Source: Corallococcus sp. NCRR (GTDB lineage: Bacteria; Myxococcota; Myxococcia; Myxococcales; Myxococcaceae). From it: a stretch of 64,000 bases of DNA. Location: assembly GCF_026965535.1 (NCBI RefSeq), contig NZ_CP114039.1:930001-994000 (forward strand). Reading direction: 5' to 3'. Position numbers and translations under genes: made by a program. Below the pieces are notes generated by a model that was not told where the DNA came from, ran no database searches, and saw only the letters and a program-made list of their open reading frames with translations. This document shows, in pieces, positions 1 through 64,000 of this stretch; position 1 is the stretch's first letter; the number at the start of each line of letters is the position of its first letter.

Positions 1-10
1 CCGGGCCGGG

Positions 11-874
11 CTACTCCTTCTCGATGTCCCGGTCCCACAACTGCACGCGGCCGTAGTCCGTGGACAGCCGGCGCACCATCTCCGCCGCCAGCGCCACCGA
101 GCGGTGCTTGCCGCCCGTGCACCCCAGCGCCACCGTGAGGTACGCCTTGCCCTCCTTCTGGTAGCGCGGGAACAGGAACCGGCAGAGGTCCACGACCTTC
201 TCCAGGAACGCCTGCGTCTCCTCGCGCTCCAGCACGTACCCGGACACCTTCGGGTTCTTGCCCGTGAGCCCCTTGAGCTCCGGCACGAAGTACGGGTTCG
301 GCAGGAAGCGCACGTCGAACACCAGGTCCGCCTGCGGCGGCACGCCGTACCGGTAGCCGAAGGACATGATGGACAGGCTGGGCCCCGTCGTGGGCTCCGG
401 GCTGAAGCGCCCCTGCACCATGCGCTTCAGGTCGTGCACGTTGAGCGCCGACGAGTCGATGACCTGGTCCGCCAGCTCCCGCAGGTCCTTCAGCGCCTCG
501 CGCTCCCGGTGGATGCCCTCGGCCACCGTGCCATCCGGGGCCAGCGGGTGGCGGCGGCGCGTCTCGCTGAAGCGGCGCATGAGGCTGTCGTCGCTGGCGT
601 CCAGGAAGAGCACGTCCACCTGGTGGCCCGCGCGGCGCACCTCCGCGAGCACGCGCGGCGCGTCCTTGAGGAAGACGCCCTCGCGCGCGTCGATGACCAG
701 CGCCATGCGCTCGATGTTGCCGCCGCCCGCGAGCTCCGTGAGCTTGGGCAACAGGAGCACCGGCAGGTTGTCGATGCAGAAGAAACCGGCGTCCTCCAGC
801 GCGCGGATGGCGGTGGACTTACCGGAACCTGACATGCCGGTGATGATGATGATCTGCTTCGCGGGGGCGGTCAC
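11..874 (-). CDS. rapZ: RNase adapter protein RapZ (YvcJ family)
   Basis: RapZ-family nucleotide-binding protein of 287 aa. In enterobacteria RapZ delivers the small RNA GlmZ to RNase E; in other phyla the role is less clear. The Walker A motif GMSGSGKST lies near residue 13, and the conserved stretches CIDNLP, SFGYRYG, DVRFLPNP and the C-terminal CTGGKHRSV are all present, so the length and domain set are complete. The start is a GTG sharing GTGA with the hprK stop, which indicates translational coupling. A longer in-frame reading upstream is only the antisense extension into hprK. The hprK-rapZ order is the usual neighbourhood next to PTS regulatory genes in proteobacteria. GlmZ itself is not expected in myxobacteria, so the local RNA or signal partner is unknown. 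Confidence 0.95.
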   Translation of the reverse strand: MTAPAKQIIIITGMSGSGKSTAIRALEDAGFFCIDNLPVLLLPKLTELAGGGNIERMALVIDAREGVFLKDAPRVLAEVRRAGHQVDVLFLDASDDSLMRRFSETRRRHPLAPDGTVAEGIHREREALKDLRELADQVIDSSALNVHDLKRMVQGRFSPEPTTGPSLSIMSFGYRYGVPPQADLVFDVRFLPNPYFVPELKGLTGKNPKVSGYVLEREETQAFLEKVVDLCRFLFPRYQKEGKAYLTVALGCTGGKHRSVALAAEMVRRLSTDYGRVQLWDRDIEKE

Positions 875-1836
875 TCGACCTCTTCTCCCAAGGTGCGGCG
901 CATCGCCCCCTGGGCGATGGCTCGATTGAGTCGCTCGGCGAACTCTCGCGCCGAATGGTGGCCCTGAAGCTTCAACAACTGGTTGCGCGCGGCCACCTCC
1001 ACGATGGTGGCCATGTTGCGTCCAGGACGCACCGGGACGACCGACAGGGGGATGTCCACGCCAACGATCTGCAGGTGCTTGTCCTCCACGCCCAGCCGGT
1101 CGTACTCCTGGTGCGGATCCCATTCCTGCAGTTCAATCACAAGCTCAATCTTCTTCTGTTCCCGGACGGCGGACACTCCGAAGAGGTCCTTGATGTTGAT
1201 GATGCCCAGTCCGCGAATCTCCATGTGGTGCTTGATGACCGGATTGCCCGCGCCGTAGACGGCCCCCTTGCGCCGGGTGACGTCCACGATGTCGTCCGCC
1301 ACCAGCCGGTGGCCGCGCATCACCAGGTCCAGGGCGATTTCACTCTTGCCGATGCCGCTCTTGCCCAAGAGCAGGATGCCCACGCCGAAGACGTCCATCA
1401 GCACGCCGTGCAGGCTGCTGGACTCCGTGAGCGCGTCCTCCAGGAAGCTCTGCACCCGCTGGATGAACTCGCTGGAGAGCAGCGGCGTCTTCATCAGCGA
1501 CAGGCCCGCCGCCTCGCAGGCGTCCACCAGTGCACGCGGCACGTCCAGCGCCTTGGTGACCACCACGCACGCCAGGTCCTCTTCGCTGAAGAGTTTGGCC
1601 AGGGACGCGTGCTGCGCGTCCTCCGGCAGGGTGGCCAGGTAGGAGATTTCGGTGTTGCCGAAGACCTGGACGCGGTGCGGGTGGAGGTGCTCGGTGAAGC
1701 CCGCCAGCGCCAGGCCCGGCTTCTGGATGCGCGAGGAGTCCACCGTGCGAGCCAGCCCCTGGGTGCCCGCCATCAGGGTCAGCCGCAGGTCGTGGCCCTG
1801 GTCCTCGAGGAGCTGGGAGATGCGAATGGATTTCAT
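871..1836 (-). CDS. hprK: HPr kinase/phosphorylase
   Basis: Bifunctional kinase/phosphorylase acting on a serine of HPr or related PTS proteins, 321 aa, the usual length. The N-terminal domain begins MKSIRISQLLED. The C-terminal catalytic domain carries the P-loop GKSGIGKSE, and the HprK signature EIRGLGIINIKDLFG follows a His pair. The ATG at 1836 gives the canonical N-terminus; the longer open frame upstream is antisense to the glycosyltransferase gene. The gene overlaps rapZ by four bases. In many proteobacteria HprK acts in an incomplete, regulatory-only PTS, and that is the likely role here. No PTS permease lies in the window. Confidence 0.96.
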   Translation of the reverse strand: MKSIRISQLLEDQGHDLRLTLMAGTQGLARTVDSSRIQKPGLALAGFTEHLHPHRVQVFGNTEISYLATLPEDAQHASLAKLFSEEDLACVVVTKALDVPRALVDACEAAGLSLMKTPLLSSEFIQRVQSFLEDALTESSSLHGVLMDVFGVGILLLGKSGIGKSEIALDLVMRGHRLVADDIVDVTRRKGAVYGAGNPVIKHHMEIRGLGIINIKDLFGVSAVREQKKIELVIELQEWDPHQEYDRLGVEDKHLQIVGVDIPLSVVPVRPGRNMATIVEVAARNQLLKLQGHHSAREFAERLNRAIAQGAMRRTLGEEVE

Positions 1837-1884
1837 CGTCGGGACCTGGATATCACCCACCGGCCTCCGGAGGTGAACCGCACC

Positions 1885-3390
1885 GTGTCCGCCGTCCCCC
1901 CCGCCTCCCCTACAGCCGCCCCCGGGGGCGGCGCCGGAACTCCAGGCGAAGCCCCCTTCGAGCGCCGGCTGGGCCTGCTCCTGCTGGGGGGCGTGCTCGT
2001 CCTGGGCGCGGCCTTCCGCCTGTACCGGGCGCTCCACGACGACGGCATCTACTGGCCGGACGAGGTCTACCAGAGCCTGGAGCCCGCCCACCGCCTGGTC
2101 TACGGCTACGGGCTGGTCGCCTGGGAGTTCGTCCAGGGGGCCCGGAACTGGGCCCTGCCGGCGCTGGTGGCGGGGGTGCTGGGGCTGGGGCGGTGGGTGG
2201 GGCTGACGGACCCGGCGGGCTACCTGGCGTGGGTGAAGGGCTTCTTCGCCCTGGTGGGCACGGCGACGGCGTGGGCCACGTGGCGGCTGGCCCGCGCGTC
2301 CGGGGCCTCCACCCTGGCGGCCTCCGGCGGGGCCGCCCTGTTCGCCCTGGCGTCGGTGCCGCTGTACTTCGCGCCCCGGGCCATGAGCGAGAACGCCTCC
2401 GTGCTGCCGGTGGTGCTGGGCCTGGCCCTGGCGCTGCCCAAGGCCGCGTCCCGGCGCGCGCTCATCACCGGAGCGTCCCTCTTGGGGCTGGCGGTGCTGC
2501 TGCGGCTTCAGAACGGCGTCTTCTGCGTGGGGCTGGTGGCGGTGCTCCTCTGCCGGCGCCAGTGGCGGCAGGCGGGCGTGGCGCTGGCGGTGCTGTCCGG
2601 GTGGGCGCTGGCCTTTGGCCTTTTGGACAGGCTCACCTGGGGGCGGTGGTTCCACTCGGCCATCGTCTACCTGGACTTCAACGTGGTGCAGGGCAAGGCG
2701 GCCCAGTGGGGCACGGAGCCCTTCGAGTACTACCCGCGCGTCCTGCGCACGGCGATGCCGGTGCTGACCGTCCTCACGGCCGCGCTGGCGGTGCTGGCCG
2801 TGCCCCGGGCGTGGGGGTTGTCCCTCCTGGCCGCGGCCTTCTTCCTCTTGCACGCGGTTCAACCGCACAAGGAGCTGCGCTTCCTGGTGCCGGTGCTGCC
2901 CCTGTTCGCGGCGCTCGCGGGCGTGGGGCTGGACTCCTGCATGCGGGTACTGCGCGGCACTCCGGCGAGGGCCACCGCCACGTTGGCGGTGGTGGCGGGG
3001 GCGCTGTTGTCCGGCGCGGGCGCGGGGGCGCTCACCTTCGGGGACGTGGGCCAGTACGAACGCGTGCGCCCCAGGGACAGCGCCTGGGACGACCAGGGCC
3101 ACGTCAACCGGCTGCTGGAGGCGGCGGGCCGGCGCGACGACGTGTGTGGACTCAAGGTGGAGGCGGTGCACCTGGCGTGGACGGGGGGCTACAGCTACTT
3201 CCACCGGAAGGTGCCGCTGTATCCCCACAATGGCCCCGGGCGGGACTCCCGCCGCTTCAGCCACGTCATCACCCGGGCGGGCTTCGAGGGCGCGGGCACG
3301 CTGCTCATCCAGGACGGCCCGCTGGCGCTGGTGAAGCTGCCCGTGGCGGACTGCGCGCCGGACCCCGGCTACTCGTGGCGACTGCCCTGA
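1885..3390 (+). CDS. GT22-like mannosyltransferase, multi-pass membrane protein
   Basis: Integral-membrane glycosyltransferase of about 501 aa resembling the GPI/ALG mannosyltransferase family (GT-C fold, GT22), which uses polyprenyl-phosphate sugar donors. After the first membrane segment there is the acidic loop motif WPDEVYQSLEPAH followed by GYGLVAWEF, the hallmark of this family. About ten hydrophobic segments follow, and the family-like HKELRFLVPVLPLF motif lies in the last third. GTG at 1885 was chosen because GGAGG ends 11 nt upstream; GTG at 1873 is possible but overlaps that site. It is divergent from hprK with a short intergenic gap. Substrate and pathway (lipid-linked or surface glycan) cannot be read from the sequence. 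Confidence 0.8.
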   Translation: MSAVPPASPTAAPGGGAGTPGEAPFERRLGLLLLGGVLVLGAAFRLYRALHDDGIYWPDEVYQSLEPAHRLVYGYGLVAWEFVQGARNWALPALVAGVLGLGRWVGLTDPAGYLAWVKGFFALVGTATAWATWRLARASGASTLAASGGAALFALASVPLYFAPRAMSENASVLPVVLGLALALPKAASRRALITGASLLGLAVLLRLQNGVFCVGLVAVLLCRRQWRQAGVALAVLSGWALAFGLLDRLTWGRWFHSAIVYLDFNVVQGKAAQWGTEPFEYYPRVLRTAMPVLTVLTAALAVLAVPRAWGLSLLAAAFFLLHAVQPHKELRFLVPVLPLFAALAGVGLDSCMRVLRGTPARATATLAVVAGALLSGAGAGALTFGDVGQYERVRPRDSAWDDQGHVNRLLEAAGRRDDVCGLKVEAVHLAWTGGYSYFHRKVPLYPHNGPGRDSRRFSHVITRAGFEGAGTLLIQDGPLALVKLPVADCAPDPGYSWRLP

Positions 3391-3452
3391 GCGGGACAGT
3401 TGGGACGCGGAAGACCCTTCCGGCCCCCCCGCCGGGTTGGTAAGCCACGGCC

Positions 3453-3803
3453 ATGCCCGAATCCGACTGCCTCTTCTGCAAGATTCGCGATGGCCTCATC
3501 CCGGCGAAGGTCGTCTACCAGGACGAAAACTGCCTGGCCTTCGAGGACATCAACCCCCAGGCCCCCACCCACGTGCTGTTCATCCCGCGCAAGCACATCC
3601 CCACGGTGAACGACGTCACGGCGGAGGACCGGGAGCTGGTGGGCAGCCTCTACGTCGGCGCGGCGAAGCTGGCGCGCGAGCGGGGCCACGCGGACACGGG
3701 CTACCGCGTGGTGATGAACACCCAGCGCGACGCGGGCCAGACGGTGTTCCACATCCACCTGCACCTGCTCGCGGGCCGCACCCTGCACTGGCCGCCGGGC
3801 TAA
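3453..3803 (+). CDS. HIT family (HinT-like) nucleotide hydrolase
   Basis: Small histidine-triad protein of 116 aa, a typical cytoplasmic HinT/purine nucleoside phosphoramidase. The N-terminal CLFCKI zinc-type Cys pair, the DINPQAPTHVLFIPRKH segment and the catalytic triad HIHLHLLAG near the C-terminus are all intact. The start ATG sits 62 nt after the mannosyltransferase stop on the same strand. The physiological substrate is unknown, as for most bacterial HIT proteins. Confidence 0.95.
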   Translation: MPESDCLFCKIRDGLIPAKVVYQDENCLAFEDINPQAPTHVLFIPRKHIPTVNDVTAEDRELVGSLYVGAAKLARERGHADTGYRVVMNTQRDAGQTVFHIHLHLLAGRTLHWPPG

Positions 3804-3824
3804 CCTGCCTCCGGTTCGCCCGTC

Positions 3825-4595
3825 ATGTTCAGCGCCCAGTCGTCGCCCCGGTCCCGCCGCGCCTACTCCCTGCTCGCCGTGCTGCTGGCGTCCGTGGCCG
3901 GCGCGGTCAACGCCATGGGGTTCGTGGCGCTGGGCGCGCACGCGTCCCACATGTCCGGGAACATGGCCACGCTGGGCGAGTCCCTGGCCCAGGGCCGCTG
4001 GGAGACGGCGCGGCTGCCCGCGCAGCTGATGGCGGTGTTCGTCGCCGGGGCCTTCTGCGCCACGGTGCTGCTGGACGCCTCGCGGCACCGCGAGCGGGGC
4101 CGTCACGTGGCCGCGCTGGGGGTGGAGGTGCTCGTGCTGGGGGGCGTGGGCGTGGGCCTCGCGTCCGGGCCGGACACGCGCGCGCCGGAGCTGCTCTGGG
4201 GCTTCGCCTTCGCCATGGGGCTGCAGAACGCGCTCGTCACGCGGGTGTCCGGCGCGGTGGTGCGCACCACGCACGTGACGGGGATGCTCACGGACATCGG
4301 CATCCAGTTGGTGCAGATGCTGGCGTGGGTGCGCGACGGCCTCCGCGGGGAGAACGCGCAGGGGCTGTGGCACCGCGTGCGGCGCCTGCCCTCCGCCGTG
4401 GAGTTCGAGCGCACGCGGCTGCACCTGGGCCTGGTGCTGGCGTTCCTCGTGGGCTGCACGCTGGGCCCCTACCTGTTCCTGCGCCACGGGGCCGTGACGC
4501 TGGTGCTGCCGTGCGCGGTGCTGGGCGCGCTGGCCGCCCTGGACGCGCGGCTGGCCGTCAAGCCCACGCCGTCCTCCACCGCGCCGGGCCGCTAG
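3825..4595 (+). CDS. DUF1275 (YoaK-like) integral membrane protein
   Basis: Membrane protein of 256 aa with about six hydrophobic segments. Family features are GAVNAMGFVALGAHASHMSGNM near residue 20 and, in the second repeat, FAMGLQNALVTRVSGAVVRTTHVTGM, which are diagnostic of DUF1275/YoaK. The family is widespread with no firmly assigned substrate. The gene follows the HIT gene by 21 nt, so they are probably co-transcribed. Its stop codon overlaps that of the convergent gene: one CTAG tetranucleotide supplies TAG on both strands. Confidence 0.88.
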   Translation: MFSAQSSPRSRRAYSLLAVLLASVAGAVNAMGFVALGAHASHMSGNMATLGESLAQGRWETARLPAQLMAVFVAGAFCATVLLDASRHRERGRHVAALGVEVLVLGGVGVGLASGPDTRAPELLWGFAFAMGLQNALVTRVSGAVVRTTHVTGMLTDIGIQLVQMLAWVRDGLRGENAQGLWHRVRRLPSAVEFERTRLHLGLVLAFLVGCTLGPYLFLRHGAVTLVLPCAVLGALAALDARLAVKPTPSSTAPGR

Positions 4596-6811
4596 GGTGA
4601 CGCGGGCTGGACCACGGCCCGCGTGGGTACGTCCATGACGTTCGGATTCGCCGCGGCGAGGCCCTGGGCCCTGGGGCGAAGCGCCTGGAGCACGCTGCTG
4701 CGCTCGTCCGTCCAGACGTATTCCGGCTCGCCGCGCAGCACCAGCCGGCGCACGCGCGCCTTGCCCTGGCTGAAGGTGGAGCCCCAGACGAACTCCGGGT
4801 CCGGGCTCAGCAGCATCCACGAGCTGGCCACCGCGTCACCGTCGCTGTCCCGCACGACGAGCGCCGCGGACAGTCCGGCGGCCCGCGCGTGCGCCAGGCT
4901 GATGGGCACCAGGTCCAGGTGCTGGTTGCTGATGTGCAGCGCCAGCACGCCGCGCGGCGCCAGGTGCTGGAGATAGAGCGCCACCGCCTCCTTCGTCAGC
5001 AGGTGCACCGGGATGGCGTCCGAGCTGAAGACGTCCAGCGCCAGCACGTCGAACTGGCGCGAGCCCTGCTCCAGCTCCTTCTCCAGGGAGATGCGCGCGT
5101 CGCCCTCGACGACCTCCACGTGCGCGGGCGTGTCCGTCAGCGTGCTGAAGAAGCCCCCCTGGCCCCTGGCGAGGCCGATGATGTCGGGGTTGATTTCGTA
5201 GAAGCGCACGTCGTCCCCGGCGGCCATCAGCGTGGCGCTGTTGCCCACGCCCAGCCCCAGCATGCCCACGCGCAGGCCGGTGGGCAGCCCCAGCGCCTGA
5301 CGCGACCGGCGCTGCTCCGCGAGCGCGAGCCCCAGGCCAGCGTCCTGCGTGTAGTACGCCGTGGGGAGGCCGCGGCGCTCCGGGGGGATGTACTGCCAGC
5401 CGTGGGTGATGGCGCCGTGGCGCAGGACATACTGATGCTGCCGGGGGTCGTCCGGAAACAGCTCCAGCACGCGCACCACGCCGAAGAAGTTGCGCGCGGC
5501 GAAGCGCACGCGCCCCAGGTCCGTGAGGACGAGCACCGGCAGGTGCACCGCCACGCCCACCAGCAGCGCCCCGCGGAAGAGGCGCTGCGTGCGCGCCACC
5601 ACCGTCTCCTCCTTCGGCTTGCGCATCAGCCCCGCGAAGGCCACCGCGCAGCACGCGGCCAGCGCCAGCGGGTGCTCCCAGTAGGAGGTGAAGATGGCGG
5701 GCGCGATGAGGTTGACGAACACGCCGCCCAGCACGCCGCCCACGGACACCCAGAGGTAGAAGGCGCTCAGGTAGCGCGGCGCCGGACGGCGGCGGTACAG
5801 CTCGCCGTGGCACACCATGGCGCCCGTGAAGAGCGCGGACGCGTGGAAGAGCACCTGCCACCCCAGGCCCAGCGCGGGGCCCTCCTTGTGCGCGTACGTC
5901 ACCAGCACCACGGAGGCGATGAGCCCCACCGAGTACGGCGTGCGCGCGTAGAAGGACTCGCGCGAGAAGGCCAGGATGAAGGTGATGAGGTACACCGCCA
6001 GCGGCATCACCCACAGGAAGGGGCCCGCCGCCACGTCCTGGGAGAGCTTGTTCGTCGTGGCCAGCAGCAACACCGACGCGCACGTGCTCAGCGCCAGCCA
6101 CGTCAGCGTGAGCCCCACGCCCGGACGCTGGGATGCCGACACGGGGGAAGCCTCGGAGCGAACCTCCGCGCCCGGGGACGGCGACGTGGCGGAGGGCTCC
6201 GGGGCGCGGCGCAGCAGGTCGCGCGCACAGGCGAGGACGCAGAGGACGAAGAGGACGAAGCCCACGGCCCAGCCCCATGCCTGGGCGCTCCGGCCCACCC
6301 AGGGCTCCACCAGGAACGGGTAGCCCAGGAGCGCCAGCAGCGAGCCCGCGTTGGAGAGCGCGTAGAGCACGTAGGGCGAGCGCTCCGGCCGCGCGCGGGC
6401 GAACCACGACTGGAGGAGCGGGCCGGTGGTGCTGAGCACGAAGAAGGGCAGGCCCAGCGTCGCGGCCAGCATCCGCATCAACCGGAGCACGGGCAGGTGG
6501 TCGTCCACGGGGCGCCAGCCGTCCCCTGGCGCCAGCGGAGAGCCCGTCCAGGAGGCCCTCGCCGCGAGCGCCGCCAGCGCCACCACCAGCAGGCCCAGGT
6601 GCAGGGCGGCCTGCGCGCGCGGGCGCAGCCGGGAGGCCACCGCGTGCGCGTAGGCGTAGCCCGCGAGCAGCACGGCCTGGAAGAACAGCATGCACGCGGT
6701 CCACACCGCGGGCGTGCCGCCGTACCACGGCAGGGCGTAGCGGCCCGCCAGCGGCTGGACGCCGAAGAGCAGGAAGGCGCTGGTGAAGATGGCGAGCGCG
6801 TAGCGCACCAT
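4592..6811 (-). CDS. Membrane-fused spermidine synthase-like protein
   Basis: Protein of 739 aa. The N-terminal about 430 residues form many membrane segments, starting MVRYALAIFTSAFLLFGVQP, a typical opening of membrane spermidine-synthase-like proteins. The C-terminal about 260 residues resemble the SAM/dcSAM-binding spermidine synthase fold, with VGMLGLGVGNSATL, FYEINPDII, VVEGDARI and LALDVFSSDAIPVHLLT. Such fusions are common in proteobacteria, and true aminopropyl transferase activity has seldom been shown. The ATG at 6811 was chosen because it starts the first membrane helix; further upstream the frame runs into the divergent promoter region. It is convergent with the DUF1275 gene and shares CTAG with it. 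Confidence 0.88.
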   Translation of the reverse strand: MVRYALAIFTSAFLLFGVQPLAGRYALPWYGGTPAVWTACMLFFQAVLLAGYAYAHAVASRLRPRAQAALHLGLLVVALAALAARASWTGSPLAPGDGWRPVDDHLPVLRLMRMLAATLGLPFFVLSTTGPLLQSWFARARPERSPYVLYALSNAGSLLALLGYPFLVEPWVGRSAQAWGWAVGFVLFVLCVLACARDLLRRAPEPSATSPSPGAEVRSEASPVSASQRPGVGLTLTWLALSTCASVLLLATTNKLSQDVAAGPFLWVMPLAVYLITFILAFSRESFYARTPYSVGLIASVVLVTYAHKEGPALGLGWQVLFHASALFTGAMVCHGELYRRRPAPRYLSAFYLWVSVGGVLGGVFVNLIAPAIFTSYWEHPLALAACCAVAFAGLMRKPKEETVVARTQRLFRGALLVGVAVHLPVLVLTDLGRVRFAARNFFGVVRVLELFPDDPRQHQYVLRHGAITHGWQYIPPERRGLPTAYYTQDAGLGLALAEQRRSRQALGLPTGLRVGMLGLGVGNSATLMAAGDDVRFYEINPDIIGLARGQGGFFSTLTDTPAHVEVVEGDARISLEKELEQGSRQFDVLALDVFSSDAIPVHLLTKEAVALYLQHLAPRGVLALHISNQHLDLVPISLAHARAAGLSAALVVRDSDGDAVASSWMLLSPDPEFVWGSTFSQGKARVRRLVLRGEPEYVWTDERSSVLQALRPRAQGLAAANPNVMDVPTRAVVQPASP

Positions 6812-7024
6812 GCGGCCTCTGGGGTGGGGGAGACGCACGGCGTAGGGTTCCCGCGCTCTGGGTGTTTCCCGCCAGGGCGACAGTCTTGTCAACACGGGCA
6901 CGTCCCGGAGCCCGGCGAGCGGCCAGGCGGGCATCCGTCGGGGTGGGTGGGTGGCCCCATGGGACAGCCGCCCTAACTTCCCGGACGGACAGGCGCGGAC
7001 TTCCTCGCGCCCGAGGGGGAAATC

Positions 7025-7504
7025 ATGACGGGCTTCAAGCGCGCGGTGGGACTGGGACTGCTGGTGGGCGGCGCTCTGGGAGGCTGGGGTTGCGGCAAGG
7101 AGTCGCCCCCGGACGAGACGCGAGGGTTCCAGGACCCCGTCCAGCTCCAGCACCGCTCCCGCGCGGAACCGGCCGGCGAAAGCGCGGGCAGCCCGCTGCG
7201 CGACACCTCCAGCGAGGAGGGCGGCGGCAAGCCCTACAACAGCGACAGCCGCGGCTCGCTGGGCGGCGGCACCGCGGCTCCCAACCGGCTGGAGGGGAAC
7301 ACCGGCGCGGGCCAGCGGGTGGGCGGCAGCGGGGAGCTGGGCACGGGGCTCGCGGAGAGCTACCGGAGCGCGGCGCCTTCGCAGGGCACCGGTGGCTCCG
7401 GGCTCGACGCGGGCACCGGGGGCTCCGGGGGCATGGACGCGGGCACGGGAGGCTCCGGACGCGACGCGGGCATGGAGATGATGGACGCGGGCACGCGGCG
7501 CTGA
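7025..7504 (+). CDS. Small Gly/Asp-rich putative lipoprotein
   Basis: Protein of 159 aa with no recognised domain. The N-terminus (MTGFKRAVGLGLLVGG then GGWGC) looks like a lipoprotein signal, although Trp at -2 is unusual for a lipobox. The body is hydrophilic, and the C-terminal quarter holds near-repeats of DAGTGGSG and related Asp-Ala-Gly units, a linker type recurring in this genome's surface lipoproteins. The gene is divergent from the spermidine-synthase-like gene across a 213-nt gap and convergent with the kinase gene. Function unknown. Confidence 0.65.
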   Translation: MTGFKRAVGLGLLVGGALGGWGCGKESPPDETRGFQDPVQLQHRSRAEPAGESAGSPLRDTSSEEGGGKPYNSDSRGSLGGGTAAPNRLEGNTGAGQRVGGSGELGTGLAESYRSAAPSQGTGGSGLDAGTGGSGGMDAGTGGSGRDAGMEMMDAGTRR

Positions 7505-7521
7505 GGCACGCCCCTGACGAG

Positions 7522-7539
7522 GGCGTCCTCGCGGACGCC
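7522..7539. terminator. Short perfect hairpin between convergent genes
   Basis: GGCGTCC-TCGC-GGACGCC forms a 7-bp perfect stem with a tetraloop between the convergent lipoprotein and kinase genes, touching the kinase stop codon. There is no T tract on either side, so it is at best a weak bidirectional or Rho-assisted terminator. Confidence 0.45.
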
Positions 7540-10500
7540 TAGAAGTCCTGGCGGCGCTTCACGTTCCTCAACTGTTCGTGCAGGTCCTTCACCTGCTTGA
7601 GGGTCGGCGTCTCACTGCCGCCCACGATGAAGTCGTCCGCCAGCTTGTCGAAGAGGGTGCACTGCATCGACATGGCCTCGCAGCCATGGTTGTTCTTGAG
7701 CGACCGGAAGAGCGTCTTCGTCTGCGCCCATTCCTTCTCCAGCTCCGGAGGCAGGGTGCTCTCCTTGGCGGGCGCACGCGCTGGCGCGGGGCGCTTGGCG
7801 GGGCGTGCCGGCGCCGCCTTCTTCGCCGCGGGAGTGGGGGCGGCAGCGCCCTCCGCCGACGAACCCGGGCCGAGCAGGTCGTCCGCCAGCTCGTTGGTGT
7901 CCGTGGCATCCGGCTCGGTGGGGGCCTGCGCGGGCTCCGCGGCCACGTTCTGGGCAGGAGGCGTGTCCGTGGTTGCGGAAGGCGCGGGCGGACGGCCCTG
8001 GGGAGGCCCGGGCGGGATGGGAATCTGCTGCACCGGGGTGGGCGGAGGCGGCGTCGACGTCCGCGACTGCTCCAGGCCCGCGGCCACGCGCAGCTCGGGG
8101 ACGAAGTAGAGCCCCGCGCCGACGATGCCCAGCGCGACGACCATCAGCAGCAGGAACACCAGCGCGGAGCGCAGCGCCCCACCCTTGCGGACCGGCGCGG
8201 GCTCGCGGCGTGAGGCACGCGGCGGCTCCGCGGGCTCCGGCCGCACCGGTATGGCCTTGCGCCGGGTCGAGTCGTCGCGCGACGTGCGCGAGGTGGACGA
8301 CTCGTCCGGCTCCACGGCGGGCGCGGGGGCGCGGGCGACGGCGCGCATGCTCGACGCGGTGCTGGAGCGCGGGGGCGGCGTGCTCGGCGACGAACCGCGC
8401 ACGGCGCGCCGGGACCCCGTTTTTCCGCGGGCCGGAGCGGTGGGGCCGGTGTCGGCCTCACGCTTGCCCGTGGACGAGGAGGTCTCGCGCAGCAGCGACT
8501 CGTCCAGCATCACGCGGGCCTGGGGCTCCTCACGGCGCGAGGCCCGGGGCATGGGGATGCGCGGGTGCGTGTCCGCGTCACCCTCGCGCGCGGCCGGGGC
8601 GTCGTCTGGCTCCGCGGAGATGTACGGCACGCTGGAGTCCGCCTCCAGCGCGCGGGCATCCACCGAGACCAGGTCCTCCGACGGCCGCGTGTCCTGCATC
8701 GTGGGCCGGGGAGCCGGGCCCGCATCGAGCGGCTCGGAGTCCTCTTCGGCTTCGAAGGAGCGCGAGGCGCTGGGTTGGATGGAGGGCACCTGGATGGTGG
8801 GCGCCGCGTACGACGGCAGCGGCACCGGCGCCGGACGGCTGCCATTCGACGGCGTCGTCACGCCAGGGCGCGAGGACGACAGGGACGGCATCGCGGCCGT
8901 GGGGCGCTGACCTTCCGGGATGCGGGCCTCCACGGCACGCGCGGGCTCGGCGGCGCGGGGCGAATCGAAGCCACGCAACGGCTCCGACGCTCGCACCGGC
9001 TCGTAGGCCGGCAGGGGCTCCAAGGCGCGAGCCGCATCGAACGCGGGCGGCGCCGCGGGACGGCTGCCGTTCGACGGCGTCGTGACGCCAGGCCGCGCCG
9101 ACGCCAGGGACGGCATCGCGGCGGTGGGGCGCTGGCCTTCCGGGATGCGCACCTCCGCGGCGCGAAGCTCGGCGCCCGCGGAGCGGCCTCCTTCCGGGAG
9201 GGGCTCCGGCCACGGAAACGGGCTCTCCGGAAGCTCCTCGTCATCCGCGAACGGGCCGTCCGGCGGAGGCGGCGGCTCCATGAACGGCAGCGACTCCCCC
9301 GCCGATTCGAACCGCCCCGCCCCGGAGTCGAAGGAAGGCATCGGCGGAGGCGCCACCGGCCGCGACGCATCCACCGGCACGAAGGGCACGGGCCCCTCCG
9401 CGGTCCGCGCGGCGGCAACCGGCGCCATCGGAGGAGGCGGCACGCCCCGCGGGCCCACCGAATCGGAGAAGGGCAGCGAAGCCCCCCGCCCTCCCGCGTC
9501 CGCGAACGGCCGCGACACCGGCACGTCCGGCACCGGAGGCGCGTCGCGCGACGGCAGCCCTGGCTCCGCGTACGGCAGCGACGGGGCGCGCGGCGCGGTG
9601 GGCTCGCCCTGCGACTCGGAGCCCGGCAACGCGTCCGCGCGGGGCGCGGTGGGCTCGCCGAGCGCCGGGGCCTGCTCCTCCGCGGCGCGGTCCGAGGGCA
9701 ACCGGATGGCGGGCAGGCCCTCGAGGATGGTGGGCCGGTCCATCGCGTCCTGGCGGACCTCCACCGTGGGCGACGGCTCCGACGACGCGGGGCTGGGCCG
9801 CATCTTCGCGCGGGCCGCCTCCTCCAGCGCCTCCACCGGGAACGCGGGGCGCGTGGACTCGTCCACCATCACGCCGGGGCGCGTCTCACCGTCGTCGCGC
9901 GCGCCGCCGCCGTCCTCGCGGCTCCGGGGCGTGGGGTGGAAGGACAGCGGCTCCACCGGACCATCCAGGCGGATGGTCTTGGGCGGCAGCGGGGGCGCCT
10001 GCATCGCCGGGCGCGGCGCGGGGGCCAGCGCCTCGTACGTACCGCTGCCTCGCACGTCGCGCGACACCTCGCGCAGGGACGTCAGCAGACGGCGCTCGGA
10101 CTGGTAGTCCGCGGAGAACAGGTCGCGCATGAACTTGCTGACGCTCTCCGGGCCCGCGCTGGTGTCGATCTCCATCAGGCACGCCTGCAGGCGCCCCCGG
10201 AAGTCCTCCGCGTTCTGGAAGCGCTGGGCCGGATCCACCGCCAGCGCCTTCGCCACCAGCTGCGACACCGCCGGCGGCGTCAGCGGCTCCACCTCACCGA
10301 GCGGCGCCACCTTCGGGTTCGCCACCGCGGACATCAGTTCGCCCGGCGGCAGCGCGTCGAAGGGGTTCTTGCCGGAGATGAGCTCGTAGAGGCACAGGCC
10401 CACCGCGTACAGGTCGCTGCGGCGGTCCACCGGCTGGTGCCGGGCCTGCTCGGGCGACATGTAGAGGAACTTGCCCAGGATGATGCTGGGGTTCGTCTTC

Positions 10501-11063
10501 GCCGCCGACAGCCGGCTCTTGGCCAGGCCGAAGTCGATGACCTTCACCTCCCCCTCGTAGGAGATGAGGATGTTCTGCGGCGAGATGTCCCGGTGGACGA
10601 GCTTCAGCTCCTTCTCTTCCTCGTCCCGCTTGCGGTGCGCGTACGCCAGCGCGTCCAGCACCCGGCCCATCACGTACAGCACGAAGGTGAGCGGCAGCGG
10701 CGTCTGCCGGTCGCGCACGCGCGCGGCCACCTTGCGCAGGTCCTTGCCGTCCACGTACTCGAGGGCCATGTAGGCCTCGCCCTCGTGCACGCCCATGTCC
10801 AGCACCTGCGCGATGGAGCCGTGCCCCAGCCGCACCAGCGTGCGCGCCTCACCGACGAAGCGGTCGACGAAGTCCTGGTCCTCCGCGAACTGCGGGAGGA
10901 TCTTCTTGATGACGCACAGCTTCTCGAAGCCCTGCGCGCCCTCCAGGCGGGCGAGGTAGATCTCCCCCATGCCGCCGGTGGCCAGGTGCGACAGGAGCGT
11001 GTACCGGCCGAAGGGCTGCGGCCGGAAGGGACGCAATCGGGCGGGCTGGGTCGAAGAGTTCAT
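7539..11063 (-). CDS. Hanks-type serine/threonine protein kinase with long Pro-rich linker and one TM segment
   Basis: Protein of 1174 aa. The kinase domain spans about residues 18-290 and is catalytically complete: the Gly loop ATGGMGEIYLAR, the lysine in CVIKKI, HRDISPQN, DFGLAKS and the MSPEQAR activation-segment end. The HRDISPQN form is common in myxobacterial kinases. Residues about 350-970 are Pro/Ala/Arg-rich low complexity and include a 75-residue direct duplication. A single membrane helix (SALVFLLLMVVALGIVGAG) lies near residue 973, followed by a Pro-rich stretch and a C-terminal about 80-residue region with a Cys pair (GCEAMSMQC) that is probably periplasmic. The topology suggests transmembrane signalling: cytoplasmic kinase, extracytoplasmic tail. 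Substrates are unknown. Confidence 0.92.
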   Translation of the reverse strand: MNSSTQPARLRPFRPQPFGRYTLLSHLATGGMGEIYLARLEGAQGFEKLCVIKKILPQFAEDQDFVDRFVGEARTLVRLGHGSIAQVLDMGVHEGEAYMALEYVDGKDLRKVAARVRDRQTPLPLTFVLYVMGRVLDALAYAHRKRDEEEKELKLVHRDISPQNILISYEGEVKVIDFGLAKSRLSAAKTNPSIILGKFLYMSPEQARHQPVDRRSDLYAVGLCLYELISGKNPFDALPPGELMSAVANPKVAPLGEVEPLTPPAVSQLVAKALAVDPAQRFQNAEDFRGRLQACLMEIDTSAGPESVSKFMRDLFSADYQSERRLLTSLREVSRDVRGSGTYEALAPAPRPAMQAPPLPPKTIRLDGPVEPLSFHPTPRSREDGGGARDDGETRPGVMVDESTRPAFPVEALEEAARAKMRPSPASSEPSPTVEVRQDAMDRPTILEGLPAIRLPSDRAAEEQAPALGEPTAPRADALPGSESQGEPTAPRAPSLPYAEPGLPSRDAPPVPDVPVSRPFADAGGRGASLPFSDSVGPRGVPPPPMAPVAAARTAEGPVPFVPVDASRPVAPPPMPSFDSGAGRFESAGESLPFMEPPPPPDGPFADDEELPESPFPWPEPLPEGGRSAGAELRAAEVRIPEGQRPTAAMPSLASARPGVTTPSNGSRPAAPPAFDAARALEPLPAYEPVRASEPLRGFDSPRAAEPARAVEARIPEGQRPTAAMPSLSSSRPGVTTPSNGSRPAPVPLPSYAAPTIQVPSIQPSASRSFEAEEDSEPLDAGPAPRPTMQDTRPSEDLVSVDARALEADSSVPYISAEPDDAPAAREGDADTHPRIPMPRASRREEPQARVMLDESLLRETSSSTGKREADTGPTAPARGKTGSRRAVRGSSPSTPPPRSSTASSMRAVARAPAPAVEPDESSTSRTSRDDSTRRKAIPVRPEPAEPPRASRREPAPVRKGGALRSALVFLLLMVVALGIVGAGLYFVPELRVAAGLEQSRTSTPPPPTPVQQIPIPPGPPQGRPPAPSATTDTPPAQNVAAEPAQAPTEPDATDTNELADDLLGPGSSAEGAAAPTPAAKKAAPARPAKRPAPARAPAKESTLPPELEKEWAQTKTLFRSLKNNHGCEAMSMQCTLFDKLADDFIVGGSETPTLKQVKDLHEQLRNVKRRQDF
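8832..9165 (-). repeat. Direct repeat pair inside the kinase linker
   Basis: Two copies of about 105 bp, 8832-8940 and 9057-9165, are offset by exactly 225 bp (75 codons). Both encode the IPEGQRPTAAMPSL segment followed by RPGVTTPSNGSRP with few differences. This is a recent in-frame duplication within the low-complexity linker. Confidence 0.8.
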
Positions 11064-11148
11064 GCGGTGCGGGGGTCCACCACGGAAACCGCATTGAACC
11101 CCGGGCAGGGGGCCCGCTTCAACCCGTCAACCGGCCGCGCCGGCCGCC

Positions 11149-12843
11149 TCACCGGATACCGGGGTTGGTCAGCATGCCCATGTCCTCTTCAATCACCTCG
11201 AAAACCGCGACCTTGTCGCGGGGGGGCCGCACCACCCGCTCGCCCAGGGGCATCACGTCGAAGCGGGCCCCGGTGGCCGCCAGCAGCTTGCCGGTCATCA
11301 GCACCTGGCCGGGCGCCGCGGTGGAGGCCAGCCAGCCCGCCACCCCCATGCCCTCTCCCACGGCGCTGTACTCCGTGCGGGCCTCGGTGCCGATCATCCC
11401 CACCAGCGCCTTGGTGGAGTGCAGCGCGATCCGCAGGTCGCACCGCTCGTCCTGGGGCCTGCGGGCCATGCCCCGCTCCCAGTCCGCGCGCAGGGCCAGC
11501 GCCGCCCTCACCGCGCGCACCGCGTCGTCGCCCTTGGCGTAGGGCACGCCGAAGAGGGCGCGCATGGACTCGCCCAGGAAGCCTTCGACGGTGGCCTCGA
11601 AGCTGAAGACGATGCCGCTCATGCGCGCGTGGAAGTCGTTGAGCAGCTGCGTGGCCCGCGCCGCGCCCAGCCGGCTGACGACGCCGCCGAAGTCCGCCAG
11701 CTCCGCGTGCAGCACGGTGAGGTTCTTCTCCTCCAGGCCCGGCAGCCTGCCGCCCGTGCGCTGGGCCTCGGCGGCGCGGCGCTCGGCCACCTCCGGCGAG
11801 TGGTAGCGCTCCAGGTTGCGCCGCATCCGGTCCGTGCTGGAGCCGTCGCGCACGGCGAAGCGCTGCACGCCGCTGGCCACCAGGTGGGCCACCGCGGTGC
11901 ACGCGTCCAGCATCAGCTCCAGGCTGGTGTCGCCCCCGCCGGGCACGTTGACGTAGAGCACGCCCGCGAAGGGCGGCTCGGTGCCGACGGGGATGCACAG
12001 CACCCGGTCCACGCCGTACATGATGACGCTCTCGCGTCCGGCGAAGCGGCGGTCGTCCTTCACGTCGCCCACGGCGATGGCGCGGCCCTGGCGGATGGCC
12101 TCGTCCACGATGGCGTCCGACACGGGCACTTCGCCCTTGGCCAACCGACCCCGGTGGCGCACCGCCGCGGGCACCAGCGGCCCGGTGGCGTGCTTGAGCA
12201 GCACCACCGCCGTGGTGGCGTCGGTGCGCTCCAGGAGCCGGTCCATCGCGGACTCCAGGAACGCGGTCAGCGTGCGCGCGGTGGCCAGCGCCTCCGCGGC
12301 GTGCACCAGCAGCACCAGCGTCTCGTACGACACGCGCGGGCTGGCGACGGCGGAGCCCGCGGGCACGGGCGAGGGACCGGAGAACGCATCGTCGAACGGC
12401 AGCGGCCCCACGTTGTCCAGGAGGCGCAGCACGTCCGCGTCCCTGACGTTCTTGGCCAGGAGCACGGAGGGGCCCACGTCCGTGCCGTGCCCGAAGCGCA
12501 CGACGCCGCCCGCGCCCAGGTCCATCATCTCCGTTGCGGCGTTCTCCACCGTGTGCGGCTGGCGCACCGCCAGGGTGTTCTCCCCCAGCACCACGGTGTC
12601 GCCCGCGTTCAGGTGCTTGCTGCCCTGGAGCGGCGAGCCGTTCACCCGGCTGCCATTGCGGCTGCCCAGGTCCTCGATGCGCAGCACGTCACCTTCGACG
12701 TAGAGCCGCGCGTGCCGGCGCGACACCAGGTCGCCGCCCAGCACGATGTCGTTCTCGTCCGCACGGCCGAGGCTGGTGACGCCCTCCGGCAGGTCGTACG
12801 ACGTGTCGAAGTAGCCGGGCCCGTTGATGATGATCTGCCACAT
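11149..12843 (-). CDS. FHA-GAF-adenylate/guanylate cyclase-like protein
   Basis: Signalling protein of 564 aa. An FHA phosphothreonine-binding domain occupies about residues 1-95 (SLGRADENDIVL, SRRHARL, DLGSRNGSRVNG). A GAF-like domain lies at about 165-320, and a class III nucleotide cyclase-like domain at about 370-545 (LTVLHAELADFG through GFLGESMRALFG). Both metal-binding Asp positions of active class III cyclases appear to be Glu here, so catalysis is uncertain. ATG at 12843 matches the FHA start; a TTG at 12852 has better spacing to a GGGAGG and is an alternative. It lies downstream of no obvious partner, but an FHA reader next to a Ser/Thr kinase gene suggests a phospho-signalling pair. 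Confidence 0.85.
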   Translation of the reverse strand: MWQIIINGPGYFDTSYDLPEGVTSLGRADENDIVLGGDLVSRRHARLYVEGDVLRIEDLGSRNGSRVNGSPLQGSKHLNAGDTVVLGENTLAVRQPHTVENAATEMMDLGAGGVVRFGHGTDVGPSVLLAKNVRDADVLRLLDNVGPLPFDDAFSGPSPVPAGSAVASPRVSYETLVLLVHAAEALATARTLTAFLESAMDRLLERTDATTAVVLLKHATGPLVPAAVRHRGRLAKGEVPVSDAIVDEAIRQGRAIAVGDVKDDRRFAGRESVIMYGVDRVLCIPVGTEPPFAGVLYVNVPGGGDTSLELMLDACTAVAHLVASGVQRFAVRDGSSTDRMRRNLERYHSPEVAERRAAEAQRTGGRLPGLEEKNLTVLHAELADFGGVVSRLGAARATQLLNDFHARMSGIVFSFEATVEGFLGESMRALFGVPYAKGDDAVRAVRAALALRADWERGMARRPQDERCDLRIALHSTKALVGMIGTEARTEYSAVGEGMGVAGWLASTAAPGQVLMTGKLLAATGARFDVMPLGERVVRPPRDKVAVFEVIEEDMGMLTNPGIR

Positions 12844-13045
12844 CGGGCGCAAGACATTACACGACCTCCCAATCTTCCGAGAGTCCGAGACGCTTTCCCG
12901 TGGAAGACGGGCGTCCAGCCGAGGCCCCGGCAGCCCTCCCGCGTCGCGTCATACCCGGGGGGCTCCACCCCGATGCCGGGGTCGGAGTTCACCTGGGGCG
13001 GTGGATGAAGCGGAAATCACCCACGCGCAGCGTGCGGAATTGTGC

Positions 13046-13819
13046 TCAGGGCACACCGCCGTCGGGGAGCTGGCCGTTCACCACCGACAGCGCGTCCAGG
13101 TCGAAGCCGCCGGACGTGCCGCCGTAGCTGTTGAGCCCCGTGTCGGTGAGGCGCACGAAGCGCGCGCGGGGAAGGCCCACGTCCGCCAGGTCGAAGCCGT
13201 CCCCGCCCGCCACGGCCGGGTCGGTGGGGGACACGCCGTTGTCCGGTGCCGAGTGCACCGGGTGCGTGCCGGCACAGCCCGGGTAGCCGCCGTCCTTGTC
13301 GGTGGCGTCGCACGGGAAGTCGAACCAGGTGACGCCGTCGTCGCTGACGGACACCTGGGCCGTCTCCGCGAAGATGTCGCCGCCGAACTTCTGGAAGGCG
13401 TTCTCGAACACGAGCAGGTCCACGCCCGGGCCGTCCACCGCGAACAGGTCGGTGAACTCCAAAGTGATGGAGCCGCCCCGCCCCAGCGACAGCACGTCGA
13501 GCGAGCCGGTGTTCTGCCCCGCCCCCACCGGAGGCCCGAGCACGATGTCCGGGAAGCGGTCCTGCCCGAAGCCGGCCGAGTCGCCGAACGCGTACGCCGT
13601 CACGCGGTCCGCGAACGGATCCACCGGCCGCGAGCCCGCGTCGACACCGGCATCGGCGTCCGTCCCCGCATCGGCCTCCGTGCCTGCATCGGGGACACCG
13701 GCATCCGTCTGGATGCCGGCATCCACGAGTTCCTCCCCCGGAAGCGGTCCGGGCTCGGACTCGCCCGTGCACGCGCCCAGGGCCAGCAGCGCGCCGAGCG
13801 CGAGCAGCGGGCGCTTCAT
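13046..13819 (-). CDS. B12-locus surface lipoprotein, B family, copy 1
   Basis: Protein of 257 aa with a lipoprotein signal (lipobox LGAC, Cys17) and an Asp-Ala-Gly-rich linker (residues about 33-60), then a domain of about 195 residues shared with the copy at 15947-16609. Conserved segments are DPFADRV, GFGQ, GSLDVLSLGR, DGPGVDLLVFENAF, VSDDGVTW, GGDGFDLADVGL and GGFDLDAL. The linker plus lipid anchor suggest display at the outer membrane. Its ATG overlaps the A1 stop by one base, so it is the second cistron of the unit controlled by the cobalamin riboswitch at 15323-15455. I do not recognise an assigned biochemical function. Cobamide binding or docking to the receptor is inference from context. 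Confidence 0.85.
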   Translation of the reverse strand: MKRPLLALGALLALGACTGESEPGPLPGEELVDAGIQTDAGVPDAGTEADAGTDADAGVDAGSRPVDPFADRVTAYAFGDSAGFGQDRFPDIVLGPPVGAGQNTGSLDVLSLGRGGSITLEFTDLFAVDGPGVDLLVFENAFQKFGGDIFAETAQVSVSDDGVTWFDFPCDATDKDGGYPGCAGTHPVHSAPDNGVSPTDPAVAGGDGFDLADVGLPRARFVRLTDTGLNSYGGTSGGFDLDALSVVNGQLPDGGVP

Positions 13820-15135
13820 CACTGGCCCTGCCGGATGCGCACGAGGCGGCGGCCGTTGACGTCCTTCACTCCCACGAGCAGGTCCGCGCCCAGCGACGAC
13901 AGCAGGTCCACATTCGTGCACGCGTCCGCGGCGTTGAGCACCGCCGTGCGCGTGCCCACGCTGATGGGCTGGCCGCCGCCCAGGCCGGGCGTGAGCGAGA
14001 AGCGCGACACGTCCGTGACGCCGAAGCCCGCGGCGCCGTAGGCACCGCGCACCACCGCCACGCCGTTGCCGAAGCTCGCGGCGTTGTTGAAGTCAGAGCC
14101 CACGTCCACCTTCGGCTCGTTCGTGAGAACCACCGGCGTGCGATTGGCCAGCGCCTCGCCCAGCTTCGCGTTGGACACGGCGTGCGCCACGTTCACGTAC
14201 GTGTCCGCCTCCGCGTAGCCGAACACCGAGATGCCGTTGTCCGCGACGGCGGTGAAGCCGCTGGCGCCCACCTGCGCCGGGAAGTCCACCACCTTCACGG
14301 CGACGTAGGGCTTGGCGGAGGTCACCAGCGCGTAGATGCCCAGGTCTCCCGACACGGTGTCCAGGCCGCCGCCGTTGACGAAGAACGCGTCCGTGGTGCC
14401 CGCGGCGGTGTAGTTGGACGGAGCGTTGAGGTAGGCCGTCGCGTCGCGCCCGGACGCATCCACCACCGCGACGGAGCCCGGCGCGGGGAAGCCGCTCTTC
14501 GTGTAGCCCGCGAGCAGGCGCGTGCCGTCATAAGCCAGGTAGTAGGACGGGAAGGTGGCGGTCGGGTTGGAGCGATCCGCGGGCGCGATCACCGTGTCGA
14601 TCGCCGCGCTCCCCAGCGCCACGTCCGGCCAGGTGCCCAGCGCGAAGACATCGCGGCCCGTGGCCGTCTCGCGCAACCCGAAGAGCGAATGCGTGGGGCC
14701 GGGCGTGGACACCACCGCGAGCACCTCCGTGGACAGGTCCGCGGACTCCGCGACGCTGAAGCCCGCCTGGAGCTGGAGCGTGCCCAGCACCTGCTCGCGA
14801 GGCAGCGGGGCGCAGGCGACCGTGCCGCCATCCGTGTCGGTGCCACCATCGGTCTCCGTGCCCGCGTCGGTGCCGGTGCCCGCGTCGGCCTCCGTGCCCG
14901 CGTCCGTGCCGGTGCCCGCGTCGTCCTCTTCGATGTCGACGACGACCTGGGTGCACTTCTCCTCGACGCAGGCCCAGGCCTGGCCCGCCGGGGCGGCGCC
15001 CTTGTCGCGGCAGTCGAAGGCGTCCACGCACTCATCGTCGCCGCAGCCCGTGCCGCCCAGCACCACCGCCAGCAGGGCGCCCATCAGCGCCGCGCGCTGG
15101 CCCTTCGTGCCCATCCGCTTCATGTCGGTCCGCAT
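13819..15135 (-). CDS. B12-locus surface lipoprotein, A family, copy 1
   Basis: Protein of 438 aa. After a lipoprotein signal ending GGTGC comes a short Cys motif (ECVDAFDCRDKGAAPAGQ, then ACVEEKC), a linker of six DAGTxT-type units, and a C-terminal beta-rich domain of about 320 aa starting LGTLQLQAGF. It is clearly paralogous to the protein at 16618-18042 along its whole length. ATG at 15135 is preceded by AGGAG and GAGG at good spacing; ATG at 15123 is an alternative. It is the first gene after a cobalamin riboswitch and is followed by B1. The all-beta repeats (GSVAVVDASG, LDTVSGDLGIYAL) could be a propeller, but this is not certain. Function is inferred only from the riboswitch and neighbours. 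Confidence 0.85.
   Translation of the reverse strand: MRTDMKRMGTKGQRAALMGALLAVVLGGTGCGDDECVDAFDCRDKGAAPAGQAWACVEEKCTQVVVDIEEDDAGTGTDAGTEADAGTGTDAGTETDGGTDTDGGTVACAPLPREQVLGTLQLQAGFSVAESADLSTEVLAVVSTPGPTHSLFGLRETATGRDVFALGTWPDVALGSAAIDTVIAPADRSNPTATFPSYYLAYDGTRLLAGYTKSGFPAPGSVAVVDASGRDATAYLNAPSNYTAAGTTDAFFVNGGGLDTVSGDLGIYALVTSAKPYVAVKVVDFPAQVGASGFTAVADNGISVFGYAEADTYVNVAHAVSNAKLGEALANRTPVVLTNEPKVDVGSDFNNAASFGNGVAVVRGAYGAAGFGVTDVSRFSLTPGLGGGQPISVGTRTAVLNAADACTNVDLLSSLGADLLVGVKDVNGRRLVRIRQGQ
14821..14923 (-). repeat. 18-bp tandem repeat encoding DAGTxT units (A1)
   Basis: About six imperfect 18-bp units encode DAGTGT/DAGTEA/DGGTDT hexapeptides between the Cys motif and the main domain. Gains or losses of units keep the frame, so length should vary between strains. 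Confidence 0.8.
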
Positions 15136-15218
15136 CGCGTCCTCGCTCCTGGCCTTCCCGCACGAAAGGCGGAAGGCATTGCCCTGGCGGGAGGCTTTCG
15201 CGGACGGAAGGCACCGGA

Positions 15219-15246
15219 CCTCCAGGTGCGCGTCGCACCCTGGAGG
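15219..15246 (-). promoter_or_regulatory. Strong hairpin in the leader of A1
   Basis: In the transcript sense CCTCCAGG-GTGCG-ACG-CGCAC-CTGGAGG folds as a long near-perfect stem about 85 nt upstream of the start codon, between the riboswitch aptamer and the gene. It is a candidate part of the expression platform. There is no U tract, so simple intrinsic termination is not obvious. Confidence 0.5.
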
Positions 15247-15256
15247 CCTGCCTTCG

Positions 15257-15286
15257 CCGTCAGCTCCCCGCGGAGGTTCCGGTCTG
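15257..15286 (-). promoter_or_regulatory. Conserved 30-nt leader element, copy 1
   Basis: This 30-nt stretch matches 18162-18191 at 27 of 30 positions although the flanking leaders differ. In RNA it contains CCUCC facing GGGGAG, so it can form a short hairpin or mimic/sequester a ribosome site. It lies between the aptamer and the start codon of A1. Confidence 0.55.
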
Positions 15287-15322
15287 TCGCCGGGCCCTCC
15301 ACGCGGAGGACGCCGGGTCTTC

Positions 15323-15455
15323 GCCAGGTCTTCGGACTCGCTGAAACGGTGTTCGTGCGAACGCTGTTCCTGCTTACCGCTGCGGGGCAGTCCCGGACTC
15401 ACACCGGGTTCCCTGGAAGCCCTCACGCCCCATGGCGTGAAGGCATCGATGACGG
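15323..15455 (-). promoter_or_regulatory. Cobalamin riboswitch 1, upstream of the A1-B1 unit
   Basis: In the transcript sense the conserved core reads GGGAA, then CCGGTGTGAGTCCGGGAC, then TGCCCCGCAGCGGTAA (plus-strand 15376-15414). The P1 closing strand AGTCCGAAGACCTGGC follows at 15323-15338. An upstream hairpin ACGCC/GGCGT sits before the GGGAA. This arrangement is the standard AdoCbl-type aptamer. The 5' boundary is estimated. B12 binding would be expected to repress A1-B1. Confidence 0.92.
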
Positions 15456-15484
15456 GGCGGGACTATGGCGACCCAGGAGCAAAG

Positions 15485-15802
15485 TCAATGCGGCGCGAGT
15501 TCAGCGCGTCGCTCGCGCATCAACACGTAGCGCCGCGTGCTGCCGTCCACGACGACGGTGGACACCACGCGCCAGCCCTCCGCCCCCAGGCGCTGGAGCT
15601 CCGCGAGGTCCTCGTCCGGGCCCTCTCGCTTGACGAAGGTGTACTCGTACGCCGGTGCCGGCGGAGGCGCTGGCGGCGGAGGCGCTACCTTCGGTGGCGC
15701 GGCACGCGTGCGGGAGGACGTCTGCGCCCAGACCTCCGAGGGCACGAGGAGTGGAGCGGCCATGCCGAGCAGCACGAGGAGTGATGCGGAACGACGTTTC
15801 AT
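15485..15802 (-). CDS. DUF4177 domain secreted protein
   Basis: Protein of 105 aa with a Sec signal peptide (MKRRSASLLVLLGMAAPLL, cleavage probably after VWA), a Pro-rich linker and a DUF4177 domain at about residues 50-100 (YEYTFVKREGPDEDLAEL then LGAEGWRVVSTVVVD). DUF4177 proteins are small and of unknown function. It sits between the two riboswitch units on the same strand. Since 143 nt separate it from B2 and riboswitch 1 follows it, it may be a trailing cistron of the A2-B2 unit or an independent gene. Confidence 0.85.
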   Translation of the reverse strand: MKRRSASLLVLLGMAAPLLVPSEVWAQTSSRTRAAPPKVAPPPPAPPPAPAYEYTFVKREGPDEDLAELQRLGAEGWRVVSTVVVDGSTRRYVLMRERRAELAPH

Positions 15803-15946
15803 GAAGGCACATCCGGGGGAGGGACAACGGGCATCTAATGCCGCCACCCCCACCCCGGAAGCCTCGTGCGGCCCGGACTCGCCGTATGAACGCGCGAGAC
15901 CGCCGGGACCGTCCGCTGGAGAACGGCTCCGGCGCTCGCGGCGCGG

Positions 15947-16609
15947 CTACGGCAACTGCACGCCGTTCACCACCGCGACGGCATCCAGGTCGAAGCCGCC
16001 GCTGGTGCCCGCGTAGCCGTTGGCGCCCGAATCGCGGATGCGCACGAAGCGGGCGCGCGTGAGGCCCACGTCCGCCAGGTCGAAGCCGTCCCCGCCCGCC
16101 ACGGCCGGGTCGGTGGCCGGGATGCCGTTGGAGGGGTGTGAGTACACGGGCGTGACGCCCGCGCAGCCCGGGTAGTTGTTCGCCACGTCGGAGGAGGCGC
16201 AGGGGAACTCGTGCCAGATGATGCCGTCGTCGCTGACGGCCACCACGCCCGTCTCCGCGAACGGCTTGCCGCTGGGCTTGATGAACGCGTTCTCGAAGAC
16301 GAGCAGGTCCACGCCTGGCCCGTCCGTGACGGCGATGTCCGTGAACTCCAGCACGATGACGCCGTTGCGTCCGAGCGACAGCACGTCCAGCGAGCCCGAC
16401 GACGCGCCATCCCCCCGCGGAGCGCCCAGCACGATGCCCGGCAGCTGGGCCTGACCGAATCCGGCGCCCGAGCCCGGAGAGAACGACACGATGCGGTCCG
16501 CGAACGGATCCCCCACCAGCGGCTGGCCCTGGAGGGAGTCCTGCCAGTCCTCGCCGCCGCAAGCCACGGAGAGGAGCGCGGTGAAGCCCAGCGCGAAGGT
16601 CTTCTTCAT
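15947..16609 (-). CDS. B12-locus surface lipoprotein, B family, copy 2
   Basis: Protein of 220 aa, paralogous to the B1 protein but lacking the Asp-Ala-Gly linker: after the signal (MKKTFALGFTALLSVAC, lipid Cys17) the conserved DPFADRIVSF segment follows within about 20 residues. GFGQAQLPGIVLG, GSLDVLSLGR, DGPGVDLLVFENAF, VSDDGIIW and GGFDLDAV are conserved. An upstream GTG at 16621 overlaps the A2 stop as GTGA and is a plausible coupled start; ATG 16609 gives the classical signal peptide. It is the second cistron behind riboswitch 2. Function unknown; a cobamide-related role is inference. Confidence 0.85.
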   Translation of the reverse strand: MKKTFALGFTALLSVACGGEDWQDSLQGQPLVGDPFADRIVSFSPGSGAGFGQAQLPGIVLGAPRGDGASSGSLDVLSLGRNGVIVLEFTDIAVTDGPGVDLLVFENAFIKPSGKPFAETGVVAVSDDGIIWHEFPCASSDVANNYPGCAGVTPVYSHPSNGIPATDPAVAGGDGFDLADVGLTRARFVRIRDSGANGYAGTSGGFDLDAVAVVNGVQLP

Positions 16610-16617
16610 GGGCGTGC

Positions 16618-18042
16618 TCACGGAGCCTGCTGGATGCGGACCAGGCGCGCGCCGTTCTTGTCATCGACGCCGACGAGCAGGTCCGAACCGATGGCGGTCA
16701 TCCCGGTCACGCGCGTGCACTGATTCACGTAGACGAGGACCGGCTGACGGGCGCCAACGGTCACGGTCTCACCGGCCTCCGTCACGGTGAAGGCGAAGCG
16801 CGAGACGTCCGTGCCGGCGAAGTTGTAGTCGGGCGGGACGTAGTCACCGCGGAGCACGGACACGCCCTCGCCGTGACCCGAGGCGGCGACGAAGTTGGAG
16901 CCCACGTCGAGCAAGGGCGCATCCGCCACGACGAACGGAGTGCCGGACCTGAGCGCTTCGGTGATGGCCGCCGGGGCCACCGCGCGGCCCTCGTTGAGGA
17001 AGGTGTCGTCGGAGAAGTAGCCAATCATCGCGACGCCGTGGGTGGACACGGCGGTGAAGCCGCTGCCGCCCGTCTCCGGGGGGAGCGTGCCCACCTTCAG
17101 CGAGGTGAACGGCGAGCTGTCCGTCTTCAACGCGTAGACGGCCAGACCGGCCGACACCGTGTCGAGCCCTCCGCCGTTGATGAGGAACGCGCCCGGCACG
17201 ACGCCCGCGGAGAAGTTGCTCGGCGCGGAGACGTAGGTGGAGTTCGCGGGCGAGGAGACGTCATACACGCCCACGGAGCCCGGGAAGCCCGCGCCGGACT
17301 TCGTGTAGCCGGTGAGGACGTGCTGGCCATCCGTCTCCACGAAGGGGCTGAGGAAGAGCGACGCGGAGGGGCCCCGGTCGGCGGGAGCGGCCACGTCGAA
17401 CAGCGGCGCCGCGCCCAGCGACACCTGCGGCCACGTGCCCAGCGAGTACAGCGCATGCGGGCCGGCGTAGCCGTCCGACACCACCGTGTAGAGCGAGTAC
17501 GTGGGGCCAGGCGTCACGCCCACCGGACCCGCGGCCGTGGGAAGCGATGCGGCCTCACCGGCCACGAAGCCCGTCTGGAGCTGGAGCGTGCCCAGCTTCG
17601 GGTCGTAGGTCGCGACTTCGCACGGATCCGAGCCCGCGTCGGTGTCCGTGCCCGCGTCCGTCTCCGTGCCTGCGTCGGTGGTTGTACCAGCATCGGTCTC
17701 TGTACCGGCATCCGTCTCCGTACCGGCATCCGTCTCCGTGCCTGCGTCGATGGTCGTACCGGCGTCGGTGCTTGTACCCGCGTCGGTGTCCGTACCGGCA
17801 TCGGTGCTCGTGCCAGCATCGGTCTCCGTGCCTGCATCCGGCACGGAGACGGACGTCAGCTCGCATTTGCTCTCGACGCAGGTGTAGCGCTGTCCCGCGG
17901 GGGCGGCGCCCTGGTCGCGGCAGTCGAAGTCATCGACGCACTCATCGCCGCAACCCGTGCTGGTCAGCGCCATCGCGAGGCTCGTCAGCACCCACGCGAA
18001 GCCCTGGAGTCCCCGCCCCGTCATCATCCGCTCTGTCTTCAT
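16618..18042 (-). CDS. B12-locus surface lipoprotein, A family, copy 2
   Basis: Protein of 474 aa with the same architecture as A1: lipoprotein signal ending STGC, Cys motif (ECVDDFDCRDQGAAPAGQ, TCVESKC), a linker of about twelve DAGTxT units and a beta-rich domain of about 330 aa beginning LGTLQLQTGF. Conserved islands with A1 include APADR, GYTKSG, PGSVGVYD, NGGGLDTVS and the C-terminal LLVGVDDKNGARLVRI. ATG at 18042 has GGGAG nine bases upstream. It is the first gene after cobalamin riboswitch 2. Duplication of the whole riboswitch-A-B unit explains the paralogy. No enzymatic motif seen. Confidence 0.85.
   Translation of the reverse strand: MKTERMMTGRGLQGFAWVLTSLAMALTSTGCGDECVDDFDCRDQGAAPAGQRYTCVESKCELTSVSVPDAGTETDAGTSTDAGTDTDAGTSTDAGTTIDAGTETDAGTETDAGTETDAGTTTDAGTETDAGTDTDAGSDPCEVATYDPKLGTLQLQTGFVAGEAASLPTAAGPVGVTPGPTYSLYTVVSDGYAGPHALYSLGTWPQVSLGAAPLFDVAAPADRGPSASLFLSPFVETDGQHVLTGYTKSGAGFPGSVGVYDVSSPANSTYVSAPSNFSAGVVPGAFLINGGGLDTVSAGLAVYALKTDSSPFTSLKVGTLPPETGGSGFTAVSTHGVAMIGYFSDDTFLNEGRAVAPAAITEALRSGTPFVVADAPLLDVGSNFVAASGHGEGVSVLRGDYVPPDYNFAGTDVSRFAFTVTEAGETVTVGARQPVLVYVNQCTRVTGMTAIGSDLLVGVDDKNGARLVRIQQAP
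17629..17840 (-). repeat. 18-bp tandem repeat encoding DAGTxT units (A2)
   Basis: Twelve hexapeptide units (DAGTET, DAGTST, DAGTDT, DAGTTI and similar) are encoded by tandem 18-bp repeats with mainly synonymous drift. It is about twice as long as in A1 and likely copy-number variable without frameshift. Confidence 0.85.
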
Positions 18043-18161
18043 CCGCGACTGCTCCCTTGCATCGCCCCCACGGGCGAGGTGAATCCAAGGGGCATGGACG
18101 GAGAGCGGACCGCGCACGAGGGACACGTCAGGACACGACACGCCGCGCGAGCGGAAGACCT

Positions 18162-18191
18162 CCGTCACCTCCCCTCGGAGGCTCCGGTCTG
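18162..18191 (-). promoter_or_regulatory. Conserved 30-nt leader element, copy 2
   Basis: Counterpart of 15257-15286, 27 of 30 identical. In RNA: CAGACCGGAGCCTCCGAGG followed by GGAGGTGACGG. CCUCC pairs with GGAGG around a GAGG loop. It lies directly after the aptamer of riboswitch 2. Confidence 0.55.
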
Positions 18192-18212
18192 GCCATGCCC
18201 GGAGGCATGGGT

Positions 18213-18410
18213 CGTGGCAGGTCTTCGGACTCACAGGCGCGGGAGGCCCTCATCGGGTCACCCACCTACTGGCCGTCGCTTCCCAGCCCACCGAAGGGCC
18301 AGTGCTTGCGAGGACGGCGTTCGTTCCTGCTCACCGCTGCGGGGCAGTCCCGGATTCACACCGGGTTCCCTTTAAACGCCACACCGTGCGGATGCGGCGT
18401 ACCAACGACG
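18213..18410 (-). promoter_or_regulatory. Cobalamin riboswitch 2, upstream of the A2-B2 unit
   Basis: The core at plus-strand 18333-18370 is nearly identical to riboswitch 1: GGGAACCCGGTGTGAATCC then GGGACTGCCCCGCAGCGGT in the transcript sense. The closing P1 strand AGTCCGAAGACCTGCC is at 18216-18231. A longer peripheral insertion (about 70 nt, with CTGGCC/GGCCAG pairing) separates the core from P1 compared with riboswitch 1. Boundaries are estimated. Confidence 0.93.
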
Positions 18411-18464
18411 GGCGCTGGAGTATGGCGGACGACAGGGCTTGTCAATACAAGCGGGGCCAATGCC

Positions 18465-20072
18465 TCACGGCACCGCGACGATGTCGATGGCATTGGAGAT
18501 GCCGCGACGAGGGTCCACCGGACACGCATCCAGCGCCGGTCCCATCGCGTGCGGCGTGGAGTTGCCGCGCCGCTCGACCAACTGGCCGTCGCGCACCTCC
18601 ACCACGAACACGCGGCCCGCGTTCACGTCCGTGACGTACACGGCATTGCCCACCACCGCGAGCCGTCCACCCACCGCGAGCGCGCAGCCATTCTCCGGCC
18701 CGCCGGTGCATCCCGGAGACAGCGCATACGACGCCACGGGCTTGTCATCCTTCACCAGCACCAGCCCCGTGGCCCGCACCGCCTTGGCCTGGTAACCGCC
18801 CGCCGTGTCGAACACCGCCTCGCCCAGGCAGCTCACCACCAACTGGTCGCCCACCGCCTGCACGTCGCCCGCGTTGAGGCAGTCCTTCGCGCCCAGGTCG
18901 ATGGCCCGCACGCCACCATCCGCCGGGTCGATGCGCGCGAGCATCCCGGGCCCGTTGGGCAGATAGTCATTCGCGGGGTTGAGGTTGGTGAGCGCCACGT
19001 ACACGCCCGCGTCCACGGACACCGCCGCGTACGGAAGCGCCATCGTCATCCCGCCGTCGAAAGACTTCAGGTCCAGGCCGGTGAGCGGAACGGTGTCCAC
19101 GAGCCGGGGCTTCTCCGGGTCGCTCACGCTGACGCGAGCCACGGCGTTGCCCTGCTTGAAGTCGGAGCCGGCCGTTCCGAACAGCGGGATGTAGAACGTG
19201 TCGCCGCGCTTCGCGATGACCTGCGGGCTGGTGTTCGCGCCCAGGTTCACCTGCCCCACCGTGCGCAGTCCCAGTCCCCCGCCCTGCGCGGCCCCTTCCC
19301 GCTTGAGCACCTGGAGCGTGTTGTTCACCGAGTCGAGGACATACACATATGGAGGGTCAACGAGGATGTCATTGGGCGAAGCCGCCACCGCGCCCAGCGA
19401 GTCCTCCTCCGCCACCGTCCCCAGCGCACCCGCGGGAGCCTGCGACAGCACCGAGCGCGCCGCGTCCGCCGCCAGCACCACGCCATCCCAGGCCGCGAGC
19501 GCCTGCACCCCCGAGCCGAACTGCCGCCGGGGTCCCATCCGGTCCGTCCCCGCCTGGATGCCGACCAACTGCCCGTTGGTGTAGCAGGCCGTCACCACGT
19601 CATACATGCACCGGCCCGAGTGGCAGGACTGCACGTCCGGGCACACCGCGCCGCAGGCACCACAGTTGAGCGGATCATTCGCCAGCACGACGCAACTGCC
19701 CCCGCACCGCGCCGCACCGGCGGAGCATCCCTCGCGGCAGGTGCCGGATTCACAGACCTGACCGGACGGACACGCGGCGCCGCAAGCGCCACAGTTCAGC
19801 GGGTCGCTCGCGAGCGCGACGCACGCATCACCGCACGTCTCCGTGCCCGGCTGGCATCCGCACACGCCCGCCTGACACGTCTCCCCTGCCCGGCACGCGG
19901 TGCCACACGCGCCGCAGTTCGACGGGTCGCCCTGGAGGTCCACGCACTCGGCGCCGCAGACGCTCAGGCCGGACGTGCACAGGACCTTCTCCTCCGGGCA
20001 GCCGGTGAGGAGCGCCGCCGCCAGGGCCGACAGCAGCAGCGCGAGCCGAGCATCAGGGAGGAGACGCGACAT
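18465..20072 (-). CDS. Beta-propeller surface lipoprotein with Stig1-like Cys repeats (BtuG-like)
   Basis: Protein of 535 aa with a strong lipobox (LLTGC, Cys25). Residues about 30-150 contain three Cys-rich repeats of the form CGxxCVxLxxDPxNCGACGxxC, similar to Stig1-type modules that automatic pipelines often misname. From about residue 165 to the end there are YncE-like propeller blades (SPNDILVDPPYVYVLDSVNN, then VSVSDPEKPRLVDTVPL). The start lies inside the last 20 nt of the TonB receptor gene, so the two are co-translated behind riboswitch 3. In Bacteroides the surface propeller lipoprotein BtuG partners BtuB to capture cobalamin; an analogous role here is inference from fold type, operon and riboswitch. 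Confidence 0.85.
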   Translation of the reverse strand: MSRLLPDARLALLLSALAAALLTGCPEEKVLCTSGLSVCGAECVDLQGDPSNCGACGTACRAGETCQAGVCGCQPGTETCGDACVALASDPLNCGACGAACPSGQVCESGTCREGCSAGAARCGGSCVVLANDPLNCGACGAVCPDVQSCHSGRCMYDVVTACYTNGQLVGIQAGTDRMGPRRQFGSGVQALAAWDGVVLAADAARSVLSQAPAGALGTVAEEDSLGAVAASPNDILVDPPYVYVLDSVNNTLQVLKREGAAQGGGLGLRTVGQVNLGANTSPQVIAKRGDTFYIPLFGTAGSDFKQGNAVARVSVSDPEKPRLVDTVPLTGLDLKSFDGGMTMALPYAAVSVDAGVYVALTNLNPANDYLPNGPGMLARIDPADGGVRAIDLGAKDCLNAGDVQAVGDQLVVSCLGEAVFDTAGGYQAKAVRATGLVLVKDDKPVASYALSPGCTGGPENGCALAVGGRLAVVGNAVYVTDVNAGRVFVVEVRDGQLVERRGNSTPHAMGPALDACPVDPRRGISNAIDIVAVP

Positions 20073-22038
20073 GGGAGTCCTCGGAGGGGGAAGGGTCGAG
20101 CGCCACGGAGAGCGTCACGTAAGCGGCGCGGCCAGGCAGCGGCATGCCGGTGTAATCAGCAGTCCGCGCATCGAGCAGGTTCTTCACGTCGAACGACACG
20201 GTGAGGTCCGGCCGGTGCAGGAAGGTGCTGGAGGCCCCCACGCTCACCCAGGTGCGCGAAGGCAGTGACAGCCGCGCTTCGCCCACGCGGTTGATCAACT
20301 GCGAGGACTGGACGAGGACCTCCGTGCGGCCATTGAGCCAGTCCGGTCCCACGCGCAGCCGGCCCACCCACTTGTGGCGAGGGCGATACGGCAACTCCTT
20401 GCCGAAGTAGCGAGGGTCGCCGTAGCGGTTCTGCGTGCGGGTCCACGCATAGCTGCTGGTGGCGGTGAGCCACGCGCGAGGCCGGACCTCCAGCTCCACC
20501 TCCGCGCCCCACACGCGAGCAGCGGCGAAGTTGTAGGGCCTGGCGAGATTCGGCGGATACAGCTCGTAGGCGATGAGGTTCTCGTACACCGCCGCGAAGC
20601 CGCCCGCGGTGACGCTCCAGACGTCGTCGCGCCACAGGGCCGCGGCGTCCACGGACAGGGCGCGCTCGGGCTTGAGCTCCGGGTTGGGCAGCAGCAGGCC
20701 CTGACGGATGTAGAGCTCCAGGAACGACGGCGCGCGGTGGGACTGGCCCGCGTTGGCGCGCACGCCGAAGCCGCGGCCCAGGTCCACGCTCGCGCCCAGC
20801 TTGGGCGACAGGAGCGAGTAGTGCCCCACGCGCTCCACGCGCACGGAAGGCACCAGCTTCAGGCGTTCGGAGAACAGGGACAGTTCGTCCATGGCCATGA
20901 CGCTCGCGCGCCACCACGACGCGGCCTGCCCGCCCACGGCCTGCGTGACGGACTCCGAGGAGCCAGCGAGCGTGACGGCGAGCGCGTTGCGGCCCAGCAC
21001 CGCGCGCCCCTCCACCTCCGCGCCGCCCACGGTGTAGCGCTGCGCACCGGACTCCACGCCGGTGGTGCCGCCGGTGACGTCCAGCCAGTCGCTGCGGAAG
21101 AAGCCGCGAGCACTGCCTTCGCCCGTGTCACCGAAGGGCCGCGCCCAGCGAGCGCCCAGCGACAGGCGCGTCTGGTCCTGACGGCGGGACACGGTGGGGT
21201 TCTGCACGGTGCCCGCGAGCGCGCGGTCCTGTAGCGACAGCTCCGCGAGCACATCCACGCGTCCGCCGCCGTCCAGGCCATGCCGGTACTTCAGGAGCGC
21301 GCCGCCGCCGCGAGCGTCATTGCGCGTGCGCACCTCCTGCGTGAGCGGGTTGTCGTCCAGCGCGGGCAGCTCGTCGACGCGGTAGCTGAAGTCGCCCTGG
21401 GAACGGCCGCCATGCAGCAGCACCAACGCCTGCCCTTCGAGCAGCGCGCCCGACGCGGCGACGTGGGCCATCACGGTGTCGAAGCTGCCGTAGGTGACCT
21501 CGCCGCTGGAGAGCAACCGCGACGAAGGCGCGCGGGTGACGAGGTTCACCGCGCCGCCCAGCCCCCCCGCGCCGTAGCGGGCACCGGCCGCGCCGCGGAG
21601 GATCTCCATCCGCTCCAGCAGCGCGACGGGGATGAGCGACAGGTCCGCGGCGCCGCCCGCGCCGTTGAGCGGGATGCCATCCAGGAACACGAGCACGCCA
21701 TTGGATGACGCGCCGCGAACCACCAGGCTCTTGCTCTGCCCGTATCCACCGGAGTCCTGCACGACGAGGCTCGCGGATCCGCCGAGCAGCTCCGCCGTGT
21801 CGCGCGCTTCGCCCGCGCGCTCGCGAGCATCGATGATGGTGATGGCGCCGGTGGGGTCGCGGCGTCGAGCGGAGTCGACGGGAGCTTCGGGGACCTCCTC
21901 GCCGATGACCTCCACGGTGGGGAGGACGAACTCAGGGAGCGGCGTCTCGGACGCAGGCGTCTCCTGCCCGGCGAGGGCCTGTGCCTGGAAACCGAGCGCC
22001 AGACCGACGACGGTCCGGGCGAGAAGCGAGCGCGACAT
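20053..22038 (-). CDS. TonB-dependent outer-membrane receptor, probable cobalamin transporter (BtuB-like)
   Basis: Protein of 661 aa with a signal peptide (cleavage near ALAGQ), a TonB-box-like LPTVEVIGEE near residue 40, a plug domain (SLVVRGASSNGVLVFLDGIP, LLERMEILRGAAGARYGAGG, GGAVNLVTR) and a beta-barrel with the family segment GQSHRAPSFLELY. The size is close to BtuB. The upstream cobalamin riboswitch at 22100-22312 is the direct evidence for a B12-related substrate. It is followed by, and overlaps, the propeller lipoprotein. The periplasmic BtuFCD equivalents are not in the window. Confidence 0.9.
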   Translation of the reverse strand: MSRSLLARTVVGLALGFQAQALAGQETPASETPLPEFVLPTVEVIGEEVPEAPVDSARRRDPTGAITIIDARERAGEARDTAELLGGSASLVVQDSGGYGQSKSLVVRGASSNGVLVFLDGIPLNGAGGAADLSLIPVALLERMEILRGAAGARYGAGGLGGAVNLVTRAPSSRLLSSGEVTYGSFDTVMAHVAASGALLEGQALVLLHGGRSQGDFSYRVDELPALDDNPLTQEVRTRNDARGGGALLKYRHGLDGGGRVDVLAELSLQDRALAGTVQNPTVSRRQDQTRLSLGARWARPFGDTGEGSARGFFRSDWLDVTGGTTGVESGAQRYTVGGAEVEGRAVLGRNALAVTLAGSSESVTQAVGGQAASWWRASVMAMDELSLFSERLKLVPSVRVERVGHYSLLSPKLGASVDLGRGFGVRANAGQSHRAPSFLELYIRQGLLLPNPELKPERALSVDAAALWRDDVWSVTAGGFAAVYENLIAYELYPPNLARPYNFAAARVWGAEVELEVRPRAWLTATSSYAWTRTQNRYGDPRYFGKELPYRPRHKWVGRLRVGPDWLNGRTEVLVQSSQLINRVGEARLSLPSRTWVSVGASSTFLHRPDLTVSFDVKNLLDARTADYTGMPLPGRAAYVTLSVALDPSPSEDSHVASPP

Positions 22039-22080
22039 GCTCCGCCTTCCGCTCCCTCCGTCGAAGAGAGAAGGCCTCAC

Positions 22081-22095
22081 GGCAGCACCGCTGCC
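22081..22095 (-). terminator. Candidate riboswitch-controlled terminator hairpin
   Basis: In the transcript sense GGCAGC-GGT-GCTGCC lies just after the aptamer and is followed within about ten bases by a pyrimidine tract, TTCTCTCTTC, before the start of the receptor gene. This fits a terminator-type expression platform. Confidence 0.5.
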
Positions 22096-22099
22096 GCAC

Positions 22100-22312
22100 C
22101 CCTGGGCAGGTCTCCTGGCTGACAGGCTCCAGACGTGGGCGCACGCTGCGCCCTTCTGGAAGGAACCCTCCACCTTCCCTTCGCGGAACGCGAAAGTGGT
22201 GACAGCCGAGGCTTCCGGCCCTGGACCTCAGGGCAACCCGTTCACAGTGGCGGGACCGCGCCGGACTCACACCGGCTTCCCTCTTGAAGGCCCGGCATGG
22301 GCACCCAAGGGC
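22100..22312 (-). promoter_or_regulatory. Cobalamin riboswitch 3, upstream of the TonB receptor
   Basis: Textbook order in the transcript sense: GGGTGCCC, GAGGGAAGCCGGTGTGAGTC, CGGCGCGGTCCCGCCACTGT and the closing GTCAGCCAGGAGACCTGCC (plus strand 22104-22122). An optional hairpin GGTGACAGC-rich arm lies between. It differs clearly in sequence from riboswitches 1 and 2, so it is not part of that duplication. Confidence 0.95.
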
Positions 22313-22343
22313 CCGGCCCTTCTAGGAGGTCACCCCCAGCCCG

Positions 22344-22916
22344 TCAAGGCACGGGCGCCGTCGCGCCGTAGCGCAGTCCGTCGATGAGCAGGTCGACCAT
22401 CCTCCGGGTGAAACCGGGGCCGACCTCCGCCACGGGGACGCAGAGGTTCGCCACGCCGCGCAGGAGCTCGTACGCGTCGACGTCCTTGCGCACCTGCCCT
22501 GCCGCCGCGGCAGCCGTGAGCAGCGACTGGAGCACCGGCTCGAGGTGCTCACGGAAGTACGCGGGCAGCGCCTGGTACGCCGGATCCTGCACATTGAGCG
22601 ACGCGGCGAGCCCTCGCTTGGTGGCGATGAGGCTGGTGAACCGGTGAAGCCACCGCGTCAGCGCCTCGAAGGCCTCATGCTCGCGCGCCAGCGCCGGAGC
22701 CTCGGCCGCGCACGCGTCAATTTCACGCCGGTACACGGCGGCGATCAGATCCGCCCGCTGTGGGAAGTGCCGATACACCGTCGCGATGCCGACACCGGCA
22801 CGGCTCGCGATCTCGCGCACGGGCGCGTCGACTCCGGCTTCAGCGAACACGGCCTTCGCTGCCTCAAGCAGCGAGTCGAGGTTGCGCTGGGCATCCACTC
22901 TCTGGGTTTTCTTCAT
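22344..22916 (-). CDS. TetR family transcriptional repressor
   Basis: Regulator of 190 aa with an N-terminal helix-turn-helix of TetR type (residues about 15-60: REIASRAGVGIATVYRHFPQRADLI) and a typical C-terminal ligand/dimer domain. The ATG at 22916 follows a pair of identical palindromes (22929-22943 and 22961-22975). It is divergent from the aldo/keto reductase, which it probably represses together with itself. The adjacent cobalamin riboswitch 3 lies downstream of this gene and is independent. Confidence 0.92.
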   Translation of the reverse strand: MKKTQRVDAQRNLDSLLEAAKAVFAEAGVDAPVREIASRAGVGIATVYRHFPQRADLIAAVYRREIDACAAEAPALAREHEAFEALTRWLHRFTSLIATKRGLAASLNVQDPAYQALPAYFREHLEPVLQSLLTAAAAAGQVRKDVDAYELLRGVANLCVPVAEVGPGFTRRMVDLLIDGLRYGATAPVP

Positions 22917-22920
22917 CGCC

Positions 22921-22949
22921 TTGACAAACGGAACAACGTTCCGCATATG
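22921..22949 (+). promoter_or_regulatory. Sigma-70-type promoter of the aldo/keto reductase
   Basis: TTGACA (22921-22926), 17-nt spacer, CATATG (22944-22949). The spacer is almost filled by the first TetR operator, so repressor binding would block RNA polymerase directly. Confidence 0.55.
22929..22943. promoter_or_regulatory. TetR operator 1
   Basis: CGGAACAACGTTCCG, an inverted repeat of CGGAAC around AAC, located between the -35 and -10 elements and 13 nt upstream of the tetR start. Confidence 0.7.
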
Positions 22950-22960
22950 TGCGGCCGTAC

Positions 22961-22975
22961 CGGAACAACGTTCCG
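22961..22975. promoter_or_regulatory. TetR operator 2
   Basis: An identical copy of the 15-bp palindrome, centre-to-centre 32 bp (about three helical turns) from operator 1, on the same face of the helix, upstream of the reductase ribosome site. Confidence 0.7.
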
Positions 22976-23005
22976 TATAGCCCAACCGCAGGAGGAGAGG
23001 AAGCC

Positions 23006-23989
23006 ATGCCCCCGACCCACCGCACGACGCAACTCGGTACGACAGGCCCGCGGGTGTTTCCCGTCGCGCTGGGCTGCATGGGCATGTCCGGAGCGTACGG
23101 GCCGTCCGACGAGACGGAGAGCATCGCGACCCTCCGCGAGGCCATCGACCGGGGGGGGACGCTGCTGGACACGGCCGACTTCTACGCCAGCGGTCATAAC
23201 GAGCTGCTCATCCGCCGAGCCATCGAGGGTCAGCGCGACAAGGTGCGGCTCTCGGTGAAGTTCGGGGCCATGCGCGGACCGGACGGAGCACCCGTGGGCT
23301 TCGATGGGCGCCCTGCGGCGGTGAAGAACTTCATCACGTACAGCCTGCAACGACTCGGCGTGGACCACATCGACGTCTATCGCCCCGCCCGGCTGGACCC
23401 GACCGTGCCGATTGAAGACACGGTGGGAGCGATCGCCGACCTGGTGAAGGGCGGCTACGTGCGAAGCATCGGACTCTCAGAGGTCGGCGCCGAGACGATC
23501 CGCCGAGCGTCGAAGGTGCACCCGTTGAGCGACCTTCAGATTGAGTACTCGCTCATCACGCGCGAGCCGGAGAAGACCCTCTTCCCCACGCTCACCGAGC
23601 TGGGCATGAGCGCGACGCTGTACGGCGTGCTCTCCCGCGGACTGCTGACGGGCGCGAAGGTGGAAGGAGCCCGCGTGCACTACCCGCGCTTCGCTGGCGA
23701 AGCGGGCCAGCGCAACGCGGCGGCCATCGCGCGCTTCCACGCATACGCCGCGGAGCGAGGGATGACGCCCGCGCAGCTCTCCGTGGCGTGGGTGCTCGCG
23801 AAGCAACCGGGGTTCGTGCCCGTCGTCGGAGCACGCACGCGAAAGCAACTGCACGACGTGCTCGGAGCATTGGAGAAGCCCCTGTCATCCGATGATGTGG
23901 CCGCCGTCGAGGCCATCCTCCCGAAAGAGGCGATCGCCGGCACGCGCTACCCCGAGCAGCAGATGAAGATGCTCGACAGCGAGCGCTGA
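23006..23989 (+). CDS. Aldo/keto reductase
   Basis: NADPH-dependent aldo/keto reductase family protein of 327 aa with the TIM-barrel family motifs LGCMGMSGAYG, LLDTADFY, LSVKFGAM, PIEDTVGAI and the cofactor region near VVGARTRKQL. The catalytic Asp, Tyr and Lys positions are present. The usual His (in YYQHRVDP of most relatives) is replaced in IDVYRPARLDP, a variant I believe recurs in one subfamily. GGAGGAGAGG lies six bases before the ATG. Probably inducible through the divergent TetR; the substrate is unknown. Confidence 0.9.
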   Translation: MPPTHRTTQLGTTGPRVFPVALGCMGMSGAYGPSDETESIATLREAIDRGGTLLDTADFYASGHNELLIRRAIEGQRDKVRLSVKFGAMRGPDGAPVGFDGRPAAVKNFITYSLQRLGVDHIDVYRPARLDPTVPIEDTVGAIADLVKGGYVRSIGLSEVGAETIRRASKVHPLSDLQIEYSLITREPEKTLFPTLTELGMSATLYGVLSRGLLTGAKVEGARVHYPRFAGEAGQRNAAAIARFHAYAAERGMTPAQLSVAWVLAKQPGFVPVVGARTRKQLHDVLGALEKPLSSDDVAAVEAILPKEAIAGTRYPEQQMKMLDSER

Positions 23990-24406
23990 GGCGATTCCTA
24001 CTCCCTCGCCCCAATTGTCGCAGCAGTGCTGCGACAATCTCCGCTTCGGGAAAGTCGGTGGCGAGTTGGAGCGACCGGCGCAGGTTCTCCTCGCCGAAGC
24101 CGCATTAGGAGCGTGCCTCCAATTGTCTCCGCACCGCGGAGTCAATTCGCCCGCCATCCCTGTTCCCGGTGACTGCTGTGCGGACGCGCTGTCCCGTCTC
24201 TCACCGCGCAAGACACCCACTGGAGCATCCGCGCCCATCCCCGCTCGTGGACGCCTCACGCACCGCCGCACGGTGCACGGACTCCACTTCAGAGGAGCAC
24301 GCCGCTGGCACGCGGGCTGCTCAAGCCCGGACGCGACCTCAGGCGGTCGAGCCAGCGAGGTGCCCGGGCCGTGGTGGCGCGGGAGTCTGAAGGGGGAAGC
24401 GTGTCG
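23990..24406. other. Gene-free stretch with two related palindromes
   Basis: No convincing coding region: the open frames here lack family features and ribosome sites. The stretch holds a 25-bp palindrome at 24014-24038 (ATTGTCGCAGCA, G, mirrored) and a 27-bp near-palindrome at 24121-24147 (AATTGTCTCCGC, ACC, then a mirror with one mismatch). Both begin with CAATTGTC. They could be operators or terminators of the flanking genes. Confidence 0.6.
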
Positions 24407-24652
24407 ATGCTGATGGCGGGGAAGCGGTTGGCGGTGTTCTCCATCCGCGAGGGCAAGGGCGGGAGCATCTGGGTGCGCGCGGGCAGCGCGTTCGTCAACA
24501 AGGACGGTTCGCTCAACGTCTTGCTGGACGTGCTGCCCCTGGACGGGAAGCTGCACGTGCGCGAAGCGGCGGAGAAGCGCGACACGGCGGCCGGCAGCCG
24601 CTTCGGCGGCGGCGAGCCTTCGCTGGAGGCGGGCGTGGGGGGCCACTCGTGA
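24407..24652 (+). CDS. Small conserved hypothetical protein upstream of ComEA
   Basis: Protein of 81 aa. The segment GGSIWVRAGSAFVNKDGSLN followed by VLLDVLPLDGKLHVRE resembles a small conserved protein family of unknown function. ATG 24407 has GGGGGA nine bases upstream; GTG 24401 is an alternative. Its TGA overlaps the comEA GTG (GTGA), so the two are a translationally coupled pair. Confidence 0.7.
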   Translation: MLMAGKRLAVFSIREGKGGSIWVRAGSAFVNKDGSLNVLLDVLPLDGKLHVREAAEKRDTAAGSRFGGGEPSLEAGVGGHS

Positions 24653-25002
24653 AGTGGGCCTGGGCGTGGGTGTTGGGCTGCGTGCTGATGGGGCCGGGGC
24701 GTGCGGATGCCGCCAGCCCGCGCATGCAATACGTGGGGGTGGTCAACCTGAATGAAGCCACGGCGGCGGAGTTGGACCTGCTGCCGGGCGTGGGTGAGAA
24801 GGCGGCGCAGCGCATCCTTGAGCACCGCAAGAAGCGGCCCTTCGGTCGCGTCGAGGAACTGGTCCGGGTCAAGGGCTTCGGAAAGAAGAAGTTCCTCAAG
24901 CTGAGGGCCCACCTGGCCCTCACCGGCCCCACGACCCTCAAGAAGGAGCAGGTCCCCGCCTCCCTGTCGCCGGGAAGGGAGGCAAGCGTCACGAACCCAT
25001 GA
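24649..25002 (+). CDS. ComEA-like helix-hairpin-helix DNA-binding protein
   Basis: Protein of 117 aa with a signal peptide (MKWAWAWVLGCVLMGPG, cleavage near ADA) and a double helix-hairpin-helix domain at about residues 30-90 (VNLNEATAAELDLLPGVGEK, then VEELVRVKGFGKKKFLKL). ComEA family proteins bind double-stranded DNA outside the inner membrane during transformation uptake. There is no comEC nearby. The start is a GTG coupled to the preceding small gene. Confidence 0.9.
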   Translation: MKWAWAWVLGCVLMGPGRADAASPRMQYVGVVNLNEATAAELDLLPGVGEKAAQRILEHRKKRPFGRVEELVRVKGFGKKKFLKLRAHLALTGPTTLKKEQVPASLSPGREASVTNP

Positions 25003-25037
25003 CAAATACAACCATTGGTTGAGTCAGGTTCAGGAGG

Positions 25038-25082
25038 GCCGCCATTCCCGGGCTCCGGCATGCCCCGGGGATGGCGGCTTTC
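25038..25082. terminator. Long inverted repeat terminator after comEA
   Basis: GCCGCCAT (25038-25045) pairs with ATGGCGGC (25071-25078), enclosing CCCGGG/CCCGGGG. It is followed by TTTCC on the plus strand. It is a plausible terminator for the comEA unit. Confidence 0.6.
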
Positions 25083-25237
25083 CGCCGCCTCCCAAGGCCT
25101 CCAGCCGGGCGGCCCCGTCCGCCTGAGCGCACCCCTTCCGGATTTTGCTGGAACGCCCAGGCCGACGCGCTAGGACACGCCCATCTTTGGAACACAACGG
25201 AAAGACAGGGAGGCCGGAGGTGAGGGAGGATGCGCCC

Positions 25238-25798
25238 ATGAAGGACACACAAGCCCCGGAGTCGATGGCAGGCCCGGAGGGCAGCAGGTCCCGGGGTTCG
25301 CAGCAGCATCAGCAGCAGTTGGGTGAGGTGCTGGAGTTCATGCGCCTGCTGTGGGCCGTGGACCATGGCCTGCAGTCCACGTCCAAGCGGATGGAGTCCA
25401 CGCTGGGGCTCACCGGCCCGCAGCGCCTCGTCATCCGGCTCGTGGGCCGCTTCCCGGGCATCACCGCCGGCACGCTCGCCAACATCCTCCACGTGCACCC
25501 CAGCACGCTCACCGGCGTGCTCAAGCGCCTGGAGAAGCGCGGCCTGCTGGAGCGCAAGTCGGATCCGCTCGACGGCCGCAAGGCGCTCTTCGCGCTGACC
25601 GACGCCGGCCGCGCGCTGGACATCCCGTCCGAGGGCACCGTCGAGTCCGCCGTGCAGCGCGTGCTCGCCCGCCTGCCCCGCGACCGCATCGTCTTCACCC
25701 AGGAGGTGCTCAAGGCGCTCGCCGAGGAGCTGGGCGGCCTCTCCGCGCCCCTGGAGGACGCGGCCCCCTCCCGCCCCACCCCTCCCGCCGAAGGCTGA
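25238..25798 (+). CDS. MarR family winged-helix regulator
   Basis: Regulator of 186 aa with a Gln-rich N-terminus and a MarR winged helix at about residues 55-130 (LTGPQRLVIRLVGRFPG, STLTGVLKRLEKRGLLERKS, DPLDGRKALFALTDAGRAL). GGGAGGA lies seven bases before the ATG. The next gene downstream encodes a DUF4175 protein on the same strand after a hairpin, so co-transcription is unlikely. The target is unknown. Confidence 0.9.
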   Translation: MKDTQAPESMAGPEGSRSRGSQQHQQQLGEVLEFMRLLWAVDHGLQSTSKRMESTLGLTGPQRLVIRLVGRFPGITAGTLANILHVHPSTLTGVLKRLEKRGLLERKSDPLDGRKALFALTDAGRALDIPSEGTVESAVQRVLARLPRDRIVFTQEVLKALAEELGGLSAPLEDAAPSRPTPPAEG

Positions 25799-25810
25799 GC
25801 GCGCCCCCCT

Positions 25811-25843
25811 GCCCTCCCGCCGTCCGCACCGGACGGGGAGGGC
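25811..25843 (+). terminator. Hairpin after the MarR gene
   Basis: GCCCTCCC..CGTCCG pairs with CGGACGGGGAGGGC with small bulges, 13 nt after the stop codon. There is no T tract, as is usual in this GC-rich DNA. Confidence 0.5.
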
Positions 25844-26033
25844 CCGGGTCCCCCTTCCGCGTTGTCCCCAGAACCCTGCCGTCCGCCCCTCCTTCGTGCG
25901 GCGGACACAGGCCCCTTCCTTTCTGTCCTCCGCCCCGGCGATGCACGCGCGAAGACGGCGGGAGTGCGCCACAATTGGGAAATAGCCGGCCCCGCCCGGG
26001 GTTGGCTCGCGACCGACGAGCGGACAAGCCAGC

Positions 26034-29000
26034 GTGAACCTCGAGACACCGCAGAGCCCAGCCCCCGAGCTGCCGCCCCCGCCGCCTCCTCCGGCCCCGC
26101 CCCCCCAGGCCCGGCGCGAAGCGCGCTCCGGAGGCGTGGCGGAGCTGCTCGCCCAGGTGCGCGCCCGCCAGCGCCGCCAGCTCTGGGCCCAGGGCCTGCT
26201 CTTGGGCGCCGTCGCGGCCCTCGTGCTCCTGTTCGCCACGGGCCTGCTGGGCCGCGCGGTGCCGGGGCTCGCCCGGAGCCTCCTGTGGCTCGCCCTGCCC
26301 GTGGGCGCCGCAGTGGCGTACGTCTTCGGCGTCGTGCTCGCGCACCGGCAGGTGGGCGACGACGCGCGCACCGCCCGGCTCGTGGGCCAGCGCCGCCCGG
26401 AGCTGTCGCTGGACGTGCTCGCCGCGGTGGAGTTGTCGCGCGAGCGCCGTGAAGAGGCTGGCTGGTCCCCGCAGCTCGCGGACGCGTTCCTGCGGCAGAT
26501 GGACGAGCGCGCCCGCACGGTGGACCCCGGGCTCGTGGTGGACCGCCAGCCGCTGCGGCGCGTGGCCATGGCGTGCGGCGGCGTCGTGCTGGCGCTCGCG
26601 GTGCTGATGTTCTTCGTGGGGGGCCGCTGGGCCGCGGGCTGGAAGCACCTGCGCGAGCAGGCCGCGCGTCCGGAGACCGCCGCGCAGGCGGAGCCCATCA
26701 CCGGCGACATCGAGCTGACCTACCGCTACCCCGCGTACACCGGCCTCGCGCCGCGCACCGTGCCCGGCACCAACGGCGAGGCCAGCGCGCCCGCCGGCAC
26801 CGAGGTCGCGCTGAAGACGCGCTCGGACCGGCCCATCGAGCGCGCGGAGGTCGTGGTCAACGACCAGACGCTGCCCCTCACCGTCACCGGCGGCCGCGAG
26901 CTCACCGGCAGCTTCGTGGCGAAGCAGGGCGGCCACTACCACTTCGTCTTCTACGGCGCGCGCGCGAAGCCGCTCGCGGTGGGCCCGGACATCCCGCTCA
27001 CCGTGGAGGCGGACAAGGCGCCCCAGGTGACGCTGCTCGTCCCGTCCACGGAGATTGAGGTCGACCCCGGCCAGACGGTGACGCTCAAGTACGAGGCCAC
27101 CGACGATTACGGCCTGTCCGGCCTGGCGCTCGTATACCGCATGCCCGGCGCGAAGCAGGAGACGCGCGTGAACCTGCCGCGCGAGGACAGCCGCCGCAGC
27201 CGGGGCACCTTCAACTGGGACCTGGGCCCGCTCAAGCCCGCCCCCGGCGACCGCATCACCTACTACGTGGAGGCCAGGGACAACGACGCGGTGGAGGGCC
27301 CCAAGAAGGGCGTCAGCCGCACGCAGACCCTGCGCGTCTACAGCGCCGCCGAGCACCGCCGCGCCGCCCTGGAGAAGGCCGAAGTGCTGTGGGGCCGCCT
27401 CGTGGACCACCTGGCGGACCGCCTGGAGGGGCCCGACCGCGCGAAGCAGAAGGACGCGGCCGCGGTGGAGACCGCGAAGTCCGTGGACACGAGCGGCCAG
27501 CAGCTGGCGGACGACTTCCGCGCGCAGGGCGCCGAGCTGTCCCGGGAGAAGGACGTGCCCAAGGAGATTGTCTCCGCGCTGCTGAACATCGGCGGGGAGC
27601 TCAAGCGCAGCGTGGGCACCACCGCCGACTTCCGCCGCCTGTACCTGCGCACCCAGCGCGCGCGCGGCGAGGACTGGGGCACCGGCACCCGGCTCACCGC
27701 CGTGGTGGAGGACGAAATCGAGGGCCTGGAGCGCGACATCCTCTACCTGGAGTCGCTGCTGGACCGGCAGAAGCTGGAGGCGCTCCAGGAGCTGACGAAG
27801 CAGCTGGCCAACGAGCGCCGCGACCTGTCGCGCCTCATCGAGCAGTTCAAGGCCAACCCGGACGAGGCCGCGCGCGAGCAGGTGATGCAGCAGATCCAAC
27901 AGCTCAAGTCGCGCATCCAGGAGCTGATGCAGCGCATGGCGGAGCTGCGCAAGGGCATCCGCGACGAGCACCTCAACGCCGAAGCGCTGTCGGAGATGAT
28001 GCAGCAGGAGGACATGCAGGGCGCCATGGATGAGGTCGAGCGCCTGATGCAGGAGGGCAAGGCGGACGAGGCCCTGGCGAAGCTCCAGGAGCTGGGCATG
28101 CAGATGGACGAGATGCTCGAGTCCATGGACAAGTCCCAGGAGGACTTCGGCGCGGAGCAGTACCCGGAGCTCGCGGAGAAGTTCGGCAAGTTCATGGACG
28201 ACCTGCAGGGCACCATGGACGAGCAGCAGAAGGTCGCCGAGCAGACGCGCGCCCTGCGCGACCAGGCCCGGGGGCAGAACCGCGAGCGGCTGAAGGAGAA
28301 GGGCCAGGCCCTCAAGGACGAGCTCAACCGCAAGCTGAAGCAGGTGCAGGACGACTACCAGAAGCTGGACCCGGGCCGGCTCAACAGCCGCGCGGCCCGC
28401 CCGCTGGAGGAGGCCCAGTCCGAGCTGCGCAACGTGGAGAACGCGCTCAAGGTGGACGACTTCGACCTGGCCGCGGAGTCCGCCGCGCGCGCGGAAGATG
28501 CCGCGCGCCAGCTGTCCAGCATGGGCGAGCAGCAGCGCCAGCTGGATGAGATGTTCGGCAACCCGCCCGAAGTGCGCCAGCAGTCCGCGAAGCTCGCGGA
28601 GCAGCTCAAGCGGGACGCGCGCGACGTGGCGGACGTGAGCCAGCAGCTGCAGAACCTCTTCCCGCCGCCGGGCTCGCAGCTGTCGCAGCAGGAGAAGCAG
28701 CAGCTCCAGCAGCTGGGCCAGCGCCAGCAGCAGTTGGAGCAGCGCGCGCAGGGCCTGCGCCAGCAGATGGAGGACATGGAGCAGACGGCGCCGCTGTTCG
28801 GCGAAGAGGCCGGCCAGCAGATGGATGAGATTGGCCAGCGCATGGGCGAGGCGTCCCAGCGCATGCAGGGCAAGGACCCCGGCCGCGGCTACGGCGAACA
28901 GCAGGCCGCCATGGAAGGCCTCAAGCGCTTCCAGCAGCAGATGCAGCAGAGCCAGAAGGGCCGCAAGGGCGGCCGCGGGCTGCCCATGCCCATGGGCTCC

Positions 29001-29177
29001 GGCCGGCGCCAGGAGGGCAACGGCCGCAACCCGCAGGACAAGGTGGAGCTGCCGGACGAGGACGCGTTCCAGGCGCCTCGCGAGTTCCGCAAGGACCTGC
29101 TGGACGCGATGAAGCAGGGCGCGCCGGAGAAGTACCGCGAGCAGGTGAAGCGCTACTACGAGGAGCTGGTGAAGTGA
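26034..29177 (+). CDS. DUF4175 large membrane-anchored coiled-coil protein
   Basis: Protein of 1047 aa. Residues 1-40 are Pro-rich, two membrane segments lie at about 58-110, and an extracytoplasmic beta region (about 215-445) is followed by about 500 residues of Gln/Glu/Arg-rich coiled coil (MQQIQQLKSRIQELMQRMAE and many QQLQQL blocks), ending in a Gly/Lys-rich tail. This is the DUF4175 architecture, often found with MoxR/BatA-type genes; here those genes lie 18 kb downstream. GTG start. Its stop overlaps the next gene's GTG (GTGA). Likely an envelope protein; function unknown. Confidence 0.82.
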   Translation: MNLETPQSPAPELPPPPPPPAPPPQARREARSGGVAELLAQVRARQRRQLWAQGLLLGAVAALVLLFATGLLGRAVPGLARSLLWLALPVGAAVAYVFGVVLAHRQVGDDARTARLVGQRRPELSLDVLAAVELSRERREEAGWSPQLADAFLRQMDERARTVDPGLVVDRQPLRRVAMACGGVVLALAVLMFFVGGRWAAGWKHLREQAARPETAAQAEPITGDIELTYRYPAYTGLAPRTVPGTNGEASAPAGTEVALKTRSDRPIERAEVVVNDQTLPLTVTGGRELTGSFVAKQGGHYHFVFYGARAKPLAVGPDIPLTVEADKAPQVTLLVPSTEIEVDPGQTVTLKYEATDDYGLSGLALVYRMPGAKQETRVNLPREDSRRSRGTFNWDLGPLKPAPGDRITYYVEARDNDAVEGPKKGVSRTQTLRVYSAAEHRRAALEKAEVLWGRLVDHLADRLEGPDRAKQKDAAAVETAKSVDTSGQQLADDFRAQGAELSREKDVPKEIVSALLNIGGELKRSVGTTADFRRLYLRTQRARGEDWGTGTRLTAVVEDEIEGLERDILYLESLLDRQKLEALQELTKQLANERRDLSRLIEQFKANPDEAAREQVMQQIQQLKSRIQELMQRMAELRKGIRDEHLNAEALSEMMQQEDMQGAMDEVERLMQEGKADEALAKLQELGMQMDEMLESMDKSQEDFGAEQYPELAEKFGKFMDDLQGTMDEQQKVAEQTRALRDQARGQNRERLKEKGQALKDELNRKLKQVQDDYQKLDPGRLNSRAARPLEEAQSELRNVENALKVDDFDLAAESAARAEDAARQLSSMGEQQRQLDEMFGNPPEVRQQSAKLAEQLKRDARDVADVSQQLQNLFPPPGSQLSQQEKQQLQQLGQRQQQLEQRAQGLRQQMEDMEQTAPLFGEEAGQQMDEIGQRMGEASQRMQGKDPGRGYGEQQAAMEGLKRFQQQMQQSQKGRKGGRGLPMPMGSGRRQEGNGRNPQDKVELPDEDAFQAPREFRKDLLDAMKQGAPEKYREQVKRYYEELVK

Positions 29178-30934
29178 GCCGCCACATGCACGCGTCCCTC
29201 AACGGACTGGGCGTCCTGTGCGCCCTCCTCGTCGCCGTCCCCACGGCCTTCGCGCAGCCCCCCGACGCGGCCCTCAAGGAAGAGGTGAAGCAGCGGCTGG
29301 GCAAGGTGGAGCAGTCGCTGGACGACTGGGACGTGGGCGGCGCCCGCCGCGAGCTGGCCGAGGTCGAGAAGCGCGTGCCCTCCGAGCTGGAGCCCCTGAA
29401 GTACTTCCAGGGGCGCGTGGCCTTCGAGGAGGGGCAGTACGAAGACGCGGTGACGCTGCTGGAAGGCGCCAACATCGAGGACAAGCCGGGCAGCTACCTG
29501 CGGCTGGCCAAGGACACGCGCGCCATCGTCAAGGACCACCAGAAGGCGGAGAGCGAGCACTTCATCTTCTTCTACCCGAAGGGCAAGGAAGAGGTGCTGG
29601 TGCCCTACGCGCTGGAGACGCTGGAGTCCATCCACCGCGCGCTCGCGGAGGACCTGGGGTGGACGCCGCCGGGCAAGGTGCGCGTGGAGGTGGTGAACAA
29701 CGCGCGCGAGCTGTCCCGCGTCAGCACGCTGACGGAGAAGCAGATCCGCACCACGGGCACCATCGCCATCTGCAAGTTCAACAAGCTGATGGTGACGAGC
29801 CCCAAGGCCGTGGCCCAGGGCTACGACTGGCAGGACACGCTGGCGCACGAGTACGTGCACCTGGTGGTCAGCCAGATGTCCCACAACACCGTGCCCATCT
29901 GGCTGCATGAGGGCCTGGCCAAGTTCCTGGAGTCGCGCTGGCGTGGCAAGGGCGGCCTGGCCATGACGCCGTCCACGCAGGCGCTCCTGGGCAAGCGCGT
30001 GAAGGAGGACAAGCTCATCCCCTTCGAGAAGATGCACCCCTCCATCGCCATGCTGCCCACGGCGGAGGACGCGGCCACCGCGTTCGCGGAGGTGTTCTAC
30101 GCCATCGACTACATCCACGGCACCCAGGGCACCGCGGGCCTGCGCACGCTGCTCCAGGAGCTGAAGGCGGGCCAGCCGGACAAGAAGGCGGTGGAGGCGG
30201 CGACGGGCATGTCCTTCCCCCTCTTCGAGAAGACCTGGCTGTCCTACGTGAAGAAGCAGCCCTTCCCGCAGGAGCTGGTGCCTCGCGACGACCGCGTGGT
30301 GCTCAAGGAGGACGCCAAGGGCGCGCAGAAGGACAGCGAGAAGAAGGGGCGTGAAATCTCCTTCGGCGGCTTCTCCGAGGTGACCGAGGTCCCCGCGCGC
30401 AAGTTCGCGCACCTGGGCGAGGTGCTGCGCGAGCGCAACCGCGTGAAGGCCGCCGCGGAGGAGTACGCGCGGGCGCACAAGCTGGTGGGCGACAAGTACG
30501 AGTCCGTGTCCAACAAGTTCGCGCTCGCGCTGTTGGAGCTGCGCCGGCTGGAGGAGGCGGAGTCCGTGCTGCGCGGCTCCTTGCGCATGCACCCGGGCTC
30601 GCCCTCCACCAATGTGCACCTGGGCCGCATCCTGCTGTTCCGCAAGGATTACCCGAAGGCGAAGACGGCGTACCTGGAGGCGCTGGCCTCCGACCCGTTC
30701 GACCCGGAAATCCACGTGGCCCTCACGCGCATCCACGGCGCGCTGGGAGAGACGGCGCTCGCGTCCCGCACGCGCCTGGCCGCCGCCAACCTCACGGGCC
30801 TCAAGCCCGACGACGTGGACCGCGCCGCCCAGGCCTTCCTGCGCGCCGAGGACGAGCTGTCGGAGACGAAGAACGTCCCCGCCGGTACGCCTGACGCCCC
30901 GAAGCCCGCGCCCGCTCCAAAACCCGCGAAGTAG
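29174..30934 (+). CDS. Secreted gluzincin-like (peptidase MA) protein with TPR repeats
   Basis: Protein of 586 aa with a Sec signal (ending PTAFAQ). A TPR-like region comes first, then a peptidase MA-like domain at about residues 120-360 with the zinc-site HEYVHLV (about 229) and the downstream Glu in WLHEGLAKFLESRWRG, then TPR units from about 410 to 530. The HExxH and the following Glu make a metalloprotease fold plausible. The acidic/Pro-rich C-terminus is disordered. It is co-translated with the DUF4175 gene through a GTGA overlap, suggesting a joint envelope function. Confidence 0.83.
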   Translation: MSRHMHASLNGLGVLCALLVAVPTAFAQPPDAALKEEVKQRLGKVEQSLDDWDVGGARRELAEVEKRVPSELEPLKYFQGRVAFEEGQYEDAVTLLEGANIEDKPGSYLRLAKDTRAIVKDHQKAESEHFIFFYPKGKEEVLVPYALETLESIHRALAEDLGWTPPGKVRVEVVNNARELSRVSTLTEKQIRTTGTIAICKFNKLMVTSPKAVAQGYDWQDTLAHEYVHLVVSQMSHNTVPIWLHEGLAKFLESRWRGKGGLAMTPSTQALLGKRVKEDKLIPFEKMHPSIAMLPTAEDAATAFAEVFYAIDYIHGTQGTAGLRTLLQELKAGQPDKKAVEAATGMSFPLFEKTWLSYVKKQPFPQELVPRDDRVVLKEDAKGAQKDSEKKGREISFGGFSEVTEVPARKFAHLGEVLRERNRVKAAAEEYARAHKLVGDKYESVSNKFALALLELRRLEEAESVLRGSLRMHPGSPSTNVHLGRILLFRKDYPKAKTAYLEALASDPFDPEIHVALTRIHGALGETALASRTRLAAANLTGLKPDDVDRAAQAFLRAEDELSETKNVPAGTPDAPKPAPAPKPAK

Positions 30935-31263
30935 CCCTCCTCCCCGGCGGCCAGCCAGCCGGGCCCCTGTCTCCGTTCCCTTCCCTCCCTCCCGGGATGC
31001 CTAGCTTTCCGGGCACGAGGAGGACGGGATGGAGTTCCCAGACAGTCGTGCGGTGCTGAACGTCCGCTCCCGGTCCCGGGGTCAGTGGCGCTGTCCACTG
31101 GCGCACCGGTCCGTGGGCGCAACGTGAATTGGCACACGTCCTCCTTCCCACCCACTGGGTCCAGCGCCGCGCCCTGCTCCAAGGTGCGCCGCGCGGACCG
31201 GGTGTGTCCGGTCCACCGACTTGTCCCGCCTCACTTCCGAGGCCCTGAAAAGGAGCTGCACCC
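30935..31263. other. Gene-free intergenic stretch
   Basis: No coding region or RNA gene recognised. It contains the ribosome site AAAAGGAG for the DUF4142 gene at its right end, and presumably that gene's promoter, which I cannot place confidently. Confidence 0.5.
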
Positions 31264-31983
31264 ATGAAGCGCACCCTGCACGGAGTCACCCTCGCCGCGG
31301 TCCTCTTCACCGGCGGCGTCTCGCTGGCCCAGACGGCCGCGCCCATGACGAAGCCCGCTCCCGCCGCCAAGGGCATGGCCGAGTTCAAGGGCTTCATGGC
31401 CCCCACGGATCCGAAGGCCTTCCTGGAGCGCCTGCACTACATCAACCAGTCGGAGATCAAGCAGGCCGAGCTCGCGCAGAAGAACTCGGAGAACCCGGAC
31501 GTGCAGAGCTACGCGAAGATGATGATCGACTCGCACACGGCCGCGGACAAGCAGGTCATGGACTTTGCGAAGACGCAGAACCTGAAGCTGGCGGAGATGC
31601 CCAAGCCCGCCAACGACGTGGAGAAGAAGGCCATGGCCGCCGACAAGGCGAACATGGAGAAGCTCCAGGCGCTGAAGGGCGCGCCGTTCGACTCGTGTTA
31701 CATGTCCGGCCAGGTCGGCGCCCATGACGAGGCCATTGGCAAGGTGATGGCCGCCAAGCAGGGCATGACCTCCGCTCCCGCGGAGATGACCACCATGCTC
31801 ACGCAGCTCACCCAGGAGCTGCCCAAGCACCGCGACATGGCCTACCAGACGCTGGGCAAGCTGGACGACGCCATGGGCGTGGGCGGCGCCGGCATGCAGG
31901 GCGGCACCATGGACCACGGCTCCATGAACCACGGCGCCACCCCGCCGAGCGGCTCCATGGGCGGTGCGACGAAGACGAAGTAA
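31264..31983 (+). CDS. DUF4142 secreted protein
   Basis: Protein of 239 aa with a signal peptide (ending VSLAQ) and a DUF4142 four-helix ferritin-like domain at about residues 50-200 (FLERLHYINQSEIKQAELA, SYAKMMIDSHTAADKQ, YMSGQVGAHDEAI). The C-terminal tail is Met/His/Gly-rich (GTMDHGSMNHG), a possible metal-binding patch. AAAAGGAG lies nine bases before the ATG. DUF4142 proteins are periplasmic and of unknown function. Confidence 0.9.
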   Translation: MKRTLHGVTLAAVLFTGGVSLAQTAAPMTKPAPAAKGMAEFKGFMAPTDPKAFLERLHYINQSEIKQAELAQKNSENPDVQSYAKMMIDSHTAADKQVMDFAKTQNLKLAEMPKPANDVEKKAMAADKANMEKLQALKGAPFDSCYMSGQVGAHDEAIGKVMAAKQGMTSAPAEMTTMLTQLTQELPKHRDMAYQTLGKLDDAMGVGGAGMQGGTMDHGSMNHGATPPSGSMGGATKTK

Positions 31984-32006
31984 TGCAGCAGCAGTGAAGC
32001 GTGGAA

Positions 32007-32039
32007 GCGCCTCCCCTGAAGTGCATTCACGGGAGGCGC
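32007..32039 (+). terminator. Terminator hairpin after the DUF4142 gene
   Basis: GCGCCTCCC (32007-32015) and GGGAGGCGC (32031-32039) form a perfect 9-bp stem, and TGAA/TTCA in the loop can extend pairing. It lies 24 nt after the stop codon. Confidence 0.6.
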
Positions 32040-32063
32040 CCTCCGCGTGCATAGTGCCGGGCC

Positions 32064-32342
32064 ATGTCCCGACTGATTGCCCTGGCCTCCTGTGTCTCCG
32101 TGCTGCTCCTCACCGGATGCTCCAACGACGCCGACGCCATCTGCGACTACCGCAAGACGTGCTTCGACTCCGACCTGGACACCGGCAAGTGCGCCGAAAA
32201 GATTGGCGCCTGGGAGGAGGAGAAGGAGAGCGAGCAGGACAAGCGCCGCGAGCGCACCGCGGAGTGCTCGCAGTGCATCGCCGACCGCACCTGCGCGGAG
32301 GTCATCGCCAGCTGCATCGACGACTGCTTCGGCATCCCCTGA
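32064..32342 (+). CDS. Small Cys-rich lipoprotein
   Basis: Protein of 92 aa with a clear lipoprotein signal (LLLTGC, Cys19) followed by eight Cys residues in a highly charged region (CDYRKTCF, KCAEKIG, CSQCIADRTCAEVIASCIDDC). The even Cys spacing suggests disulfides. It lies just after the terminator of the DUF4142 gene. No family recognised. Confidence 0.75.
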   Translation: MSRLIALASCVSVLLLTGCSNDADAICDYRKTCFDSDLDTGKCAEKIGAWEEEKESEQDKRRERTAECSQCIADRTCAEVIASCIDDCFGIP

Positions 32343-32379
32343 AGCCCAGCGCCTCAAGGGATGCCTTGCTGGACGCGCG

Positions 32380-34410
<2,031 letters not shown>

Positions 34411-34536
34411 GGGTGGGTTCCTCCGGAGAGATGGAACCCGGACCGTGCCCTCGGGAGGACGCACTGTCCACCGATGGATGCGGGCCCCGGTGGAATGGGT
34501 GGAAGGCCCTGACGCGCGGTGCTAGAGATTCAGCCC

Positions 34537-35157
34537 ATGAGCGCACCCATCGTCGTCCACATCTGGTCCGACTTCGTTTGACCCTGGTGTTACGTCGGCC
34601 TCGGTGAGGTCGAGAAGCTGAAGAAGGAATACGACGTCCAGGTGGAGTGGCACCCCTACTTCCTGCGCCCGGAGACGCCTCCGGAAGGGTTGCCGTTGCC
34701 CGAGTACGTGCGCCAGGGGATGAAGGACCCCAACAATCCCCTGAAGCTCCGCGCCGCGAAGGCCGGGCTGACGATGGTGCAGCGGGACATCATCCCGTCC
34801 ACGCGCCGGGCGCACGAGGCGGCGGAGTACGCGCGCGCTCAAGGCAGGCTGGAGCCCTTCCAGGCGGCCATCCTGCGGCGCTACTGGAGTGAAGGGCAGG
34901 ACCTCTGGCAGTGGGACACGCTGCGGGCCGCGGGCGTGGAGGCCGGGTTGGATCCGGACGCGCTCCAGCGCGCGGTGGAGGAAGGCCGCTACCGGCAGGT
35001 GGTGGAGGAGTCCGTGCGCGGGGCCCAGGAGATGGGCATCCGCGCGGTGCCCACCTTCATCCTGGGTGACAAGCTGGCCATCCAGGGCGCGCACGAGTAC
35101 CCATCGTTCCAGCGGGCCATGCAGCAGCTGGGCGCCAAGCCGAAGCAGCAGGGCTGA
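34537..35157 (+). CDS. FrnE/DsbA family oxidoreductase, probable selenoprotein (Sec at codon 15)
   Basis: Reading from ATG 34537 gives MSAPIVVHIWSDFV, then an in-frame TGA at 34579-34581, then PWCYVGLGEVEKLKKEY and a complete FrnE/2-hydroxychromene-2-carboxylate isomerase-like thioredoxin fold to the stop at 35155-35157 (206 aa). Relatives carry CPWC at this place, so TGA replaces the first Cys, giving U-P-W-C. An 8-bp hairpin with a GGU loop follows 13 nt after the TGA (34595-34613). The C-terminal part (IRAVPTFILGDKLAIQGAHE) has the family cis-Pro. Conventional calling would start at GTG 34642 and lose the active site. A nonsense mutation is the alternative, but the intact downstream frame and hairpin favour selenocysteine. 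Confidence 0.8.
34595..34613 (+). promoter_or_regulatory. Candidate bacterial SECIS hairpin
   Basis: TCGGCCTC (34595-34602), loop GGT, GAGGTCGA (34606-34613): eight pairs including one G-U. The apical loop begins 21 nt after the TGA and starts with G, within the accepted spacing and loop rules for bacterial SelB-binding elements. Confidence 0.7.
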
Positions 35158-35160
35158 GCG

Positions 35161-36522
35161 TTACAGGCCCTTCACCAGGATGAGCAGCCGCGCGAAGGTC
35201 TCCGGACCTTCGCCGGCCAGCCCCTTCGCGAAGTCCAGGAACGAGGGCGCCTGCTCCACGTGCTTGGCGACGACCTGGAACGCCTCCACGGCGGCGGCAT
35301 CCAGCGAGGCCACGGGCGTGCCGGGAGCCTCCAGCAGCGCCACCACGGCCGGGTGCCCGAGCAGCACCCAGCGCACCACGGAGGCGCGCAGCACGAGCAG
35401 GAACACGGCGTTCAGGAGGCTCTCGGCTTCCGTGAACGGGTGGCGTAGGACGTGGTTGAGCGCGTGGTGCAGGAAGTACTGGTGCACGCGTTCCCCGTGC
35501 AGGGCTTCCAGTGCGGAGCGCCGCGCGGCGTGGAGTTCCCAAGCCGGGTCGGGATGCGTGTCCGCGCCACCGTAGGACGCGCGCACGGCGTCCATGAGCG
35601 CGAGGAAGCGCGGGCTGCTCACGGCGGCCTCGCGTGAACGGAGCACGGCGCCGCAGATGCCGGCCCACGGGCCTCCGGGCAGCTCCAGCACTTGGAGCTG
35701 CGCGTGCAGGGACGCGAGCATGTCCGCGGATTCGTACTCGCGCAGGACCTGCGTGAGCCGCGCTTCGGCTGCTTCCGCGCGGCCCTCGCCTGCCTCCGGC
35801 GCGGAGTCCGACATGGGCTCACGCACCTCGATCGCGGAAGCGTCACTCGCGCTGGGATGCCGTGTCGCCTCGCCTGCCGCTGAACCGAACGCCGTCGTCC
35901 CCGGGAGGTAGAAGTCGCCCAGGTCCAGCGCCATGCGGCCCAGCGCGTACAGCCTCGCGGCGTACGGGACCTCGCGGCGATTCAAGAGCCGCAGCATCGC
36001 TTCGCGCACGGTGTCCGCGTGGGCCGTCCACGCGTCATCTCCCGCCGCCACCTGCCGCGCGACCTGCGGACGCAGGGCCTGTTCCTCGGGCACGGGCTCG
36101 CGCACCAGCGCGTCCTCCGCCAGCAGGCACAGGCGCGCCGTCTCCGGACATGCGAGCGACCCGGCCATCTCCACCTGCGCGCCCCAGCGCGTGAGCACTC
36201 GCGGGAAGACGGAGCAGCCGTCCGGCAACACCGCTTCGCCGTAGCGGCGCTGGAGCGAGCACAGCTTCGCTTCGTCCAGGAAGGCGCAGTGTCCGTCCGC
36301 GCGCTTTCCCAGGATGCCCGCCTGCTGGCCCGTGGCGCCGTCCGGGTTCGGTGTAATCAGCGCCGCGACGCGCGCCTCGTCCGGTGTGCCCGCGACCTTC
36401 TGGCGCAGCAGGCTCCAGCGCGACTCGCTGATGGGCACCGTCAGCCCCGCGCAGCAGGTGTCCTCGCACGCTTCCGCGATGCAACGGAAGCGCGCCATGT
36501 AGCGGGGGGCGGAGGCGGTCAT
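35161..36522 (-). CDS. FliB-like lysine N-methylase
   Basis: Protein of 453 aa of the flagellin lysine-N-methylase (FliB) family. The N-terminal Cys motif RFRCIAEACEDTCCAGLTVPI is diagnostic, with DGHCAFLDEAKLCSLQRRYG at about 95-115 and the FPRVLTRW segment. The C-terminal half is helical and less conserved. Myxobacteria lack flagella, so the substrate must differ. It is convergent with the selenoprotein gene, with three bases between the stops. Confidence 0.85.
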   Translation of the reverse strand: MTASAPRYMARFRCIAEACEDTCCAGLTVPISESRWSLLRQKVAGTPDEARVAALITPNPDGATGQQAGILGKRADGHCAFLDEAKLCSLQRRYGEAVLPDGCSVFPRVLTRWGAQVEMAGSLACPETARLCLLAEDALVREPVPEEQALRPQVARQVAAGDDAWTAHADTVREAMLRLLNRREVPYAARLYALGRMALDLGDFYLPGTTAFGSAAGEATRHPSASDASAIEVREPMSDSAPEAGEGRAEAAEARLTQVLREYESADMLASLHAQLQVLELPGGPWAGICGAVLRSREAAVSSPRFLALMDAVRASYGGADTHPDPAWELHAARRSALEALHGERVHQYFLHHALNHVLRHPFTEAESLLNAVFLLVLRASVVRWVLLGHPAVVALLEAPGTPVASLDAAAVEAFQVVAKHVEQAPSFLDFAKGLAGEGPETFARLLILVKGL

Positions 36523-36531
36523 CGCGCCAGT

Positions 36532-39500
36532 CTACTTGCGGCCCAGCGCCTTCTTCACGAATCCCCAGAAGCGGCCCGCGCGATCCTTCAGGTCCGCGCC
36601 CCGGCGCTCCTCGGCGGCGCTCACCGCCTCCTTGCTCACCTGGAGCTGCTTCTGGAGCTCCTCCGGCGAGTAGCGCGTGGCGAGCGTCGCCTTCACCTCC
36701 TTGCGCGTCGAATACTCACGCGCCTCCACGTGCAGCACGCATTCGGAGTCCAGCTTGAGCGTCACCGCCACGCGCACGGAGCCCTTGGGGCCCTTCGGCA
36801 GGCCTTCCATGCGCACGGTGCCCAGGTACTCGTTGGCGGAGATGTGGTTGTCCTCGCCCTGGAAGACGGACAGCTCCATCCGCTCTTCGTTGTCCTGCGA
36901 CGTGCTGATGGCGAACGAGCGCTGCGTGGGCAGCGGGCTGTTGCGCTCGATGACGCGCTTGAAGCCGCCGCCGGGCATGGCCACGCCAATGGTCATGGGC
37001 AGCACGTCGATGAGCACCACGCTGCTCACCTTGTCCACCGAGCCCGAGTACAGCGCCGCGCCCAGCGCCACGGCCTCGTCCGCGTTGACGCTCGCCTGCG
37101 CGTTCTTGCTGAACAGGCCCTTGAGCTTGTCGCGCACCAGCGGCATGCGGCTCATGCCGCCCACCAGGATGATGTCGTCCACCTCCGAGGCCTTCAGCTT
37201 GGAGTCCAGGAGCACGTCGCGCACCACGTCGATGGTGCGGTTGAGCAGCGGGTCGCAGATCTTCTCCAGGTCCTGGCGCGACATCGTCACGCGCAGGTCC
37301 CGGGGACGGCCCGCGTCGTCCATCATCAACATGGGGATGTGGACCTCGAACGTGCTGCGCTCGGACAGCGCCATCTTCGCGCGCTCGGCGGCGTCGCCCA
37401 CGCGAGACAGGGCGATGCCGTCCCCGTTGAACGCGATGCCTTCCTTCTCCTGGAAGCGCTCCAGGAGGAAGTCGACGATGAGGTTGTCGAAGTCGATACC
37501 GCCCAGGAAGATGTCGCCGCCGGTGCCCAGCACCTCGAAGACGTTCTTCTCGATGCGCAGGATGGTCGCGTCGAAGGTGCCGCCGCCCAGGTCGTAGACG
37601 AGCACCTTCTTGTTGAGCTCGCGGTTGAGGCCGTACGCGAGCGCCGCGGACGTGGGCTCGTTGAGGATGCGCTCCACCTTGAGGCCGGCCATCGCGCCGG
37701 CCTTGCGGACCGCTTCACGCTGGGGCTCGGAGTAGTAGGCCGGCACCGTCACCACGGCGCGCTCCACCTTCTGGTTGAGGTGGGTTTCGGCCATCTCCTT
37801 GCACTCGCGCAGGATGATGCCCTGCACCTCTTCCAGCGACAGCACGTCGTTGCCCAGGCGCACGGCGGCGCGGCCGGCGGCGTCGGGGGTGATTTCGTAG
37901 TGGAAGCGCTCGCGCACCTGCTTCACCACGGCGCTGTCGTAGGGGCGGCCCACCAGGCGCTTCGCGCCGTAGATGGTGTGCGTGGGCCGCAGCACGAGCT
38001 GGTTCTTCGCGCGATGGCTGACGAGCAGCTTGTTCTGCGCGCTCAGCGAGATGACGGACGGGATGGTGTTGTAGCCCTCGCGCGAGCGGAGCACGACGGG
38101 ACGGCCGTTGGACAGGAGCGCCACGCAGGAGTTGGTGGTGCCCAGGTCGATGCCGATGACCGGCCCCGTGCCGGCCAGCGTCTGCGGCGGCGTGAGGTAG
38201 ATGGGGCGCACCTGGCCGTTGGCGTCCAGGGCCGGGGGCGCGGGGGCCACCGGCGCGGCGGCGGGCGCGAGCGTCGCGGGGGCGACCGGAGCGGGCGCGG
38301 GCGGGGCCTGGCGCACGGAGGGAGGAAGCACGCTCGGCGGCGGCTGTGGCGGCGGAGGGGCCACGGGCCGCGCGGCGGGACGGCCCCCGGAGGACACGGG
38401 CTCGCGCGCGAGTTCCAGCGGCCCGTCGTCGTCGATGGACAGGTCCAGGTCGAACTCGGCGCTGCCGCCGGACGGGCTCTGCGGCGCGGGAGGCTGCTGC
38501 GGGACAGCGCGGCCCCAGGACGACGCCGGCTCCTGCGAGAGGCCGGGCGCAGCGGGACGGTTGGCGAAGGAGCCGGGCTCCAACGGCAGCTCACCGGGAG
38601 CGTGTGCCCCGGGACGGCCCGCCACGGATCCAGGTTCGCGGCCCAGCCCCGGAGCACGTCCCGCCGCGGATCCAGGCTCCAGTCCCAGGCCCGGAACGGA
38701 AGGACGTCCGGCGGCGGATCCGGGCTCACGCCCCAGGCCCGGCGCGGTGGTGCGCCCGCCAGAGGAGCGCGGTTCAAGGCCCAGGCCCGGCGCGGCGGGA
38801 CGACCGCCAGAAGAGCGCGGCTCAAGTCCCAGACCCGGCGCGGCGGGGCGACCGCCAGAAGAGCGCGGCTCAAGCCCCAGACCCGGCGCGGCACGGCCGG
38901 CGGCGGATCCAGGTTCGCGCCCAAGTCCCGGCGCGCGACCAGCGGCGGATCCAGGCTCCAGTCCCAGGCCCGGCACGGAGCGACCGGCGGCGGATCCAGG
39001 CTCGCGCCCAAGTCCCGGCGCGCGACCGGCGGCGGATCCAGGCTCGCGCCCAAGTCCCGGCGCACGGCCAGCGGCGGAGCCCGGCTCACGCCCCAGCCCC
39101 GGCGCGGCGGCACGGCCGGGCGAGGATGCGGGCTCACGCCCCAGCGGACGCTGACGGCCCGGCGAAGAAGTGGGCTCGCGCGCCAACTCCAGCGGCGCGT
39201 CGTCATCCAGGGAGGACAGGTCGAAGTCGAACTCGGCGCTGCCACCAGAGGGCTTCGCGGGCGCCACCGGCGGCGCCGCGGGCGGAGGCGCAGGGGCCGC
39301 GCGCTGCACGGGCGCCGGAGGCACCGGCGCGGCGCGAGGCGGCGGCTCGGGGGAGACATCCGAGAAGTCCAGTTCGAACCCACCCGCGTCGGCCGAAGCC
39401 GCGCCGTCCTCCACGGAGAGCCCCACTTCGATGGGCACCTCCTCCAGCGGCTCCCCCATCGCGATGGGCTCTCCCACGACCGGAGCCTCGAACTCGAAGT

Positions 39501-40305
39501 CGAGCCCCGGCAGCGGCTCGTCGCCTCCCGACAGCACGCCCTGCACGGTGGGCGGAGGCGTCCCCGCGATGAGCTCATCCAGCGGGATGTCCACGTCGTT
39601 CGCGGAGTCCGCCTGCGCCAGCCCCATGTCCTCGTCGGGCGAGCCCAACGAGAACGGCTCGTCCGAGCCGCCCAGGGACAGCGGCTCGTCCGCGCCGGGC
39701 GCGGGACTGGACGGAGCATCCAGGTCATCGAACAGCGAATCGAGCGCGGCACCACCCACCGCCGGCTGCGCGGGCGGTGCGACGGCCGCGGGCCGGGGCG
39801 CAGCGGCGGGCCGGGGCGCGGCGGCGGCTGGCGGCGCGGCCACGGGCGGACGCACCGGCGCGATGCCCGGCGTCGTCAACGGCGCGATGCCTGGCGCGGC
39901 CAGCGGCGCGATGCCCGGCGCGACCATCGGAGCAATGGACGGCAGCGGCGCGGCCGGCGCGGTGCTGCCACCCGGCTTGCGCTGGAGCATCAGGTCCACG
40001 AGCGCGCGGCTCGCGGTGTCCAGGTCCTGGAACTGCAACCCCATGCCCGGAGGCCCCGCGGGGTCGTTCACATCGCGCACCCAGCGCACGGTCGCGGTGC
40101 CCTGGAGCACGCGCACGCCGTTGGCGATCTGCACCTCGAAGCGCACGGGCGTGCCCACCGGCTGCGGCGTGCGCGAGCGGATGAACATGCCCCCGGGGCT
40201 GATGTTGGTGGCGAACTCCTCGGTGAAGCTCCCCACGGTCTCATGCTTGAGCTTCACCAACAGACCGACCGACTTGCGGTCCGAGGTACGCCGACCTTGA
40301 TCCAT
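36532..40305 (-). CDS. PilZ domain - repeat linker - Hsp70 (DnaK-like) fusion protein
   Basis: Protein of 1257 aa. A PilZ domain at about residues 1-115 has RxxxR (R6/R10) and NxSxxG (N34, S36, G39), the residues that bind cyclic di-GMP in family members. Residues about 120-370 are acidic/Pro-rich. About fifteen 14-16-residue repeats (LGREPGSAAGR type) cover about 375-602, flanked by two copies of a GGSAEFD-DLS-DDD-PLELAREP motif. From about 715 to the end is an Hsp70 ATPase and substrate-binding region (IGIDLGTTNSCVALL, VYDLGGGTFDATIL, VGGMSRMP), shortened at the C-terminal lid. The fusion suggests a chaperone controlled by a second messenger; this is inference. Confidence 0.92.
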   Translation of the reverse strand: MDQGRRTSDRKSVGLLVKLKHETVGSFTEEFATNISPGGMFIRSRTPQPVGTPVRFEVQIANGVRVLQGTATVRWVRDVNDPAGPPGMGLQFQDLDTASRALVDLMLQRKPGGSTAPAAPLPSIAPMVAPGIAPLAAPGIAPLTTPGIAPVRPPVAAPPAAAAPRPAAAPRPAAVAPPAQPAVGGAALDSLFDDLDAPSSPAPGADEPLSLGGSDEPFSLGSPDEDMGLAQADSANDVDIPLDELIAGTPPPTVQGVLSGGDEPLPGLDFEFEAPVVGEPIAMGEPLEEVPIEVGLSVEDGAASADAGGFELDFSDVSPEPPPRAAPVPPAPVQRAAPAPPPAAPPVAPAKPSGGSAEFDFDLSSLDDDAPLELAREPTSSPGRQRPLGREPASSPGRAAAPGLGREPGSAAGRAPGLGREPGSAAGRAPGLGREPGSAAGRSVPGLGLEPGSAAGRAPGLGREPGSAAGRAAPGLGLEPRSSGGRPAAPGLGLEPRSSGGRPAAPGLGLEPRSSGGRTTAPGLGREPGSAAGRPSVPGLGLEPGSAAGRAPGLGREPGSVAGRPGAHAPGELPLEPGSFANRPAAPGLSQEPASSWGRAVPQQPPAPQSPSGGSAEFDLDLSIDDDGPLELAREPVSSGGRPAARPVAPPPPQPPPSVLPPSVRQAPPAPAPVAPATLAPAAAPVAPAPPALDANGQVRPIYLTPPQTLAGTGPVIGIDLGTTNSCVALLSNGRPVVLRSREGYNTIPSVISLSAQNKLLVSHRAKNQLVLRPTHTIYGAKRLVGRPYDSAVVKQVRERFHYEITPDAAGRAAVRLGNDVLSLEEVQGIILRECKEMAETHLNQKVERAVVTVPAYYSEPQREAVRKAGAMAGLKVERILNEPTSAALAYGLNRELNKKVLVYDLGGGTFDATILRIEKNVFEVLGTGGDIFLGGIDFDNLIVDFLLERFQEKEGIAFNGDGIALSRVGDAAERAKMALSERSTFEVHIPMLMMDDAGRPRDLRVTMSRQDLEKICDPLLNRTIDVVRDVLLDSKLKASEVDDIILVGGMSRMPLVRDKLKGLFSKNAQASVNADEAVALGAALYSGSVDKVSSVVLIDVLPMTIGVAMPGGGFKRVIERNSPLPTQRSFAISTSQDNEERMELSVFQGEDNHISANEYLGTVRMEGLPKGPKGSVRVAVTLKLDSECVLHVEAREYSTRKEVKATLATRYSPEELQKQLQVSKEAVSAAEERRGADLKDRAGRFWGFVKKALGRK
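38500..39185 (-). repeat. 42-48-bp tandem repeats in the PilZ-Hsp70 linker
   Basis: About fifteen units encode variants of LGREPGSAAGRAPG and LGLEPRSSGGRPAAPG. DNA identity between neighbouring units is high, several being near-identical, indicating recent expansion and probable length polymorphism. Confidence 0.85.
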
Positions 40306-40484
40306 GGTTCAGCACTGTCGCGTCCGGGGGCCATTCCCTCAAGGGGGTTCTGGCCCCCTGCCCGTCCGGCCGGTGCCCGTTCGAGACCTTCAGGTGCGCA
40401 TCTGACTTACGTGTATGTCCCCGCTATCCTGGGACTTCGTTTCCCCCAGGAAGCAGTCCGGGCCCACCGGACGGGAGTCCCTCG

Positions 40485-41630
40485 ATGAACGCGGTCCCCC
40501 ATTTCGCCCCGGCTCCCCTGCATGCGCGGTGGTTGGTGGACCGACGGCATGACCTGCTCTCCACGGTGGGGGGACTGGGCGCGAGCCTGGCGCTGATGGC
40601 GTTGCACGTGCTGGGAGGCGTGAGCGGGCCGCCGCTCTGGTGGGCGTGGGTGTTGCTGCTGGACGGGCCGCACCTGTTCGCGACGGTGTCGCGCACGTAC
40701 CTGGACGCTCGGGAGCGCAAGGCGCGAGCCCGGCTGCTCTGGGGCAGCCTGGGGTGGTTCGCGGCGGGGCCGGCGGTGTTCGCGGCGTCGGTGCTGTCCG
40801 GGCAGCGGTGGCCGTTCGCGGTGTTCGTGACGCTGGCGGCGCTGTGGGCGTACTGGCACGTGGTGCGGCAGCACTACGGCATCATGGTGCTCTACCAGCG
40901 CAAGGCCGGAGAGCGGGACGCGTGGGACCGGCGGCTGGACAGCGTGACCCTGTACGTGGGGCTGCTCGCGCCGTTCGTGGCGTTCGCGCTGACGCATCCG
41001 GGAGCCCGGCGCCGGTTGGGGCTGATGGCGGAGCCGACCTGGGAGGTCGGGGTGGCGCACGCGTGCTTCGCCGTGGTGCTCGGGGTGGTGGGGGTGCTGG
41101 CGGCGAGGCAGGTGTGGCGGTGGCGCCGGGGGCTGGGGGTGAACGGGCCCAAGTTGTTGATGCTGGGCGCGGCGCTGGGGCTGACGTCGCTGGTGTTCTG
41201 GCCGTCGGTGTCGCGGCGGATGGACTTCCTGATGTTCACCGTGGCGGTGACGGCGTTCCACAACGTGCAGTACCACGGCATCGTCTGGTTCTTTCACCGC
41301 AACCGCTACCACTCGGACGGCGTGGACCGGACCGCGTTCGGCTGGGCGCCGAAGGTGAGCCAGCGCTTCATCATCTACGCGCTCTGCGGGCTCACGTTCA
41401 CGCTGGTGTACCGGACCCTGGGCTGCGGCATGGGCGTGCACCCGGGCTGCGGTGCGTTCGACGCGAAGCTGGCGCTGGGAAGCAGTGGGCTCACGCTGAG
41501 AGATTTGATGGAAGGCTTCATCTGGGGCTTCGCGCTGCACCACTACTTCCTGGACCAGTACATCTGGCGCGTGCGTAAGGACGCGGGTCTGAACCAGGAC
41601 CTCAAGCTGAACACCGCCGCAGCGGCCTGA
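40485..41630 (+). CDS. Multi-pass membrane protein with conserved His motifs
   Basis: Protein of 381 aa with about nine hydrophobic segments. Histidine motifs lie on predicted membrane edges: DGPHLFAT (about 65), WHVVRQHYGIMVLY (about 125), HNVQYHGIVWFFHRNRYH (about 262) and HHYFLDQYIW (about 350). This clustering is reminiscent of membrane di-iron oxygenases/hydroxylases, but I recognise no exact family. It is divergent from the PilZ-Hsp70 gene with 179 nt between. Substrate unknown. Confidence 0.75.
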   Translation: MNAVPHFAPAPLHARWLVDRRHDLLSTVGGLGASLALMALHVLGGVSGPPLWWAWVLLLDGPHLFATVSRTYLDARERKARARLLWGSLGWFAAGPAVFAASVLSGQRWPFAVFVTLAALWAYWHVVRQHYGIMVLYQRKAGERDAWDRRLDSVTLYVGLLAPFVAFALTHPGARRRLGLMAEPTWEVGVAHACFAVVLGVVGVLAARQVWRWRRGLGVNGPKLLMLGAALGLTSLVFWPSVSRRMDFLMFTVAVTAFHNVQYHGIVWFFHRNRYHSDGVDRTAFGWAPKVSQRFIIYALCGLTFTLVYRTLGCGMGVHPGCGAFDAKLALGSSGLTLRDLMEGFIWGFALHHYFLDQYIWRVRKDAGLNQDLKLNTAAAA

Positions 41631-41678
41631 CGGTCGGGCCCGAGGGTGTGTCGGACCTGTGCCTATTATCCGTACACC

Positions 41679-42068
41679 ATGGCCAGCAAACATCGACGGC
41701 GGACACCTCCTCGTCCCGCGACCGCGCGTCGCGCCGCCGCCTCACCGCCCACGTGGCCCCTGCCCATGCAGCGCATCCCGCTCAGTGAAGCACGCAGCCA
41801 TCTCAGCGCGCTCGTGCAGCAGGCGGCCACCCAGCGGCATCTCACCGCCATCACGGTGCACGATGAATTGAAGGCGTTCCTCATCGCGCCCTCGCGATTG
41901 GAGGCCCTGCTGGAAGCAGAGCGAAAGGTGCGCCCTGCCCGGAAACGGAAGTCGAAGCTTCGAGGCTCCCTGCGCATCGTGGGTGACCTGGAGGCTCCTG
42001 ATGAGAGCCCCAGTCAGCGGCTCCAGCGCTCGGCCCTGACCTCCGCGGAGGTGCTGGAGCTTGAGTGA
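41679..42068 (+). CDS. Phd/YefM-like antitoxin
   Basis: Protein of 129 aa. A basic Arg/Pro-rich N-terminal 28 residues precede a Phd/YefM-type antitoxin fold (MQRIPLSEARSHLSALVQQA at about 30-50, VHDELKAFLIAPSRLEALLE). ATG 41679 lies nine bases after a -10-like TATTAT, implying a leaderless mRNA; ATG 41766 would give only the antitoxin core. The stop overlaps the toxin start by eight bases, the usual coupled antitoxin-toxin order. Confidence 0.8.
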   Translation: MASKHRRRTPPRPATARRAAASPPTWPLPMQRIPLSEARSHLSALVQQAATQRHLTAITVHDELKAFLIAPSRLEALLEAERKVRPARKRKSKLRGSLRIVGDLEAPDESPSQRLQRSALTSAEVLELE

Positions 42069-42477
42069 AGGCTACGTGCTCGACACGAATGCCCTGCTCT
42101 TCTACGCGGGAGAGCAGTTCCAGAAGCTCGGGCCCACGGCGAAGCGCGCGTTCTCCGCCTTCGAGCACCGGCGCGGTTACCTGGTGGTGCCCGCGCCCGT
42201 CGTGTTGGAGACGTGGTTGCTTGCCCAGGGCGGGAAGCTGCGTTTCCCCACCACCCTGGACGCATGGTGGTCGGACATCGAATGTCCGGAGCTGGTGCAC
42301 GACGCCATGAGCGAAGCGGATGTCCGGGAGGCGGCCCGGCTCGACTGGGAGCATCGAGACCACTTCGACCGGCTCATCGTGGCGGCGGCCCGCAGGCTCG
42401 GACTGCCGCTGCTCACCCGCGACCGCGCCATCACCGACTGGGCACAGGACACGGGGGGCATCGAGGTCGCGTGGTAA
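42061..42477 (+). CDS. PIN domain toxin, VapC-like
   Basis: Protein of 138 aa with a complete PIN ribonuclease domain. The acidic residues of the active site are visible: Asp in YVLDTNALLFY (about residue 8), Glu in VVLETW, Asp in DHFDRLIVAAAR and Asp in TRDRAI. The start is probably TTG at 42061, overlapping the antitoxin; GTG 42076 would cut the first strand. Forms a type II toxin-antitoxin module; the RNA target is unknown. Confidence 0.87.
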   Translation: MSEGYVLDTNALLFYAGEQFQKLGPTAKRAFSAFEHRRGYLVVPAPVVLETWLLAQGGKLRFPTTLDAWWSDIECPELVHDAMSEADVREAARLDWEHRDHFDRLIVAAARRLGLPLLTRDRAITDWAQDTGGIEVAW

Positions 42478-42483
42478 CAGGGC

Positions 42484-43458
42484 TCACGACGTCAGCTCGG
42501 TCGGCGCCCGGAGCGCACGGGTGAGCGCGTCGTTCAGCTCGCGCTTGAAGCTCATGCTCATCCAGGCATTCGGGATGGCGTCGAAGCCGTGGATGGCTCC
42601 AGGGTAGACGTGGAGCTCCACCGGGACTCCCGCGCGGGAGAGGCGGCGGGCGTAGTCCATGGACTCGTCGAAGAAGACGTCGAGCGAGCCCACCGCGATG
42701 AACGCAGGGGGCAGGTGCGAGACGTCCTGGCCAAGCGACGCGGAGAAGTGCCCGGCGCGGAAGTCGGTCGGGACGTAGTCCCCGCGCAGGGACTCCCAGC
42801 CGAAGCGCGTGTGCGCACGCGTCCATGAGAACTCGCCTGTCGTCGGGTTGGGGTCCACCTCCAGGGCCGTCCCCGTGCGGGCGTCGAGCATGGGGTAGAT
42901 GAGGATCTGCGCCGCGGGCCGTGGCCCGTTGTCATCGCGGGTGAGCTGCGCCAGCGAGGCGGCGAGCCCGCCACCCGCGCTCTGACCCATGAGGACGATT
43001 CGCGACGGGTCAATGCCGAGTGACGCGGCATTCGCGTGGACCCAGCGCAGCGCCGCGTAGGCGTCGTCGATGGGACCCGGGAACGGCACCTCCGGCGCGA
43101 GGCGGTAGTCGACCGAGACGACGACAGTGTTGTGCGAGAGGGCGAGCTCGGCGTCGAAGCCCTCGCCCATGGCGGCGGTGCCCATCACCATGCCGCCGCC
43201 ATGCAGGAACAGCACGGCGGGCCGGGGTGCCGTGCTCTGGCCCGGCGGCGTCTGGATGACGAGCCGGACATCGGGCGCTCCGTGCAGCCCGGGGATGCGC
43301 ACCTCACTGCGAAGCGCGGTGTTTCGGGGAGCGATGGACGCAATCATCTGGTCCATGAACGTGCGGCCGTCCGCGAGGTTCTCGCGGGAGAGCCCCGGAA
43401 GGAACGGGTAGGCGATGAGAGGGAGGAGGGACGGATCGACGAGATGACGCGTGGACAT
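42484..43458 (-). CDS. Alpha/beta hydrolase, hormone-sensitive-lipase family esterase
   Basis: Enzyme of 324 aa. The oxyanion-hole motif HGGGMVMG (about 86), nucleophile GQSAGGGLA (about 158), Asp in VGSLDVF (about 254) and His in GAIHGFD (about 284) define an HSL-type carboxylesterase. AGGAG lies six bases before the ATG. It is the gene downstream of the quinone oxidoreductase on the same strand (44 nt apart), so both may answer to the divergent LysR regulator. Confidence 0.9.
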   Translation of the reverse strand: MSTRHLVDPSLLPLIAYPFLPGLSRENLADGRTFMDQMIASIAPRNTALRSEVRIPGLHGAPDVRLVIQTPPGQSTAPRPAVLFLHGGGMVMGTAAMGEGFDAELALSHNTVVVSVDYRLAPEVPFPGPIDDAYAALRWVHANAASLGIDPSRIVLMGQSAGGGLAASLAQLTRDDNGPRPAAQILIYPMLDARTGTALEVDPNPTTGEFSWTRAHTRFGWESLRGDYVPTDFRAGHFSASLGQDVSHLPPAFIAVGSLDVFFDESMDYARRLSRAGVPVELHVYPGAIHGFDAIPNAWMSMSFKRELNDALTRALRAPTELTS

Positions 43459-43502
43459 GGGTGGCTCCTGGATGCGGCGGTGTGTGGGGTTGCGAAGGGA
43501 CT

Positions 43503-44456
43503 TCAAGGCGAGGAGGCCGCGCGGATGACGACCTTGCCGATGACGCCCCCTCGCTCGGACCGCTCGAACGCGGCTTGGGCATCGGACAGCTCGAACACCT
43601 CCACGGGAGGCGCGAGGAGTTCCCGGGTCTGGAACTTCTCCGCGAGCTCCGCGAGGTCCTTGGCGGACGGCTTTGTGACGAGCAGCAGCTGCTTCTGGCG
43701 ACGGAACGGGCCGAGCAGCGCGGAGGCCATGAGCGACAGAGGGGACGGCTCGAACCCCACATGCCTGCCGTGAGGCATGAGGAGGTCCCGCGCCTCCGCG
43801 AAGGACAGCTTCGTGCTCAGGTCGAAGACGACGTCGAAACGCTCGCCGAGCATCGAAAGCGGCCGGGCGCGATAATCGTGGACCCCCTGGGCACCGTACT
43901 TCCGCGCCGTGTCCAGACCCGCGGCGGACGTGACGGCGGTGACGTGCGCGCCACGCGACCGGGCGAGTTGAATCAACATGAGCCCCACCCCGCCCGTCGC
44001 ACCGTTGACGAGGACGCGCTCACCGGGAGCGACGCGCGCGACGTCACGCACTGCCTGGAGCGCCGCGAGCCCCACCATCGAGACCGCCGCGGCCCCGACG
44101 TCGTCGAGCCCTGACGGAACCCTGGCGACGGAGTTCGCCGCGACCGTGATGAGCCCGGCGAGCGTTCCCTCCCGCATGCTTCCGGGGAAGCCGAACACGC
44201 GGTCTCCGACCGAGAAGCCCTCGACGCCCGGCCCCACCTCCTCGACGACACCGGCGAAGTCCGAGCCCGGTGACCTCGGGAAGCGGGCACCGCTGAGCAA
44301 CTTCAGCGCGCCACGCCGGATCTTCCCGTCGATGGGATTCACCGAGACGGCTCGGACTCGGATGAGGAGGTGGTGAGCGCGGACACGGGGCGCCGGCTGC
44401 TGGGTGTGCCGCAGGACTTCGGGACCGCCGAAGCGGCTGTAGGTGAGTGCGTTCAT
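43503..44456 (-). CDS. Quinone oxidoreductase-like NAD(P)-dependent MDR protein
   Basis: Medium-chain dehydrogenase/reductase of 317 aa without catalytic zinc ligands. The N-terminal GroES-like part has VRAVSVNPIDGKIRRG and PGSDFAGVVEEVG, and the Rossmann motif NGATGGVGLMLIQLA lies near residue 150. Typical of quinone/enone reductases. It is divergent from a LysR gene with a shared 67-nt promoter region holding an inverted repeat, so it is probably the regulated target. Confidence 0.92.
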   Translation of the reverse strand: MNALTYSRFGGPEVLRHTQQPAPRVRAHHLLIRVRAVSVNPIDGKIRRGALKLLSGARFPRSPGSDFAGVVEEVGPGVEGFSVGDRVFGFPGSMREGTLAGLITVAANSVARVPSGLDDVGAAAVSMVGLAALQAVRDVARVAPGERVLVNGATGGVGLMLIQLARSRGAHVTAVTSAAGLDTARKYGAQGVHDYRARPLSMLGERFDVVFDLSTKLSFAEARDLLMPHGRHVGFEPSPLSLMASALLGPFRRQKQLLLVTKPSAKDLAELAEKFQTRELLAPPVEVFELSDAQAAFERSERGGVIGKVVIRAASSP

Positions 44457-44477
44457 GGCCCTCAAGCTACGGGGCGG

Positions 44478-44499
44478 CATCAATTCGCGGAACTTGATG
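44478..44499. promoter_or_regulatory. Candidate LysR binding site
   Basis: CATCAA, ten bases, TTGATG: an inverted repeat with LysR-box spacing in the intergenic region between the oxidoreductase and lysR-type gene. Confidence 0.5.
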
Positions 44500-44523
44500 G
44501 TCAGAAGGCCTATTGTTCATGCC

Positions 44524-45441
44524 GTGAAACTCTCGGCCTTCGACCTGAACCACGTGCGCGCGCTTCATCATCTCCTCGAGGAGGCTCACGTCACACGCGC
44601 GGCGAAGAAGCTGGGAATCACGCCCGCGGCGGCGAGCAATGCCCTGCACCGGCTGCGCGTCGACTTCGACGACCCGCTCCTGGTCCGCAACGGAAGGTCG
44701 CTCGTGCGAACGCAGCGGGCCGAGGCGCTTCGCGCGCCCGCCAGGGAGGTGATGCTCGCGGCCGGACGACTGTTCGACCAGGGACGTCCCTTCGACCCGG
44801 CGACCGCGACCTGGGACCTCTACGTGACGACGTCGGACCGCGTCGCGGAGCTGCTCCTGCCGACGCTCGACCGGCTCCTCGGGGCGCGGGCTCCCGGGGC
44901 CCTGCTCACGCTGCGGACCCAGACGCCGGACCTGGGGACGTTCCTGCGGGAGCACGGCGGGATCGCCATCGTCCCGGAGGTCGCGAAGGAGCGGGACCTG
45001 CGCTCACAACGCCTGTTCGTCGACGACTTCGTCTGCGTCATGCGCGGGGCGCATCCGCTCGCCACCGGGCGCATGTCCCTGAAACGGTTCACCGAGTGGG
45101 AGCACGTCCTGGTGGCCCCACTCGCGCAGTCGCGCCGTGGCGGCATCGACGTGCTCCTGGAGAAGGAGGGGTTCCCGCGTCGCGTGACGCGCGTGGTGAC
45201 CACGTTCTCCCTGGCACTGCCGCTCGTTCTAGGTTCGGACCGGCTCGCCGTCCTTCCGCGCAGCTTCGCCTCCGCGCACGCGAAGGCACTCGGACTCGCG
45301 CTTCGGCCCCTGCCTGTCCCGATGCCTCCCATCGAGATGCTCCTGGCCTGGCATCTGGGGAACGAGGGCGACCCGAAGCACGCCTGGCTCCGCGGGCTCG
45401 TACAGGACGCAGTACGAGCCGCGGGCCTGGCGACCACGTAA
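44524..45441 (+). CDS. LysR family transcriptional regulator
   Basis: Regulator of 305 aa. The winged helix is at residues about 5-65 (LNHVRALHHLLEEAHVTRAA, GITPAAASNALHRLRVDFDD), with a periplasmic-binding-like effector domain after it. GTG 44524 gives the family's usual N-terminus; ATG 44497 would begin inside the candidate operator. Likely controls the divergent oxidoreductase and esterase. Confidence 0.9.
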   Translation: MKLSAFDLNHVRALHHLLEEAHVTRAAKKLGITPAAASNALHRLRVDFDDPLLVRNGRSLVRTQRAEALRAPAREVMLAAGRLFDQGRPFDPATATWDLYVTTSDRVAELLLPTLDRLLGARAPGALLTLRTQTPDLGTFLREHGGIAIVPEVAKERDLRSQRLFVDDFVCVMRGAHPLATGRMSLKRFTEWEHVLVAPLAQSRRGGIDVLLEKEGFPRRVTRVVTTFSLALPLVLGSDRLAVLPRSFASAHAKALGLALRPLPVPMPPIEMLLAWHLGNEGDPKHAWLRGLVQDAVRAAGLATT

Positions 45442-45449
45442 CCTCGAAT

Positions 45450-46844
45450 TCAGGGCGTCACGAGCCGCAGGAACGCATCCTGGTTCCAGGTGTTCCCCGC
45501 GCCGTCGCGCTGCCACCCGGACACCACCAGCCCGGACTCCGGCGCCGCCACCAGCGTGGTCGTCGCCAGCGAGCACGTGCCGCTCTCGCACGACTCCGGC
45601 GCCAGCGACTTCGTGCCCAGGAGCGCGCCGTCCGCCGCGTAGCGCGTGACCGTGTCGCCGCACGCCGTGGCCACCGGGCCCGAGGGCTCCACCGCCGCCA
45701 CCGTGCCCACGGACGTCGCACCACACGTGGGCTGCTTCACCCAGCGCTCCTGCCCGTCCGCCGCCGCCGTCAGCACGAACGGACCGCCCTCATCCAGCGC
45801 CACGCCGTTCCACACCAGCAGGCCCACCGCCTCGCCGGCCACCGCCACCGTGCCGTCCGCGCCCACCGACACGGAGCCCACGCGCCCGTTCACGCCCGGC
45901 ACCTCGCGGCCCCAGGCCAGCGCGCCGTCCGCGCCGAACGCCAGCACCACGAAGCCGCCCGTGCCCTGCGCGTCGAACGTGCGCCCGTCCACCGTCACCG
46001 GGCCCACCAACCGCCCAGCCACCACCGGCGTGCCCGTCCCGGACAGCGCCACCGCCGACAGCAGCGTGCCCTCCTTCGCGCCGTTGAACGTCTTCGTCCA
46101 GGCCACCGTGCCGTCCGCCGCGTAGCGCACCAACTGGGGCGTGTGGGCCTCCGGCGTCCACTCCTCGCCCAGGGCCACGACGCCGCCCGCCGCGTCCGCC
46201 GCCACCGCGTAGACCTTCTGACCCACGCGGCGCTGCCACTCGGGCTCACCGGCCTGCGTGAACTTCACCAGGAAGCCGTCCTGCGCCTCGCCCAGCCCGA
46301 AGTCCGCCGAGTACAGGAACGCGTTGCCGGACAGGAACACCGCGCCGTCATTTCCCGTGGAGCCCGCCACGCGCAGGTCCGACAGGCGGTTGCGCTCGAA
46401 CTCCTTCGCCCACTGCTTCGTCCCGTCCGCCGAGTAGCGCGACAGCGTCAGCACCAGCCGCTCGCCGTCCACCTGCTCCCGGTCCTCATCCGAGCGCGGC
46501 GTGCCGGACGTCACCCACAGCACATCTCCGCCCTTCCCCACCGCCAGCCCCGCGCCCGTGTCGTCCTGGGGACCGCCCTGCGTGAGGGACCAGGGGCTCG
46601 CCGCCGGGGCCGTGGGCTTGGGCGCCTCCGCCGCGGGGGCCTGCGTCGGCGCCTGGGTCCCAGGCGAGGGAGCAGCCGTCCGAGGGGCCGGCGCGGGGAC
46701 CGGGGTGTCCTGGGCTTCCGCACTGGCGGTCACATCGCCAGCTTCCTCCGCCGAAGCACCACCACACGCGGTGCTTCCCAGCCCGAGGAGTCCCGCGCCC
46801 AGAAGTGCCCACCCGCCCCAGATGACTCGCCGTGCTGAACGCAT
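45450..46844 (-). CDS. Lipoprotein with PQQ/SBBP-like beta-propeller repeats
   Basis: Protein of 464 aa. A signal ending LGSTAC (lipobox) is followed by an Ala/Pro-rich linker (about 35-85), then repeated blades of the form YAADGTVAWTKTF, FTQAGEPEWQRRVG and FGADGALAWGREV, resembling SBBP/PQQ-like propeller repeats. Probably an exported surface lipoprotein; no enzyme motif. Convergent with the LysR gene, divergent from the MoxR operon. Confidence 0.8.
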   Translation of the reverse strand: MRSARRVIWGGWALLGAGLLGLGSTACGGASAEEAGDVTASAEAQDTPVPAPAPRTAAPSPGTQAPTQAPAAEAPKPTAPAASPWSLTQGGPQDDTGAGLAVGKGGDVLWVTSGTPRSDEDREQVDGERLVLTLSRYSADGTKQWAKEFERNRLSDLRVAGSTGNDGAVFLSGNAFLYSADFGLGEAQDGFLVKFTQAGEPEWQRRVGQKVYAVAADAAGGVVALGEEWTPEAHTPQLVRYAADGTVAWTKTFNGAKEGTLLSAVALSGTGTPVVAGRLVGPVTVDGRTFDAQGTGGFVVLAFGADGALAWGREVPGVNGRVGSVSVGADGTVAVAGEAVGLLVWNGVALDEGGPFVLTAAADGQERWVKQPTCGATSVGTVAAVEPSGPVATACGDTVTRYAADGALLGTKSLAPESCESGTCSLATTTLVAAPESGLVVSGWQRDGAGNTWNQDAFLRLVTP

Positions 46845-47095
46845 GCCGTGCTCCCATGCCTGCCCTGCCCCATCGCAGGTGCCTTGGGAACGTAAGCAGT
46901 GTGTCCACGGTCCGGCATTCCCCCTGTCCAGGGGGCACTGAAACAGGCCGGGGGGCAGGCACGGGGCCAGGCGGACCCGTGGCCGTCCACGAAGGAATAC
47001 CGGGTCCCTGGAACGGTTGGCACCCCACGCTCGGGGCCCCAGGGCGACGGAAACCGTTGGTCCGCCCCCTCCGCGCCGATTAAGAGAACCCTTCC

Positions 47096-48124
47096 ATGGA
47101 AAGCGCCGCCCCCGCCCCTCTTCCCCCGTCCGACGCCACCCCCGAGGACCTGCGCGCCGTCGAAGAGCTTGCCCAGGCCCGCAACGCCATCGTCGAGCAG
47201 ATTGAAAAGCGCGTCGTCGGCCAGCGGGACGTGGTGGAGCACCTGCTCATCTCGCTCTTCAGCCGCGGCCACTGCCTCTTCGTGGGCGTGCCGGGCCTGG
47301 CGAAGACGCTGCTCATCTCCACGCTGGCGGACGTGCTCAACCTGTCCTTCAACCGCATCCAGTTCACGCCGGACCTGATGCCGTCGGACATCACCGGCAC
47401 GGACATCCTGGAGGAGGACAAGACCACCGGCCGCCGCTCCTTCCGCTTCATGCAGGGCCCGCTGTTCGCGAACATCATCCTCGCGGACGAGGTGAACCGC
47501 ACGCCGCCCAAGACGCAGGCCGCGCTCCTCCAGGCCATGCAGGAGTACCGCGTCACCGCCGGTGGCCGCACGTACCCGCTGGAGCTGCCCTTCCTCGTCT
47601 TCGCGACGCAGAACCCCATCGAGCAGGAGGGCACCTATCCCCTCCCCGAAGCGCAGCTGGACCGCTTCATGTTCCTGGTGGACGTGGGCTACCCCACCGC
47701 CGAGGAGGAGGTGCAGATCGTCAAGAGCACCACCGCCGGCGCGCCGCCGAAGCTGGAGAAGATCCTCTCCCCCGAGCGCATCCTCGCCCTGCAGGAGCTG
47801 GTGCGCCGCGTGCCGGTGCCGGACCACGTGGTGCGCTACGCGGTGGAGCTGGTGCGCCACACGCGCCCCAAGGAAGCGGGCGCGCCGGACTTCGTGGCGA
47901 AGAACGTGTCCTGGGGCGCGGGTCCCCGCGCGAGCCAGTACCTGGTGCTCGCGGCCAAGGCGCGCGCCATCCTCAACGGCCGCTTCGTGGCCACGGTGGA
48001 GGACGTGCGGGCGCTGGCGAGGCCCGTGCTGCGCCACCGCGTGCTGCCCAACTTCACCGCGGAGAGCGACGGCATCACGTCCGTGAAGCTCATCGACCAG
48101 CTCCTCACGGTGGTGAAGGGCTAG
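47096..48124 (+). CDS. MoxR family AAA+ ATPase
   Basis: ATPase of 342 aa. Walker A GVPGLAKT (about 63), Walker B IILADEVNRTPPKTQAALLQ (about 125), a sensor-1 Asn in VFATQNPIEQEGTYPLPEAQ, and the C-terminal lid domain are all present. MoxR proteins act as chaperones for metal-cofactor or VWA proteins. First gene of a MoxR-DUF58-BatA operon. Confidence 0.95.
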   Translation: MESAAPAPLPPSDATPEDLRAVEELAQARNAIVEQIEKRVVGQRDVVEHLLISLFSRGHCLFVGVPGLAKTLLISTLADVLNLSFNRIQFTPDLMPSDITGTDILEEDKTTGRRSFRFMQGPLFANIILADEVNRTPPKTQAALLQAMQEYRVTAGGRTYPLELPFLVFATQNPIEQEGTYPLPEAQLDRFMFLVDVGYPTAEEEVQIVKSTTAGAPPKLEKILSPERILALQELVRRVPVPDHVVRYAVELVRHTRPKEAGAPDFVAKNVSWGAGPRASQYLVLAAKARAILNGRFVATVEDVRALARPVLRHRVLPNFTAESDGITSVKLIDQLLTVVKG

Positions 48125-48137
48125 GCGCTTCCATCCC

Positions 48138-49019
48138 ATGTCGCTGCTCGACGCCCAGACGCTGTCCCGCCTCCAGGGCGTGAAGCTGCGCGCCCGCGCC
48201 GTGATGGAGGGCGTGCTGTCCGGCCTCCACAAGAGCCCCCATCAGGGCCAGAGCGTGGAGTTCGCCGAGCACAAGGAGTACGCCCCCGGCGACGAGCTGC
48301 GCCACCTGGACTGGAAGGCCTACGGCAAGTTCGACAAGTACTACGTCAAGCGCTTCGAGCATGAGACGAACCTGCGCTCGGTGATGGTCGTGGATGCGTC
48401 CGCGTCCATGGGCTACCAGAGCGGCGCGATGTCCAAGCTGGAGGTGGCCAAGACGCTCGCGGGCGCGCTCAGCTACCTGCTCGTGCGCCAGCAGGACGCG
48501 GCGGGCCTGGCCGTCATGGTGGGCGGCGCGTTCAAGGACGTGCCGCCCCGCGCCTCCGCCGGACACCTCAACGTGCTGCTGGACACGCTGGAGCATACGC
48601 AGCCCAAGGGCCCCACGGACCTGGGCAGCGCGGCGGATCACCTGGCGGAGGTGCTGCCCCGGCGCTCCACGGTCATCGTGCTGTCGGACCTGCTGGATGA
48701 GCGGCAGGAGGCCCTCAAGCGCATCCTGGCCCTCAGGCAGCGCAAGAACGACGTGGCGGTGTTCCACCTGGTGGACCCCGCGGAGCTGACGTTCCCCTTC
48801 GACGACCCCACGCTCTTCCTGGACATGGAGGGCGAGGGCCGCATCGAGGTGAACCCGCGCGAAATCAAGCAGAGCTACCTGGAGGAGTTCGGCGCGTTCC
48901 TCGCGGACGTGAAGGCGAAGTGCGCCGAGGCCGACGTGGACTACGAGCTGGTGCGCACGGACGAGCGGCTGGATGAGGTGCTGCTGCGCTTCCTGGGACG
49001 CCGAGGGAGGCGCCGGTGA
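48138..49019 (+). CDS. DUF58 domain protein
   Basis: Protein of 293 aa with the DUF58 signature GDELRHLDWKAYGKFDKYYV near residue 50, followed by a VWA-like MIDAS segment (VMVVDASASMGY, about 80). It starts 13 nt after the MoxR stop and overlaps the next gene by four bases. In this operon type, DUF58 proteins are partners of MoxR. Confidence 0.94.
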   Translation: MSLLDAQTLSRLQGVKLRARAVMEGVLSGLHKSPHQGQSVEFAEHKEYAPGDELRHLDWKAYGKFDKYYVKRFEHETNLRSVMVVDASASMGYQSGAMSKLEVAKTLAGALSYLLVRQQDAAGLAVMVGGAFKDVPPRASAGHLNVLLDTLEHTQPKGPTDLGSAADHLAEVLPRRSTVIVLSDLLDERQEALKRILALRQRKNDVAVFHLVDPAELTFPFDDPTLFLDMEGEGRIEVNPREIKQSYLEEFGAFLADVKAKCAEADVDYELVRTDERLDEVLLRFLGRRGRRR

Positions 49020-51115
49020 CGTTCGGCAACCCGTGGTTCCTGCTGGGCGCGCTGGGTGCGCTCATCCCCGTGCTGGTGCACCTGTTCGACCGGCGCCGGC
49101 CGAGGGCGCATCCGTTCGGGCCGCTCGCGTTCGTGCTGCGCAGCCAGAAGCGCACGGCGAGCCGGCTGAAGCTGAAGCGGCTGCTCCTGTACGCGCTGCG
49201 CACGCTCATCCTGCTGGCGATCCCCATCGCGCTGGCGCGGCCGGAGTTCACCCGCGACGCGCAGGCGGCCACGGTGACGCGCGGGCCCGCGGCCACGGCG
49301 GTCATCCTGGACGCGTCGCTGTCCATGCGCTGGTCGGACGGCACGTCGAACTTCGAGAAGGGCCGCGACGAGGCGCGCGACGCGCTCAAGGACCTGCTGC
49401 CGGAGGAGCCCGCCACGGTGATGGTGTGCACGGGCGCGCCGGAAGCGCCGCCGCCGCCGGGCTTCGACCGGGCGCGGCTGCGCGCGCTGGTGGACGAGGC
49501 GAAGCCCACCTACGGCACCGCGGACCTGTCGCGCTGCCTGGACATGGCCGCTCGGTCGCTGGAGGAGAACCCCATGCCGGGCAAGCGCCTGGTGGTGGTC
49601 TCCGACATGACGGGCTCCGGCTTCCGGCTGGAAGCGCCGCCGCCCACGGTGAAGGGGCCCACGGGGGCGATGGTGAAGCCGGAGGTCGTGCTGCGCGACG
49701 TGGCGTCCGGACGCGAGTCGCTGGACAACCACGCGCTGGTGGACCTGCGCGTGGAGCCCGCCCTGCAGGCGGGGCCGCGCGCGTACCAATTCACCTTCAC
49801 GGTGCGCAACTTCGGCACGAAGCCGGCCAAGGACCTGGAGGCCGCGGTGCGCGTGGGCGAGTCCACGCTGGCCAAGGGCTTCGTGGACGTGCCCGCGGGC
49901 GGCACGACGCAGAAGACGCTGACGGTGCGCTTCCCGCAGGGCGGCACGGTGGTGGGCCAGGTGACGCTCGCGCCGGACGCGCTGGCGGAGGATGACCGGA
50001 GGGCCTTCGTGCTGCCGGTGCCGCGCGGGCTGAAGGCGCTGGTGGTGAATGGCTCGCCGCACGCGACGCGCTACCGGGACGAGGCCTTCTTCGTGGACGC
50101 GGCGCTCACGTCGCCGGGCTCGCCGGTGGACGTGGCGGTGCGCGACGCGGAGGTGGGGCTGCGCGAGGACTTCAGCGCGTACGACCTGGTGCTGCTGCTC
50201 AACACGACGGCGCCGTCGGAGGAAGAAGCACAGAAGCTGACGGCCTTCGTGGAGAACGGCGGAGGCCTCTTCGTGAGCGTGGGCGACCACGTGAACCCGG
50301 AGGCGTACAACTCACGGCTCGGCAAGCTCCTGCCGCGACCCCTGCGCCTGGTGCGTACGAGCGCCGAGCGGGAAGACCCGGACGCGGAGACGAAGACGGC
50401 GAAGCTGGCGCAGGTGAAGGTGGACCATCCGCTGTTCGCGCCCTTCACGGGCCGCGCGGAGGAGGGGCTCATCGGGGCGCGCTTCTACAAGTACATGCTG
50501 CTGGAGGCGGACAGCCCGTCCGCGCCGGGCACCAGCCAGGTGCTGGCCACGTACGAGGACGGGGCGCCCGCGGTGGCGGTGGCGCGCCGGGGCAAGGGCC
50601 GAGTGGCGCTCTTCACCAGCACGGTGGACCGCGACTGGAGTGACTTCGCCATCCGCACGAGCTTCCTGCCGCTGATGCAACGCTTCGCCGCGTACCTCAC
50701 GGGCTCGCTGGAGGAGCGCGAGGAGGTGCGCGTGCGCGTGGGCGAGACCGTGACGCTGCGCCCGGAGGGCACGCAGAAGGTGGCGGGCGTGCGCGCGCCG
50801 GATGGCAGCGAACTGCCGGTGAAGGCGCAGCCGGACGGTTCGTTCGTGGCGGGCCCCACGGTGGAGCCGGGAGTGCACGCGGTGCTGGGCGCGGATGGGA
50901 AGCCCGTGGCCGCGCTGGACTTCGCCGCCACGCTGGACCCGGCGGAGAGCGACCTGACGCGCGTGCCGCCGGACACGCTGACGGCCTACTTCGGCGAGGA
51001 CACGGTGAAGGCCTCCACGGGGGACGCGGACAAGCCCGCCGTACCGCTGTGGACGTGGCTCATCCTGGCCGCGTGCCTGGCGTTCTTCTTCGAAGGCACG
51101 CTCCTCCGGAAGTAG
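49016..51115 (+). CDS. BatA-like membrane protein with VWA and CARDB-like regions
   Basis: Protein of 699 aa. The N-terminal BatA segment FGNPWFLLGALGALIPVLVH includes the first membrane helix and is followed by a second, a VWA region (AVILDASLSMRWSDG, about 100), a CARDB-like beta domain (about 245-320), a glutamine-amidotransferase-like region (about 345-560) and a C-terminal membrane helix (WLILAACLAFFFEGTLL). GTG start coupled by GTGA to the DUF58 gene. Together with MoxR and DUF58 this is an Aer/Bat-type envelope operon. Confidence 0.9.
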   Translation: MTFGNPWFLLGALGALIPVLVHLFDRRRPRAHPFGPLAFVLRSQKRTASRLKLKRLLLYALRTLILLAIPIALARPEFTRDAQAATVTRGPAATAVILDASLSMRWSDGTSNFEKGRDEARDALKDLLPEEPATVMVCTGAPEAPPPPGFDRARLRALVDEAKPTYGTADLSRCLDMAARSLEENPMPGKRLVVVSDMTGSGFRLEAPPPTVKGPTGAMVKPEVVLRDVASGRESLDNHALVDLRVEPALQAGPRAYQFTFTVRNFGTKPAKDLEAAVRVGESTLAKGFVDVPAGGTTQKTLTVRFPQGGTVVGQVTLAPDALAEDDRRAFVLPVPRGLKALVVNGSPHATRYRDEAFFVDAALTSPGSPVDVAVRDAEVGLREDFSAYDLVLLLNTTAPSEEEAQKLTAFVENGGGLFVSVGDHVNPEAYNSRLGKLLPRPLRLVRTSAEREDPDAETKTAKLAQVKVDHPLFAPFTGRAEEGLIGARFYKYMLLEADSPSAPGTSQVLATYEDGAPAVAVARRGKGRVALFTSTVDRDWSDFAIRTSFLPLMQRFAAYLTGSLEEREEVRVRVGETVTLRPEGTQKVAGVRAPDGSELPVKAQPDGSFVAGPTVEPGVHAVLGADGKPVAALDFAATLDPAESDLTRVPPDTLTAYFGEDTVKASTGDADKPAVPLWTWLILAACLAFFFEGTLLRK

Positions 51116-51143
51116 CCCCGCCCGCCCCGGCGGCGCTCCTCCA

Positions 51144-51456
51144 AAACCTGTCCGACTGTCGGACAGGTTTCCGCCGCCCGGCTGCGGCGGAAGCAATCCT
51201 GGTCACGGTCCTCCAAGAGCTGTCCGACTGTCCGACTGGTTTCGCCGCCCGGCTGGACCGGGGCCCCTGCCCGCTGCGGCCTTCAAGACCTGTCCGACTG
51301 TCGGACAGGTTTCCGCCCATCGGCTGCGGCGGGAGCCCCTGTCGGCCTCAGCCTTCAAGACCTGTCCGACTGTCCGACAGGTTTCCGCCCCTCGGCTGTG
51401 GCGGGAGCCCCTGTCGGCCTCGGCCTTCAAGGCCTGTCCGACTGTCGGACAGGTTT
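51144..51456. repeat. Five-copy array of about 72-bp repeats centred on a palindrome
   Basis: Palindrome AACCTGTCCGAC-T-GTCGGACAGGTT occurs at 51144-51170. Related copies lie at 51216-51240 (degenerate), 51288-51310, 51360-51382 (one arm altered) and 51432-51454. Centres are 71-72 bp apart. The segments between copies are also alike (TTCCGCCC, CGGCTG, GGAGCCCCTGTCGGCC), so the whole 72-bp unit is repeated. It lies between the BatA stop and nagZ. Confidence 0.9.
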
Positions 51457-51589
51457 TCGAGACGTTCTGGCCGGAGGCCCTTGCCCGACAGCTTGAGGGT
51501 CGGCCCGCCCCGTGCCCTGACAGGCAGCCGACGCTCGGCATGCGCTCGTAATGCCCCATGGGCGGCGGGCTCTGCCACACTGCGCGGCC

Positions 51590-52699
51590 GTGAGCCCTGC
51601 TTCCGCCCTGTACCGCGACTGTGCCCGCCTCTTCATGGTGGGCTTCCCTGGCACCCGCATCGACGCCGACCTCGCGGCGCTGATGGACGACGGCATCTAC
51701 GGCGCCATCCTCTTCAAGCGCAACGTGGGCACCGCGGCGGAGACCGCGACGCTGTGCCGTGACATCAAGACGCGCGCGGGCCGGCCGTTCATCCTCTCCG
51801 TGGACCAGGAGGGTGGCCGGGTGGCGCGCCTTCGCGGTGAGCCCTTCACCGCCCTGCCTCCCATGCGCGAGCTGGGACAGCGCGGCGACGAGTCCCTGGC
51901 CGAACGCGTGGGCCGGTTGCTCGCGCACGAGCTGCGCGCCGTGGGCTTCGACTGGGACTTCGCCCCCGTGCTCGACGTGGACACCAACCCGGCCAATCCC
52001 GTGATTGGCGACCGCAGCTTCAGCCGCGACCCGGTGGAGGTGGGCCGTCTGGGCGTGGCGCTCGCGAAGGGACTGGAGGCCGGCGGCGTGGCGTCCTGCG
52101 GGAAGCACTTCCCCGGCCACGGCGACACGACGACGGACAGCCACCTCACCCTGCCGAAGCTGCCGCACGACCTGGAGCGCCTGCGCCGCGTGGAGCTGGT
52201 GCCGTTCCAGGCCTTCGCGAAGGCGGGGCTCGCGTCGCTGATGACGGCGCACGTGCTGTTCGACGCGCTGGAGCAGGGCGTCCCGGCCACCATGAGCCAC
52301 CGCGCGCTGCATGACCTGCTCCGCAAGGAGCTGGGCTTCGACGGCGTGGTCGTCAGCGATGACCTGGAGATGAAGGCCATCGCGGACCACTACTCCGTGG
52401 CGGAGGCCGCGGTGCAGGGCACGCTCGCGGGCGTGGACCTGTTCCTCGTGTGCCACAAGGCGGAGGTGCAGCGCACCGCCATCGAAGCGCTGGTGAAGGC
52501 GGTGGAGTCCGGCCGCGTCCCGCGCGAGCGCATCACCGAAGCGCACCGCCGCCTGGACGCGCTCGCCGCCCGCTTCGCGCACCCCGCCGAGGACCGGCTC
52601 GCCACGCTGGGCGACGCGGAGCACCGCTCCCTGGCCCAGGGCCTTGCCAGTGCATTCACCGGCAAGGACCCCACGGAGGTCATGCTCGCGTCGCGGTAG
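51590..52699 (+). CDS. nagZ: Beta-N-acetylhexosaminidase, GH3 family (NagZ-like)
   Basis: Cytoplasmic glycosidase of 369 aa releasing GlcNAc from peptidoglycan fragments. Single-domain GH3 with ILSVDQEGGRVARL (about 65), the NagZ His-Asp loop KHFPGHGDTTTDSH (about 172) and nucleophile VVSDDLEM (about 257). GTG 51590 matches the family N-terminus; the frame continues upstream without other support. Cell-wall recycling role by family. Confidence 0.92.
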   Translation: MSPASALYRDCARLFMVGFPGTRIDADLAALMDDGIYGAILFKRNVGTAAETATLCRDIKTRAGRPFILSVDQEGGRVARLRGEPFTALPPMRELGQRGDESLAERVGRLLAHELRAVGFDWDFAPVLDVDTNPANPVIGDRSFSRDPVEVGRLGVALAKGLEAGGVASCGKHFPGHGDTTTDSHLTLPKLPHDLERLRRVELVPFQAFAKAGLASLMTAHVLFDALEQGVPATMSHRALHDLLRKELGFDGVVVSDDLEMKAIADHYSVAEAAVQGTLAGVDLFLVCHKAEVQRTAIEALVKAVESGRVPRERITEAHRRLDALAARFAHPAEDRLATLGDAEHRSLAQGLASAFTGKDPTEVMLASR

Positions 52700-52708
52700 G
52701 CCGCGGGG

Positions 52709-55054
52709 CTACTCGGTGTACAGCTCCGCCGCGGAGAGCGAGTAGCCGGCGAAGCCCCCCACCACCAGCACCTGCCCGGACGGCAGCTGCACGGCCCCGG
52801 GCTCGATGCGGGCCCGCCCCAGGCTCGACGTCGCGGTCCACAACCCCGAGGTGGGATCGAACACCTCGGACGTCGCCGTCGCCGTGGTCGAGCTGAAGAC
52901 AGAACTCCCGCCCGTGACGAGCACCCGGCCCGACGGCAGCAACGCCGTCACGGCATGGGTGCGGCCCCGCACCATCTTCCCCACCACGCTCCAGGACTGG
53001 GTCGCCGGGTCGTACAGCTCCGCCTCGCCGACAAGCTGCGTCTTGTTCTGACCTCCCGCCGCCAGCACCTGCCCGGACGCGAGCACCGTCAGGGAGTGCA
53101 TCGACCGGGGCTGGACCATGCTCCCCGTCACCGTCCACTTCCCCGTCGAGGGGTCGTAGAGCTCCGAAGGCCCCAACGGGAGGGCCGCCCCCGAGACGCC
53201 TCCCGACACCAGCACCTGCCCGGACGCCAGCAAGGCGACGGCGTGCAGGCGCCGGCTCACGGACATGTTCCCCGCGGAGCGCCACGTCCCGGTCGCCGGG
53301 TTGTAGAGCTCCGCCGTGGCCGTCGGGCTTCCGCCATTGGAGGCGCCCACCACGCCCCCCACCACCAGGACCTCCCCGGAGGGCAGCAGCACCACGCCAT
53401 GGCCGAAACGGCCCAGCGCCATGCTGCCCGTCGAGGCCCACGTCCCCGTCGCCGGGTCATAGAGCTCCGCCGTGGCCAGGGGCACGCTGCTGAGTTTGTT
53501 GGTGCCCCCCACCGCCAGCACCTTTCCCGACGGCAGCGTCGTCAGCGTGTGCTCACGCCGCGCCGCGACCATCGGCCCCGTCGGCGTCCATGCGCGCGTC
53601 GCCGGGTTGTACAGGTCCGCGAGGGGCTTGGCGGCCATGTCCCCCTCGCCCACGGTGTACCCACCGGCCGCCAGCACCTGCCCGGAAGGCAGCAGCGCCG
53701 CGCTGACGTACGAACGCGCGGAGTTCAGGGTGCCCGCGGCGCTCCAGCCGGAATACGCACAGGCCGGCAGCCCCGTCACCGTGAAGGTCTTCTCCGTGGA
53801 CAGGCCCAGGGCGTTCTCCACGGTGGCGGTGACGGTGGACTGCGCGCCCGGGGCGATGCATGCCGGCGGCAGCCACACGACCTCGCTCGACGTGGCGCCC
53901 GACACGGGCGGCTCGAAGGTGCCGCCACCGGCGGTCCAGTGGAAGGTGAGCGCGCGGTCCTGGGCGTCCCGAGCCGTCACCCCGAAGGTCATCCGGGCGC
54001 TGGCCACCACCGTGGCCGTGGCGGGCGAAGTGCCGACAATCTCCGGGTGGAAGCGCAGGCTGTCCCGAGTCCCCACGCAGATGCGCAGCGTCCCCGTCCC
54101 CACGCCGCCCCGCCCGTCCCGCACCGTCACCGTCAGGGGGCAGCGGTTGCAGTCCTCCGCGGCGGGCGGAAGGGCGCCTGGCGTGAAGGACGCGGAGGCC
54201 TGCGTCGCGTCCGTCCAGGTACCCTCGCAGCCGGCGGTCCACAGGTACGAAAGCCCGTCCCCATCCGCGTCCGCGGCCAGGGCCGTGGCCACCGTCGTGC
54301 CGCCCACCTCCACCGCCGTCTCCGACGCGGTGACACGCGTCACCCGCGGCCACAGGTTGAAGGAGGCCTGCACGAGCGCCTGTCCGGTCGGGGTCGTCAC
54401 CGTCAGCGTGACGCTCAGCCTGGCCTCCGCGCCCTGGGCGTCGCGTACCGTCAACGTGAGGACCACGGGCCCCTCCGTCGAAGGCGCGGTCCAGTTCGTC
54501 GTGGCGCTGGCCGCGGCGCTGAAGGTCCCCGACGCGGCGGTCCACGCATACGTCAGCGTGTCCCCCTCATTGGGGTCCTTCGCCACGGCCGTCAACGTGA
54601 TGCGCCCTCCGGGCGCGACGGCGCTGGACGACACCGTGACCGACTGGATGACGGGGGCGTCATTGTCGAAGGGCGGTGGCGTCTCCAGGTCCTGCAGGGT
54701 GAGCATCACCGTCGTCTGCTCCGCCCCGATGGTGACGCCGGACGCCCGTCCCTCGAAGCGGAGCACGCCGGCGGCGTCGAAGGCCTTCGCGACGAACTCC
54801 CGGCCGGTGCCCACCGGAATGAAGGACAGCGTGCCGCTCCAGCCACTCCCGTCCTTGACGAGCGCCCCCGACATGGGCGCCATCCCCGGGCCCGACACCG
54901 CCACGGTGACCTGGGTGACGCTGGCCGCGCTCGCGGACTGGACCACGGCCACCAGCCGGGCGCTCCCGGTGTCCGGGACCTGCCCGCCACAGGCCATGAC
55001 GGCCCACGCCAGTCCCAGCACCAGGACCAGCGCCTCCCGCTTCATTCCTCGCAT
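52709..55054 (-). CDS. Kelch/galactose-oxidase-like propeller lipoprotein with Ig-like domains
   Basis: Protein of 781 aa. A lipoprotein signal ends AVMAC. About residues 25-440 hold Ig/PKD-like beta domains (VQSVTVSSS type strands, ATTNWTAPSTEGPVVLTLTV). The C-terminal about 320 residues are Kelch repeats, each containing LLPSGQVLAAGG and AELYDPATGTW. GAGGGG lies six bases before ATG 55054; MKRE at 55045 is the alternative. Such lipoproteins are numerous in myxobacteria, probably surface exposed. Convergent with nagZ. Confidence 0.88.
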   Translation of the reverse strand: MRGMKREALVLVLGLAWAVMACGGQVPDTGSARLVAVVQSASAASVTQVTVAVSGPGMAPMSGALVKDGSGWSGTLSFIPVGTGREFVAKAFDAAGVLRFEGRASGVTIGAEQTTVMLTLQDLETPPPFDNDAPVIQSVTVSSSAVAPGGRITLTAVAKDPNEGDTLTYAWTAASGTFSAAASATTNWTAPSTEGPVVLTLTVRDAQGAEARLSVTLTVTTPTGQALVQASFNLWPRVTRVTASETAVEVGGTTVATALAADADGDGLSYLWTAGCEGTWTDATQASASFTPGALPPAAEDCNRCPLTVTVRDGRGGVGTGTLRICVGTRDSLRFHPEIVGTSPATATVVASARMTFGVTARDAQDRALTFHWTAGGGTFEPPVSGATSSEVVWLPPACIAPGAQSTVTATVENALGLSTEKTFTVTGLPACAYSGWSAAGTLNSARSYVSAALLPSGQVLAAGGYTVGEGDMAAKPLADLYNPATRAWTPTGPMVAARREHTLTTLPSGKVLAVGGTNKLSSVPLATAELYDPATGTWASTGSMALGRFGHGVVLLPSGEVLVVGGVVGASNGGSPTATAELYNPATGTWRSAGNMSVSRRLHAVALLASGQVLVSGGVSGAALPLGPSELYDPSTGKWTVTGSMVQPRSMHSLTVLASGQVLAAGGQNKTQLVGEAELYDPATQSWSVVGKMVRGRTHAVTALLPSGRVLVTGGSSVFSSTTATATSEVFDPTSGLWTATSSLGRARIEPGAVQLPSGQVLVVGGFAGYSLSAAELYTE

Positions 55055-55225
55055 GGAAATCCCCTCTGACCGCCCGGAAGACCGGCGCGGCTGGGGCAAT
55101 GGCATATCAGCCGTGACCGACGCGTGACGAGCGCGTCACGCGGCAAGGCCCGGGTGGATTCCGCCTCATGATTTCAGGGCGGCAATCAAAGACATCTCTT
55201 CAAATCAAGGCACCCACGCGTCGCG

Positions 55226-55597
55226 TCAGTGGGTGGCGTGCCTGGAGCCCAGGTCGGAGCCCTGGCCCATGGGGCCCTGGAAGCGGAGGGCCCCGCCACG
55301 GTCTCCGGGCACCGGCTCCTGGGGCGTGGTAAAGCCGGGCGCGCCAATCTGGTTCTGCAGGCCCTGGGCCCCGGCGGGCTGCGGCTTCAGCGGTGACCCC
55401 TTCGCGTCCGTGGGCGTGGTGGTGCCCGAGCCCCCCGTTCCCGGCGGCGCGGGCTGCTGCGTGTTGGCGACGCCCTGGTAGCTGCTCCCCGCACGCGGCA
55501 TCGTGGGCTTGTCGCGGTTGCAGCCAGGGCCGACCAGCGCGGCCGTCGCGGCGCACACCGCCACCAGCGTCCAGTGATGAAGTCTCTTTGAGTGCAT
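55226..55597 (-). CDS. Small Pro/Gly-rich lipoprotein
   Basis: Protein of 123 aa with a signal peptide ending LVGPGC (lipid Cys23) and a hydrophilic Gly/Pro/Gln-rich body. No domain recognised. GGGAG lies six bases before the ATG at 55597. It lies downstream of another putative lipoprotein gene on the same strand. Function unknown. Confidence 0.7.
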   Translation of the reverse strand: MHSKRLHHWTLVAVCAATAALVGPGCNRDKPTMPRAGSSYQGVANTQQPAPPGTGGSGTTTPTDAKGSPLKPQPAGAQGLQNQIGAPGFTTPQEPVPGDRGGALRFQGPMGQGSDLGSRHATH

Positions 55598-55734
55598 GGC
55601 CTGCTCCCTCCAGAAGCCGTCATGGCCTCGACAGAAGGAGTGGCCACCCCGGTGCCCCACCGGGAGTGGCGGGGCCGGAGCACGGACGCCCGCTGGCATG
55701 CTGGCCGGCGGGCATCCCTGGAACTTCAGTCCAG

Positions 55735-56256
55735 CTACCGGTTCTGCATGTAGACGGGCGGGCTGACGTAGGTGTAGGGCGCCTCGAAGCCGCGCGTGCC
55801 CTCGTTCGCGGTGGAGACGTTCCAGCCGCCCAGCCCCTGGGCCGCGGGCGAGTAGGCCGCCCCGCCGAGCACGCCGTAGCGGTGCGCCATCATGCCGCCC
55901 GCGTCGTCCCACTTGGAGTTGTTGGACTTGCCCGCCTTGGCCGGCGTGCGGGGGTCGATGCTGGAGCCGATCTTCTCGATGGTGGAGTTGTAGCCCCGGT
56001 CCACCGTCAGCACGTGGGCGGGCAGCTTCGCGGCCGCGTCGCCGTGGTGCGCGTCCGCGGGGTTCTCGTGCCCCTGCTGCTCGGCCACGTTGTAGACGGC
56101 CTCCGGCTGCGTCCCACGCTGCGCGAAGGCATTGCCCCGCGACTCATCCGGCTGCTTGCCGCCCGTCTCCGGCAGCCCGCCACAGGCCGTGCCCAAGAGC
56201 ACGCCCGCCGCCAGCGCCGCCGCTCCCATCCACCGCTGAATGCCTCGCTCGCGCAT
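55735..56256 (-). CDS. Putative lipoprotein, hypothetical
   Basis: Protein of about 173 aa with a classical lipoprotein signal (MRERGIQRWMGAAALAAGVLL then GTAC). No domain recognised; the C-terminal half contains DAGGMMAHRYGVLGGAAYSP and aromatic residues. ATG 56256 has GGAG nine bases upstream; ATG 56262 and 56274 are in frame. Same strand as the previous small lipoprotein, possibly co-transcribed. Confidence 0.65.
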   Translation of the reverse strand: MRERGIQRWMGAAALAAGVLLGTACGGLPETGGKQPDESRGNAFAQRGTQPEAVYNVAEQQGHENPADAHHGDAAAKLPAHVLTVDRGYNSTIEKIGSSIDPRTPAKAGKSNNSKWDDAGGMMAHRYGVLGGAAYSPAAQGLGGWNVSTANEGTRGFEAPYTYVSPPVYMQNR

Positions 56257-56485
56257 GTTCATCGTCTCCGCCATCCCCGAGGAATGGTCATGCCGTCCTC
56301 ACCCACCACCGGGCATCCACCCGAGGGCAGGCCCTGCCGGCCGCCCGCTGTCCGGCCCAAGGGCCGACAGGGCTTCATCGTGAACGGCCAGCCCCGCTCG
56401 GAAAGAGAGGAGCCAGCCACGGGCGCAGGCATACACGGTCCCAGCCTCCCTGTCCCGCCAGGAGTGCACCGGCGCCCACCCCACT

Positions 56486-57109
56486 TCAGGCGCGGGCCCC
56501 CTTGCGGGCCGCGCCCTTCGCCGCCGGGGCCTTCTTCGCCGCCGGTTTCTTGACAGTCGCGGGCTTCGCCTCGGCCGCGGAGGCCTTCTTCGCCGGAGCC
56601 TTCGCCGGAGCTTTCTGGGGGGCCGGAGCCGCGGCGGAGGACGCTCCGCCCTGGAGCGTGGCCAGGACCTCCGCGACGTGCCCGGCGACCTTCACCTTGG
56701 GCCACACGCGGACGACCTTCGCGTCCGGGCCGATGAGGAAGGTCGCGCGGATGAGGCCCATGAACTTGCGGCCATAGAGGGACTTCTCCCCCCACACGCC
56801 GTACGCGTCCGCCAGCGCGTGGTCCGGGTCCGCCAGGAGCGAGAACGGCAGCCCCTGTTTCGTGGCGAACTTCTGGTGGGACGCGACGCTGTCCGGCGAC
56901 ACGCCCAGCACCACCGCGCCGGCCTTCACCAGCGCGGAGTGCTCGTCACGGAAGTCACACGCCTCCGTGGTGCAGCCGGGGGTCGCGTCCTTCGGATAGA
57001 AGTAGAGGACGACGTGCCGCCCCTTGAACTGCGAGAGGGAGACGGTGGCGCCGCTCTGGTCGGGGAGCGAGAAGCCGGGGGCCTTGTCACCTGCTTGGGG
57101 CATGGGCAT
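56486..57109 (-). CDS. bcp: Bcp/PrxQ-type peroxiredoxin with basic Ala/Lys/Pro tail
   Basis: Thiol peroxidase of 207 aa. The peroxiredoxin domain is residues 1-152: [13 protein letters not shown], peroxidatic Cys in [15 protein letters not shown] with the second Cys five residues later, and [20 protein letters not shown]. The last about 50 residues are Ala/Lys/Pro repeats ([19 protein letters not shown]), as in histone H1-like tails, which could tether the enzyme to nucleic acid. ATG 57109 or 57103. Confidence 0.92.
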
Positions 57110-57168
57110 GGGTCGGCTCCATACCCAGACCCCGAGGGCTTCTCAACTCCACGCGCGCGTCAGGGACG

Positions 57169-57666
57169 TCAGCGCGCGCCCTCGCCCGCCGGATGGACCT
57201 CTTCGCCCGGCGGGTGGTCGTGGGCCTCCAGCTTGACCAGATCCGCCTGGCAGTTCTCCAGCACCTTGCGCAGCATGTTGCGCGTCGCGTCCGTGTGGGC
57301 CTCGCCCATCTTCTTCGCGAGCGATTCGCACGCGGCGCGCTTGGCCTCCACGTCGCTGGCGCCCTTGCCCGTCGCACCGGGCCGGGCCAGGGGGCGCGGC
57401 GGAACCTTCTCCTGGGCGGCCTTCAGCGCGGCCAGGCGCTTGTCGGCCTCCGGGCGGACCTTGGAGTCCTTGGGGACGGCCTCGAACTGGGCGGCGACCT
57501 CGGCCCACGCCGGGTCCTGGGCGGGGAGCTGCTGGTTGATCAGCTCCTGGTAGCGCTCTTCGGCCTTCTTCATCTGCTCCGGACCGGGGTCCGTGGAGCA
57601 GCCTGAGAGCGCGAGCAGCCCCGCGAGCAGCAGCGCGGCGGAAGTTCGGGGATGGGCAATGCGCAT
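57169..57666 (-). CDS. Small helical lipoprotein
   Basis: Protein of 165 aa with a strong lipobox (LLALSGC, Cys23), then a charged alpha-helical region (PEQMKKAEERYQELINQQLP), a Cys pair and a His/Pro C-terminus (HDHPPGEEVHPAGEGAR). AGGAGG lies 12 nt before ATG 57666. Follows the peroxiredoxin gene's opposite end on the same strand. Function unknown. Confidence 0.75.
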   Translation of the reverse strand: MRIAHPRTSAALLLAGLLALSGCSTDPGPEQMKKAEERYQELINQQLPAQDPAWAEVAAQFEAVPKDSKVRPEADKRLAALKAAQEKVPPRPLARPGATGKGASDVEAKRAACESLAKKMGEAHTDATRNMLRKVLENCQADLVKLEAHDHPPGEEVHPAGEGAR

Positions 57667-57723
57667 GGTGTGGGACGTCCTCCTGCTGGCCACAGGGTTA
57701 AACCACGGCTAGGGTGCGCCGTC

Positions 57724-58365
57724 GTGGCTCCCATCCTGCTCGCCTTCCTGCTCGGCCTGACCCAAGGCATGCTCCATGCCCTGGGGCCGGACCACTGCGC
57801 CGCCATGGCCACGCTCGGCACCCTGGGTGGCGGCCGGCGCCGCGTCGCCCTCATGACGGCGCTGCGCTTCGCCCTGGGCCACGCGGCCATGCTGGGCGGC
57901 ATCGCGGCGGTGTGCCTCTTCGCGGGCGTGGGCCTGTCGGAGACCTTCGAGCGGTGGGCGGAGGTGTTCGGCGGCGCGGTGCTGGTGGCGCTGGCCGTCA
58001 CCGCCCTGCTCTTCCCGCACAGCCTGGACCACGGCCACCCGCACCTGCCCGGCCACGACCGCGAGCCGCACGAGCACGTGCACACCGTGAGCACCGCCGC
58101 GGGCGCCTTCATGGCCGTCAGCGGCGTGCGGTCGCTGCTCATCGCGCTGCCCCCGCTCTTGGTGGGCGGCAGCATGAGCCTGTCCGCGTGGACGTACCTG
58201 CCCGGCTTCGCGCTGGGCATCCTCATCGGCATGGGCGCCGTGGGCCTGCTGTTCGCCGAAGGCCTGTCGCGCGCCAACGCGCGCATCAGCCTGTGGATCC
58301 AGCGCGGCGTGGCGCTGGGCTCCGGCGCGCTGGGCCTGTTCTGGATCGGCTCGCGGCTCGTCTAG
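57724..58365 (+). CDS. NicO/UreH-like metal transporter family membrane protein
   Basis: Protein of 213 aa with six hydrophobic segments. HALGPDHCAAM near residue 20 matches the HxxxxDH motif of nickel/cobalt NicO-type permeases, and a His-rich cytoplasmic loop (HGHPHLPGHDREPHEHVH) lies mid-protein. Nickel or cobalt transport is likely from family features. Cobalt would connect with the B12 locus, but no riboswitch is seen here. GTG start at 57724. Confidence 0.78.
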   Translation: MAPILLAFLLGLTQGMLHALGPDHCAAMATLGTLGGGRRRVALMTALRFALGHAAMLGGIAAVCLFAGVGLSETFERWAEVFGGAVLVALAVTALLFPHSLDHGHPHLPGHDREPHEHVHTVSTAAGAFMAVSGVRSLLIALPPLLVGGSMSLSAWTYLPGFALGILIGMGAVGLLFAEGLSRANARISLWIQRGVALGSGALGLFWIGSRLV

Positions 58366-58373
58366 GCGAGCGA

Positions 58374-58387
58374 GGGCCGCGCGGCCC
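58374..58387. terminator. GGGCCGC/GCGGCCC palindrome between convergent genes
   Basis: A perfect 14-bp palindrome nine bases after the transporter stop and nine before the end of the convergent gene; possible bidirectional terminator, no T tract. Confidence 0.4.
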
Positions 58388-58395
58388 CCAGGTGC

Positions 58396-59718
58396 TCAGG
58401 AGCGCTTGTCCAGGATGCCCAGCGCCATCATCGACACCAGGAAGCCGTAGACGACGTGGTCCGGGCGGTTGGCTAACGCGAGCAGCTCCCCCACCACGCG
58501 GTTGCCGTCGATCTTGGGCAGCAGCTCCGCCTCCCAGCGCTCCAGATCCACCTCATTGAGGCCGTAGGCGGGAGCGACGGCGGGGATGAGCCGGTCCTCG
58601 GGCTGGAGCAGGCGGCGCAGGCGCTCCGGCTTGTAGAGCTTCTTGATGCCCCGGACGATGAGGTTCGCCGGGTGCACGTCCAGCTTGATGGACTCCGAGG
58701 AGGCCTTCTCCTTGAAGCTCATCACGTACGTGCCCTCCTCCCAGGAGAAGAGCGAGTAGATGATGGCCTTCACCTGCTGGCCCACGTAGTACAGCCGCTC
58801 CGTGTCCTTGAGCAGGGCGCGCTCCACCAGCACGTCGCCGGTGCGCCGGTGGCTCTGCGCGGCGACGGCGGACGCGTCCTGGAGCTGCTCGGGCTTGATC
58901 TTCCCCACGCGCACCAGGAACTGCCCGAAGCGGTCCGCCAGCAGGTTGGAGAGCGCGAACACCGGGGTGCCGTTCTCGAAGTAGACGACCTTCTTCACCT
59001 TGCCGCGCTGAACGCCCAATTCGCCCGTCTCGCGCGACAGGTAGAAGGCGGTGAGCAGCGAGGGCAGGTTGTCCCGCAGCTCGCCCCGGCGGCTGCCCGG
59101 CGCGCCCGCGCCCACCGGCAGCGGATCCGGCGGGCGGCCCGGCGTGGGGGGCCGCACCTGGGTGGTGGACACCTTCTGCATGGGCGTGGCGGTGAGGTCG
59201 GCGCCGCGGATTTCCGCCGTGAGGTTGCCGCCGCCGGTGACCTTGATGCGGCCGGTCAGCTCCATGGCGTCCTGCGGGCCCTCCTCCTCCACGTCGATGT
59301 CCAGCTCCACCTCGAAGGCGTCCTGCATGGAGGCGGCGGGGACCTTCTTCTCCGCGGGCAGGACCTTGGCCACGGCCTCCAGCAGCTTCTGGGCCTCGAA
59401 GGGTTTCTCGAAATAGCCGGCGGCCTGGTACTTCTGGCGCGCCTCGGTGGCGTGCTTGCCGCCCTTGAAGACGCCGGTGATGAAGAGCAGCGGCAGCTGG
59501 GGGTTGTCCTTCCGCAGCGTGTCCGCCAGGTGGTAGCCCATCATGTCCGGCAGCAGGATGTCCAAGACAGCACAGCCGGGGGGCTGGGCGCGGGCGGCCT
59601 CGATGGCCTGCTTGCCACGGCTGGCGCCCACCACCTCGTACCCGGCGTCCTCGAACAACTGCGTGAGGAGGGAGAGGAGCTCCTGGTTGTCGTCCACGAC
59701 GAGGATTCGAGGCGCCAT
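58396..59718 (-). CDS. Response regulator with DUF4388 (PATAN) domain
   Basis: Protein of 440 aa. The receiver domain (1-120) has acidic residues in ILVVDDNQE, the phospho-acceptor Asp in CAVLDILLPDM and Lys in YFEKPFE. A linker follows, then a DUF4388-type region (about 235-430: SLLTAFYLSRETGELGVQRG, VYFENGTPVFALSN). This architecture is common in myxobacteria and cyanobacteria (PatA-like). No DNA-binding domain. The partner kinase is not adjacent. Confidence 0.9.
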   Translation of the reverse strand: MAPRILVVDDNQELLSLLTQLFEDAGYEVVGASRGKQAIEAARAQPPGCAVLDILLPDMMGYHLADTLRKDNPQLPLLFITGVFKGGKHATEARQKYQAAGYFEKPFEAQKLLEAVAKVLPAEKKVPAASMQDAFEVELDIDVEEEGPQDAMELTGRIKVTGGGNLTAEIRGADLTATPMQKVSTTQVRPPTPGRPPDPLPVGAGAPGSRRGELRDNLPSLLTAFYLSRETGELGVQRGKVKKVVYFENGTPVFALSNLLADRFGQFLVRVGKIKPEQLQDASAVAAQSHRRTGDVLVERALLKDTERLYYVGQQVKAIIYSLFSWEEGTYVMSFKEKASSESIKLDVHPANLIVRGIKKLYKPERLRRLLQPEDRLIPAVAPAYGLNEVDLERWEAELLPKIDGNRVVGELLALANRPDHVVYGFLVSMMALGILDKRS

Positions 59719-59843
59719 CGCGGGGGGACCGTAGCAGATTCGGGCGCCAGGGCGGCCAGCGTTTCCAGGGAACCCCGGAAGGCCGCCCGCTTCAGAGGAT
59801 GGATGCAAGCGCCCCGCTGGAGCGTTAGGGTGTCGCCCGCCTC

Positions 59844-60173
59844 ATGCCCTCCCTCTTCTCGCGCATCCCCCCGGCAGGGCTCCTGGCCGGGCTGCTGCTG
59901 TTCTCCCCCCTGACGGTCCTGGCCCAGGAGGGCCAGCAGGACGCGGGCCAGCCGGACGATCCGAACTCCCCGGAAGGGGACGACAACACCGGCCGCGTGC
60001 CCACGGACTGCCGCAGCACCAGCGACTGCGCGCCGCGCTTCAGCTGCAACGCGGGCAAGTGCAAGTACACCGGCATCCGCCAGGCGGAGACGCAGGGCTG
60101 TCTGTTGGGTCCCCAGGCCGCGTTGATGGTGCTGGGCGTGGCCGCCGTGGCAGGCTCGCGGCGCCGCCGGTAA
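59844..60173 (+). CDS. Small Cys-rich protein with MYXO-CTERM-like tail
   Basis: Protein of 109 aa with a signal peptide (cleavage after VLAQ), an acidic linker, a Cys motif (DCRSTSDCAPRFSCNAGKC) and a C-terminal tail GC-LLGP then a hydrophobic helix and RRRR. This tripartite end with an invariant Gly-Cys resembles MYXO-CTERM signals processed by myxosortases, suggesting surface anchoring. No other domain. Confidence 0.72.
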   Translation: MPSLFSRIPPAGLLAGLLLFSPLTVLAQEGQQDAGQPDDPNSPEGDDNTGRVPTDCRSTSDCAPRFSCNAGKCKYTGIRQAETQGCLLGPQAALMVLGVAAVAGSRRRR

Positions 60174-60213
60174 CCGGCAGGCCCACTCCCCCCACTCCAA
60201 GGAGCGACGCGCG

Positions 60214-61254
60214 ATGCGGCTGGGCCTGAAGGCAAGCAACCTCCTGGAGCGGGTGGCGGACTTCCTCAACCTGGCGCCGCAGCCCCTGGCGCACGCCTTC
60301 TTCGGGATGATGGCGTCGCGGACGCTGATGGCCGGGGCCCGGCTGGGCGTCTACGCGGCGCTGGCGGACGGCGCGGCGACGGCGGAGGCGCTGGCGGCGC
60401 GGCTCAAGACGAGCACCGAAGGGATGCGGGCGCTCCTGGAAGCGCTCATCGCCTGCGAGGTGGTGGAGCTGAGCCGGGGCCGCTTCCGGCTGGCGCCCCG
60501 GGCGCGGCGGTGGTTGGACCCGCGCTCGCCGCAGGCCATCACGGCGTTCCTGGAGTTCAACTACGCGCAGTGGGACTGGTGGGGGCAGTTGGAGAACGCG
60601 GTGAAGAGCGGGCAGTCGGTGGACATCCACCAGTTCGCTCCGGACGACCCGCGCTGGCGCGACTACATCCAGGCCATGTACCAGCTGGCGCGGCTGGCCT
60701 CGCCGGAGGTGGCGGCGGCCATTCCCCTGCCCCGGGGCGCCAGGCACCTGCTGGACCTGGGCGGCGCGCATGGCTGGTACGCGGCGGAGCTGTGCCGGAT
60801 GCACCGGGGGCTGAAGGCCACGGTGGTGGACCTGGAAGGCAGCGTGCGCGTGGGGCGGGACATCATCGCCCAGGCGGGGATGTCGCACCGGGTGACGCAC
60901 AAGGAAGGGGACGTGCTGCACGCGGAGCTGGGCGGGCCGTATGACGGCGTGCTGCTGTTCCAGGTGATGCACCACCTGACGCCCGCGCAGAACGTGGCGC
61001 TCCTCAGGCGCGTGCGCGGGGCCATGGTGTCCCGGGGCACGCTGGCGGTGCTGGAGTACCTGCGCGAGGAGCGGGAGACCGAGAGCACGTCCGCGCCGCT
61101 CATCGGGTTGCACTACTTCCTCACGTCCGGCGCGGCGTCGTACACGCCCGCGGAGGTCGAGGGCTTCCTGGATGACGCGGGTTTCAAGGTCCAGAGCACG
61201 CGGCCCATCCGGCATCTGCCCTTGCAGACGTTGATCATCGCGCAGCCGGACTGA
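60214..61254 (+). CDS. SAM-dependent O-methyltransferase-like protein
   Basis: Protein of 346 aa. An N-terminal winged-helix dimerisation part (ALADGAATAEALAARLKTS) precedes a class I methyltransferase fold with motif I LLDLGGAHGWYAAEL (about 188), VVDLEG and FQVMHHLTP. The order matches O-methyltransferase/hydroxyneurosporene-type enzymes of secondary or carotenoid metabolism. No biosynthetic cluster adjoins it, so the substrate is open. Confidence 0.85.
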   Translation: MRLGLKASNLLERVADFLNLAPQPLAHAFFGMMASRTLMAGARLGVYAALADGAATAEALAARLKTSTEGMRALLEALIACEVVELSRGRFRLAPRARRWLDPRSPQAITAFLEFNYAQWDWWGQLENAVKSGQSVDIHQFAPDDPRWRDYIQAMYQLARLASPEVAAAIPLPRGARHLLDLGGAHGWYAAELCRMHRGLKATVVDLEGSVRVGRDIIAQAGMSHRVTHKEGDVLHAELGGPYDGVLLFQVMHHLTPAQNVALLRRVRGAMVSRGTLAVLEYLREERETESTSAPLIGLHYFLTSGAASYTPAEVEGFLDDAGFKVQSTRPIRHLPLQTLIIAQPD

Positions 61255-61305
61255 CGGTCCCGGCGCCTGCTTGTCAGACCGTGCTGCTAACCCCACACTT
61301 CGGGC

Positions 61306-61893
61306 ATGGCCTATGGCGCGAAACCACTCGAAGGTCCGGCGACCTTCGCTGACATCGAGGCCCTGCCCGAGGGCGTGGTGGGCGAGATCATCGATGGGAC
61401 GCTTTATACGCATGCACGGCCGCGCGCCGCGCATGGCCACTTCGAGTACAGGCTTCACCGTGAGCTGGATGATGCACTCCAGTTGAGCGGTGAGCAGCCA
61501 GGTGGCTGGTGGATCATGACCGAGCCCGGCATCCGGGTGGGCGGCTCTCCGGAGTTCATCCCGGACCTGGCGGGCTGGCGGTGTGACCGGGTGCCCGCCA
61601 TTCCCAAGGGGCAGTGGACGGACGTTCCCGACTGGGCGTGCGAAATCCTTTCGCCGTCCACGCGCGCCTACGACACGCGCATCAAGCGGCCGTTCTACGC
61701 ACGCATCGGCATCAAGCACCTGTGGTTCGTGGACCTGGACGCGCGCACGCTCACCGTGAGCGAGTTGCGGGATGGTCTCTGGGTGGAGGTCGGCGTCTAC
61801 AGCGAGGACGATGACCTCATCCGCGCCCCACCCTTCGAGGAGCGGGACCTGCGGCTGGGCTGGCTCTGGAAGTCGCTGCCGTCTCCGGGCTAA
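61306..61893 (+). CDS. Uma2 family (DUF820) endonuclease-like protein
   Basis: Protein of 195 aa of the Uma2 family, a PD-(D/E)xK-like nuclease fold: EIIDGTLYTHARPRAAHG, the acidic site FIPDLAGWRC, and CEILSPSTRAYDTRIKRPFY with the conserved Glu and Lys. The family is expanded in cyanobacteria and myxobacteria, function poorly known. Convergent with the TPR gene; stops overlap by four bases. Confidence 0.9.
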   Translation: MAYGAKPLEGPATFADIEALPEGVVGEIIDGTLYTHARPRAAHGHFEYRLHRELDDALQLSGEQPGGWWIMTEPGIRVGGSPEFIPDLAGWRCDRVPAIPKGQWTDVPDWACEILSPSTRAYDTRIKRPFYARIGIKHLWFVDLDARTLTVSELRDGLWVEVGVYSEDDDLIRAPPFEERDLRLGWLWKSLPSPG

Positions 61894-62807
61894 CGCGGCT
61901 TCCGCCTGCGCGCGGCCCGCTCGCGCTCGACTTGCAGCTCGCGCTCGACGACCTCGCGGTGGAACTTCGCGAAGTTCACGGGCTCCAGCAGACGCCGTCC
62001 CGGGTTGGGGCCCGCGTGTTCGAGGATGGCGTCGAGCGCGCCCAGCGCCTCAGGGAGGAACTCCTCCTGGAGCAACACGAGGGCCCGTCCCATGAGCGCG
62101 GTGGAGACCAGGGCGCGCATCCTCGGGTCCGTGTCCTCGCAGTAGCGCACGTCCACCTCGTCGAACGCCTCCAGCGCCTCGTCCGTGTGCCCCAACCCCT
62201 GGAGCGCGAGCGCCCGCTGCACCAGGGCCACCGCCGTCTGCTCCACCAGGAACGGCTCGGTGTTTCCGTCGTACTCCTTCAGGAGCGCCTCGGACTGGCT
62301 CAGCGCCTCCTCGAAACGCTGCCCCTGGTTATGGGCGGCGAGCAACACCGTCCGCGCCATCTCCACCGGGACGCGCAGGTCGGGCCGCTGCGCGAACGCC
62401 TTGAAGCGGCTCAGCAGCCGCTCCAGCCAGTTGCGGCCCATCTCCTCCCGGTCCATCTCCAGGAGCACGCGGGCCCGATACAGCATCCCCCACGCGACGC
62501 CCTCCCAGAGCTCCGGCCGGCGCGGACTCCAGAAGCGGCGCTCCACCTCGTCGAAGTGGACCAGCGCCTCGTGGAACATCCCCTGCTCCGAAATGGCCGC
62601 GCCCCGGTGCCCCAGCGCCCGCGCCACCTGGAGCTGGAGCGCCGGCACCTTCGACAGCGTGAAGCGCCGGTACACCTCGTCACAGAGCGGAATCGCCTCT
62701 TCCCACGCGCCCGCGCGGATGCACGCGCGCGCCCGGTCCATCTTCTCCTTCGCCTCCACCTCCGGCGGCACCGCCCCTTCAGCGTCCGGCATCGGCACGC
62801 CCGTCAT
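61890..62807 (-). CDS. TPR repeat protein
   Basis: Protein of 305 aa, all helical, with about five TPR-like units (ARACIRAGAWEEAIPLCDEV, GMFHEALVHFDEVERRF, GLGHTDEALEAFDEVDVRYC). No enzyme domain. The start ATG 62807 overlaps the MBL gene by 29 bases; ATG 62792 is in frame with a smaller overlap. Presumably a cytoplasmic scaffold co-expressed with the MBL-fold protein. Confidence 0.8.
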   Translation of the reverse strand: MTGVPMPDAEGAVPPEVEAKEKMDRARACIRAGAWEEAIPLCDEVYRRFTLSKVPALQLQVARALGHRGAAISEQGMFHEALVHFDEVERRFWSPRRPELWEGVAWGMLYRARVLLEMDREEMGRNWLERLLSRFKAFAQRPDLRVPVEMARTVLLAAHNQGQRFEEALSQSEALLKEYDGNTEPFLVEQTAVALVQRALALQGLGHTDEALEAFDEVDVRYCEDTDPRMRALVSTALMGRALVLLQEEFLPEALGALDAILEHAGPNPGRRLLEPVNFAKFHREVVERELQVERERAARRRKPR

Positions 62808-63840
62808 TGTCCGGCGCCAGCGGCGCCACGTCCCGGCCCTCGCCGAAGCCGAGCGCCCAGAAGCGCGGCCGCACCTCCTCCTTCAAGAGGAGCCGCAGGA
62901 GCAGGTACTTCGCTTCGTCCTGCCCGTCCCACGCCATGGGGAAGGTGCCGTAGTGCATCGCCACGGACGTGCCCGAGCGCAGCACCTGGTGCGCCTTCAG
63001 CGCGTCCTCCGGCCCCATGTGCACCGGGTGCAGGACGCGCGGGCGGAACGCGCCGATGGGCAGCACCGACAGGCGCATGGGCCCGAAGCGCTCCGCGATG
63101 CGGTCGAAGTGCGGCCCCAGCCCCGTGTCACCCGCGAAGAGCACCGGGCCACCGGACGTCTCCAGCACGTAGCCCGCCCACAGCGTCTCCTCCTGGTCCG
63201 TCAGCCCCCGGTTCGAGCGGTGCTGCGCGGGCACCGCCCAGACCTTCAACCCCGGGGGACCACTCTTCGCGGACTGCCACCAGTCCAGCTCCTCCACGCG
63301 CTGGAAGCCCTCGTCCAGGAGCAGCTCGCGGTTGCCCAGGCCCACGAGGAAGAGCGGGTGGTGCGCGGCCTCCAGCCGCCGCAGCGTGGGCAGGTCCATG
63401 TGGTCGTAGTGGTTGTGGCTCACCACCACGATGTCGATGGGCGGCAGGTCCTCGAAGCGGATGCCCGGGGGCCGCACGCGCTTGGGGCCCACGAAGGACA
63501 GGGGGCTCGCCCGCTCCGAATAGATGGGGTCCGTTAGCACGTTCACCCCGTCCGCCTGGAGCAACACCGTGGCGTGGCCGATGAACGTCACGCGCAGCTC
63601 GCCCGGGCCTACGCGCTCCGGAGGCTTCGGACCGGCGGGCTCGTCCGCGTAGTCGCGCCAGGGGCCGCGCTGCTCCTCCATCACGGCCGCGATCAACGTG
63701 AGCGGGGACAGCTTCGGCGCGTCGCCGATGTTCTGGAACGACTCCCCGTCGAAATGGTCCGTCACCGGGCCCCGGTGCACGGTGCCGGCGAAGCAGCCGG
63801 TGAACAGCGACAGGGCCAGCACGGGCCACAGCCGCGTCAC
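62779..63840 (-). CDS. MBL-fold metal-dependent hydrolase (NAPE-PLD/UlaG-like), lipoprotein signal
   Basis: Protein of 353 aa. A lipoprotein-like N-terminus (LALSLFTGC) is followed by an MBL fold with VVSHNHYDHMD (metal HxHxDH, about 145), LFAGDTGLGPH (about 245) and AMHYGTFPMAW (about 305). Closest in shape to the NAPE-PLD/UlaG-like group. GTG 63840 overlaps the upstream stop as GTGA; ATG 63864 is the alternative. In operon with the TPR gene. Confidence 0.88.
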   Translation of the reverse strand: MTRLWPVLALSLFTGCFAGTVHRGPVTDHFDGESFQNIGDAPKLSPLTLIAAVMEEQRGPWRDYADEPAGPKPPERVGPGELRVTFIGHATVLLQADGVNVLTDPIYSERASPLSFVGPKRVRPPGIRFEDLPPIDIVVVSHNHYDHMDLPTLRRLEAAHHPLFLVGLGNRELLLDEGFQRVEELDWWQSAKSGPPGLKVWAVPAQHRSNRGLTDQEETLWAGYVLETSGGPVLFAGDTGLGPHFDRIAERFGPMRLSVLPIGAFRPRVLHPVHMGPEDALKAHQVLRSGTSVAMHYGTFPMAWDGQDEAKYLLLRLLLKEEVRPRFWALGFGEGRDVAPLAPDNDGRADAGR

Positions 63841-64000
63841 TTGATGACGATGGTCCAGTCGCATTCGAAGGGCTCTCCGTCGAGGGTGGGCAGCACGTAG
63901 CGCGAAGCCTGGATGCTGGCGAGCGCCTGCGCCAGCAGGTCCGGGGGCAGCGTCGCTTCCCGCACCTCGCACTGCTGGGGCACGCCGCCCTGCACCAGCC
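63837..64000 (-). CDS. Partial gene, C-terminal 54 codons (TonB_C-like)
   Basis: Only the 3' end is in the window. The reading ends SRYVLPTLDGEPFECDWTIVIK and includes CEVREATLPPDLLAQALAS. A pattern of a Cys-containing strand, ALASI helix and a terminal beta strand resembles TonB C-terminal or AgmX/PglI-type modules, but this is tentative. Its stop overlaps the GTG of the MBL gene, so they are co-translated. Confidence 0.55.
   Translation of the reverse strand, partial: LVQGGVPQQCEVREATLPPDLLAQALASIQASRYVLPTLDGEPFECDWTIVIK

Follow-up and report, generated by a model that had tools for sequence, protein, structure and literature searches.

A predicted UPWC selenoprotein of the FrnE/DsbA type in Corallococcus sp. 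NCRR and the exchange of Sec and Cys among its relatives

The locus and its reading frame

The window analysed here is a 64,000 nucleotide stretch of the Corallococcus sp. NCRR genome, which is closed as a single contig of 9.79 Mb. It contains a predicted FrnE/DsbA-like selenoprotein gene (Table 1). The frame that starts at ATG 34537 is interrupted solely by a TGA (34579–34581), at the position of the first Cys of a CPWC motif, and codons 16 to 18 are Pro-Trp-Cys. Beyond the TGA the frame is open for 191 codons (34582–35154), up to the TGA at 35155–35157. Re-reading of the sequence agrees with the original prediction on both of these points. It had also been proposed that annotation pipelines shorten the gene, and default ORF calling does begin mechanically at GTG 34642, giving a product of 171 aa without the UPWC site.

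The read-through protein scores 114.3 bits with the Pfam DSBA family (PF01323; cut-off 25.6) and, apart from Sec15, has a single redox-active candidate in Cys18, its only Cys. None of the NCBIfam 20.0 models is passed by the 206 aa protein, with NF041057 (Rcas_1661 (seleno)lipoprotein, DsbG-like) scoring 42 bits, below its curated cut-off of 190. With ORF calling that shortens such genes, and with this protein passing none of the NCBIfam 20.0 models, databases can easily miss the active site. Residues W10, D12, V14, P16, W17, and C18 are invariant in aligned sequences that are 45–90% identical. Pro172 is presumably the cis-Pro expected of a thioredoxin fold, the cis state being assumed from what is known of the family. 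The sequence 3' of the TGA has a dN/dS of 0.10–0.37 and a third-position excess, indicating purifying selection.

A block that is conserved in Corallococcus, CTGACGCRCGGTGCTAGAGA, ends just 5' of the ATG. It has no obvious ribosome-binding site and is possibly the promoter of a near-leaderless mRNA; a σ70 promoter scan gave no match. The neighbouring gene, convergent with the selenoprotein gene, encodes a protein of 453 aa. Its N-terminus is rich in Cys (CIAEACEDTCC), and it has no match in Pfam at a threshold of 0.001. The next gene along the window encodes a large protein with a PilZ domain at its N-terminus and an Hsp70 domain at its C-terminus. Elsewhere in the window, three cobalamin riboswitches are found within 7 kb, each above the Rfam gathering score.

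Table 1. Positions of the features of the selenoprotein gene and of other features in the window
Feature	Position	Strand	Description or basis
Cobalamin riboswitches	15306–15465, 18199–18422, 22088–22323	-	above Rfam gathering score
Conserved block	34505–34536		conserved in Corallococcus
Predicted FrnE/DsbA-like selenoprotein CDS	34537–35157	+	206 aa with Sec15, ATG start, TGA stop; translated with TGA=U
Codon 15 (UGA), predicted Sec and attacking position in U-P-W-C	34579–34581	+	TGA/TGC/TGT comparison of homologues
Cys18 codon (TGT), predicted resolving residue	34588–34590	+	invariant column in alignment
Hairpin resembling a bacterial SECIS (stem 8 bp, loop GGU)	34595–34613	+	RNA folding, covariation, synonymous constraint
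Hairpin stem, 5' side	34595–34602	+	TCGGCCTC
Hairpin loop	34603–34605	+	GGT
Hairpin stem, 3' side	34606–34613	+	GAGGTCGA
Pro172 of VPT loop	35050–35052	+	V171-P172-T173 invariant
453 aa protein	35161–36522	-	Cys-rich N-terminus
PilZ/Hsp70 protein	36532–40305	-	PilZ N-terminal, Hsp70 C-terminal

Codon 15, the hairpin and the Sec machinery

A family-wide search was made with the window protein against 96 genomes, and the loci found were then read codon by codon. Codon 15 is TGA in 42 of 70 myxobacterial homologues and TGC or TGT in the remaining 28, no other codon being present, and further internal stops or frameshifts are absent from all 70. An orthologue is found in 16 out of 16 Corallococcus genomes, although split in one. 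The full-length same-genus orthologues have TGA at codon 15 in 12 cases out of 15 and TGT or TGC in three. The named relatives at 97–98% identity are Corallococcus species; the Sec and Cys versions of the genus span 82–98% identity to the window protein, with Sec machinery present in all. Three Corallococcus use Cys yet keep the machinery, which means that Sec is not indispensable. The Cys orthologues start at an ATG in the same place as the window gene.

A scan of named loci, covering the best 80 and overlapping the set of 70 homologues, found TGA in 57, TGC in 13, and TGT in 8 of the 78 that are named. Within these best 80 loci, TGA is present in Corallococcus, Archangium, Pyxidicoccus, and one Myxococcus, and Cys codons are present in the other Myxococcus, Citreicoccus, C. 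praedator, and C. terminator. Relatives from the Anaerolineae (Chloroflexi) in the same best 80 loci, at 42–52% identity, mostly have TGA, with some TGC or TGT. A record titled Comamonas sp. KCTC 72670 holds a Myxococcus-type copy of the gene and is probably mislabelled. The comparison of orthologues at codon 15 that had been suggested as a check thus shows a clean exchange of TGA, TGC, and TGT together with covariation of the hairpin. Random decay of the frame, named as contrary evidence, is not seen; the frames are intact and under the purifying selection described above.

An 8 bp hairpin with a G-starting GGU loop had been noted 13 nt 3' of the TGA. It is present, the same structure is predicted by RNA folding, and 21 nt separate the UGA from its loop. 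The bSECIS model calls for a loop of 3–9 nt, a stem of 4–16 bp, a G within the first two loop positions, a spacing of 16–37 nt, and an MFE of -7.5 kcal/mol or lower (PMC13188914). The window hairpin satisfies all of these, having a GGU loop, 8 bp, 21 nt, and -12.7 kcal/mol (45 nt fold). Folded by itself, in this GC-rich DNA, it is no more stable than expected by chance, having a z score of -0.54, with 48 out of 200 shuffles folding equally well.

Synonymous diversity of the hairpin codons versus the rest of the gene is 0.109 versus 0.341 in the myxobacterial Sec genes and 0.445 versus 0.283 in the Cys genes; the corresponding values in the Anaerolineae are 0.061 versus 0.514 (Sec) and 0.583 versus 0.565 (Cys). 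Nowhere along the gene is synonymous diversity lower than in the hairpin codons, and this holds in Sec genes only. Likewise, folding compared against synonymous recoding gave mean z scores of -2.09 and -1.71 for the Sec sets versus -0.03 and 0.20 for the Cys sets. Among 17 distinct Sec sequences, 98.3% of stem cells are paired, compared to 22.7–49.6% with slid partners, and the first base of the loop is G in all 17. Two-sided changes occur at two stem pairs (C-G/U-A and A-U/U-A) in these sequences, and the covariation score of the stem was reached by none of 500 shuffles, the support coming from these two pairs only and largely from one change common to the Anaerolineae clade, the orthologues of which carry the covarying hairpin TCGGCCA-GGGTG-TGGTCGA. 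This covariation became clear once the set was widened by the Anaerolineae together with two divergent sequences from myxobacteria; within the myxobacteria alone it is too thin, since the stem hardly varies there, and 29 of 500 shuffles did as well. Judged from these alignments, the hairpin is maintained by selection in the Sec genes and not in the Cys genes.

The sel genes had been proposed as a further check, their absence to count against a selenoprotein, and all of those sought were found in the genome: SelA (568 bits, above cut-off), SelB (328 bits, cut-off 242), SelD (388 bits, above cut-off), and tRNA-Sec (ARAGORN tRNA-SeC, 70.5 bits, anticodon TCA). The formate dehydrogenase alpha subunit gene at genome positions 1950317–1953139 carries a single in-frame TGA, flanked as in NQARI-U-HASTV, and is a predicted second selenoprotein gene of this genome. 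With this gene and the machinery present, Sec decoding is expected here independently of the FrnE-like gene. SelA and tRNA-Sec are above cut-off in all 42 of the TGA genomes. One or the other is missing from 3 of 28 Cys genomes versus 0 of 42 TGA genomes (p about 0.06), two of these three being MAGs about 80% complete, so that an association between lost machinery and the Cys codon is only suggestive.

Interpretation of the TGA codon and the direction of change

The gene almost certainly encodes a predicted cytoplasmic thiol/selenol oxidoreductase of the FrnE type and DsbA family, with a UPWC active site produced through SelB-dependent UGA recoding. What was shown here by computation comprises the open frame, the exchange at codon 15, the Sec machinery, the FrnE fold and, for the hairpin, both constraint and covariation. 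The U-P-W-C oxidoreductase decoded through a SECIS hairpin, as originally proposed, is strongly supported by the sel genes, the codon exchange, the covariation, and the intact frames.

If the TGA were a nonsense mutation and the frame beyond it a decaying remnant, the gene would be a pseudogene, as the shortened 171 aa frame of the default ORF caller might imply. This is extremely unlikely, since the TGA is kept at 45–98% protein identity in Corallococcus, Archangium, Pyxidicoccus, some Myxococcus, and the Anaerolineae, dN/dS downstream of it is 0.10–0.37, and a second internal stop or frameshift occurs in none of the 70 homologues. Conservation of both the TGA and the frame refutes a pseudogene. 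There is practically no chance that the true codon is TGC or TGT, obscured by a sequencing or assembly error. Twelve separate assemblies from the genus share the TGA, as do dozens of others from isolates and metagenomes, and it is accompanied by a hairpin constraint that is missing from the Cys genes, although three Corallococcus relatives do genuinely have TGC or TGT. The independent assemblies refute such an error.

Translation could in principle begin at GTG 34642, where the 171 aa frame is open, leaving the first 14 codons and the TGA untranslated. The product would be missing its first strand and the entire UPWC active site, yet W10, D12, V14, P16, W17, and C18, all upstream of this GTG, are invariant and the Cys orthologues begin at an ATG in the corresponding position; a shorter product is accordingly most improbable. 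It is very unlikely that readthrough or suppression puts another amino acid, Trp or Cys, at the UGA. Sec15 is a prediction from sequence, but homologues have Cys and never Trp at this position, the genome has a complete Sec system, and the hairpin, with its G-starting loop and 21 nt spacing, fits the bSECIS.

For the predicted selenoprotein, the alignment-based AlphaFold model (pLDDT 91.7) was used in place of a single-sequence one of low quality (pLDDT 51). The best five PDB matches of this model are all FrnE of Deinococcus radiodurans (5co3, E 1.3e-15, TM 0.81), to which the sequence also matches (E 5.7e-28). The N-terminus, MSAPIVVHIWSDFV, leads directly into the first strand, as read from the sequence and the model, and a signal peptide may be lacking. 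During translation, SelB-GTP-Sec-tRNASec bound to the hairpin would decode the UGA, and Sec is presumably inserted at codon 15. In the enzyme, the disulfide of a substrate would be attacked by Sec15, or Sec15 and Cys18 would join in a selenenylsulfide; Cys18 would be the resolving residue, and the VPT loop would complete the active site. As Sec15 and Cys18 are the only redox residues and a C-terminal CXXXXC is missing, an electron donor other than such a motif of its own would be needed. The UPWC protein may have reductase or isomerase activity.

At least five changes between Sec and Cys are required by the tree of 70 sequences. Three Corallococcus Cys genes (L030–L032) nest inside Sec relatives and keep the same stem, with a GCC loop, which suggests a relic SECIS and a change from Sec to Cys. 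A wider tree of 126 rows, with named-scan sequences from the best 80 loci, can be explained by ten changes when the root is Sec and every change is a replacement by Cys, versus 25 when the root is Cys and every change is a gain of Sec. This tree came from a quick search, many of its forks are weak, and its outgroup is itself Sec; one outgroup row, L201, was selected with a loose pattern and has a very long branch. On balance, Sec may well be ancestral in the UPWC clade of the myxobacteria and Anaerolineae, with about ten replacements by Cys, mostly with the Sec machinery kept and relic SECIS hairpins left behind. In bacteria, Sec-to-Cys replacement has been considered rare and mostly a matter of FdhA and SelD (PMC1794560, PMC13188914), and remnant SECIS-like structures in such cases were already noted in the 2006 survey (PMC1794560). 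Repeated replacement in the UPWC clade, if true, would contradict this view of rarity and would provide natural near-isogenic Sec/Cys pairs inside one genus. Likely Sec-to-Cys conversions are added to a family for which the 2006 survey listed none. What gives the gene its value is the set of natural Sec/Cys pairs that Corallococcus offers, together with the likely repeated loss of Sec. Since both versions occur in one genus, with the machinery in all, the benefit of Sec in an enzyme of a soil bacterium is directly testable.

Relationship to known DsbA-like selenoproteins and FrnE

COG2761 is taken here to be the FrnE group. A DsbA-like UXXC selenoprotein family was placed under this COG in the Sargasso Sea paper of 2005 (PMC1088965), a DsbA-like selenoprotein of Anaeromyxobacter dehalogenans was included in the 2006 survey (PMC1794560), 'DsbA 1' was catalogued in 2008 (PMC2398784), and 'DsbA-like form 1, PF01323, UxxC' was tabulated in a 2026 review (PMC13188914). 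The original description of the selenoprotein as undescribed therefore fails at the family level, on the 2005 and 2006 listings. The known family has the same PF01323 domain, Sec as the first residue of UxxC, and a SECIS just downstream; its entries are predictions, mainly from marine metagenomes, and it is by their description that they are likened to the UPWC clade.

Anaeromyxobacter dehalogenans belongs to the same order as Corallococcus (PMC1794560 for its selenoprotein), and TGA homologues are present in order-mates that appear to be Anaeromyxobacteraceae (L192–L196). These are UPFC rather than UPWC, are about 30% identical, and have a different, more distal hairpin, gcagcct-GGTC-aggctgc, which places the window gene in a sister clade. 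The sister DsbA-like selenoprotein subfamily, UPFC or UPYC with this hairpin, is seen in several order-mates and in Archangium-like genomes. No description of a UPWC clade in Corallococcus, Myxococcus, and the Anaerolineae with repeated Sec-to-Cys change in lineages retaining the Sec machinery was found in the literature searched, which covered few subscription journals, and the clade is possibly new to the literature.

FrnE of D. radiodurans (DR_0659; PDB 5co3, 5cnw, 5cp1, 5xwh) is like the window protein in fold, sequence, and CPWC position, but has Cys where the window protein has the predicted Sec. Both are cytoplasmic by prediction, FrnE proteins being predicted cytoplasmic thiol oxidoreductases (PMC8945050). 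Disulfide isomerase and reductase activities have been reported for Deinococcus FrnE, the mutants of which are sensitive to cadmium and diamide (PMC8945050). The D. radiodurans protein needs its C-terminal CXXXXC for regeneration, whereas the window protein has none; this motif is optional, being missing also from S. roseofulvus and D. maricopensis FrnE (PMC8945050). The FrnE-like gene is a well-supported further member of a known selenium-containing family, rather than a new kind of system.
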